A program made the position numbers and the translations under genes. Source: a virus. Taken from it: DNA of 32,976 nt. Shown here piece after piece: positions 1 to 32,976 of the stretch. Position 1 is the stretch's first letter. The number at the start of each line of letters is the position of its first letter. Location: the IMG/VR virus record IMGVR_UViG_3300035670_000828, positions 1-32,976 of that record. One strand, 5' to 3'. The notes under the pieces were generated by a model, which had not been told where the DNA came from, made no database searches, and was given only the letters and a program-made list of their open reading frames with translations.

Positions 1-127
1 CCTGAGGTCCAATGGCACCCTGAGGTCCAGTGGCTCCTTGGGCTCCAGTGTCCCCTTGGGCTCCTTGGGCTCCAGTGGCACCCTGAGGTCCAATGGCACC
101 CTGAGGTCCAGTGGCTCCTTGGGCTCC
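1..127. repeat. Direct terminal repeat, left copy (assembly overlap of a circular genome)
   Basis: Bases 1-127 are identical to 32850-32976. Trimming one copy joins the two halves of the collagen-like fibre gene in frame, while simple end-to-end joining would break the frame, because 127 is not a multiple of three. The length equals a k-mer size commonly used by short-read assemblers, so this is probably the overlap left when a circular or permuted genome is linearised, not a biological terminal repeat. Confidence 0.9.
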
Positions 128-781
128 TTGGGCTCCAGTGGCACCCTGAGGTCCAGTGTCTCCTGCTTGGGTGTACATCACCTGAGTTGCAGTGAGAATG
201 ATTGACGGAATAGCGGGATACACAGGTGAAGTTCCAGCAGGCAAAGACTCGATCTTCAGATTCGTTGAAGTACCAGACCACCAGACCGCAACCTCATCAC
301 CAACTGCAGCCTCCGCTACATAGTTGATCGTGATCACTTGCCTAGTTGGATCGCCGGTTGACTTCTGCTTTGCCAAATCAATTTCAGTTGCGCTATCCGG
401 ATAGTCAGTCCCATTCAACTTCAACCAGAACACCGCGCGTTCAACATCATTTGATGCGCTGGTGATCTGGATTGAGAACGTGAGTGAATACACACCAACA
501 CTGGAGAACAACACCCGGTTGCCACCAACAATGGACACACCATTGCCACCCACAGTTGAACCAATGTTCACAACCTGTGCAGCAGACACAGACACCAAAG
601 GCTGATCTGTCAGATCATAGAAGGAACCCCAATGACCAACCACACCACCGGTCCCAATCGGACCCATTGGACCTGCAACACCAACAGCAACAATCTCTGT
701 TGACTTCTGCTGCAACAGCACAGAACGGTCATCTGACTTCAACTTCACATCAGACAACCGCAACACCACATCAGAACTCAT
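1..781 (-). CDS. Collagen-like tail fibre protein, N-terminal part (continues across the junction)
   Basis: This is the first 260 codons of a virion fibre gene whose remainder lies at 32383-32849 once the terminal repeat is trimmed; the whole protein would be 415 aa. The ATG at 781 overlaps the upstream stop as ATGA. Residues 1-206 form a globular head domain, probably the tail-attachment part, with a short Gly-rich GPMGPIG stretch near residue 37. From about residue 207 the sequence is an uninterrupted run of Gly-X-Y triplets ([15 protein letters not shown]). Collagen-like stalks of this kind trimerise and occur in phage tail fibres and receptor-binding proteins. The position after the holin and before another fibre-like gene fits. 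Repeat number could be wrong because the assembly breaks inside the repeat. Confidence 0.9.
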
Positions 782-1116
782 CGAGTCACATCCTGCACAA
801 TGAAAACCTGACCAGAAAGAAGAGTGGTCACAACACCAGAATTGTTCTCCTGACAATCCCACACAGCGGTCTGAGGTGTGAGAGCTGCAGTGACCGCTGT
901 TCCAAGAGTGCAGGCAAACTGTCCTGCAGTGCCATTAGTGACAGAACAATTGAAGGTTGCAATCACAGCAGTTGACGCTGCAGTGTCACGGATCTGTGCC
1001 TGATAGGTGCGGCCTGTGATATCGATTGCAGCACCCGCTGAGTCCTGCAAATTGACAGTCACTGTTTCAGTGTCGCCAGTCAAAATGGTGAGCGGATAGT
1101 TCGCAGGTGAGCCCAT
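778..1116 (-). CDS. Small putative tail/baseplate structural protein
   Basis: This 112-aa protein is rich in Thr, Ala and Val and is predicted to be all beta. It begins with a pattern ([15 protein letters not shown] then [11 protein letters not shown]) that resembles the N-terminal domain of upper-baseplate (BppU-like) and other fibre-anchoring proteins; that family link is inference from pattern only. ATG at 1116 is preferred because GGAGG lies 7 nt upstream; a GTG three bases earlier is also possible. The start overlaps the holin stop by one base (TGATG), and its own stop overlaps the fibre start as ATGA. It is likely translated stoichiometrically with the fibre and could link the fibre to the tail tip. 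Confidence 0.75.
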
Positions 1117-1373
1117 CACAAACCCTCCGGCTTTTGGACACGCTTAGGGATCTCGACAACAGACACAGACGCTGAACCCTTGTCACCAACATTCACACCA
1201 GCAACAGAGGTCAACACAGACAACCCTGCTGCAACAGCAGAAGTTGCAATGAGGGTCTGCCAGTCAGCAGACATCCAATCAAACTGAGACGCACCAGCAA
1301 CAGCAACCAATGTCTGACAGAAGGTGCGGATTGCACGCTCGATTGCGGACTTCCAAAACGTTTGAGTGAACAT
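1116..1373 (-). CDS. Holin, r1t-like
   Basis: This 85-aa protein begins MFTQTFWKSAIERAIRTF, the typical opening of r1t-type phage holins in actinophages (an aromatic-rich amphipathic start followed by two membrane segments). The probable membrane segments are residues 15-33 and 40-60, joined by a Trp/Asp loop (DWMSADWQ). A polar tail (residues 62-85) contains Lys, Arg and Glu. Holins form the inner-membrane lesions that release endolysin at lysis. The ATG at 1373 forms a TGATG junction with the preceding 44-aa gene, which decides the start over in-frame upstream GTG/TTG codons. The endolysin lies about 1.7 kb upstream in the same operon. Confidence 0.85.
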   Translation of the reverse strand: MFTQTFWKSAIERAIRTFCQTLVAVAGASQFDWMSADWQTLIATSAVAAGLSVLTSVAGVNVGDKGSASVSVVEIPKRVQKPEGL

Positions 1374-1507
1374 CACACGTTCCAATCTTTCTTGGGGTAG
1401 GGCTGGGTGTCTGGGAACTCTTCATCACCGTTGGGATCCCACGGTTCATCAACCGGATCTTCAACCTCTGGTGCAGGGATCAGGTCAGGTTCAATAATGA
1501 TGGTCAT
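1373..1507 (-). CDS. 44-aa acidic proline-rich protein
   Basis: A complete small frame links the DUF6378-like gene and the holin: its ATG overlaps the upstream stop as ATGA and its TGA overlaps the holin ATG as TGATG. The protein begins MTIIIEPDLIPAPEVEDPVD and ends in a short basic/aromatic tail (PKKDWNV). It has many Asp, Glu and Pro residues, no hydrophobic segment and no Cys. The perfect coupling on both sides is the main evidence that it is translated. Its function is unknown. A regulator of the holin is conceivable from position alone but unproven. Confidence 0.7.
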   Translation of the reverse strand: MTIIIEPDLIPAPEVEDPVDEPWDPNGDEEFPDTQPYPKKDWNV

Positions 1508-1905
1508 TCCTCATCCTCCCAACCCTCTTCCTCTTCTTCTTCCCATTCCTCGATGTCTTCAGGCTCAATGAATGCAGGCTGGTTCAGTACCTGCCAGAGA
1601 CCATCCAAATATCCTGAAGCGTCAATGATGGAATCTTCAACAATCTTGGGGTCTTCCCATGCCATCCCGGTGTGGAGTGCATGAGCGACACGGGACAACT
1701 TCATGGCGACCATGAACAGCAGCGCATAGGAAGCGTCCATGGTTACCGGTTCATAATCACAGAGAGCGGAGAACACAGCAGACACCCGCTGATAATCCTC
1801 CGCAAAAGGTCCATACGATGTGTTTCGGTCACCATGTGTGAGTGCAAACGCATTCAACAATGTTGATCCGTACTCATCATCAACTGTCAGTTCTTCTTCT
1901 TGCAT
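1504..1905 (-). CDS. DUF6378-like phage protein
   Basis: This 133-aa helical protein has a core with HGDRNTSYGPFAEDYQRVS, followed by a helix with MDASYALLFMVAMKLSRVAH and then EDSIIDASGYLDGL. That order (a GDR..YG motif, a KLSR/KVAR helix and a D..DAAGY segment) is the signature of DUF6378, a common phage family of unknown biochemical role whose fold may resemble MazG-like helical proteins (inference). The C-terminus is an unbroken acidic tail (EEEEEEGWEDEE). ATG at 1905 follows GGGGA at about 6 nt. The gene sits just downstream of a metallophosphoesterase gene, and a nucleotide-pool role for the two is possible but not shown. Confidence 0.75.
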   Translation of the reverse strand: MQEEELTVDDEYGSTLLNAFALTHGDRNTSYGPFAEDYQRVSAVFSALCDYEPVTMDASYALLFMVAMKLSRVAHALHTGMAWEDPKIVEDSIIDASGYLDGLWQVLNQPAFIEPEDIEEWEEEEEEGWEDEE

Positions 1906-1920
1906 CACGCTTCCCCTGCG

Positions 1921-2733
1921 CTAGTACCGGTGAGCAGTGAACCTACTCAATGATGTTCCTTCATAGCGTCTGCACAGATAGTCCATGCTGACGAACATTG
2001 GGCAATAGGAACCGTTTTGGACTTCATGCTTCACGATGATTCCGCGCCAATGATGGTTGGCCTGTGGGCCTAGATACTCCTCAAAATGCAGATACGCACT
2101 CCCAGCCACCAACGCGTGTTGACTTCGATCACCCACAAACCTGATTGCGTAATCCAACACCTGCTGATGACCCATTGTGAATGAGTGACCAATCTTTGCG
2201 AGACGCAAAGACGCAGCACCACCCAACGGTCTTCCCGTCATGGGTGCCACCCAATAGTGAGCGTATGCAACACCGTCAATCCACACCGGTTGCAGGAATG
2301 GGTGAACATTCCATCCGTGAGCTGCATAGTTCAGATCATCAAGAGAGATGATCCCATCAAGATGTGCAGCGTCTGCATCAATGGCGCGTTGGATGCGCTG
2401 TTCATGGTTCCCGTGCAGGATGTGAAGTTCAGGTTTGAACTGTCGCTTCTGCTTCTTCTTCTGTTCACGGTTGTGTCTGATCAGAGCAGAGTTCAACACA
2501 TCAAAAGCAGCGTTGGCTGACTCGATGTCATCCCGATATCTGCGTCCTTCATACTGACGTTTCCCAACATCGTATGAACTGAGACTGGGCATATCTGCGT
2601 GGTCTCCAAGGTGGATCACGCAGTCAGGTTTCTTGTCCACGATGAACTGACCAATCCAATACAGATGGTCAACCGGGACACCAGCCTTGGCCTGTGTGTC
2701 AGGAATGATGAGATGTGTCCGAACTTCATCCAT
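1921..2733 (-). CDS. Calcineurin-like metallophosphoesterase
   Basis: This 270-aa protein carries the ordered metal-binding motifs of calcineurin-like phosphoesterases: PDTQ (Asp12), LGDHAD (residues 42-47), HGNHEQR (about 107-113) and, later, a GHQQ segment. It likely hydrolyses phosphodiesters or phosphomonoesters with two metal ions; whether the substrate is nucleic acid, nucleotide or protein cannot be read from sequence. Between GD and GNH there is a Lys/Arg-rich helix (KKKQKRQFK), which may bind nucleic acid. There is no strong Shine-Dalgarno before the ATG at 2733. Phage homologues occur in replication or late regions; here it is embedded in the lysis block. Confidence 0.85.
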   Translation of the reverse strand: MDEVRTHLIIPDTQAKAGVPVDHLYWIGQFIVDKKPDCVIHLGDHADMPSLSSYDVGKRQYEGRRYRDDIESANAAFDVLNSALIRHNREQKKKQKRQFKPELHILHGNHEQRIQRAIDADAAHLDGIISLDDLNYAAHGWNVHPFLQPVWIDGVAYAHYWVAPMTGRPLGGAASLRLAKIGHSFTMGHQQVLDYAIRFVGDRSQHALVAGSAYLHFEEYLGPQANHHWRGIIVKHEVQNGSYCPMFVSMDYLCRRYEGTSLSRFTAHRY

Positions 2734-2760
2734 GTGTGGCCCATCTGTAGGGGACAGGGA

Positions 2761-3066
2761 CTACCAGCGACGCTTCCCGCGGTGGTGCACATTTTCGTGA
2801 CGGTCCAGACGGTCAGCCATTTGGTCAACCTTCTGGTCAACATGATTCACGGAGGTGTGCAGGTCAAGAAGTCTGTCACGAACGTCTGTGACAAGTGCGC
2901 GTCCTTCATTGTGTTGCTGGGTGTTCTCATTGCGGAGCCTCACCAACTGCACAATTGCAGTGGTGATCACCCCAACAACAATCGACACTGCAGAGACGAT
3001 TGCAATCCACTCTGCAGCACCCCAACCGGGACTGTCAGCAACCTGTGTTGTGACCTGAGCGAACAT
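2761..3066 (-). CDS. Single-pass membrane protein with coiled coil (DUF2746-like)
   Basis: This 101-aa protein has a short N-terminal segment, one strong membrane helix (about residues 19-43, WIAIVSAVSIVVGVITTAIV) and a long charged heptad-like region from about residue 45 to 92 predicted to be coiled coil. It ends in a basic tail (HHRGKRRW). This layout matches DUF2746-type proteins found beside endolysin and holin genes in actinophages. It may be a second holin, a pinholin-type partner or a spanin-like accessory; the sequence alone does not decide. It lies 6 nt downstream of the endolysin stop. Confidence 0.75.
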   Translation of the reverse strand: MFAQVTTQVADSPGWGAAEWIAIVSAVSIVVGVITTAIVQLVRLRNENTQQHNEGRALVTDVRDRLLDLHTSVNHVDQKVDQMADRLDRHENVHHRGKRRW

Positions 3067-3072
3067 GACACA

Positions 3073-3888
3073 TCAGTTGACTGTGGGAATAGCGTCAACA
3101 AAAGCCTGTTCAGCAACCCACACGGTCTGACCCTCAACCGGAATGGTGTTGCTTCCCGGTGGGATCAGGAACTGTCCACCGGCCTGAGCGATAACCCACA
3201 CAACATTGCCCATCTGACCTGCTGGGATATGCCACTTCCAGCCAAGACCAGCGTCACACAGGAACACTTCACCCTGCTTATCGCCGCGCAACAAATACCG
3301 TTTCATAAGATCCTCTTCAGGGGTTGGGGGAATTGGTGGGACAGGAGATTGAGTGATTGCATCAATGAGCATCTGATCAAACAGCGCACGGTCTGGGTGA
3401 ACAGACCATGCGTCTGTGCGGTCCCAACTTTGCACTGTTCCGTGACAGAACAACCCAGCCCGGTTCAATGCGTCATTCCCAACCCACTGTGCGTTGGCGC
3501 GCGCATCGACACCCAGCAATGCCCAAAGGGTGCGGATTGCTTCACCTGCACGTTTGATCATGGCCTGTGTGTTGGGGTCATCAGGTGACAGTTCAGCACT
3601 GCGTCCTGTCAGGCAGATGTGCCAAGTGCGAGAATTGAATCCGGATGCTGCAACAGAAAATGTTGTGTAGTCCGGTGGGACTAGAACAATGGTCTCTTCA
3701 CAGTCCACGATTGCGTGATAACTACCGGGATCCGTGCGTCTTGAGATGAACGCTGCAAGGTTGCGTGCGCTTCCGGGACCGGTCGGACCTTCTGAGGTGT
3801 GGACACCAACAGCCCATGTGGGTGTGTTGGAGCGTGAAGGGTAGAACTGTCGTGTCCGTGGTGGATTGTCCAGCAGGTAATAGCCCAT
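3073..3888 (-). CDS. Endolysin, N-acetylmuramoyl-L-alanine amidase
   Basis: This 271-aa protein has residues 1-175 resembling an amidase_2/peptidoglycan-recognition domain: GVHTSEG with His30, SYHAIVD with His58, and the late FCHGTVQSWD segment with His149, which supply the likely zinc ligands and catalytic residues. The domain cuts the amide bond between MurNAc and L-alanine of the stem peptide. A proline-rich linker (residues 182-190) leads to a 75-residue C-terminal domain rich in Trp, Gly and Val, probably for cell-wall binding; I do not recognise its family. There is no signal peptide, so export depends on the holin. The ATG overlaps the upstream stop by one base (TAATG). Confidence 0.88.
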   Translation of the reverse strand: MGYYLLDNPPRTRQFYPSRSNTPTWAVGVHTSEGPTGPGSARNLAAFISRRTDPGSYHAIVDCEETIVLVPPDYTTFSVAASGFNSRTWHICLTGRSAELSPDDPNTQAMIKRAGEAIRTLWALLGVDARANAQWVGNDALNRAGLFCHGTVQSWDRTDAWSVHPDRALFDQMLIDAITQSPVPPIPPTPEEDLMKRYLLRGDKQGEVFLCDAGLGWKWHIPAGQMGNVVWVIAQAGGQFLIPPGSNTIPVEGQTVWVAEQAFVDAIPTVN

Positions 3889-4535
3889 TATGACGGAGCC
3901 CCAGACGGACCGATATCTTCAATGATGAGCGACCCAATCCGTGTTGCGTCTGCGAAGAACTCAACATTCCCGCTTGTCCCGTAGAAGCGACTCACGCGAA
4001 GTTCACGCGTGACTGACCCGCTCGATGCTGGGGTTTCATACCAATTGAATGAGAACCCGTTTCCATAGTTAGTGGAGTTCCCCAATGGCAATTGGTCATG
4101 GTGAATGTATGAAGTCCCGGTTCCGTTGGTGATGGAGCATCTGAACCCGTCATTCACACTAACCCAATAAGCGTGTCCGGTCACGCTGTATTTGTAGACA
4201 CGGTTTGCTGTTTGTGTGTAGGTGATAGTTGAGCCGGTGACAGTTGCCGCTGTTGTTGCACTTGTTGAACTTGTAATCAACGCACGACCAACCACACCCC
4301 ATGGAGTATTCCAAGGACGCGTCCATGAGGAACCATTGAAAGTGTAAATCCCCTCAGATGAGTCATTGCTGCCCACATAGACAGTCATCCCATCTTCACG
4401 CGTACCAGACGGGAGTGCAGCGTCGCGCGCTGCTGTGTTCGCAAAATACATCACTGACTGTTCTTGACAGTAATTGTTGAGATCACTTGCAGTGAGAACA
4501 GCACCTGCTGTGAAAGCCTTGTATCCAGAACCCAT
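3888..4535 (-). CDS. Minor tail / fibre-like protein
   Basis: This 215-aa protein starts GYKAFTAGAVLTASDLNNY, a motif shared by many actinophage fibre or minor tail proteins. It continues with an AARDAAL and DGMTVYVGSNDSSEGIYTFN segment typical of virion tail-fibre insertion domains. The C-terminal 120 residues are Ser/Thr/Gly-rich beta structure and end LIIEDIGPSGAPS, again a common ending of such proteins. It probably forms part of the tail tip or a receptor-binding spike. The RBS AGGAGG lies 8 nt before the ATG. It is placed between the large minor tail protein and the endolysin. Confidence 0.8.
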   Translation of the reverse strand: MGSGYKAFTAGAVLTASDLNNYCQEQSVMYFANTAARDAALPSGTREDGMTVYVGSNDSSEGIYTFNGSSWTRPWNTPWGVVGRALITSSTSATTAATVTGSTITYTQTANRVYKYSVTGHAYWVSVNDGFRCSITNGTGTSYIHHDQLPLGNSTNYGNGFSFNWYETPASSGSVTRELRVSRFYGTSGNVEFFADATRIGSLIIEDIGPSGAPS

Positions 4536-4550
4536 GTTGTTGTCCTCCTG

Positions 4551-6041
4551 CTAGTAGGCAAGTTTATCGGTGTCCAAGACACCAAAGTTTGTGTTGTCAA
4601 GAATGAAAAACCCGGAATAGAAAGTTGCTGACGAAAGACCCAGCGTCACAGCCCACGTTCCCGGTGTGATTGTGTGAGCTACAGATTCAACAAAGCAGTC
4701 ACGCTGGATTGCAGAGCCACCACCTGTGACATTGAACTTCACTGTCACACGGTCACGGATCTTCCGTGAGAGAAGATCAGGGAACAACACAGCAGGGTCA
4801 CCTTGCGGATTGAACTTGATTTCCTCTGGACGCAACTCAGGGTTTGCGTACTGAGACGCAAGGAACAACGCAAGGTTGGTTGCCTGTGACTGTCCATATG
4901 AAGTGTCAGATCCCACCTGAGAAACAATGGGAACCTCGATGCTCAAAGTCTTTGGCCCGTACAGGGACACAGACTCAGCGTTGGACACAACCACAGTTGT
5001 TCCAGTGAGAGCCTCACCACCTGCAGCGGTGGTTACCTTCCGGTCAATTCTCACAATGTTGTAGATCAGGGAATCATCATAGACAATTGATGTGTCAACA
5101 AACTTTTTCCCTGCAACAACTGTGGTGTCATAGACAGACTGAACATTGATGCAACGGGGTTCTGTGATGATTGAGTTCCGGTCATCAAAGATGAGGGTTC
5201 CGTCTGCGTCAACATAGATCAGACCTGAGTCAGCCCGTGCAGCCTCCTGCAACATCTCGATAGGGGTCTTTGTTGCATCCTGCGGAGCAAGATAGGTGAT
5301 CCCTTCATCAATTTTTCTGAGGTTGTCAGGCCATCCCACCGCGTCAAGAATTGTTCTGATGCGAACACCGGGAAGGTCTGTTCCAGTCCCAATGATGGGA
5401 GTTGTTTCTGTTCCACCAGACACATTGATTGCACCGGTTGTTCCTTCACCCGTCACATCAATTGAGGAAGGTCCGAATCCTCCACCGTCTGACGGTTGAG
5501 AAATCGCAATGTCATAGGTGGTGGTTCCGCTCGATGTGATACTTGCTGACGATGGCAACCCACCAATCACATTGGACAGAGCCTTGAAAGCGTCTGAACA
5601 GGCAATGGTTGCGGTTGCGTCACCTGTCCCTGCGTCTGAATAGTTGAATGTCCATGAATCAATCCAGCCCCGAAAGATGGGATAGGTGACCCCGTTCCAT
5701 GTTGCACGGATCACCACCGGGATTGAAGGGACAACACCTGTGACACCAACAGTTGCGTTGTAATACGGAGACGCTGTGTTGGTTGGATCAAACGCACGGT
5801 CCCGGTTGTCCAGAACAATTGATGCTGTTCCAGTTCCGAACCGTTCCAACGCGCGTCTGCGTCCACGCGTGGTGGACACAGAACGAACAGCGGTGCTGAT
5901 GTCATAGAAGAATGAGCCATCACCCAGCGTTCCAGTGTCAAGACCGGGACCGACATCAAGAACCAACCGGTTTCCTGTGTTGCCACCAACCACAGAAGGT
6001 GCAAACAGCACTTCCAGAGTTGGCATATTGGGAAGGGTCAT
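4551..6041 (-). CDS. Minor tail protein (tail tip / baseplate hub)
   Basis: This 496-aa protein follows directly after the tape measure with an ATGA overlap, the usual place of the distal tail or hub proteins. Residues 50-130 carry a VSTTRGRRRALERFGTGTA, VLDNRDRAFDP and YPIFRGWIDSWTF series, a pattern seen in actinophage minor tail proteins that make up the tail tip. The middle is Gly/Thr-rich beta sequence, and a late GGGSAIQRDCFVESVAHTI section precedes a short C-terminal strand region. It likely bridges the tube end to the fibres. No enzymatic motif is evident. Confidence 0.85.
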   Translation of the reverse strand: MTLPNMPTLEVLFAPSVVGGNTGNRLVLDVGPGLDTGTLGDGSFFYDISTAVRSVSTTRGRRRALERFGTGTASIVLDNRDRAFDPTNTASPYYNATVGVTGVVPSIPVVIRATWNGVTYPIFRGWIDSWTFNYSDAGTGDATATIACSDAFKALSNVIGGLPSSASITSSGTTTYDIAISQPSDGGGFGPSSIDVTGEGTTGAINVSGGTETTPIIGTGTDLPGVRIRTILDAVGWPDNLRKIDEGITYLAPQDATKTPIEMLQEAARADSGLIYVDADGTLIFDDRNSIITEPRCINVQSVYDTTVVAGKKFVDTSIVYDDSLIYNIVRIDRKVTTAAGGEALTGTTVVVSNAESVSLYGPKTLSIEVPIVSQVGSDTSYGQSQATNLALFLASQYANPELRPEEIKFNPQGDPAVLFPDLLSRKIRDRVTVKFNVTGGGSAIQRDCFVESVAHTITPGTWAVTLGLSSATFYSGFFILDNTNFGVLDTDKLAY

Positions 6042-8389
6042 GGCACTAGAACCGTTGCACCGCGACGACTGGCGCGCGCTATCGCATCAATGACCACACG
6101 CTCGATTGCGTCAGGGTCACCTGCAACTGTGTTGATGTTGATCACGATTGGCTGACCTCCACCCATTCCGCGCCCACTGAACAATGCCTTCTGCTGTTGC
6201 GGGTTGAGAATCATTTCATTGTCATGAAGGATCGCTAGCCCGGACCCACCACCAATTGCTGTGTTGAAGATGCCACCATCAGCGAACTTGGGGAGTTGTG
6301 GAACTGAGATTGTTTTCCCACCAATGAAGGGAATCCAATCTGGGACATCCCACTTCAATTTTCCAACAGTGTTGTTCCATGCGTCTGATATGAAGTTGAA
6401 CGCAGTCTTGAATGGACCTGAGATTGCATCTGCAATGTTGGAGAACACAGTAGAAATGATGTCCTTCCCTGTTTGGAAGAAACCCCACACTGTCTCAATG
6501 CCACTCTTGATCTTCTCAAATGCTGGGCTGATGACGTTATTCCATGCCCAACTGATAGCACCGCCGATTGCATTGAACACAACCTGTGCAATGTTCCACA
6601 ACATCTGGAAGTAAGGGATCAGAAACTCTGTAATGTAGGACCAGATTCTGTTCCACACCGGTTGAATGATGTTTTCCCAGACACGGTTGATTGCTTCTGC
6701 AATCTCAGACCAGATGAAACCAATCACTGCACCAATGGTCTGGAAGATTGGAATCAGAGTGTCAACAATGAATGCGTAGATTGCATTCCAAATTGGTTTG
6801 ATGACGTTATTCCACGCGAAGTTGATTGCGTTCAGGATGGAGTGCCATATCTCAACAGCCTTCCCACCTAACCAGATGAACGCTGGAACAAGTGTGTCTG
6901 TGATGAACGTCTTGATTGCGTTCCACACAGGCTCAAGGTAACCCCACACAAACTCAACAGCAGTTTTGATTGCGTTCCAAATGGTCTCCCAATTGTTCTG
7001 AAGGAACTTGATTACAGCGACAATTGCGAAGATTGACCACAAGATGGGTCCACCCAAAACTGCAATGATCACAGCAAGAGCTGGATGATCTTTGATCCAA
7101 GTCCAGATCTCATCCCATTTGTTGTAGACAAGAACAATTGCAGCAATGACCGCTGCAACAGCAGCGACGATTGCGAGAACAGGCCAAGTCGCAGCAACAG
7201 TTGCAATTGCAGCCTGAGCCATGCCCACAACGTAATAGCCAAGAGCAACCAGCAGCGCGCCACCAATGACACCTGCGAGTGCATACGCTGCAACTCGGTG
7301 TTTGTCGAACCACTCAACAACATTCTGGATGACCGGACCAACCTTCTGCCCAATCTCAATGAGGATCACAGCAGACCACGCTTTGAACTTATCAATGAGC
7401 GGTCCAAGACCCTTGTCCATCTGAGTGAACGCACCCTCAGTTGCACCAGCAGAGTTGTTCATTGCGTCAAGGTTCTTGGAGAACGTTTCCGTCCCCTTCC
7501 CTGTTAGCGCAAGAGCAGCGGACCCAGCCTCAACAGAACCAAACAGATCATTGATCCCAACGTTTGTGTCCTTCGCGTAGGTCTCAAGAAGCAGCAGAGC
7601 CTGCTGAGTGTTGCCCCCTTCAGCAACAAAGTCTTTGAATGACTTCCCTGTGATCTTCTCGAACACGTCAGCAGTCTTGGTTCCTTCCTTGGAAAGTTCC
7701 ACGAACAACTGACGGAGTTGCGTTGTCGCCACATTGGTTGGGATACCCTGCGCAGTCATTGCAGACATTGCAGCGGTCACATCATTGAACTTCACCCCAA
7801 GAGCAGCAGCAATTGGGTTCACGTTGAAGAGCGCATTTGACATCTCTTCAAAGGTGGTCTTGCCCATCCGAACAGCAGTGAACATCAGATCAGACGCTTG
7901 AGTTGCATTGATGGTGTCCGCACCGTACGCATTGACAACTGATGAGATGCCATTCACAGCAGTGGTCAGATCAGTGACACCACCCTTGGCTGCTTTCTGT
8001 GCAGTCTCCAAGAATGCAAACACATTGTCCTGCGGAACACCTGCAGACAGAGCCTGATACAGAGCAGGAACCACCTTCTCAGGTAGAACCCCAAACTCCT
8101 TTGAAAACTTCTTCACATTCCCGGTCATTGCATCCAATGCCTGTTGCGAAGTACCCGGCACAAGTGTGAAGACCTCATTCATTGACCTTTCAAAGTCAAC
8201 AAATGCCATTGTCCCAGCAACACCAATTCCAATTGCAGCAGCACCAACAGCAGCACCAACCATCTTGGCCTGCTTAGAAATCTTTTTCTGTGTCTCCCCG
8301 ACCGCGCCAGAGAGTTTTGCCATCTCTGCCTGTGCCTGCTCGACACCCTTACGGTCAAAGGTTGTTGTGATTGGAATTGATACTGCCAC
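6038..8389 (-). CDS. Tape measure protein
   Basis: This 783-aa protein is the longest in the window and lies directly after the chaperone pair and a gp10-like gene, as tape measures do. Residues 60-320 resemble the phage tail tape-measure core domain. Residues 340-465 are a series of hydrophobic helices (for example 372-390 and 403-422) suited to membrane insertion during DNA ejection. Residues 486-620 are three exact 45-residue repeats (PVWN..., I/V-P-F, ...WNN). The C-terminus has LHDNEMILNPQQQ, frequent in such proteins. At about 0.15 nm per residue the tail would be near 117 nm. The start is GTG at 8389. Confidence 0.95.
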   Translation of the reverse strand: MAVSIPITTTFDRKGVEQAQAEMAKLSGAVGETQKKISKQAKMVGAAVGAAAIGIGVAGTMAFVDFERSMNEVFTLVPGTSQQALDAMTGNVKKFSKEFGVLPEKVVPALYQALSAGVPQDNVFAFLETAQKAAKGGVTDLTTAVNGISSVVNAYGADTINATQASDLMFTAVRMGKTTFEEMSNALFNVNPIAAALGVKFNDVTAAMSAMTAQGIPTNVATTQLRQLFVELSKEGTKTADVFEKITGKSFKDFVAEGGNTQQALLLLETYAKDTNVGINDLFGSVEAGSAALALTGKGTETFSKNLDAMNNSAGATEGAFTQMDKGLGPLIDKFKAWSAVILIEIGQKVGPVIQNVVEWFDKHRVAAYALAGVIGGALLVALGYYVVGMAQAAIATVAATWPVLAIVAAVAAVIAAIVLVYNKWDEIWTWIKDHPALAVIIAVLGGPILWSIFAIVAVIKFLQNNWETIWNAIKTAVEFVWGYLEPVWNAIKTFITDTLVPAFIWLGGKAVEIWHSILNAINFAWNNVIKPIWNAIYAFIVDTLIPIFQTIGAVIGFIWSEIAEAINRVWENIIQPVWNRIWSYITEFLIPYFQMLWNIAQVVFNAIGGAISWAWNNVISPAFEKIKSGIETVWGFFQTGKDIISTVFSNIADAISGPFKTAFNFISDAWNNTVGKLKWDVPDWIPFIGGKTISVPQLPKFADGGIFNTAIGGGSGLAILHDNEMILNPQQQKALFSGRGMGGGQPIVININTVAGDPDAIERVVIDAIARASRRGATVLVP
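6530..6934 (-). repeat. Three tandem 45-codon repeats in the tape measure gene
   Basis: Residues 486-530, 531-575 and 576-620 align without gaps: each begins E/K/Q-P-V/I-W-N-A/R-I and continues ...I-x-D/E-x-L-V/I-P-x-F. Each ends in W-N/E-N-I/V-I, with Trp at fixed positions. The DNA period is 135 bp; a near-identical 18-base stretch (tgatgacgttattccayg) recurs at about 6530 and 6800, two periods apart. Confidence 0.85.
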
Positions 8390-8395
8390 GGGAAC

Positions 8396-8986
8396 TCACT
8401 TCCGTTTGTATTCATCCATGAACGCGCGCTGATAGTCATTGATAATCAGGACTACCGCTGCACGAACCTTGTTCTCACCATTGACCTGATCCCATGCACG
8501 CCAAATCAACCGTCCCGGTTTCCCATGAATGCGCTTGATTGCAAGGGTGAAGGAGTTAGGGGAACCAACACCTATGAACTCCAACGCTGCACCAGCCTTT
8601 GCGTCATTCAGAATTGACCATGAGTCCTTAGTGAATGAACCCTTCTCACGTCTGCCACCCTTCTTCACGCGAATACCCTTACGGGCTAGAGAGTCATTCC
8701 AATATGGAAGACCACTCCCACCCTTGGCGCGTGCTTCTGGAGACGTTCCGGGATATCGCATCCCGTCGCCACCGTAGTTCCAACCAGACAAAGGTTGATC
8801 TGGGACAAACCCCTTGGCCTTGTCAGCAATGGGACGCAACACATAGTTGATTTCACGATTCATCTCCTTGAGAAGTTCAGGAGTGAACCGTTTCATCTGA
8901 GCTACAAACGCGTCATACCCATGAATGGCAACCTGAGCATCGAACTCTGCTTTGTTCGCTTGAACCTGCTCGATGCTTAGAGCCAT
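8396..8986 (-). CDS. HK97 gp10-like neck/tail-completion protein, putative
   Basis: This 196-aa protein starts MALSIEQVQANKAEFD, with GAGG 7 nt upstream of the ATG at 8986. It has an N-terminal helical part (YDAFVAQMKRFTPELLKEMNR), then an ADKAKGFVPDQPLSGW segment and a basic middle (KGIRVKKGGRREKGSF). It ends with a C-terminal VRAAVVLIINDYQRAFMDEYKRK helix. This resembles HK97-gp10 or minor tail completion proteins, though those usually lie before the major tail protein and this one lies between the chaperones and the tape measure. The position makes a tail-assembly role likely; the family call is tentative. Confidence 0.6.
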   Translation of the reverse strand: MALSIEQVQANKAEFDAQVAIHGYDAFVAQMKRFTPELLKEMNREINYVLRPIADKAKGFVPDQPLSGWNYGGDGMRYPGTSPEARAKGGSGLPYWNDSLARKGIRVKKGGRREKGSFTKDSWSILNDAKAGAALEFIGVGSPNSFTLAIKRIHGKPGRLIWRAWDQVNGENKVRAAVVLIINDYQRAFMDEYKRK

Positions 8987-8987
8987 T

Positions 8988-9122
8988 TCATTTCCTCGCG
9001 TTCTGTCTTGCCTGTTCCTTGAGAACTGCAACGATTGCCCAGAACACATCAGACGGAGTGTCCAACAGTTCATTGGGTGAAATGCTGGTGGCAACAGCGA
9101 CCTGCGCCACCAGCATTGTCAT
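8988..9122 (-). CDS. Tail assembly chaperone, frameshift extension (gpT-like)
   Basis: This 44-codon frame lies in the -1 frame relative to the upstream chaperone gene and overlaps its stop (ATGA). It is most likely reached by ribosomal frameshifting at the heptamer at 9131-9137, giving a product of about 135 aa made of the first 88 residues of the chaperone plus 47 from this frame. The local ATG at 9122 could also allow independent starts. The extension ends LKEQARQNARK and is helical. In siphophages the longer gpG-T-type product helps polymerise the tail tube protein around the tape measure. Confidence 0.85.
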   Translation of the reverse strand: MTMLVAQVAVATSISPNELLDTPSDVFWAIVAVLKEQARQNARK

Positions 9123-9394
9123 TGAATCTCTAAAGGGACACGCTCAACCTCTGCAGCCTCTATTGAGTCAATCGTGTCCAGCCATTCATCAAATGGTTTC
9201 ACAATGACACCAGAGGTCTGAGAAGCCTTCCACGCAGTCCAGCAGAGAGCCTCAAAAGAAGCGTTCTCACCAAAGATCTGTGACATTGGCTTTGAGAACT
9301 GACGTTCTGCAGCCACAATCACTTTTGGAGTCACGTTCACTTCATACGTTGTCCCATCAGCAGGGACCACCCGGAGACGCATTAGCGCGGCCAT
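9119..9394 (-). CDS. Tail assembly chaperone (gpG-like)
   Basis: This 91-aa protein is encoded between the major tail protein and the tape measure region. It has the chaperone-type order: a basic beta start (LMRLRVVPADG), a PKVIVAAERQF helix, a SFEALCWTAWKASQ segment and an acidic end (FDEWLDTIDSIEAAEVE). It assists assembly of the tail tube on the tape measure and is not part of the final virion. The ATG is 2 nt after the major tail protein stop. The last codons contain the -1 slippery heptamer. Confidence 0.88.
   Translation of the reverse strand: MAALMRLRVVPADGTTYEVNVTPKVIVAAERQFSKPMSQIFGENASFEALCWTAWKASQTSGVIVKPFDEWLDTIDSIEAAEVERVPLEIQ
9131..9137 (-). promoter_or_regulatory. Programmed -1 frameshift slippery site (C CCT TTA)
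   Basis: On the minus strand, the 0-frame codons GTC CCT TTA contain the X XXY YYZ heptamer CCCTTTA. After a -1 slip the ribosome reads AGA GAT TCA ATG, which is exactly the frame of the 44-codon extension ending at 8988. The site is 9 nt upstream of the 0-frame stop, as in the G/G-T genes of lambdoid and actinophage tails. Confidence 0.85.
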
Positions 9395-9396
9395 GA

Positions 9397-9801
9397 CTAG
9401 GCAGTGGCCTTTGCAATCGTGCCATCAATGGGCCACGAAATGGAAGCGGTAGCCAACTCACCCACCTGAGCGTCAAGCGGGGTCCATTCTACGCAGAGAG
9501 CGTTGAATGAGTACGCAGGGTTTGCAGTTCCGGTTGTGGTGCCATTGGGCTTCACAACAACTGCAACAGTGGATCCAAGGAGTGGATACAGGGTTGCTTC
9601 CACTGCACTAGCGGAAAAGTCTTGATTGAAGTCAATTGAGACGCTGTTGTCCTGAAGTCCAGCAACGCGACGCTTTGCAACATTGCCAAAGGTGGTTGTC
9701 TCGATTTCAGCGCGTGAAGTGCTGAGAGTCACCTTAGTGATGTGCGAACTCAAGTCCACACCACCAATTGTGACGTTTGCGTTGGTGACGATGATTGGCA
9801 T
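9397..9801 (-). CDS. Major tail protein (tail tube subunit)
   Basis: This 134-aa protein is predicted to be mostly beta, with the opening NANVTIGGVDLSSHITKVTLS, ETTTFGNVAKRRVAGLQDNS and DFNQDFSASAVEATLYPLLG, a typical order for small actinophage tube proteins. It polymerises into the tail tube around the tape measure. AGGAGG lies 8 nt upstream of the ATG, one of the strongest RBSs in the window, in keeping with high expression. It is followed directly by the chaperone gene. Confidence 0.92.
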   Translation of the reverse strand: MPIIVTNANVTIGGVDLSSHITKVTLSTSRAEIETTTFGNVAKRRVAGLQDNSVSIDFNQDFSASAVEATLYPLLGSTVAVVVKPNGTTTGTANPAYSFNALCVEWTPLDAQVGELATASISWPIDGTIAKATA

Positions 9802-9804
9802 CAG

Positions 9805-9975
9805 TCAGTCCTCCTGATTGTTGGGTTCAGCCTTGCGGCCTTTGCTGGTGGGTTCAAGATGGCCTGCATCAATGAGATGTTGGACATCAAGTCCGGTCAG
9901 ATCATCTTCATTGATGATGCTTCCCGGTGCGTGACCCACCACATTGTGTGAGCCAACGATTTTGAAGGTGTTCAT
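9805..9975 (-). CDS. 56-aa conserved-type structural-region protein
   Basis: This frame lies between the tail terminator and major tail protein genes. The ATG at 9975 has AAGGAG 6 nt upstream; the end of this gene contains the strong RBS of the major tail protein. The protein starts MNTFKIVGSHNVVGHAPG, continues NEDDLTGLDVQHLIDAGHLEP and ends in a polar Lys/Glu/Asn tail. A short peptide with a G-H-x-P-G start and an L-I-x-A-G-H motif is frequent at this place in actinophages; its role is not known to me. It may be a small head-tail or tube accessory. Confidence 0.75.
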   Translation of the reverse strand: MNTFKIVGSHNVVGHAPGSIINEDDLTGLDVQHLIDAGHLEPTSKGRKAEPNNQED

Positions 9976-9988
9976 TGAACACTCCTTG

Positions 9989-10396
9989 TCATGCGTGAAC
10001 GGTCAGATTGAACTCACAGGTGAGATATGAAGCATCACCAATTGAGAGCGGACGGATTGTGATCATGTCTTCAATGATCAAAGTTGAACAGATACCGTCC
10101 AAGGTTCTGTCAGACTCGATTGCTGCACGGATGGACTGTGAACCATCCCATGACATCCAATTGTCCAAGGTGCGTTGCGCTGTGCGGTCACCCATCCTGC
10201 CGGCAATCACAGAGATGACGTACTTCCACTCAGAGGATCCACCTTGCATTGCACGATGGAATGTCACTGATTGGATTTGGATCACAGCCATTGGTGGTGT
10301 GACCTGTTCAGGGAGATGATTAGCGACCCTGAGACCGGGAACGGTTGCCAATGCGCGTGCTATTGCATCGTGAATGTCTGTTGCGTTTCCAGCCAT
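9989..10396 (-). CDS. Tail terminator protein
   Basis: This 135-aa protein opens with a helix (IHDAIARALATVPGL), then beta strands with PPMAVIQI, SEWKYVISVIAGRMGDRTAQRTLDNW and a final CEFNLTVHA strand. The D-x-RTAQ-x-x-LD-x-W segment followed by IRAAIESDRTLDG is characteristic of actinophage tail terminators (gpU-like fold), which cap the tail tube and join it to the head. It sits between the head-tail connector and the tube gene, as expected. The start overlaps the upstream stop as TGATG. Confidence 0.85.
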   Translation of the reverse strand: MAGNATDIHDAIARALATVPGLRVANHLPEQVTPPMAVIQIQSVTFHRAMQGGSSEWKYVISVIAGRMGDRTAQRTLDNWMSWDGSQSIRAAIESDRTLDGICSTLIIEDMITIRPLSIGDASYLTCEFNLTVHA

Positions 10397-10995
10397 CAGG
10401 CCACCACATGGACACGGTAGGGACGCAACATCCGTTCAACGTCAGGGTCAATGGCACGGACAGTGATTGCTCCAAGTTCTCCGAAACCAGCGACTCCAAG
10501 AAGACTGTCACCACGTTTCACAAGTCTTCCTGCAAGGATCAGACACGCTGAATGAACAGGGTCTGGGACTGCAGGCCAACCCCACTTGGCTGTGACCTGA
10601 CATCCAGCAGGAACAGCAGCAGTTGAGAACGCATTAGGAAGTCTCGATGCAATGGAAGTGATGGGATCACCCTTCACAATTGCGTTCAATGGTTCCGGTT
10701 GGAAGTCTCCTGCAGCAATGGTGGTTGCGTAGGTGCCATCACCCGCTGAATCGGACTTCACAACCAAACCGGATGTTGAAGAGATGTCATCAACAAAGAT
10801 GGTGGATCCATCAATGGATGTGAACAACCGTGCAGAAGCAACCGTGTCTGCGTAGAACCTGCGGTTGCAGTGAGTGTCAATGACTCTTGACGCTTCATTG
10901 ATGCGTGCTTCCAACAGTTCATCATCCACAGTGTCCAGAATGCGGAGGATCTCTTTCAGTTCATTGAGAGTGCAATACCCATTGGTGATTGTCAC
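10396..10995 (-). CDS. Head-to-tail connector / adaptor (gp6-like)
   Basis: This 199-aa protein begins VTITNGYCTLNELKEILR, followed by DDELLEARINEASRVIDTHCNRRFY. That N-terminal helical bundle is typical of HK97 gp6-like adaptors that form a ring under the portal. The C-terminal third has VPDPVHSACLILAGRLVKRGDS and ends with a conserved-type PDVERMLRPYRV segment. The GTG at 10995 makes a GTGA overlap with the methyltransferase stop and has GGAGG 5 nt upstream, so it is preferred over the GTG 12 bases earlier. Confidence 0.85.
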   Translation of the reverse strand: MTITNGYCTLNELKEILRILDTVDDELLEARINEASRVIDTHCNRRFYADTVASARLFTSIDGSTIFVDDISSTSGLVVKSDSAGDGTYATTIAAGDFQPEPLNAIVKGDPITSIASRLPNAFSTAAVPAGCQVTAKWGWPAVPDPVHSACLILAGRLVKRGDSLLGVAGFGELGAITVRAIDPDVERMLRPYRVHVVA

Positions 10996-11525
10996 GGGAT
11001 CCTCCACACGCGGACATATCCGCTGACGATTTCTGGGATGTTGTGTTCAGCCATGTGAGCTGCAACTGCGGTTCCCTTACCGGAGCCGTTTCGATTGTCG
11101 TCAACAGCAACGATGGAACCGGAGTTCAGCAGATGCAAACACAACTTGAGTTCAGAGAGATGATGTGCAGACGCTGGTTCAGGGTTCGCAAAGTCAACAT
11201 CGAAAGAGTCCAGATACAGGAAGTCAACGTGTTGAAGGTCAAGCGTTGGGATGACCTGCAATGAGTCACCCGTGATTGCTGTTGTGTGTTGCAAACCCAA
11301 CTTTGTGACAAGTTCTGCACAGTTGGGGTCAAGGTCAACGGTTGTGACATGACCTGACTTCAGTTCTGCGTAATGGTCCCAGACAACAGTTGATTGTCCG
11401 TCACCAATCCAATTGCCCGCTTCCCTGATTGTCCCGGTTTCAAGGATCACGCAACGCTCAGGGAGCATTGCTGTGATCCGTTCAAAGGCTGTGAGCCTGT
11501 CCCCAAGAAGATTCCAAGGGATCAT
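10992..11525 (-). CDS. Class I SAM-dependent methyltransferase
   Basis: This 177-aa protein has a Rossmann-type core: ILETGTIREAGN (27-38) as the SAM-binding loop, VTTVDLDPNCAE as the acidic strand end, GDSLQVIPTL, then FLYLDSFD and VAVDDNRNGSGKG. The pattern resembles the Methyltransf_24-like group that includes small-molecule and glycan O-methyltransferases. The start overlaps the glycosyltransferase stop (ATGA), so the two are coupled. A role in methylating a glycan or a virion protein fits its location between capsid and connector genes; the substrate is inferred, not shown. Confidence 0.8.
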   Translation of the reverse strand: MIPWNLLGDRLTAFERITAMLPERCVILETGTIREAGNWIGDGQSTVVWDHYAELKSGHVTTVDLDPNCAELVTKLGLQHTTAITGDSLQVIPTLDLQHVDFLYLDSFDVDFANPEPASAHHLSELKLCLHLLNSGSIVAVDDNRNGSGKGTAVAAHMAEHNIPEIVSGYVRVWRIP

Positions 11526-12796
11526 GTCTGACTCATTCTGTTGTCAATCTCAGCGAGAATGGGTTTCCAATATCGATTGAACACCACAGCATGGTCATAT
11601 GACTCTGCGTGAACGCGTGCAGTTGCGCGTCTCTCAGGATCCCTTGCGGTTTCGTATGAATCCTCAAGGTTCTCGATGATGGAATGAATCAGCGGTGTTG
11701 CAAACCATGATGACTGAGCAGCATCCCAATATGGTTGAACAGCGGTTGTCCATCCATGATCTGCAACCAACTCTGGTTGCGCTGTGAATGCTGACACGAT
11801 GGATGGAACCCCACACGCTGCAGCCTCCAGCACAGGCACCCCGAACCCTTCACCACGCGATGCAATCAGATGAACATCAAATGATGCCATGATCCCAGCA
11901 AGAACGTGTTGTGGGAGTCCCGCGTAGTAGGCCCACTGATCAACCCACACCAACCGTTCTTCTGGAATCCCACAGGCTGCAGCAAGTTTCACCAGATCAA
12001 CTCCACCTTGCGCGCCGCGCTTCTCTGTGTGGAGGTAGAGGAACACGTCATCATGCTTCTGCATGAACTGTCCCATAGCCAAAAGGTTTTCTCCCCATGC
12101 CTTCCGCAATGGTGCAGCACCTTTGTTGGCTGCAACCATCCCGACTAGGAACGCATCTTCAGGGATGTTGAGAATTGATCTTGCAGGAGCCCCAGTGATT
12201 GACGCTTCAGGTTTGAATATTGAAGTGTCAACACCATGTGGTGCGTACGTGGGCTCAATGTCTGCGTTGTGCAGCATCTGTTCCCCAAAGCGTGACATTG
12301 CTATGGGAAGAACATTGGTCCTAGCGCACCATTCCACAATCTCAGTGGGTGCTGGTGTGTGATCAATCGGAACCCAAGACGCAATGAGTGGGATGTCTTC
12401 AACCTGTGCGGACTTGTAAACCCAGCAATCAAAAAGAGTGATCAGAGCGGTTTGCTTTTTCGTTGTCTCTTCTGCGTACTTTGTATGAGCTGAGAGGATG
12501 TCTGCTGAATAGGGGTGGAATCCGCAGGGAAGAACTTCGATTCCTTCCCAACTGGAGATGCCACCTTGGAGTCCGTAGTTGACTGAGAGGGTGACGGTTT
12601 TCTTTTCGCGCTTGATTGCTTGCGCGAGCGCGGCGGTTTGGACTCCATATCCGGTTCCCGTCCACGGAGCGTTGGAGTGGATGAGATAACCGGTTGCGCT
12701 CGATGAGCGTCCAGTAGCGGTTCCGCTATCCAATCGGGAAGTTCCACTTCCACTCCTTGAATGAGAACCAGCATTGTTGTTCCGTTTCTTGCCCAT
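11522..12796 (-). CDS. GT4-like glycosyltransferase
   Basis: This 424-aa GT-B fold enzyme is downstream of the major capsid gene. The C-terminal donor domain contains EGFGVPVLE (residues 316-324), the E-x7-E motif of GT4 retaining glycosyltransferases, followed by AAACGVPSIVS. APHGVD (from about 185) and an acceptor-side TGTGYGVQT loop (near 47-54) also fit. The first 35 residues are Ser/Gly/Arg-rich and low in complexity. The ATG at 12796 is chosen because GGAG lies 6 nt upstream; an upstream GTG at 12886 would read through a strong hairpin. The enzyme probably transfers a sugar from a nucleotide-sugar donor to a virion protein or cell-surface glycan. Capsid or tail glycosylation has been described in mycobacteriophages. 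Confidence 0.85.
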   Translation of the reverse strand: MGKKRNNNAGSHSRSGSGTSRLDSGTATGRSSSATGYLIHSNAPWTGTGYGVQTAALAQAIKREKKTVTLSVNYGLQGGISSWEGIEVLPCGFHPYSADILSAHTKYAEETTKKQTALITLFDCWVYKSAQVEDIPLIASWVPIDHTPAPTEIVEWCARTNVLPIAMSRFGEQMLHNADIEPTYAPHGVDTSIFKPEASITGAPARSILNIPEDAFLVGMVAANKGAAPLRKAWGENLLAMGQFMQKHDDVFLYLHTEKRGAQGGVDLVKLAAACGIPEERLVWVDQWAYYAGLPQHVLAGIMASFDVHLIASRGEGFGVPVLEAAACGVPSIVSAFTAQPELVADHGWTTAVQPYWDAAQSSWFATPLIHSIIENLEDSYETARDPERRATARVHAESYDHAVVFNRYWKPILAEIDNRMSQT

Positions 12797-12830
12797 AGTG
12801 TCTCCATGCCCGTGAGTGTTTGCCCGTGGT

Positions 12831-12886
12831 GTGGGAGATGAGAACGTGACAGGTACGGGCCAACCCGTGTTGTTCTCATCTCCCAC
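12831..12886 (-). other. Strong hairpin in the capsid-glycosyltransferase gap
   Basis: Bases 12831-12845 and 12872-12886 are perfect 15-base inverse complements (gtgggagatgagaac / gttctcatctcccac). The 26-base loop contains a second hairpin (acggg-ccaa-cccgt, 12855-12868). It begins 22 nt after the capsid gene stop. No T-tract follows on either strand, so it is more likely an mRNA-stabilising or attenuating structure than a classical intrinsic terminator. It may set the high capsid to low glycosyltransferase ratio. Confidence 0.75.
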
Positions 12887-12907
12887 GAAATCAGATGATG
12901 CGTCCGA

Positions 12908-14116
12908 TCAGGACGCGCCACCCTTGAAATACTTGACAGCGTTTGCATCAACCACGTTGCCATCTCCGCGCCATGTGACACGGAAGGTGATCAGGTCGGA
13001 GAGGAAGCCGACTGAGTCATCGCGACTCACATCGATGCCCCGGACCTGGCGCACGAAATAGGCTGACGCGAAATCACCGAAAAGCACTGACTTCGCACCG
13101 GTTGCAGCGGATGCAATGTCGGGGTTCTCCAGCACTGCGTGTCCCAACAATTGGTCCGGCTGTCCGTCTTGGAACGATGGTTGCCAGATGTAGGAACCGT
13201 TTCCGTCCTTGATCTTGCGAACCGCTGCAGTGGTTGAAGCGTTCATCTGAAACGCTGCACCGCGACGGCGATAGGGAGACCCAACGGAATAGACAAGATC
13301 CACCAGATTCTCATAGGTGGGGACACCGGCAACACCGGTTCCACCGGTAACAGCAGAACCTGCACCCGTGACCACACCGGTTGGCTGAACAGTTCCGGTT
13401 CCAACAGTCAACGCATAGTTGACCGCAGTCCCCATTCCAACCGCAGCCTGACGGGCCACGAACGAAAGAAGATCGATCCCGCTATCCTCCACAACCTCTC
13501 GCGAGAGCTGGAACGATGCAGCGAACTTGAACGCGCCAAGAGTGACGAACGCTGCAAACGTGGGATCAGATTCTGCAATTGCAGTTCCTTCAGCGGTAAC
13601 AACCGGAGCGGTGTAGGTGCTGGTCCGTGGGATCTGCAGGTTCTCACCTGACGTGGTGGTGAGCATGGTGACAACGCTGGAGTCCAGCATTGGACCCTGA
13701 ATCACCAACTGTTCAACCAGACGGTCATAGAACGAAGTCGGAACCGGTGAACCGGTGCTGGACTTCAACACGTCGCGCTGCTCGAACGAATAACCGCGAC
13801 GCTCACCCATAGCAATTTCACGGATGATGTCTGAATCATTCTTGACACCCGGAACAACTTCACGCGCAGCGAAGTCAGCCGGAAGGCCAAGAGCGGAACG
13901 TGACTCATCAATGGCACGCTCACGCTTCTCACCTTCAATGAGGAAAGAGCGACGCGCATCAAGTGCGTCAATGTCCGCATTCATGCGGTTGAACTGTTCC
14001 GACTCTTCAGCCGAAAGATCCCGACCTTCAGCAGCCGCGTCATCAAGAAGGCTCTTGGCCTGCTCCCATGCACGCGCGCGCTGTTCGGTCAGACGTGAGA
14101 TGAGTTCTTCACTCAT
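12908..14116 (-). CDS. Major capsid protein, HK97 fold
   Basis: This 402-aa protein has a charged, coiled-coil N-terminal delta domain (residues 1-75, many Glu, Arg and Ala), followed by the capsid core. Core features are a TGSPVPTSFYDRLVEQ segment, RTSTYTAPVVTAEGTAIAESDPT, SREVVEDSGIDLLSFV, and the late GFLSDLITFRVTWRGDG with a short AVKYFKGGAS end. This is the usual layout of HK97-type capsids whose delta domain is removed by the prohead protease encoded just upstream. GGAGGA lies 6 nt before the ATG. Confidence 0.93.
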   Translation of the reverse strand: MSEELISRLTEQRARAWEQAKSLLDDAAAEGRDLSAEESEQFNRMNADIDALDARRSFLIEGEKRERAIDESRSALGLPADFAAREVVPGVKNDSDIIREIAMGERRGYSFEQRDVLKSSTGSPVPTSFYDRLVEQLVIQGPMLDSSVVTMLTTTSGENLQIPRTSTYTAPVVTAEGTAIAESDPTFAAFVTLGAFKFAASFQLSREVVEDSGIDLLSFVARQAAVGMGTAVNYALTVGTGTVQPTGVVTGAGSAVTGGTGVAGVPTYENLVDLVYSVGSPYRRRGAAFQMNASTTAAVRKIKDGNGSYIWQPSFQDGQPDQLLGHAVLENPDIASAATGAKSVLFGDFASAYFVRQVRGIDVSRDDSVGFLSDLITFRVTWRGDGNVVDANAVKYFKGGAS

Positions 14117-14175
14117 GGTCTGTCCTCCAATTGGACTAGTGGTTTGTGTGATGAACGCAAGTGGTGGTTGCAGGT

Positions 14176-14195
14176 GGTCACATCGGTATGTGACC
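14176..14195. promoter_or_regulatory. 8-bp inverted repeat upstream of the capsid gene
   Basis: ggtcacat-cggt-atgtgacc is a perfect inverted repeat with a 4-base loop, 60 nt before the capsid ATG in the 115-bp gap after the protease gene. It could be an mRNA hairpin or a protein-binding site controlling capsid expression. No convincing -10 or -35 pair accompanies it. Confidence 0.5.
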
Positions 14196-14231
14196 GGGCT
14201 CCAACTCCGGTCTGCGAGGGTTCAACCTCAA

Positions 14232-15422
14232 TCAACGTTTGTTGTTGAGATCGAAGATGCGCTGTGCAAGTGCGACCGGTAGCCCACGGTCTGCGACTTC
14301 TTCAGCAGCGATTTCTTCAGTGGTGCGAACTGTGGCACCAGATGTTGCAGGGTATGCAGGGAAACCTGTGACTACGGACACCTCATGCAAGATCAGTTCC
14401 CTGAGTTCGCGTGTCTGACCATTGTCAGAGAATGAGTCACCCCCACGCGGAACTGAGAACCCAAATGACATGGAGTGAACAACCCCGGATTCAATGAGGG
14501 TTGCAAGATCCCGTCCAGCGGTTGTGTCCGGTAGGTCAGCCTCGACACGCAACCCGCGCTCATCTTCAGCGAGACGCAATGAACCATTGCGGGTGGTTGC
14601 TAGTGGCTGACCAGAATCATGATTTACAAACATCCTGATTTCACGTTCACTCTTGAGTGTGCGACGGAATGCACCCGGTGCAATCGTCTCTGTGAACGGA
14701 AGCGGTTCAGAAGGGGAGTTGAACACCGCCGCGTAGCCTGAGAACACAGGTGACCCACCTGCAGAATCTGCAGAGCGGAGTTCCAGTCCCCCAACTTCCA
14801 TGGTGCGAAACTCAACTTCGCGTCCGTTGACGCGTCGCTGTTCCGCTTCCAGCATCGAATAGCGGACCTTTGGTGCTGACATCTCTTCCTCCATTGGGAC
14901 ACCCGTCTCTATGTGTTCCATTTCAGACCTCACGGTTTCGTCATCGTTGCTCACGTCTTCCATGATTGACTGTGAGCGGTTCCAACCAGCGTCCCCACCC
15001 CACAATGCCCACGCAATGCGTCCGTTGGATGGATAGCCATCTTCACCCGGTGACCATCCTTCTGCTTCACGGTCAATCTGGTGTCTGTCAAAGTAGGCTT
15101 TGATTCTTCGCCAAGTATCAATGGGAAGATTGCGACGGTTCACAATGTCGCGTGCGCGTGCAATGCCAATCTCAGTTCCACCGCGTCCGTACTCATTGCG
15201 CCAATCCAAACCGCGTTGCGCTTCCTCAACCATCCCATCTGTTGGAGGGTATGAATCAAGCGCGCGCGATTCTTCTGCTTCTGCAATTTCTAATGCTGCA
15301 AGATGAGCTGCAGCCTCAGACTGTGTTGCATGACATCCACCGGGGACAATGGATTCATCTTCAATCTTGATGACTGCGAAACCGTCGCAACCATCAGCGT
15401 TGTCATCAATTGTGTAGGGCAT
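14232..15422 (-). CDS. Prohead (capsid maturation) protease with N-terminal extra domain
   Basis: This 396-aa protein has two parts. Residues about 205-370 are an HK97 gp4/U35-like serine protease: VFSGYAAVFN, TIAPGAFRRTL, MFVNHDSGQPLA with the likely catalytic His268, HSMSFGF with the candidate Ser317 or Ser319, and LHEVSVVTGFPAYPAT with the acidic partner Glu347. Residues 1-150 hold an unrelated domain with an SEAAAHLAALE helix, WRNEYGRGGTEIGIARAR, and EGWSPGEDGYPSNGRIAWAL, a domain recognisable in other actinophage proteins near the portal. The protease cleaves the delta domain of the capsid protein in procapsids. The ATG is 3 nt after the portal stop, with a weak RBS. Confidence 0.88.
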   Translation of the reverse strand: MPYTIDDNADGCDGFAVIKIEDESIVPGGCHATQSEAAAHLAALEIAEAEESRALDSYPPTDGMVEEAQRGLDWRNEYGRGGTEIGIARARDIVNRRNLPIDTWRRIKAYFDRHQIDREAEGWSPGEDGYPSNGRIAWALWGGDAGWNRSQSIMEDVSNDDETVRSEMEHIETGVPMEEEMSAPKVRYSMLEAEQRRVNGREVEFRTMEVGGLELRSADSAGGSPVFSGYAAVFNSPSEPLPFTETIAPGAFRRTLKSEREIRMFVNHDSGQPLATTRNGSLRLAEDERGLRVEADLPDTTAGRDLATLIESGVVHSMSFGFSVPRGGDSFSDNGQTRELRELILHEVSVVTGFPAYPATSGATVRTTEEIAAEEVADRGLPVALAQRIFDLNNKR

Positions 15423-15425
15423 GAA

Positions 15426-16604
15426 TCACACCGGAGGATCTGCGTCTGTTCCCACAGGTGGCAAATCTGGGTTGTCACCCGGAACAGCCATGGGCGCGCC
15501 GGGAAGAGCCATGACGAAATCTGAGCCACCGGGGAAGTACGGTTCCATGCCTTCCATGGCGCGTGCTTCATTGGGTGTGAGAATGCCTGACATGATCCCG
15601 GTTTGATAGGTGCGGAACCGGCCTGCAATGTCTGCACGCATAAACCCGGCAGGGTCAATGTGAATCTCATCAGGCTGTGCCATCAGAGATGAAAGACCCA
15701 TCTCAATTCTGCGGATCCATGGCATGAGTGTGTATTGCACAAACTGCATTCCTGAAGATTCCACATTCTGATATGTCTGGGAATCCCCACGCGCTGAGAT
15801 CATGTGTGAAGGGATGCGGAAGATGCGTGCAACCTGCAGCACCTGTTCCATTCTGGTGTCATTCATCTGTGAATCAGCAGCAGATGTCTGAACACTCTTC
15901 CACTTCATGCCACCGGTCAGCACCGCTGGGCGACGCTTCCGGCGGTTCTGGGTTTCCCATGTGGCCTGAAGCGTCTTGGCCTGCTCCACACTCATGTCAC
16001 CGTCAACCTCAAGAACAGAAGACGGGGTTGCGCCCTGAGCGTAGAACTGTGCAAGGTGACGTTCCATTGCAAGTGCAAGTCCAATGGTGGTCTTCTGCAT
16101 CTCGACAGGGGACAGTCCCTTTGCAGCCTGTGGTGGAGTCCACCAACGCAGGTGCATCATGTGGTCATTAGGGATCACATAACCCGCAGTGGAGTAATAC
16201 CGCTGACGGTTGACAATGTTGACCTGCACATCAGTTGGGTGCAGAGGTTGCAGCGAAATCGGAAGCGAGGTTTCAGGGTCTCGATCAATGAACACATACG
16301 CGTTCCCATGCAATGCAAGGGAAGTCACAATCATGTGAATGAGTTCATACTGAGTGACAGTTGAAGAACTATCCAACCATGTTGGAACAGGTATCCGTTC
16401 CACCCGGTCCCCCACATTGCGAACAGCGCGAACTGGAAGCGTTGCACATGAGTCTGCAATGAGAGACACACACGACAGAACAGCGGAAACCTCAAGGGCT
16501 GAAGACTCCGTGACGGATTCACCAGACCAATTGGGTGAAGGAATCCATGTTGAAGTCTTGATTGGGTCAGGACCGGTGATTGCGCGTTTGCTAAAAAGAC
16601 TCAT
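15426..16604 (-). CDS. Portal protein, HK97 family
   Basis: This 392-aa protein begins MSLFSKRAITGPDP; the ATG at 16604 overlaps the upstream membrane peptide stop as ATGA, so the longer upstream frame is not used. Typical portal features are SALEVSAVLSCVSLIADSCA, LIHMIVTSLALHGNAYVFI, LQPLHPTDV, LRWWTPPQAAKGLSPVEM, IFRIPSHMI and ILTPNEARAMEGMEPYF. The ring of portal subunits is the DNA entry and exit channel at one capsid vertex and docks the terminase. The C-terminus is proline-rich. Confidence 0.93.
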   Translation of the reverse strand: MSLFSKRAITGPDPIKTSTWIPSPNWSGESVTESSALEVSAVLSCVSLIADSCATLPVRAVRNVGDRVERIPVPTWLDSSSTVTQYELIHMIVTSLALHGNAYVFIDRDPETSLPISLQPLHPTDVQVNIVNRQRYYSTAGYVIPNDHMMHLRWWTPPQAAKGLSPVEMQKTTIGLALAMERHLAQFYAQGATPSSVLEVDGDMSVEQAKTLQATWETQNRRKRRPAVLTGGMKWKSVQTSAADSQMNDTRMEQVLQVARIFRIPSHMISARGDSQTYQNVESSGMQFVQYTLMPWIRRIEMGLSSLMAQPDEIHIDPAGFMRADIAGRFRTYQTGIMSGILTPNEARAMEGMEPYFPGGSDFVMALPGAPMAVPGDNPDLPPVGTDADPPV

Positions 16605-16744
16605 CGAGTTGCCACCAGATAGGAACCGCAGATGCACAACACACCGGCTGTGATAACTGCAGCAGGAACGGAGAGCATCGCGACACCAGCAACCACAAGG
16701 ACTGCACCTGCAATCTCAATCAGGGTTGTGAAAATGTCATTCAT
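16601..16744 (-). CDS. 47-aa two-helix membrane peptide
   Basis: A short frame joins the large terminase and portal genes: it overlaps the terminase end by 8 nt and the portal start as ATGA. The protein starts MNDIFTTLIEIAGAVLVV and consists almost wholly of two hydrophobic helices (about residues 5-22 and 25-44) with a short turn containing Ser-Val-Pro. Small membrane proteins at this place are frequent in actinophage late operons; the role is unknown. A much longer in-frame reading upstream is a shadow of terminase coding sequence. Confidence 0.75.
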   Translation of the reverse strand: MNDIFTTLIEIAGAVLVVAGVAMLSVPAAVITAGVLCICGSYLVATR

Positions 16745-18230
16745 CTTCAATGCTCCAAGGATCAATGATCTGAGGTTGCCCGGAAGGACGCAGATCAGCA
16801 GACAAGTGTCCATGCAATGCAAGAGTTGCAGCCACCAAAGGTGACACGTCAACAGTTGTGTCACGCCTATGCCATGCCCACGCATCCCCCAATGGGCGAC
16901 GTTTCGCACCAGCAAGTGCAGCGGTCAGTGGAACTTGATCAATGTGACGCAACTCATGCGTTTTCGTTAGGTCAAAGAACTTCCCACACCCCAACACAAG
17001 TTGACGTGGGCCAATCTCGATCACATTCAACCCAAGTCTGCGAAGATCACCAGACAGTGAACCAGCCGCGCCAACGGGATCAATGATCACGTTCCTGTAT
17101 TTGTTCGCTCTGTCATCAGCAGCGAACCAATCAAACACCCAAGAAGTACCGGGACGATTCCCCACAACCTCAACGTGAGGGTTGCCATCTGCACGCAACC
17201 CTGCAGCACACAGAGAAGACATGGACCTCGAAGGTGTGACATCAAGAGCAAGAGTGGGTTCATCAACAATCCGTGACCCACGGTCAACACATGCCATCCA
17301 GTCACTTTCCGTGACAACCTGCCAAGGTGCAGACGCTGACCTGTCCTGACGTTGATTCAAATACGCGCGCCGGAACTCCGGTTCACGCATTGACTCAAAG
17401 TCAGACCGGATTGCTTCAATGGGAACAGTGATTCCCAGAGCAGGCATACAGGACAACCACACAGCAGGGTCTGAGATGTCCGCATCATCAGGAGCAGACC
17501 ACTCGAAGAACGCGACAGAAGAAGATTGACCGGACGCTGCACGCAACCTTCCATCATCAATCTTGTCATTCAGATAAAGAGAATCATTGGTTCCAGCAGT
17601 TGACACAATCCACAACTGAGGTTGTGGGCGCGTCACCATCGCAGGTTTCATGGCCTGTTCAAGACGGTCATCAGGAAGCGCAAACGCTTCATCGATAACT
17701 CCCAGATCCAACTGCGCTCCATGGCCTGCAGATTCTGTGGTGGCAAGAAGAGACCAAATGGAACCGTTGTTCCACCGGATCGCTTCACTGCCATTGGTGC
17801 GTCTCACCTGCATGAGCTGAGAGAACTTAGAACGCTCCAACACAGGAACGTGTTCATCCTCCCACTTCAACCGTGCATCCTTACCGGTCTGTGCAGTGTA
17901 GGCGACACGCTGACGTTCACCCATCGCAACACAGCGGTGAGTCATAGCGGAAAGCATCAGAGTTGTCTTCCCGCTCTGGCGCGGAACAGTCAACCGGACT
18001 TCTCGATACGCAAGACGTAACGACACTTCACCGGTTTGAGAATCAATGTGCTTCTCAAGTTCATAGGCAACATCAACAACATGACGTTGCCAAGGCATCA
18101 AAGGAGTTCCCAGCATCTCCGCAATCTGAGCAACACGCGGTCCCAAAGTCGGACGATTAGTCCGTGGTGTTGACCACCGGGGATGACAAGTCAGCAAGGA
18201 GTTTTGAGAACTCATCAGAGGTTCCGTCAT
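16737..18230 (-). CDS. terL: Terminase large subunit
   Basis: This 497-aa (as started here) ATPase-nuclease packages DNA. Walker A is VPRQSGKTT (residues 82-90), and Walker B is LGVIDEA (about 176-182), followed by a coupling-motif region. The C-terminal nuclease has LALDVTP with the first metal-binding Asp near 330 and further acidic residues at VIIDPVG and DAWAW. The N-terminal MPWQRHVVDVA segment is also typical. The start is uncertain: ATG at 18230 overlaps the small subunit by 74 nt, and ATG 18215 or a later TTG are alternatives, because homologous starts tend to be nearer the RWSTP segment. Confidence 0.93.
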   Translation of the reverse strand: MTEPLMSSQNSLLTCHPRWSTPRTNRPTLGPRVAQIAEMLGTPLMPWQRHVVDVAYELEKHIDSQTGEVSLRLAYREVRLTVPRQSGKTTLMLSAMTHRCVAMGERQRVAYTAQTGKDARLKWEDEHVPVLERSKFSQLMQVRRTNGSEAIRWNNGSIWSLLATTESAGHGAQLDLGVIDEAFALPDDRLEQAMKPAMVTRPQPQLWIVSTAGTNDSLYLNDKIDDGRLRAASGQSSSVAFFEWSAPDDADISDPAVWLSCMPALGITVPIEAIRSDFESMREPEFRRAYLNQRQDRSASAPWQVVTESDWMACVDRGSRIVDEPTLALDVTPSRSMSSLCAAGLRADGNPHVEVVGNRPGTSWVFDWFAADDRANKYRNVIIDPVGAAGSLSGDLRRLGLNVIEIGPRQLVLGCGKFFDLTKTHELRHIDQVPLTAALAGAKRRPLGDAWAWHRRDTTVDVSPLVAATLALHGHLSADLRPSGQPQIIDPWSIEDE

Positions 18231-18417
18231 TGCGGTTTTCCAGTTCGCTCAGGGTGGCCCGTAACTCGCGAGAAATAGCAGCAGTAGCCATCCCCGCGTC
18301 CCCATCAAGCGCAACAGCCAACACAACAGCCAACCTTGCGCGCGCATCTGAAGACACTTCACACTCAAGTTGCTTCAACGTGGCACGCACTGCCTTTTCC
18401 ATTGGGCCCTGTGCCAT
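18157..18417 (-). CDS. terS: Terminase small subunit, putative
   Basis: This 86-aa helical protein sits immediately before the large terminase. Its sequence (KAVRATLKQLE, RARLAVVLAVALD, ISRELRATLSELE, EFSKLLADLSSPV) is like the short terS proteins of many actinophages, which have helices and a C-terminal S-x-P-V-style end rather than an obvious helix-turn-helix. It would recognise the packaging site and load the large subunit. The ATG at 18417 is chosen over a GTG three bases upstream; no strong Shine-Dalgarno is visible. Confidence 0.75.
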   Translation of the reverse strand: MAQGPMEKAVRATLKQLECEVSSDARARLAVVLAVALDGDAGMATAAISRELRATLSELENRNDGTSDEFSKLLADLSSPVVNTTD

Positions 18418-18423
18418 CACAAC

Positions 18424-18984
18424 TCATTTCAAAAGATCAGAAATCCAATCATCAAGATTGGCGAACTCAACACCACAGCCACGGAACCTCCGTCCCGTAA
18501 CTGTTATGTACCGGCCTGCACCGTAAATCTCCACATCCCCTGTCCTGCGACCTTGCACAAGATCAGCGAAACCCCACACATGCAGACCAGATCCAGAAGG
18601 TGACACCTCCACATAGGTTGAAGGCATCTTGTCCAACAGATCACGCGTCCAAGACTCATGTCTTCCGCGACTGTCAAGGCAATGATCAATGTCAACGCAC
18701 ACGATGCGGTCAGAAGGTGACAGAACGAAACCGACACCAACACCAACAGACGATGAGGACGCAACTTCCCACGACACCCAAGAACCGGGGTCAGTAGAAC
18801 TTGCGTTCCCACCTGTCACACGCAACGGAACCTTGTCAGCAGACCAGCGAACCCAGCGAGGAATGTCACGCAGAGTCTGAGCCGGCAGAGAACGATGGAA
18901 CGCAACCCTGCAACGGGTGCTGCAGAATCGAGCATCACCACGCGCCAGAAGCGCAACGGAACCTGAGCAGCGGACACAGACCAT
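18424..18984 (-). CDS. Small zinc-ribbon PrimPol-like (AEP) protein
   Basis: This 186-aa protein has an N-terminal four-Cys ribbon (Cys3, Cys6, Cys21, Cys25) and then the three archaeo-eukaryotic primase motifs: VDID (residues 97-100), SGSGLHVWG (130-138, the s-x-H motif) and EIYGAGRYITVTG (152-164). This matches the bifunctional primase-polymerase N-terminal family. It lacks the helicase or ATPase part, which sits in the large replication protein at about 20-22 kb. It is the first gene after the presumed packaging end. A role in priming, or in end processing at packaging, is possible. Confidence 0.78.
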   Translation of the reverse strand: MVCVRCSGSVALLARGDARFCSTRCRVAFHRSLPAQTLRDIPRWVRWSADKVPLRVTGGNASSTDPGSWVSWEVASSSSVGVGVGFVLSPSDRIVCVDIDHCLDSRGRHESWTRDLLDKMPSTYVEVSPSGSGLHVWGFADLVQGRRTGDVEIYGAGRYITVTGRRFRGCGVEFANLDDWISDLLK

Positions 18985-19260
18985 GCAGACACCCTAGCCT
19001 GTAACGGGTGCGAGCGTCTGACCTGCAGAAACCCTGCAAAGTTGAACAGGAATCAGGAACTCCGCTCACATGAGCTAGAGTGCCACGTACAGCAATCAAG
19101 ACGCACAACCACCCCACCACAACCCCAACAGAGCCACACAGCGCAACCTAGACCCCTCTCAGACTCCCCCACGATGCCGTGGGGGGGATTGGCAGGAGGA
19201 ATCCGGGGTTGCTCCATGGCCTGTTTCAGAAAAAGCGGGGACCGGTAGAGGGGGGGTGCT
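18985..19260. other. 276-bp non-coding interval, candidate packaging region
   Basis: I see no convincing gene here. A 57-codon minus frame starting near 19217 lacks a Shine-Dalgarno and looks composition-driven. The interval holds the GC-rich hairpin at 19166-19185, a palindrome gctcacatgagc (19064-19075) and a G-run (ggtagagggggggtgc, about 19244-19259) next to the HNH stop. It also marks a sharp change in strand base use. HNH on one side and terminase on the other make it the best place for a cos or pac site, but no cleavage site can be proven from sequence. Confidence 0.5.
19166..19185. terminator. GC-rich hairpin, possible terminator or packaging element
   Basis: cccccacg-atgc-cgtggggg forms a perfect 8-bp stem with a 4-base loop. 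It lies about 75 nt after the HNH gene on the coding strand. No T-tract follows, so it could be an actinobacterial-type terminator without a U tail, or part of the packaging site. Confidence 0.45.
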
Positions 19261-19512
19261 TCACCAGATCCGGGATGCGTTCAGGCTCTTAGCCTCTGGC
19301 ATCCGCGCGCCACGGCTGCTGTTGCAGCCTCGATGTGCTGGAAGCAGGTTGGTGGGGTCTTCTGCAAGGCTGGGATCAATGCTCAGTGGGATGATGTGGT
19401 CCACTGTGTCCGCTCCGGGTTGACCGCAAAGCCAACAGATGTTGGAGGTCTCAAGGATGCGTTGTCTCATCTTGCGGAAGGAACGGGTGGAGCGTCCTGC
19501 ATGTTTACTCAT
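19261..19512 (-). CDS. HNH endonuclease
   Basis: This 83-aa protein has a basic N-terminus and a complete HNH core: Cys26/Cys29 (CWLC), DHIIPLS with Asp38/His39, NLLPAHRGCN with His60 and Cys63/Asn64, then a basic SSRGAR. The two Cys pairs bind structural zinc, and the DH..N..H set is the catalytic beta-beta-alpha-metal site. Small HNH proteins beside terminase genes are needed for cos cleavage in HK97-like phages, and this location is the same. AAGGA lies 6 nt before the ATG. Confidence 0.9.
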   Translation of the reverse strand: MSKHAGRSTRSFRKMRQRILETSNICWLCGQPGADTVDHIIPLSIDPSLAEDPTNLLPAHRGCNSSRGARMPEAKSLNASRIW

Positions 19513-19558
19513 CTGTGTTCCTTACGCACGGGGTGCGAGTGTTGCACAGGGTAGTTGT

Positions 19559-20104
19559 TCAGTCTGTAGCAATTGCTGCAGTTCCCGTGTCCTGTATGGG
19601 TTGGGTGGTGTTTGTGGTGTCACCACCGGGGGTGTGTTGAAGTTTCCGTTTGCGCTCGATGAGCCATTCCCCACGTTCTCTGTGTGACCTGATCCATGAG
19701 CGGTGGCATGACTGGCAGAGTCCTGCACGGATGCGGTCTGTGTCTGTGTTGGGTACGTAGCGGGTGCAGGCTAGGCAGTCTGTGCCGCGTGTGAGTTCTT
19801 TGTGTGGGGTTGGTGTTGTCCATTGGGTTGTGATGCGGTGGAGTTCTAGTGCGTGGTGGTGTGTGGTTTGGATTGCTTGGATCAGGGTTGTGTGGTCTTG
19901 GGTTGCTGGGTCTGGTTGGTTGAGGTAGCGGTCTAGTCCTGTGGGGTTGCCTGCTGGGTTGAGTGTTGGTGTGGAGCCTTGGCCTGTGGTGTTGGTTGGG
20001 TATCCGTTGCGGTTGAGTTGGAGTTGTTCGATGGTGTCGTCAAGGTGGTTGAGTGTGGTGGTGAGTAGTTGGATGGTGCGTTGGAGGGTGGGTTCTGGGT
20101 TCAT
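19559..20104 (-). CDS. Unknown protein with four-cysteine zinc ribbon
   Basis: This 181-aa protein has an N-terminal helix (LQRTIQLLTTTLNHLDDTIEQL), a Thr/Pro/Asn-rich middle, and a ribbon-like CLAC (Cys110, Cys113) ... CQSC (Cys130, Cys133) followed by a basic stretch HRSWIRSHRERGEWLIERKRK. The C-terminal 30 residues are low in complexity. The zinc ribbon plus basic helix suggests nucleic-acid binding. Its coding strand is unusually rich in A and C compared with the structural genes. AAGGAG lies 8 nt before the ATG. It sits 13 nt after the replication gene. I do not recognise its family. Confidence 0.7.
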   Translation of the reverse strand: MNPEPTLQRTIQLLTTTLNHLDDTIEQLQLNRNGYPTNTTGQGSTPTLNPAGNPTGLDRYLNQPDPATQDHTTLIQAIQTTHHHALELHRITTQWTTPTPHKELTRGTDCLACTRYVPNTDTDRIRAGLCQSCHRSWIRSHRERGEWLIERKRKLQHTPGGDTTNTTQPIQDTGTAAIATD

Positions 20105-20117
20105 GTGGTGGTCTCCT

Positions 20118-22295
20118 TCAGAAGAGGTCTTCTGGTTCGCTAACCGCGCCAGAGTGGTTGGTTTGGTTGGGTGTTGAGTTGGTGGTTTGAACTGATCCTT
20201 CTACCGCGCCAGCACCGCCTTTTAGTAAAGGGGCGGCGCGGTTGGCGCGGTTAGAAGTTGGCAACTGTTCCGGGTGCGGTTGGCGCGGTTCGGCGCGGTT
20301 GGCGCGGTTAGGTTCAGGCTGTGGTTGTTGTGGGGTTTGTGGCTCAATTGTGAGGGTGTCCATGACTTCATATTTCTTCAGGAGTGTGAAGTTGTAGCCT
20401 CCTCCTTTGCCTGTTCTGAGGGTGCGTTCCACATAGCCACGCTCCATCATGTCTTCCAGTGCGTCAATCACTGAGCGTCTGGGAATGGGTTTGCACGCTT
20501 CTATGAGTCCGTTCTGTGTTTGTGTTCCCATTCCCAGCACCTGACTGATCTTCTGTGCAGCGTCTGATGGGATGGCTGCTTGAGGGTCTGCGATGGTGAC
20601 TAGGACTCCTACGGGGGTGTCTGTGATGGTGATTGCAGCGACTGTGGTTCCGTGTCGGTAGGTTCCGTGTCGGTCCTTGGCGACTGTGAGACGCAGTTTC
20701 CCTTCCTGACCTTTGGCTGGTGGGGTGGTTACGTCAACCCGGTAGGACGCTCCGTCAATCGCGGCCAACTTGCGTTGGGAGCCGATAGCGAACCTTTTTG
20801 ATGCTTCATTGGACTTGGGGACATGATCGAGTAGCAGAACTGTGGATCCTGCACGGGTGAGTCTGCGTGGCAGTTTGCGGAACCATGCTGCTATCTCATC
20901 GTCTGCGTTGGGGTTGATTCCGTCCATGGAGACTGCTTCTCCGGTGGAGTCAATGATTGTGAGTTCAATCCCTTTGGTGACAACCATGTTCTCTAGGTAG
21001 TGGCCTGCACGGTCGTTGTATGGGCTGACTGGGGATATGTAGGTGAAGAGTTCCAGCACCTGTTGTTGTGTGCATCCAAGTTGTGTCATGCGGTTGGTGA
21101 CTGAGCCGGGATGGTCTTCGAAGTCTAGGAACAGGACGCGTTGTCCGTTCTGGATGGTTTGTGCTGCAGCCAACATGGACACCCACGTTTTCCCTGATCC
21201 GCTTTCACCGTAGAGTGCGTTTATGCGTGCAGGGTAGAGAAGTGCTGCACCGTCCATTCTTGTGAGAATCGTTGGTGTGACCTGTTCATGGGTTCCCTGC
21301 AGGATTGCTGCAAGGTCTGTTGGTTCCCAACCGTGGTCCAGTTCCTCGATGTCTGCGGGTGTGGGTGCTGGGAGTGTGGTTGGCAGTGTTGCTTCCCATG
21401 CGTTGACCGCGGCCATGTCATGGTCACGGAGGGTTCTTGCAGCCTGTGAGCGGTCACCTGCGTGGTGTCGTTGTGCGTAATATCCGAACCGTGAGAATGG
21501 GCCTTCTGGGAGCCATGGGAGAGCGGAGGTGAAGACTCTCAGCATGTCTTGTCCGTTCCATCCCACTGTGGCTGATGTCCCTTCATCCTTGCCGGGACGG
21601 GTCCAGTGTTGTTCTCCTGTGCGGTCTGTGTGATCGAGTGTCCATCCGTCTGCTGTGAGTAGTTCAGCCCATGTGGTGCGTTGGTTGTATCGGGCTGCAA
21701 CGGAGTCTTCATCTGTGCTGCTGGTGTGACGGTATTCCGTTACGGGTTGGGGTTCAGGTTGTGTTGTGATGAGTTCAATGAGCCATTGTGGAGCGGGTGC
21801 TATGGGTGCGGGTTCACCTCCCACCCATGAATAGGGGGTTCCTGATTGATGCACTGAGGGTGGAGCGACTACCTGCCCACCTTCTCCGCGGATGTCTAGT
21901 CCCGGTCCCAGTTTGCGTCCTGCGTCGTTGCGGATCTCGATTCCTTCAGGGTGTTGGAAGTAGTAGTGAACTCCTCCTGATCCTGTGAGAACTGTTGCTG
22001 TGTCCGGTAGTGGTCCGTGTTGTTGTTGTAGCTCATGGAGTGTTTCGTCTCCGGTTTTGCCTTGGGACACGTCAACGTCAAGAACGAAGATCCCTGATTG
22101 CTTCCCGGTCGCTATGCCTATTCCGTGGTCTGCGTATTGTCCCAGCCACCATTGGTGAATGGTGTTGGTGTCTGTGGTTGCGATTGTCTGCCATGAGTGC
22201 ATGGGCGGTCTTTTGCCGTTGGGAATGATTGGAATCACTCTCCAACCGTTGTTCTGGTAGGTGTCTGTGTAATCGAACACATCATCCATTGTCAT
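20118..22295 (-). CDS. Replication protein: PrimPol domain plus RecA-like ATPase
   Basis: With the ATG at 22295 (ATGA overlap with the upstream stop) this is 725 aa. Residues 5-175 are a bifunctional primase-polymerase domain: FVLDVDV (catalytic acids near 73-75), SGGVHYYF (106-113) and DIRGEGGQVVAPP. Residues about 340-570 are a RepA/AAA_25-like ATPase with GESGSGKT (363-370), FLDFED, LTIIDSTGE as Walker B (near 445-451) and LLLDHVPKS. Residues 580-640 look like a winged helix (RRSVIDALEDMMERGYVERT). The last 85 residues are Pro/Gln/Asn-rich, where the DNA carries the repeat array. It probably initiates replication and primes synthesis, as no separate DNA polymerase gene is visible. Confidence 0.9.
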   Translation of the reverse strand: MTMDDVFDYTDTYQNNGWRVIPIIPNGKRPPMHSWQTIATTDTNTIHQWWLGQYADHGIGIATGKQSGIFVLDVDVSQGKTGDETLHELQQQHGPLPDTATVLTGSGGVHYYFQHPEGIEIRNDAGRKLGPGLDIRGEGGQVVAPPSVHQSGTPYSWVGGEPAPIAPAPQWLIELITTQPEPQPVTEYRHTSSTDEDSVAARYNQRTTWAELLTADGWTLDHTDRTGEQHWTRPGKDEGTSATVGWNGQDMLRVFTSALPWLPEGPFSRFGYYAQRHHAGDRSQAARTLRDHDMAAVNAWEATLPTTLPAPTPADIEELDHGWEPTDLAAILQGTHEQVTPTILTRMDGAALLYPARINALYGESGSGKTWVSMLAAAQTIQNGQRVLFLDFEDHPGSVTNRMTQLGCTQQQVLELFTYISPVSPYNDRAGHYLENMVVTKGIELTIIDSTGEAVSMDGINPNADDEIAAWFRKLPRRLTRAGSTVLLLDHVPKSNEASKRFAIGSQRKLAAIDGASYRVDVTTPPAKGQEGKLRLTVAKDRHGTYRHGTTVAAITITDTPVGVLVTIADPQAAIPSDAAQKISQVLGMGTQTQNGLIEACKPIPRRSVIDALEDMMERGYVERTLRTGKGGGYNFTLLKKYEVMDTLTIEPQTPQQPQPEPNRANRAEPRQPHPEQLPTSNRANRAAPLLKGGAGAVEGSVQTTNSTPNQTNHSGAVSEPEDLF
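20142..20309. repeat. Iteron-like GGCGCGGTT array, candidate replication origin
   Basis: On the plus strand, perfect ggcgcggtt copies lie at 20235-20243, 20244-20252, 20282-20290, 20292-20300 and 20301-20309. One ggtgcggtt variant is at 20273-20281. Inverted copies lie at 20142-20150 (perfect) and 20202-20210 (8 of 9). They sit inside the low-complexity 3' end of the replication gene, encoding NRANRA-type residues. Repeated initiator sites inside the initiator gene are known from phage lambda (O gene). Confidence 0.6.
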
Positions 22296-22504
22296 GTGGT
22301 CCCGTTCTCCTGCTGTGCCTGTTTGACTGCTTCTGTGATTTGAATCCAGCCTTGGATGTGTTGGATGAGTTGTTCTTTCATCCATTCCATTGTGAACACT
22401 GCAACGCTGAGGTCTTCGTCAAGTGTGTCTGGGTTGGGCCAGAACCGTTGGTTCTTCAGTGCCTGAATTGCGTCATCAATTGTTGGAACCTGCTCATCCA
22501 TCAT
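22292..22504 (-). CDS. 70-aa hypothetical protein before the replication gene
   Basis: This protein begins MMDEQVPTIDDAIQALKNQ and is helical, acidic and rich in Gln, with two Met/Trp-rich segments (VAVFTMEWMKEQLIQHIQGW). It is coupled on both sides: its start overlaps the previous stop (ATGA, or TGATG if the second Met is used) and its stop overlaps the PrimPol-ATPase start as ATGA. A partner of the replication protein is possible from position only. Family not recognised. Confidence 0.75.
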   Translation of the reverse strand: MMDEQVPTIDDAIQALKNQRFWPNPDTLDEDLSVAVFTMEWMKEQLIQHIQGWIQITEAVKQAQQENGTT

Positions 22505-22749
22505 TCACTGTCCCATCTGGAAACTTCTTGACAGAGAGCGTTTGTTGCTGCTCGATACGCGTTGTCTGCACATACGCAGTCCAGATATGGACATTGGCAT
22601 TGCACCTCTCCCCATTCAGCAACGTAGAAATCTTCAATCAGTTTCCGTAGTCGCTGAATCTCTGTGATTGCGAGTTCAACCCAATATGGGTCAACTCCAT
22701 GGTCAGCGTGTGTCACCACAGTGTTGAGACGTTTCACAATGTCAGTCAT
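22501..22749 (-). CDS. 82-aa hypothetical protein with cysteine cluster
   Basis: The protein starts MTDIVKRLNTVVTHADHG and has a leucine-rich helix (ELAITEIQRLRKLIEDFYV), then a compact Cys group (CQCPYLDCVCADN) that could bind a metal, and a C-terminal helix. The start pattern (DIV-x-RL ... EI-x-RLR) occurs in many phage early proteins of unknown role. AAGGAG lies 7 nt upstream. It overlaps the preceding 46-aa gene by 8 nt. Confidence 0.75.
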   Translation of the reverse strand: MTDIVKRLNTVVTHADHGVDPYWVELAITEIQRLRKLIEDFYVAEWGEVQCQCPYLDCVCADNAYRAATNALCQEVSRWDSE

Positions 22750-22882
22750 TGTTGTTCTCCTTCAGTGCGTTGTTGAATGCTTCACGGATGATGTCTGCTT
22801 CACGTTTCTTGATCAGATACCACGGACGGGTCATCTTCTCTGAGAGTTCCCTGCTCAGTTGAATGGTCACTGTGTCGTTCAT
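22742..22882 (-). CDS. 46-aa small basic protein, possible ribbon-helix-helix
   Basis: The ATG at 22882 overlaps the PAPS-reductase-like stop as ATGA and the stop overlaps the next gene by 8 nt. The protein begins MNDTVTIQLSRELSEKMTRP, a beta strand followed by a helix, similar in pattern to ribbon-helix-helix DNA-binding proteins, and continues WYLIKKREADIIREAF. The RHH assignment is only by pattern. If correct, it would be a small early transcription regulator. Confidence 0.65.
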   Translation of the reverse strand: MNDTVTIQLSRELSEKMTRPWYLIKKREADIIREAFNNALKENNND

Positions 22883-23703
22883 GTCCAGCAATACCCAGAG
22901 TCACAGGAACCGTCTTCTGGGTCTCCAAAGTTGAGTTCATCCTGAGCCTCAACTATGTGTTCAATCATTGGTGCTGGTCTCGATGTCCACCAATAGCGGG
23001 GTTTCCCGAATTGGTCACGGTATTGGTTCATTTCCACTTCCAGTTGTGCAACAGCGTTGAACTGTTCAGGGTCATCTCTTCTAAGCCTCTCCCAATATGT
23101 GAGACGATTGAATGGGCAGAACCAACACGCAGACTTTGGGGGAACTTCCAATCCTGCTTCTGCAATCAGGTTCTCACAATCAATCCGTGACAACCCAAGA
23201 TCCAACAGCGGGAAGCATCTCCGTTCAAAAGGTTTGTCATGCTTAGTGTTGGCACGATGAAACTCATCTGTTGAGATACCCAATGCAAGTTGCGCTGGGT
23301 CATCAGGTGTCGCTCCGTTCTTCTTCAGCCAACGTGACACTGGAGCGGCCTTCCATTCCTTTGTGCAGGTTCGATTAGCCACTCCACCGGGACCGTCCCC
23401 AATCATCTTGACTGGAAGCGGTGTTGAACCGTTCCGTTTCACGTTCTCATTGTGATATTCCAGAATGGTCAGCGCGCGTTCTCCGTTGCGTTTGGTCCGA
23501 TAGATTTCATGGATCTTCACACCGTGTGCATCAGCCCACGGAATCGCAACTTCTCGCACATACCGGATTGTGTCTGGTGACTCTGAGTCATCACCAACAT
23601 TCACAATGACTGCTTCCTTGAAGTCAATCTGGTTCTGTGCAGCAAGAACAATCATTGCGGTTGATTGAACTCCACCACCGTATGAAATGATTTTCAATGT
23701 CAT
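22879..23703 (-). CDS. PAPS reductase-like / adenine nucleotide alpha-hydrolase protein
   Basis: This 274-aa protein has the PP-loop-type N-terminus SYGGGVQSTA (residues 7-16, the modified P-loop of the N-type ATP pyrophosphatase superfamily), VIVNVGDDSESPDT, and the cysteine set RTCTKEWK (Cys113), Cys163 and CWFC (Cys193, Cys196). It then has NRLTYWERLRRDDPEQF. Family members activate a substrate with ATP by adenylation; some, such as DndC, take part in DNA phosphorothioation, others in tRNA or sulfur metabolism. This phage subfamily has no settled function that I know. AAGGA lies 7 nt upstream. Confidence 0.8.
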   Translation of the reverse strand: MTLKIISYGGGVQSTAMIVLAAQNQIDFKEAVIVNVGDDSESPDTIRYVREVAIPWADAHGVKIHEIYRTKRNGERALTILEYHNENVKRNGSTPLPVKMIGDGPGGVANRTCTKEWKAAPVSRWLKKNGATPDDPAQLALGISTDEFHRANTKHDKPFERRCFPLLDLGLSRIDCENLIAEAGLEVPPKSACWFCPFNRLTYWERLRRDDPEQFNAVAQLEVEMNQYRDQFGKPRYWWTSRPAPMIEHIVEAQDELNFGDPEDGSCDSGYCWT

Positions 23704-23718
23704 GTCTGGTTCCTTCCT

Positions 23719-24228
23719 CTACCTGAGCCCAAGTTTTCTTGCGCATCCGGGCCATGCACCCCACCCGGATGATTGCAGGACACGTTCTGCAACCTCGATC
23801 TGTTGTTCCCGTGTCGCTTCCCACGGGTGCGGTGCGTACTGTTCGCCATGAAACGCGCGCCATGTTGACCATGACTGCTGGTGTGCGAACTGCAACCCTC
23901 CACCAAACCCGTTGCCTGTGTTGGTTGCCCAATCGCCACCGGTCTCGCATTGTGCGAGGTCATCCCATACGGAACTGTGTTGGGGTGTGGGGGTTGCTGT
24001 ATTGCGGTTTTGCTGCATTGCAGTTGTGGTTGTGGTGGTGACTGACTGCAGGAAAATCTCGAGATTTTGAACTGCCTTCCCTGCGTTGTCTGTCATGTCA
24101 TATCCGTTGAACTCGATTGGTTCATGTTGCGGTGCTGGTGCTTCTGGTTGCTGTTGTGTGCAGGACTGCAGGGTGATGATCATTGCTGCTGCACAGACTG
24201 TTGCTCTGATTGTTGAAGTTGCATCCAT
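23719..24228 (-). CDS. Rpf-like (resuscitation-promoting factor) lipoprotein
   Basis: With the ATG at 24228 this is 169 aa. Residues 1-23 are a lipoprotein signal peptide ending in the lipobox LQSC (Cys23). A 60-residue Pro/Gln/Thr-rich linker follows. Residues about 87-169 match the transglycosylase-like Rpf domain: VWDDLAQCETGGDWATNTGN with the likely catalytic Glu95, then GGGLQFAHQQSW and SSGWGAWPGCARKLG. Cys94 and Cys162 are placed for the family disulfide. It should be exported, lipid-anchored and able to cut peptidoglycan glycan strands. It lies among nucleic-acid genes, not in the lysis block. The start is after AGGA at 10 nt; an ATG 39 bases upstream is less likely. Confidence 0.85.
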   Translation of the reverse strand: MDATSTIRATVCAAAMIITLQSCTQQQPEAPAPQHEPIEFNGYDMTDNAGKAVQNLEIFLQSVTTTTTTAMQQNRNTATPTPQHSSVWDDLAQCETGGDWATNTGNGFGGGLQFAHQQSWSTWRAFHGEQYAPHPWEATREQQIEVAERVLQSSGWGAWPGCARKLGLR

Positions 24229-24338
24229 TGAAGTTTGTTCCTGTTCTTCCGTGTGCAGGTGAGACATGACACAGCCTGCAACGCGATTGGTGAAGGGTAG
24301 GTGTCATCGCACTTGGGACACACCCATTGCTGTTTCAT
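24180..24338 (-). CDS. 52-aa zinc-ribbon peptide
   Basis: The ATG at 24338 overlaps the preceding stop (ATGA) and the frame runs to a TGA inside the Rpf signal-peptide region, a 49-nt overlap in another frame. The protein starts MKQQWVCPKCDDTYPSPIAL and continues QAVSCLTCTRKNRNKL: two CxxC pairs about 15 residues apart, a clear zinc ribbon. The C-terminus is Gln-rich. It may be a small transcription or DNA-binding factor. Evidence is the motif plus the coupling. Confidence 0.7.
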   Translation of the reverse strand: MKQQWVCPKCDDTYPSPIALQAVSCLTCTRKNRNKLQWMQLQQSEQQSVQQQ

Positions 24339-24619
24339 TGCTCATGGTCCCTGAGTGTCTGGTTCCATTCCCCTATGGCTGACGCTGCTTCTATCATGCG
24401 GTGTTGGGTGAGTGTCACTGTGACCTGTCCGGTTGAGTGTGTGCGTGGTGCAGCGTTCAGGATCTCGATTGTTTCAGCCAATCGTTTTCCAGCCTTGATG
24501 AGTGCGTTGTTGGCGCGCGCGCATTGGATGAGTTCGCTGGTGGGCCATCCTCCGTGTTGTTTCTCCCAATCGTCCAGCGCGGCGAGTGCTGCAGCGTATG
24601 GATCCCAGCCCGGTTTCAT
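24335..24619 (-). CDS. 94-aa hypothetical protein downstream of the DNA methyltransferase
   Basis: The protein starts MKPGWDPYAAALAALDDWEKQ; its ATG at 24619 overlaps the methyltransferase stop as ATGA, and its own stop overlaps the zinc-ribbon peptide. It is helical: an N-terminal aromatic stretch, ELIQCARANNALIKAGKRLAETIEIL, and a C-terminal helix with RMIEAASAIGEWNQTLRDHE. No catalytic motif is visible. It may be a partner of the methyltransferase, inferred only from coupling. Confidence 0.75.
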   Translation of the reverse strand: MKPGWDPYAAALAALDDWEKQHGGWPTSELIQCARANNALIKAGKRLAETIEILNAAPRTHSTGQVTVTLTQHRMIEAASAIGEWNQTLRDHEQ

Positions 24620-25254
24620 ATCGAGTCTCCAAACATCAGCACTTCCTGTCCCATACGTTCCGCTGCTGCATAGCAATACCGTTCCTCTATCTCAACACCT
24701 ATGGCTTTGCGTCCAAGGTTCTTGGCTGCACGCAATGTGGTACCGGACCCCATGAATGGGTCCAAGATCACACCCTGTGGGATGGTCTCAATGATGGTCA
24801 TCAGCATTGAGATTGGTTTCTCTGTTGGATGCAATCGAGATCCACCGTTTGCGTTGACCACTCCACCGTGCAGAACACGCAACATGTGGTTTCTGCCCGG
24901 TGTGTCTGACCATGCGAGTTCATAGGGTGTGCCAATCATCTTGTCTGCTGCTTCTGTCAGACGCTTATCCCAACAGAACCATTGTCCACCGGGACTGAGT
25001 AGGTGTGGGAACTCATGTGCTCCGAACACAACACGTTTCACCGCTGGGATGGTGAGTGCGAACTGTGCAGCATCAAATGTGGTGTCACCGTGGATGGGTG
25101 CATATTCAGTTGCACCCAAGTTGGTTGGTCCACCTTCATATGCAATTCCATAGGGTGGGTCTGTTAGCACATGATCCCATTGCAGCTCATCAATGATCAT
25201 CATTGAATCTGCATGGAAGATGGTTACAAAGTCGTCTTCATAATACGGTTTCAT
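24616..25254 (-). CDS. Site-specific DNA methyltransferase, N6-adenine or N4-cytosine
   Basis: With the ATG at 25254 (ATGA overlap with the previous stop) this is 212 aa. The catalytic motif TDPPYGIAYEGG (DPPY at residues 32-35) comes before the SAM-binding DPFMGSGTT near residue 172, the order of beta-class amino-methyltransferases. HPTEKPISML and GRKAIGVEIEERYC also fit the family. It probably modifies phage DNA to evade host restriction. No cognate nuclease is next to it. Confidence 0.9.
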   Translation of the reverse strand: MKPYYEDDFVTIFHADSMMIIDELQWDHVLTDPPYGIAYEGGPTNLGATEYAPIHGDTTFDAAQFALTIPAVKRVVFGAHEFPHLLSPGGQWFCWDKRLTEAADKMIGTPYELAWSDTPGRNHMLRVLHGGVVNANGGSRLHPTEKPISMLMTIIETIPQGVILDPFMGSGTTLRAAKNLGRKAIGVEIEERYCYAAAERMGQEVLMFGDSI

Positions 25255-25433
25255 CCAACTGTCCTGTCCATCACTCTGAGTTGCGTCCATGCACGGATCC
25301 CGTTTGCAATCTGCACAGCGTCCTGATGGTGTGCTTCATATCTGATTGTGATCCGGTCTGCACCGTCTGCAACAGCAATCCCATACTGCTGTGCGCGTGG
25401 TTCGTAATAGATAACTAGTTCCGGTGAACTCAC
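25251..25433 (-). CDS. 60-aa hypothetical protein, GTG start
   Basis: The GTG at 25433 is preferred because AAAGGAGG lies 4-5 nt upstream. Longer in-frame starts would run through the 25459-25496 hairpin. The protein starts VSSPELVIYYEPRAQQYGIA and continues VADGADRITIRYEAHHQDAVQIANGIRAW, with two short beta regions and a helix, and ends VMDRTVG. The stop overlaps the methyltransferase start as ATGA. Function unknown. Confidence 0.65.
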   Translation of the reverse strand: MSSPELVIYYEPRAQQYGIAVADGADRITIRYEAHHQDAVQIANGIRAWTQLRVMDRTVG

Positions 25434-25458
25434 GGAACCTCCTTTGTTTGAGAATGAA

Positions 25459-25496
25459 TGTGGGGACCATTCAACCGGCATTGAATGATCCCCACA
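25459..25496. promoter_or_regulatory. Long hairpin between the SSB-like and methyltransferase genes
   Basis: tgtgggga-cc-attcaa-ccggca-ttgaat-ga-tccccaca folds into an 8-bp plus 6-bp stem with a 2-base internal loop and a 6-base apical loop. It lies in the 105-bp gap before the GTG-started 60-aa gene and just upstream of its RBS. No strong U-tract follows on the coding strand. It may attenuate or process the early transcript. Confidence 0.6.
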
Positions 25497-25538
25497 GTTC
25501 AACACTTCACCAGATGCGAGAACACCCGGTGTCCTCGA

Positions 25539-26009
25539 TCACATCAAGTCTTCAGCCTGAAGGTTGATGGGTGACGGAGGCTGATAGGTTGCCTTCCATT
25601 TCTTGGATGGGTTGTAACCCTTCACCTTGGAAGGTTCCTCCCCAATCCATTGAACAGACAGGATCCCACCAACCTCTGGTGTTGCTCCTGCTGCACGGAA
25701 CGCATCCTTCACCGCTGTGTACATAAAACCCTTCGCGAAGATGCGAACATCTTCTCCAGTGTCGGGGTCTGTTCCGGTGAACACCAACTGATACTTGGGG
25801 TCTCCGTTTGGCCATGTCAGGAGTTCTCCAGTGGCGAAGTCTGACACCTGCTGCTTCGCTGCAGCGGTGATCTTCACCTTTCGGATGTCTCCGATTGCTT
25901 CCCACTTGGCTGCTGACCCTCCAGAACTCTGAAGGTCATCAATGATTGACTGATCAATAGTCATCTGTCCCTGCTCTTCCTGTTGTTGTTGTTGTGTGGT
26001 TGTTGACAC
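25539..26009 (-). CDS. Putative ssDNA-binding / recombination accessory protein
   Basis: This 156-aa protein starts with a Gln-run (TTTQQQQQEEQGQ). Its beta-rich core includes KWEAIGDIRKVKITAA, LTWPNGDPKYQLVFTGTDPDTGEDVRIFAKG and GGILSVQWIGEEPSKVKGYNPSKKWKATY. It follows the Cas4/RecB-like nuclease gene directly (TGA then GTG with no gap), as small ssDNA-binding or recombination partners often do. The OB-fold idea is inference from strand pattern and context; no motif is diagnostic. The start could be the GTG at 26009 or the ATG at 25964. Confidence 0.6.
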   Translation of the reverse strand: MSTTTQQQQQEEQGQMTIDQSIIDDLQSSGGSAAKWEAIGDIRKVKITAAAKQQVSDFATGELLTWPNGDPKYQLVFTGTDPDTGEDVRIFAKGFMYTAVKDAFRAAGATPEVGGILSVQWIGEEPSKVKGYNPSKKWKATYQPPSPINLQAEDLM

Positions 26010-27554
26010 TCACAGAGTGTCTGTATTCCCAAACAGATAGGCGGCCCCGTCATCGTCATAGAGAACAACAATGTCTTGACTGTCTATCTTCTGGGAAATC
26101 TTTTGGAGCCTCCGGGCTTCCTCGATGGTGAGAGATCCTGTGACCTCACCAATCTGGTCAACCGGTGTCCTATCAGTTGCACCTGTAGCAATGGAAAGCG
26201 CGCTCCTGAAGATGTGCTCATCTGTGTGGGGTGCGAATTGGACCAGTGCCTTGCACACCTCCAACCGCTGCTGAACAGCCTTCCCACCGGGACCACGCAA
26301 CCGGACATTCCGGTTGGCTTTGGAACACGCTTTCATGGTGTCTGCAATCCATGCGCGCGCGTCATCGTCAAGGAGACGTGTTGCTTTGTTGATTGCGTCA
26401 ATCTCAGAGTCCCCCACCACATCTCCTTCATATGGTGCTGGTCTGCGTCCTGACGTGTTCTCCCACTTCTTCTTCTCCACTGAGGTTGGAACATCAGCAA
26501 ATGGGAGTCCGTGTTCCCGCTCGATGCGTGAGAACAGGACAGACAACCGGTCACCATCTGTCACGGAGATGGGGTCACCTGATCTGAGGGTGGCAATGTC
26601 TGAAGGCCATTCACGGAGAATGTCTGTCCGTGCGTTGGCATGGTCCAGCATCGTTCCGATCCGTTCCCGCGCCAGTTTTCGCCATTGCTCATCCACATAT
26701 TCAGTGACCTGCTCAATGGGTGCAGGAACAGAGTCTGTTGTCAATGGAGAGATTGGTTTCACGTTGCGGTACTGACGGACCTGCATTGCTACCTGCAACG
26801 CTTCATAGCCTGTGGCAATGTCCAGCCAATGCAGTTCAGCGTGACCGGAGCCCGGTTCACAATGAATGATGATTGCGCGTTCCTTGTCCACTTCAGGCAT
26901 TGGAAACCGTGTGTCCGCTGATCCATCCTCATTTGGTCCCTGCAGATACAGAGCGTCTGCGTGGGCATAGATAGACAATTGGATTGCCCATGCGAGACCT
27001 CCGAACAGGGAACCTGTCTTCAGATCGAACAGATACAACCGGTCACCAATTCTGATGATCCCATCAAACGTTCCTGCAATCCCTAGCTCATCCAGCACAA
27101 CGATTCGTTCAATCATGTCTGTAAGAACTTCACCACCAGCAGCCTTCACTGCAGCGTGAATGGCCTCGATATCAGCCCGGTACGGTTCCGGGGCCTGATA
27201 GTCAGATTCCTTGAATGACTGTTCCACCATTGCGTGAATGGCTGTTCCAAGGTTCCGTCTGGTGACAGAACCCCCAGCCTCAGAAGCCTGATCACACAGA
27301 CTGTTCAGTTGCTTCTTGTCTTCTGCGTCAATCGTTGCAGCGAGTGCGAGAAGGTCAGGACGCTGCAGAAGTCCAAGAAGAATCATTCTCCCATTCCACT
27401 TGATGAGCCCGTCCTGCGAGTCCAACGCTTTGGCAACAGTCGTTGCGCGTGTGTATCCCTTGGGTTTCTTACCGTGGGAAGGGACCACCAGATACCTTCC
27501 CCAACGGTCCCTGCGAACAGGGTCTGTGATCTTCTGCCCCAGAATGTCTGTCAT
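26010..27554 (-). CDS. Cas4/RecB-like PD-(D/E)XK exonuclease
   Basis: This 514-aa protein has the RecB-family nuclease order: LGTAIHAMVEQ (His107), GIAGTFDGI (Asp164) and LYLFDLKTG (Asp177, Lys179), then WAIQLSIYAHA. The C-terminal half (residues 300-514) is a charged, helical extension that I do not recognise. Actinophage genomes commonly carry this enzyme with replication or recombination genes; it degrades DNA ends. It does not imply a CRISPR system. GGAGG lies 9 nt upstream of the ATG. Confidence 0.88.
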   Translation of the reverse strand: MTDILGQKITDPVRRDRWGRYLVVPSHGKKPKGYTRATTVAKALDSQDGLIKWNGRMILLGLLQRPDLLALAATIDAEDKKQLNSLCDQASEAGGSVTRRNLGTAIHAMVEQSFKESDYQAPEPYRADIEAIHAAVKAAGGEVLTDMIERIVVLDELGIAGTFDGIIRIGDRLYLFDLKTGSLFGGLAWAIQLSIYAHADALYLQGPNEDGSADTRFPMPEVDKERAIIIHCEPGSGHAELHWLDIATGYEALQVAMQVRQYRNVKPISPLTTDSVPAPIEQVTEYVDEQWRKLARERIGTMLDHANARTDILREWPSDIATLRSGDPISVTDGDRLSVLFSRIEREHGLPFADVPTSVEKKKWENTSGRRPAPYEGDVVGDSEIDAINKATRLLDDDARAWIADTMKACSKANRNVRLRGPGGKAVQQRLEVCKALVQFAPHTDEHIFRSALSIATGATDRTPVDQIGEVTGSLTIEEARRLQKISQKIDSQDIVVLYDDDGAAYLFGNTDTL

Positions 27555-27583
27555 TGCTGCTTTCCTCCTGCTTGAATGGCCTC

Positions 27584-27814
27584 ATGTGGCCTTGGCTGTT
27601 GTTGTGTTGCGAACTGATAGGTGTTGCAGGTCAATATCTGATTGGCAGGAGGATGTGGGTTGGGTTCCTCATCGTCCTGCTGCACTCATGGCCTTGGGCG
27701 GTTTACTCGATTGTCACCCGTCAATGGGGGTTCCTCGCAATGTTCGGTCTGTGGCAGATAGTCAACGGGGTTGGTTGTGTCCGCTGGTTCAGGAACCGTA
27801 CCGAACCCCTGTGA
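27584..27814 (+). CDS. Small membrane protein, the only plausible plus-strand gene
   Basis: A 76-aa reading (from the ATG at 27584) fills the 234-bp gap between the nuclease and the C5 methyltransferase and overlaps the 3' end of the latter by 26 nt. It has two membrane helices around GQYLIGRRMWVGFLIVLL and WPWAVYSIVTRQWGFLAMFG, a pattern (G-Q-Y-L-I-G-R ... V-Y-S-x-x-T-R-Q-W-G-F) seen in small actinophage membrane proteins. There is no Shine-Dalgarno on the plus strand and the true start is uncertain. A start at an internal TTG near CELIGVAG is possible. Confidence 0.6.
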   Translation: MWPWLLLCCELIGVAGQYLIGRRMWVGFLIVLLHSWPWAVYSIVTRQWGFLAMFGLWQIVNGVGCVRWFRNRTEPL

Positions 27815-28880
27815 CAGTGGTCAGGACATGGGCTGCAAGGAGCGGGGGGACAGCGTTCCCGATTTGCTCAAATTGCTTTGTCACAGACCCCTGCACTGGA
27901 TAGTCCACCGGGAATGACTGCAGCACCAACGCGTCCTGTGGGGTGATCCTCACAGACCCTTCACGTTCCTGACGTGGCCTTGTGAGATCCACACCGGGAC
28001 CGGACACAATCATTGGACGAAATGACCCAACAATGGTGGTTGAAGGACGAACCATCCACCATGCACCTGACTGACCCGTGATTGATGGTGAAGGACTAGT
28101 TGCAGGAACCCTCTGTGCATCGTCGCGTGTCCCACCCCTCTTCCACGCGCGGCCTGTGTTCATCTCCCACTCTCCGCGTTCAATTTCAGAACGCAACCCT
28201 GCACGCACCCCAGAGCCACCAGACGGGAACGGATCTGGCGCACCATGAACCCCAGCGCACAAAGTCCAAGAGGGTTTAGGTCTACCCCATCCCAACGCTT
28301 CAGCCATCGTCACCCACGGTTGCAGTTCATCTCCGAACAGAGACGGTTCAGGATTCTTGTCATGTGTTGGTGGAGGTGCAGCAACCTGTGTGGTTCTCGA
28401 TGCAATAAGAAACGCACGTTTGCGGGTTTGGGGAACCCCATAGTCCGCTGCATTCAACACACCAACCCATGTTGAGAACCCCCAACTCTCCAACACCTCA
28501 GAGTAGTCATGCCAGATTGGGAGAACAGGGGGAACCTGTTCACACACCACCCACTCAGGGTTCAGAGCCTCAGTCCAACGCAACACCTCAGTGACCAACT
28601 GTCCACGTTCACCCTCTATCCCTGCACGCTTCCCAGCCATTGAGAAATCCTGACAGGGTGGGGACGCAATCAACCCAACAGACCTCCCAGCGAACTGCTC
28701 CACAGGGAACGCTGCAATATCAGCCTGAATGGTTCGATGACCTGCAGCAGCGCGTGTTGCAGACGCGGCCTTGTCCCACTCAATCCCAATCTCCAATGCG
28801 TGCAAGTCAGGGTCCAACATCCGCAACCCTTCAGACCAGCCACCGGGACCAGCGAACAGATCAACGATGCAGTCAACCAT
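27789..28880 (-). CDS. C5-cytosine DNA methyltransferase
   Basis: With the ATG at 28880 (AAGGA 6 nt upstream, 8-nt overlap with the WhiB gene) this is 363 aa. Conserved motifs are in order: DLFAGPGGWSEGL (motif I, residues 7-19), SPPCQDFS with the catalytic Cys76 (motif IV), CEQVPP (motif VI, E-x-V), YGVPQTRKRAFLIA (motif VIII) and QIGNAVPPLLAAHV (motif X) near the end. The enzyme flips out and methylates cytosine. The variable target-recognition part lies in residues about 170-330. It is likely used for anti-restriction. The longer upstream frame is a shadow of WhiB. Confidence 0.92.
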   Translation of the reverse strand: MVDCIVDLFAGPGGWSEGLRMLDPDLHALEIGIEWDKAASATRAAAGHRTIQADIAAFPVEQFAGRSVGLIASPPCQDFSMAGKRAGIEGERGQLVTEVLRWTEALNPEWVVCEQVPPVLPIWHDYSEVLESWGFSTWVGVLNAADYGVPQTRKRAFLIASRTTQVAAPPPTHDKNPEPSLFGDELQPWVTMAEALGWGRPKPSWTLCAGVHGAPDPFPSGGSGVRAGLRSEIERGEWEMNTGRAWKRGGTRDDAQRVPATSPSPSITGQSGAWWMVRPSTTIVGSFRPMIVSGPGVDLTRPRQEREGSVRITPQDALVLQSFPVDYPVQGSVTKQFEQIGNAVPPLLAAHVLTTVTGVRYGS

Positions 28881-29235
28881 TGCGTTTCCTTGCTCGATAC
28901 TCAGCAATGTAATTGGTCTGAGATGCGCGACAGTCATCACATCTGCACCCTTGTGTGTAACCGGAGCGGGTGCCACACACCACAGGTCCACGCTGCTTTG
29001 GTGGGATAACCATCTTCCTTCTCTGGGTGTAACCCACCCCACCCCAAACCCCGTAGCGTTCATCATTCTGCAACGCAAAGTCCAGACACTCCCATGCCAC
29101 CGGACATTGTTCACATATCTGACGGGCCTTCTGAGCAGCCTTCCAATCACCCTTGTGAGCGAAGAACAAATGTCCAAGTCCCTTGCACAATGCACGGTCT
29201 GTCCAATGATCTGACACTTCCTGTTGTGTGTTCAA
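28873..29235 (-). CDS. WhiB-family regulator with extra C-terminal cysteine module
   Basis: This 120-aa protein has the WhiB iron-sulfur ligands Cys17, Cys41, Cys44 and Cys50 (C-x23-CxxC-x5-C), the GVWGG turn (62-66) and a basic YTQRRK element. A second module holds Cys87, Cys97, Cys99 and Cys102 (CGTRSGYTQGCRCDDC), a zinc-finger-like motif also seen in other actinophage proteins, and a basic C-terminus. WhiB proteins bind sigma factor region 4 and are nearly confined to Actinobacteria and their phages. The TTG start at 29235 makes a TTGA overlap with the previous stop. It may redirect host transcription. Confidence 0.88.
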   Translation of the reverse strand: MNTQQEVSDHWTDRALCKGLGHLFFAHKGDWKAAQKARQICEQCPVAWECLDFALQNDERYGVWGGVGYTQRRKMVIPPKQRGPVVCGTRSGYTQGCRCDDCRASQTNYIAEYRARKRNG

Positions 29236-29420
29236 TACCCTGCTGCTTCCATACCTTGCGCGCGTTGCAGTTCTGCACGCACATTGGACAGACGCGCTTC
29301 CAGATCCTCGATTCTGCGTTCCAGCTCATCAATCGCTGTGATTGCGTCCAGATACAGTTCCCGGTCTGGTTCAGTGGCAATTGCCTGTGCTGCAAGACGC
29401 AGCGTGATTGATTCAGACAT
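29232..29420 (-). CDS. 62-aa coiled-coil protein
   Basis: The protein starts MSESITLRLAAQAIA and is dominated by a heptad-like helix (YLDAITAIDELERRIEDLEA then RLSNVRAELQRAQ), predicted coiled coil. GGGAG lies 6 nt before the ATG at 29420. It overlaps the resolvase gene by 8 nt and the WhiB start as TTGA. Function unknown; a coiled-coil partner of a neighbouring regulator is possible. Confidence 0.7.
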   Translation of the reverse strand: MSESITLRLAAQAIATEPDRELYLDAITAIDELERRIEDLEARLSNVRAELQRAQGMEAAGY

Positions 29421-29754
29421 CATCAACTCCCATCAGATCAACAAACGTTTTCAATTTCATTGTTGTGTACCACTCAGCAGGGTTCCCCTTGCCGCGTCGC
29501 TTATGAACCACAATCCCGGTTGAACGGTTCGCGTTGGCTGCTTGAATCTCGACATCATCAACCCAACCTGCAAGGTCCAACCGTGCATGATTCTTCACCT
29601 GTATTGCAGGCCACCATATTTTGGGAATCCAAATGTCTGAGATGTCCGCAGAGTTGCCTGCAGGAACACGTTCAGCAGGGATTCCTCTCACCTGCAGGTA
29701 GTCACGCACCGCGCGTTCTGCATCGTCTCCCAGACGTTTGTTCTTGTTCACCAT
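29413..29754 (-). CDS. Hjc/VRR-like PD-(D/E)XK nuclease, putative Holliday-junction resolvase
   Basis: This 113-aa protein opens with a basic helix (NKNKRLGDDAERAVRDYL, Glu13), then PAGNSADISDIWIP (Asp37/Asp40) and IQVKNHA (Gln52-x-Lys54), matching the E...D...(E/Q)xK core of archaeal-type Hjc and related resolvases. STGIVVHKRRGKG and EWYTTMKLKTFVDL also fit. It would resolve replication or recombination branches before packaging. The start overlaps the preceding 29-aa gene as TGATG. Confidence 0.8.
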   Translation of the reverse strand: MVNKNKRLGDDAERAVRDYLQVRGIPAERVPAGNSADISDIWIPKIWWPAIQVKNHARLDLAGWVDDVEIQAANANRSTGIVVHKRRGKGNPAEWYTTMKLKTFVDLMGVDDV

Positions 29755-29843
29755 CAGACACTGCCTGACAGGATCAGAGCGGTGAACACAATCACAATGC
29801 AGAGGATGAGCCCAACTGCAGCCATCACAAATAGGTCTCTCAT
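29754..29843 (-). CDS. 29-aa single-helix membrane peptide
   Basis: This tiny frame is coupled on both sides: ATGA with the previous membrane protein and TGATG with the resolvase. The protein starts MRDLFVMAAVGLILCIVIVF and is a single hydrophobic helix with a polar SGSV end. Two perfect overlaps and the clean helix support it, though such short genes cannot be proven by sequence. No function assigned. Confidence 0.6.
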   Translation of the reverse strand: MRDLFVMAAVGLILCIVIVFTALILSGSV

Positions 29844-30013
29844 TGCTTCTCCGTCTCGATGTAGAGGATCAGTCCGAACACTCCGAACGCAAACAGGATT
29901 GTTGCAATCAGTCCGATTGCACCACCCCTTGCGAGTGCGTCAGCAACACTTCCCATCAGCATGAGAGCAACAACTATTCCAAGAAGGACTGCAAGTCTTT
30001 TGATGGTGTTCAT
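29840..30013 (-). CDS. 57-aa two-helix membrane protein
   Basis: The ATG at 30013 (AGGA 9 nt upstream) overlaps the previous zinc-finger gene as ATGA. The protein starts MNTIKRLAVLLGIVVALMLM, with a second hydrophobic helix GLIATILFAFGVFGLILYI and a charged end (ETEKQ). A positive N-terminus and short Ala/Arg/Gly loop are consistent with a two-pass inner-membrane peptide. It could act in superinfection exclusion or host membrane effects; this is only inference. Confidence 0.75.
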   Translation of the reverse strand: MNTIKRLAVLLGIVVALMLMGSVADALARGGAIGLIATILFAFGVFGLILYIETEKQ

Positions 30014-30177
30014 TGGTTGTTGTCCTTGTCCCGGTTGGATGGGTGGTTGCACATTGCAGCCTCCTTCTGTTCCATGATCTGCTGGAAGCAGTCATGGTGG
30101 GTGAACTGGAACACCATTGTTGCTGGGGTTCCTGTGAAGTCCCGTTCACAGTTCAGACAGTGCAGTTCCTCAATCAT
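30010..30177 (-). CDS. 55-aa putative zinc-finger peptide
   Basis: The protein starts MIEELHCLNCERDFTGTPAT and has a CxxC pair (Cys7, Cys10) and a later HHDC (His28-His29-Cys30), a plausible small zinc finger, followed by a polar end with Cys43. Its ATG overlaps the HTH gene stop as ATGA, and its stop overlaps the membrane protein start as ATGA. Function unknown; nucleic-acid or protein binding is likely for such fingers. Confidence 0.7.
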   Translation of the reverse strand: MIEELHCLNCERDFTGTPATMVFQFTHHDCFQQIMEQKEAAMCNHPSNRDKDNNQ

Positions 30178-30353
30178 GCTTCAGCCTTCTTTCTGAGTGT
30201 CTCGATGTTGTCGGAATGAATGCGGAGTTGACCTGATGGGAGCCTGTAGGACTTCAGGAGTCCCTGATTGGCCCACCTTCTGATGGTCTCTGATGACACC
30301 TGCAGCAACGCTGCAGCCTGTCCGGTGGTTAGGTGCGCGGGTTGTTCGCTCAC
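30174..30353 (-). CDS. 59-aa MerR/excisionase-like helix-turn-helix protein
   Basis: The GTG at 30353 has AAGGA 6 nt upstream. The protein reads HLTTGQAAALLQVSSETIRR then WANQGLLKSYRLPSGQLRIH, a winged-helix/HTH_17 pattern: helix, turn, recognition helix with TIRRW, and a wing at RLPSGQLR. This resembles excisionases and BldC-type regulators. There is no integrase in the window, so a transcription regulator of early genes is likelier than an excisionase. The stop overlaps the next gene as ATGA. Confidence 0.82.
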   Translation of the reverse strand: MSEQPAHLTTGQAAALLQVSSETIRRWANQGLLKSYRLPSGQLRIHSDNIETLRKKAEA

Positions 30354-30382
30354 AATGTGTCCTTGGGGTGTGTGGTGGTCAT
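30350..30382 (-). CDS. 10-codon coupled mini-ORF (possible leader peptide)
   Basis: ATG at 30382 overlaps the previous gene stop (ATGA) and its TGA overlaps the HTH gene's GTG start (GTGA). The reading is MTTTHPKDTL. The mini-ORF contains the AAGGA ribosome site of the HTH gene, so translation could carry ribosomes onto the GTG start. Whether the peptide is made is unknown. Confidence 0.35.
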   Translation of the reverse strand: MTTTHPKDTL

Positions 30383-30573
30383 GGTTGTTCCTGCCTGTTC
30401 ATCCAGCAGGAAGGGTTGTTGCGGTGATGACACCAACCTTTGGTGTCCGTCCAGAACATGAGCCCGTGACAGTCACAGCAGCGGTGTGGTTCTCCTGAAC
30501 CATCCAGATATTGACGGTCAGGGTGGGTGGTGGTGATGAGATCAATCATCACAAGTGTGTTCCGGTCATTCAT
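30379..30573 (-). CDS. 64-aa zinc-finger-like protein
   Basis: The protein starts MNDRNTLVMIDLITTTHPDR and has a compact C-terminal metal site: HRCCDC ... GWCHHRNNPSCW, at least five Cys and three His. The ATG at 30573 overlaps the previous gene by 8 nt (ATGAATGA), and the stop leads into the 10-codon mini-ORF. The HR-x-C-D-C-H-G ... T-x-x-W-C-H style finger is typical of small actinophage early proteins; function unknown. Confidence 0.72.
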   Translation of the reverse strand: MNDRNTLVMIDLITTTHPDRQYLDGSGEPHRCCDCHGLMFWTDTKGWCHHRNNPSCWMNRQEQP

Positions 30574-30802
30574 AGGGAACCTCTGGGATTGTCTCAGGGT
30601 CAATTCCCAGTTCCTCAATCCATGCACCCAACGCAGACATTTTTGCAAACTCGATCTCTGCGTCCGTGCAGGACAACGCTAGAACCTCTGCAACAACTCC
30701 CCATTGAATCTGTTCATCAGTGGAGTCTGCACGGAGACCTGACATCAGCGCATAGGTCAAGCGTGCTTCATGTTCACCCTGTGGTGGGATGAAGTCATTC
30801 AT
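30566..30802 (-). CDS. 78-aa acidic early protein
   Basis: The protein starts MNDFIPPQGEHEARLTYALM and is helical and acidic (DSTDEQIQWGVVAEVLALSCTD, ELGIDPETIPEVPYE). The start overlaps the previous stop as ATGA, and the end overlaps the zinc-finger gene by 8 nt. I do not recognise a family; strong acidity and small size are common in phage proteins that inhibit or mimic nucleic-acid-binding partners, but there is no direct evidence of that here. Confidence 0.7.
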   Translation of the reverse strand: MNDFIPPQGEHEARLTYALMSGLRADSTDEQIQWGVVAEVLALSCTDAEIEFAKMSALGAWIEELGIDPETIPEVPYE

Positions 30803-31005
30803 TGCTGTTCCTTCTGTTTCTTGAGTTGGTGCATGATGCCTTCAATGCGTGTCCGGTCCCTTTGAAGGGTGTCAATTGTGTCTGTGTTGTTGGTGCATTG
30901 ACGTTCATTGGAGATTGCTTGACGGAGACCTGAGTCAGCATCAATGAGCGCAATCAGCAACACGTCAACATCAGCAGCGGTGAGTTGCAGTGTGAAGGTC
31001 TGCAT
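30799..31005 (-). CDS. 68-aa early helical protein
   Basis: The protein starts MQTFTLQLTAADVDVLLIAL and continues with a polar helix (DRTRIEGIMHQLKKQKEQQ). The ATG at 31005 overlaps the previous stop by one base (TGATG), so the longer frame upstream is a shadow. It has a beta strand then two helices, with no catalytic motif. Function unknown. Confidence 0.7.
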   Translation of the reverse strand: MQTFTLQLTAADVDVLLIALIDADSGLRQAISNERQCTNNTDTIDTLQRDRTRIEGIMHQLKKQKEQQ

Positions 31006-31274
31006 CACTTCACCTTGAGTTCTGACCATGTGCCTGACCAGATGACGCGTCCCTTTGCGTTGGGGTCTGAAGGCCACAGAAGATCACGCATCTGTTCCCA
31101 CGTTGTTGAAGGGTCCACCTCTTCAATGGTGGCTGCTTCTGCGTCTTCCCAATCTGACAGTTCACGCTCAGCGAAACGTTCACATGCAGCGCGCGTTCCC
31201 AACCAATATCCCATTGGCTCTCCGTTAGCGTTGCGTGTGACTGCACAGAACTTTGGTTCCTGTGTGGTGTTCAT
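31005..31274 (-). CDS. 89-aa early hypothetical protein
   Basis: The protein starts MNTTQEPKFCAVTRNANGEP, with MGYWLGTRAACERFAERELSD and a Trp-rich end (STTWEQMRDLLWPSD, VIWSGTWSELKVK). The ATG at 31274 overlaps the previous stop by one base (TGATG). It shares the MNTT start and a late TWSEL motif with the next upstream gene (FSTWSELF), which may point to a duplicated pair. Function unknown. Confidence 0.72.
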   Translation of the reverse strand: MNTTQEPKFCAVTRNANGEPMGYWLGTRAACERFAERELSDWEDAEAATIEEVDPSTTWEQMRDLLWPSDPNAKGRVIWSGTWSELKVK

Positions 31275-31456
31275 CAGTTCACTTCCTGTGCAGCGGTGAA
31301 CAGTTCGGACCATGTGCTGAAGTACCCAACAAATGAGATTGCTTCTGGAGTTCCAACGTACAAACGGAAACCTGATCCTGCAGCGGTGAACCAGCAGTTG
31401 GGCCTGTCATGCATTGATTGAGCCCAAAGTTCCTTGACTGAATAGGTGGTGTTCAT
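31274..31456 (-). CDS. 60-aa first gene of the early operon
   Basis: The protein starts MNTTYSVKELWAQSMHD and contains CWFTAAGSGFRLYVG and FVGYFSTWSELFTAAQEVN. The ATG at 31456 follows AAAGGAG at 10 nt and is the first start below the promoter-like sequence at 31506-31533. The in-frame extension upstream to 31552 would cross that promoter and hairpin and is rejected. The MNTT start and TWSEL motif are shared with the next gene. Confidence 0.72.
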   Translation of the reverse strand: MNTTYSVKELWAQSMHDRPNCWFTAAGSGFRLYVGTPEAISFVGYFSTWSELFTAAQEVN

Positions 31457-31477
31457 GGTTGCGTTGCTCCTTTGCTG

Positions 31478-31496
31478 GGGGAACCCTGCGTTCCCC
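31478..31496 (-). promoter_or_regulatory. 5'-UTR hairpin of the early transcript
   Basis: ggggaac-cctgc-gttcccc is a 7-bp perfect stem with a 5-base loop. It falls just downstream of the promoter-like -10 and 22 nt before the first early gene, so it would sit at the very 5' end of the mRNA, where such hairpins can protect against decay. Confidence 0.5.
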
Positions 31497-31505
31497 ACAG
31501 AGACC

Positions 31506-31533
31506 ACTTTACACACATTGACCACATAAGCAA
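31506..31533 (-). promoter_or_regulatory. Candidate early promoter
   Basis: On the minus strand TTGCTT (31533-31528), a 16-base spacer and TAAAGT (31511-31506, fitting the actinobacterial TANNNT -10) lie between the terminator at 31573-31613 and the first early gene. It is the best promoter match I saw in the window, but it is based on consensus alone. Confidence 0.45.
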
Positions 31534-31572
31534 CAACCCCCACAGAACCCAATGCTGGAGCCCCAAAACGCG

Positions 31573-31613
31573 GAAGACCCCCACCTCAACCGTCAAGGGA
31601 GGTGGGGGTCTTC
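31573..31613 (-). terminator. Strong intrinsic terminator of the late/fibre operon
   Basis: gaagacccccacctc (31573-31587) and gaggtgggggtcttc (31599-31613) form a perfect 15-bp stem with an 11-base loop. On the minus strand it is followed by CGCGTTTTGG, a short T-tract. It ends the long late transcript and insulates the early promoter just below. Confidence 0.85.
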
Positions 31614-31640
31614 GCTGACCGGATCAGTTGTGTATGCGGA

Positions 31641-31748
31641 CTAGACACCCCAATGGATGCCCACATCCCTAATCAGAGGTGCAGGGAAACCTCTGTGATC
31701 GATCCGGTAGAACCAGCCAACAACACTCGATGCTGACCTGCAGCTCAC
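31641..31748 (-). CDS. 35-codon possible gene before the terminator
   Basis: A GTG at 31748 overlaps the preceding fibre-like stop as GTGA and opens a frame that ends with TAG at 31643. The protein starts [20 protein letters not shown] and continues FPAPLIRDVGIHWGV. Good coupling and a protein-like composition support it; the short length keeps confidence low. Function unknown. Confidence 0.4.
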   Translation of the reverse strand: MSCRSASSVVGWFYRIDHRGFPAPLIRDVGIHWGV

Positions 31749-32386
31749 ATGACGTTGAAAAAATCTCCGCCATCCGGAGTGAAACTACCCGACACGACGC
31801 CCCCATTGCCTGAGAGGTTCCATGACCAAGTGGTCGACACCGAATCCATTGACGATCTGATGAGGTAAGCGCCACGCAATGACACAGATGATGAGGTAAC
31901 CGGCAGAGCTGTAAACCCTGCCGGGTCTGTCCAAGTCGGGAGTACGTTAAGGGAAACTGCGCTAAAGAACAGTGACCCATACTGAGGAACGCTGAGACTT
32001 GCAGGACTGAGAGTTGTTACAGATGAACCAGACGCTAGTTCCGTGACTGTTGTCGGTCGCGTTATCCCGTTGAAAGCCCAAGCCCCAACAATACGGTTTG
32101 CAGGTGTGGCTGAATAGGTCACAGTCACAACTGTTGAAGTGGTGAACGCAGTAGTCAGGACCGAATACCAGACGTTACAGGTGTTCGCTGTAGTTGTGTT
32201 GCCTAGTTTCACCCAAGTGTTGCTAGCCCCATCGGAAACAGAATTGACAACGACAGTTCCACCACCGCGTGCAGCCAAAATGACAATGTTCCCAACAGGA
32301 ACAGCGCGTGTTGATGTGAACGTGATTGTTGATGCGTTAGCAGCACCAAAGTTCTGACCAACTTCCCCCACGTATTGAATGCTCAC
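31745..32386 (-). CDS. Fibre-associated virion protein, putative
   Basis: With the GTG at 32386 (GTGA overlap with the collagen-like fibre stop) this is 213 aa. It starts [20 protein letters not shown] and is Ser/Thr/Val-rich beta sequence throughout, for example [42 protein letters not shown] and [20 protein letters not shown]. Similar all-beta proteins occur at the end of phage tail modules as tip or receptor-contact proteins. The longer upstream reading with many Cys residues is a shadow of the fibre gene. Confidence 0.72.
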
Positions 32387-32849
32387 AGTTCCACCACACA
32401 GGCCACACAACCCCACGCAACCTTCACTGTGTCGTAGACAAAGCCAACTGTGGTCACCTTGTTTGCAACTGTTGTTGTTGGAAGAGCAACACCAGATGCA
32501 ACAAATGATGCACCCCATGTGATGGCGCGCGCTGTTCCATCGTCCTTGATGCGGATCAGCAGTTTGTCAAAGTTGGCAGGTGTGCCTGAAAGGTTGGTTG
32601 TCATCGAAGTGATGGCAGTTGCTAGTGCGGTGATTGTGACTGCTTCACAGTTGTCTGTGTTGATTGTTGGTGTTGCTGAACTTGTGATTGTGGTGACTGC
32701 GAGATTGCGCGCACCTGATGCACCTTGAGCACCCTGAGCACCAGTAGCACCCTGAGCACCAGTAGCACCCTGAGCACCAGTAGCACCCTGAGCACCAGTG
32801 TCCCCTTGGGCTCCTTGGGCTCCAGTGGCACCCTGAGGTCCAGTGGCAC
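32383..32849 (-). CDS. Collagen-like tail fibre protein, C-terminal part (joins the 781-1 part)
   Basis: This part holds the last 16 Gly-X-Y triplets and the C-terminal domain of the fibre begun at 781. After trimming the 127-base overlap the full protein has 34 Gly-X-Y triplets (residues about 207-308) and a 107-residue C-terminal domain: [58 protein letters not shown] and [21 protein letters not shown]. The latter is a widespread actinophage fibre ending, probably the trimerising or receptor-facing tip. The 32383 stop overlaps the next gene as GTGA. Confidence 0.9.
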
Positions 32850-32976
32850 CCTGAGGTCCAATGGCACCCTGAGGTCCAGTGGCTCCTTGGGCTCCAGTGT
32901 CCCCTTGGGCTCCTTGGGCTCCAGTGGCACCCTGAGGTCCAATGGCACCCTGAGGTCCAGTGGCTCCTTGGGCTCC
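32850..32976. repeat. Direct terminal repeat, right copy
   Basis: Identical to bases 1-127. It lies in the collagen-like repeat region (ggcaccctgaggtcc and ggctccttgggctcc units), which itself is repetitive. Counting this copy only once keeps the fibre gene in frame. Confidence 0.9.

Follow-up and report, generated by a model that had tools for sequence, protein, structure and literature searches.

Why should the 3′ coding tail of a phage replication gene carry a dense series of short, identical DNA sites? We addressed this question in a viral record of 32,976 bases, referred to here as the window, in which a gene on the minus strand (20118–22385) encodes a protein of 755 residues composed of a PrimPol domain, a RecA/KaiC-like ATPase domain, a winged helix, and a low-complexity tail. 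The whole array of sites falls within the last 200 bases of this gene. The first-pass annotation of the sequence had described five perfect copies and one near-perfect copy in one orientation and two inverted copies, all in 168 bp, and had proposed that they form a replication origin inside the initiator gene, recognized by the winged helix of the same protein. Our recount agrees with these numbers. On the plus strand, GGCGCGGTT is perfect at 20235, 20244, 20282, 20292, and 20301 and has one mismatch at 20273, whereas, of the inverted copies, that at 20142 is perfect and that at 20202 has a single mismatch; the array thus holds six exact copies of AACCGCGCC/GGCGCGGTT and two one-mismatch copies, in more than one reading frame. 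Overlooked in that list was a ninth site, an inverted variant (AACTGTTCC) at 20263–20271, which we count as a member of the array because every relative carries some form of it. Allowing up to one mismatch, the whole window contains 11 matches against 4.3 expected, 8 of the 11 are inside the 168 bp, and no second cluster of these sites was found elsewhere in the window. That the array is real we regard as virtually certain.

Read in the direction of the gene, the array begins with three copies of AACCGCGCC on the minus strand, namely site 1 (20301–20309), site 2 (20292–20300), and site 3 (20282–20290), the last in a different reading frame, and continues with a weak site, AACCGCACC (20273–20281, minus strand), and the inverted variant just mentioned, which is site 4 (plus strand; found in all relatives, as AACTGCTCC in two). 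Sites 5 (20244–20252) and 6 (20235–20243) are again AACCGCGCC on the minus strand and are followed, on the plus strand, by the inverted one-mismatch site 7 (20202–20210) and an inverted AACCGCGCC that is site 9 in the alignment numbering (20142–20150). Successive sites are separated by steps of 9, 10, 9, 10, 19, and 9 bp. The earlier suggestion that they lie on one helix face holds approximately: the steps are near one turn, but their mean of ~9.4 bp is short of 10.5 bp per turn, at which each successive site is rotated by roughly 35–40 degrees.

Repeats in coding sequence may exist for the sake of the protein, and the alternative to be weighed here is an NRA-type repeat in a disordered tail, without DNA function, for which the low complexity of the tail and the 9-bp step, equal to three codons, would speak. 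The frame is open through the array in the window and in all six relatives that reach it, and every alignment gap in the coding part has a length divisible by three, which bears out the placement of the array inside the low-complexity 3′ tail of the PrimPol–ATPase gene. However, the copies are not confined to one frame or one orientation, some of the steps are of 10 bp, and identical site bases are read as NRA, as part of EPRQ, and, inverted, as GAV. Shuffling synonymous codons across the gene with the protein unchanged does not reproduce the exact copies, yielding at most 3 in 20,000 trials where 6 are observed. Amino acids also change among the relatives (NRA to NCS, PRQ to LFQ) while the DNA pattern stays. 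We therefore rejected the protein-repeat reading, on the grounds of multiple frames and orientations, the shuffles, and the changed residues under a kept DNA pattern, and find it barely credible. The sites are also better kept than their surroundings. Between the window and L003, a relative whose protein is 68% identical, the sites differ at 5 of 81 bases (6%) and the array spacers at 25 of 87 (Fisher p = 1e-4, sites vs spacers), whereas the gene body differs by 33% overall and by 58% at four-fold sites. The open frame, the shuffles, and the better-kept sites together indicate a stretch that is both protein-coding and constrained as DNA, and we hold with high confidence that the array is selected as DNA.

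Comparison among the relatives further shows that the sites change type in concert. The sites are mainly AACCGCGCC in the window, L001, L002, and L003; sites 1 and 5 are AACTGTTCC in L005 and L007 and AACTGTTAC in L004, and in the latter three genomes site 3 and the inverted sites 7 and 9 have changed to match, so that the switch covers both orientations. Site 6 remains AACCGCGCC in L004, L005, and L007, as does site 2 in two of these, and the AACTGTTCC type is seen at inverted site 4 in every genome aligned. Common to the site types is the core AAC-G---C. Homogenization via template switching is a possible mutational route, and it says nothing against function.

At the center of the array lies a covarying hairpin (20198–20257, minus strand), in which site 5, the left arm of the outer stem, pairs with inverted site 7, the right arm, around an invariant CCCCTTTA..AAAAGG center. 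Folded as DNA, it has a z-score of −6.8 in the window, and four relatives give values from −6.6 to −8.1. In an alignment of seven sequences, 90% of cells pair and six pairs are changed on both sides; the covariation score of 0.212 compares with 0.098 for shuffled alignments (reached in 0 of 500) and with a maximum of 0.099 when the partners are slid, and the count of double-change pairs alone is not above shuffles (154 of 500). Given that seven sequences, all related, are a small set and that the structure was written after the alignment was seen, we take the result as strong but not independent proof, and it argues that the hairpin is maintained by compensatory changes. Part of the coordinated switching, that of sites 5 and 7, could follow from pairing in the hairpin, but the switch extends to sites 1, 3, and 9, which are not in it. 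This last point also bears on a reading of the strong, covarying hairpin as an RNA structure or a transcription terminator that ends the replication transcript. We rejected the terminator given the sites that change type beyond the hairpin, the lack of a U-tract after the hairpin on the gene strand, and the position of the hairpin within coding sequence, and we consider any such RNA-level role very improbable.

The protein encoded by the gene combines three domains with its low-complexity tail. The PrimPol domain (PF09250, residues 43–201, 21783–22259, minus strand; E = 2e-49) belongs to a profile that also matches pRN1 ORF904 among PDB sequences. The ATPase domain (residues 387–534, 20784–21227, minus strand) is assigned to AAA_25/KaiC by domain profile, and a search of PDB sequences matched RecA and KaiC, with RSF1010 RepA not among the matches. 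The winged helix (residues 607–671, 20373–20567, minus strand), our proposed reader of the sites, immediately precedes the array; it is predicted by AlphaFold with a pLDDT of ~85 from the 86-residue C-terminal domain alone, the full-length prediction being unusable (pLDDT 36), and Foldseek matches it to winged-helix regulators (prob 1.00, E ~1e-3). A winged-helix profile gave no significant match against PDB sequences. Of the pRN1-type set of PrimPol, SF3 helicase, and C-terminal winged helix, the protein has the first and the last, with a RecA/KaiC-like motor in place of the second. Its final residues are EPEDLF (20118–20135, minus strand), and its relatives finish in PFNPF; this short aromatic tip is perhaps, speculatively, a clamp- or SSB-type contact. 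Elsewhere in the window, a second, short standalone PrimPol-like gene (18424–18984, minus strand; 186 residues; PHROG 8643, E = 2e-55) lies between an HNH gene and terL and is kept in L001 and L007, and the replication half of the genome also contains two DNA methyltransferase genes (22879–25290 and 27789–29195, minus strand), a PAPS-reductase-like gene, and a transglycosylase-like gene.

We posit that the array is probably the replication origin of this phage, housed at the 3′ end of the initiator gene, within the coding tail. The sequence supports this earlier proposal in that the array is retained in six of six relatives reaching the gene end, with sites in L003 far better kept than the gene body; the pattern that the first-pass annotation had named as telling against it, a kept protein with a missing array, was not seen. 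Two features of iteron origins are found here, a repeat array beyond chance and a tight linkage to the initiator gene that is kept in relatives. The binding, opening, priming, and origin activity that we infer could proceed as follows. The PrimPol–ATPase–winged-helix protein, probably via its winged helix, would bind the 9-bp sites (core AAC-G---C) phased within the gene that encodes it, and assemblies facing the central hairpin would be loaded from either flank by sites of the two orientations. The RecA/KaiC-like ATPase would then open the duplex between sites of opposite orientation. Priming of the strands exposed in this way would be started by the PrimPol domain, perhaps at the hairpin, by analogy with RepB′ and the ssi hairpins of RSF1010. 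That the winged helix of the same protein binds the sites is plausible but unproven, and we lean modestly toward it. Counting against it, the winged helices of L003 and L005 are almost identical and their site types differ, which implies that the winged helix reads at most the invariant AAC-G---C core or that a second protein is involved. The array has a GC content of 50–70% with no clear AT-rich melting zone inside, and the adjoining 20320–20409 is at ~45–47% GC. DnaA boxes, which are common but not obligatory at iteron origins, were not found in the window, and initiation there would consequently not involve DnaA in its customary role. The GC skew changes sign near 19 kb but tracks coding-strand composition, and it yields no clear indication of an origin.

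Related loci carry arrays with the same architecture and different components. The PrimPols of L008 and L113 are 51–55% identical to that of the window; the helicase domain of L008 is DUF3987, and the L113 protein matches that of L008 at 64% identity along almost its full length. The 3′ tail of their gene contains 12 copies of a different 9-bp site, with a CGTGTCG-type motif and mostly 9-bp steps, arranged in L008 as nine direct copies, a G-rich/C-rich hairpin, and three inverted copies; the L113 sequence stops before the inverted part. Within each array, in the PrimPol–DUF3987 coding tail, is a perfect DnaA box, TTATCCACA (L008 7535–7543; L113 6556–6564), which occupies the equivalent array position in both and is the sole one per locus. 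Between these loci and the window, then, helicase, tail, and site type differ jointly while the architecture is constant.

To place these arrays in a wider set, we took 26 PrimPol or helicase loci and located in each the densest cluster of a 7-mer within 350 bases, using composition-matched simulations. Counted from the 3′ end of the PrimPol/helicase gene, all clusters of at least five copies have positions from −280 to +330, the one exception being a collagen-like repeat in the window. They occur in the window family, L008/L113, Karkharias, Leaf, Javan191, P8625, and JWX, and the site sequences differ among all of these groups. The iteron-like arrays at or past the PrimPol gene 3′ end are located in the next gene in Karkharias (L118 6072–6314), in intergenic sequence in Leaf (L120 4804–5119), right after the stop codon in P8625 (eight copies, L130 3983–4092), and at 6008–6344 of L135 in JWX; the Javan191 gene is a DUF3987 helicase without a Pfam PrimPol match. 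These four phages with listed coordinates are cultured, and their arrays are unmarked in the annotations seen. Counting against the origin reading, the 7-mer detector found no array at more than half of the 26 loci, and the same detector found none at the standalone PrimPols Neville, Wanda, McProf, AL3, and GD17-1. The loci were picked around the gene and the five-copy threshold was fixed after looking, and we describe the placement of arrays at the gene 3′ end as a strong tendency, not a law. The collagen-like repeat (GATGPQGA-type, 18-nt period, 32626–32976, minus strand), at the end of the record, is the strongest repeat cluster in the window and is unrelated to the array. Scanning IMG/VR for the paired-site pattern returned 94 stretches, in which the dense two-orientation arrays are already-known relatives and the remaining clusters run in a single direction and mostly have spacings that are multiples of 3, like coding repeats; the pattern scan of genome contigs gave a single weak match, and blastn of the array region against phages no relevant match.

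The genomic context of the arrays bears on two further functions. Terminase is encoded ~2 kb downstream in the window lineage, which counts against an origin, and the array could instead be a packaging site (cos or pac) at which terminase recognizes or cuts the genome using the sites and hairpin. The HNH gene and terL are 0.7–3.4 kb downstream of the array in a gene order shared with L001 and L007, and terL of P8625 is ~3 kb from its array if that genome is circular. However, equivalent arrays are distant from terminase in Javan191 (~10 kb) and Leaf (>30 kb), site types differ between the window and L007 although their terL is 82% identical, and the L008/L113 arrays include a DnaA box; packaging is in our judgment decidedly unlikely. 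Operators and centromeres, too, are typically built from short phased sites in the two orientations, and mycobacteriophages such as Miko have a direct-repeat parS just after repA (PMC7157519). A repressor or ParB-like protein acting at an operator or parS-like partition site might then silence or segregate the genome, but ParA/ParB were not found among the ORFs scanned (a subset of those in the window), the sites form one cluster at a gene end and not at a promoter, and arrays are associated with the PrimPol/helicase gene across unrelated phages. We consider this reading unlikely.

An origin within or beside the gene of its initiator, which we favor, has several precedents. RepAM of pMEA300 reportedly binds inverted repeats located near the 3′ end of the gene that encodes it. 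In SaPIs the origin comes immediately downstream of rep, and SaPI rep–ori and SCCmec Cch2 resemble the window in having an initiator helicase with a C-terminal DNA-binding domain and short iterons at the gene end (PMC7581432), but the iterons follow the gene instead of occupying its coding tail, priming is left to a separate primase, and the helicase is of another family. ORF904 of pRN1 is likewise a PrimPol–helicase–winged-helix protein with a stem-loop after its gene, and the study that describes it (PMC4234260) suggests that PrimPol phages, BIP-1 among them, also have a stem-loop origin; unlike the window, pRN1 has an SF3 helicase, no iterons, and a stem-loop outside coding sequence. As cited in PMC7157519, the lambda origin is inside the O gene, and its origin sites are thus within the gene of the initiator; O, however, is neither a primase nor a helicase and has no sequence relation to the window protein. 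For RSF1010, PMC4234260 describes an iteron binder, a helicase, and a primase (RepC, RepA, and RepB′) working with iterons and priming hairpins, but these are three proteins compared with one in the window, and the likeness is by function, with homology not established. Finally, oriV of the IncU plasmid RA3 includes and needs the 3′ end of repB (PMC9455977), so that the 3′ end of an initiator gene is again involved, with the difference that a single 25-bp element in the gene is combined with downstream repeats and there is no comparable coding-tail array.

Similar logic is therefore already known in SaPI, pRN1, RA3, and lambda. New here are iterons and a hairpin wholly in the coding tail of a PrimPol–RecA-like initiator, the concerted switch, and the joint difference in helicase and site type; a description of such an arrangement in PrimPol–helicase phages was not found in the literature searched, which omitted most subscription journals and by which the origins of these phages are largely unmapped. 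We tentatively raise the possibility, on which we would not yet rely, that the PrimPol–helicase gene of this environmental tailed-phage lineage is a portable module with its whole origin in the coding tail (iterons, hairpin, and, in one branch, a DnaA box), exchanged as one block with the helicase domain and tail. If so, initiator and origin specificity would be inseparable by recombination, and one polypeptide would do three jobs that are split among RepA, RepB′, and RepC in RSF1010. As a rule, we suggest checking the 3′ end of PrimPol–helicase genes for an array with 9–11 bp spacing, and Karkharias, Leaf, JWX, and P8625 offer testable sites in cultured phages. The window itself offers a clear case in which a single segment of DNA is under two constraints, as protein and as putative binding sites, with the site type switching in concert.
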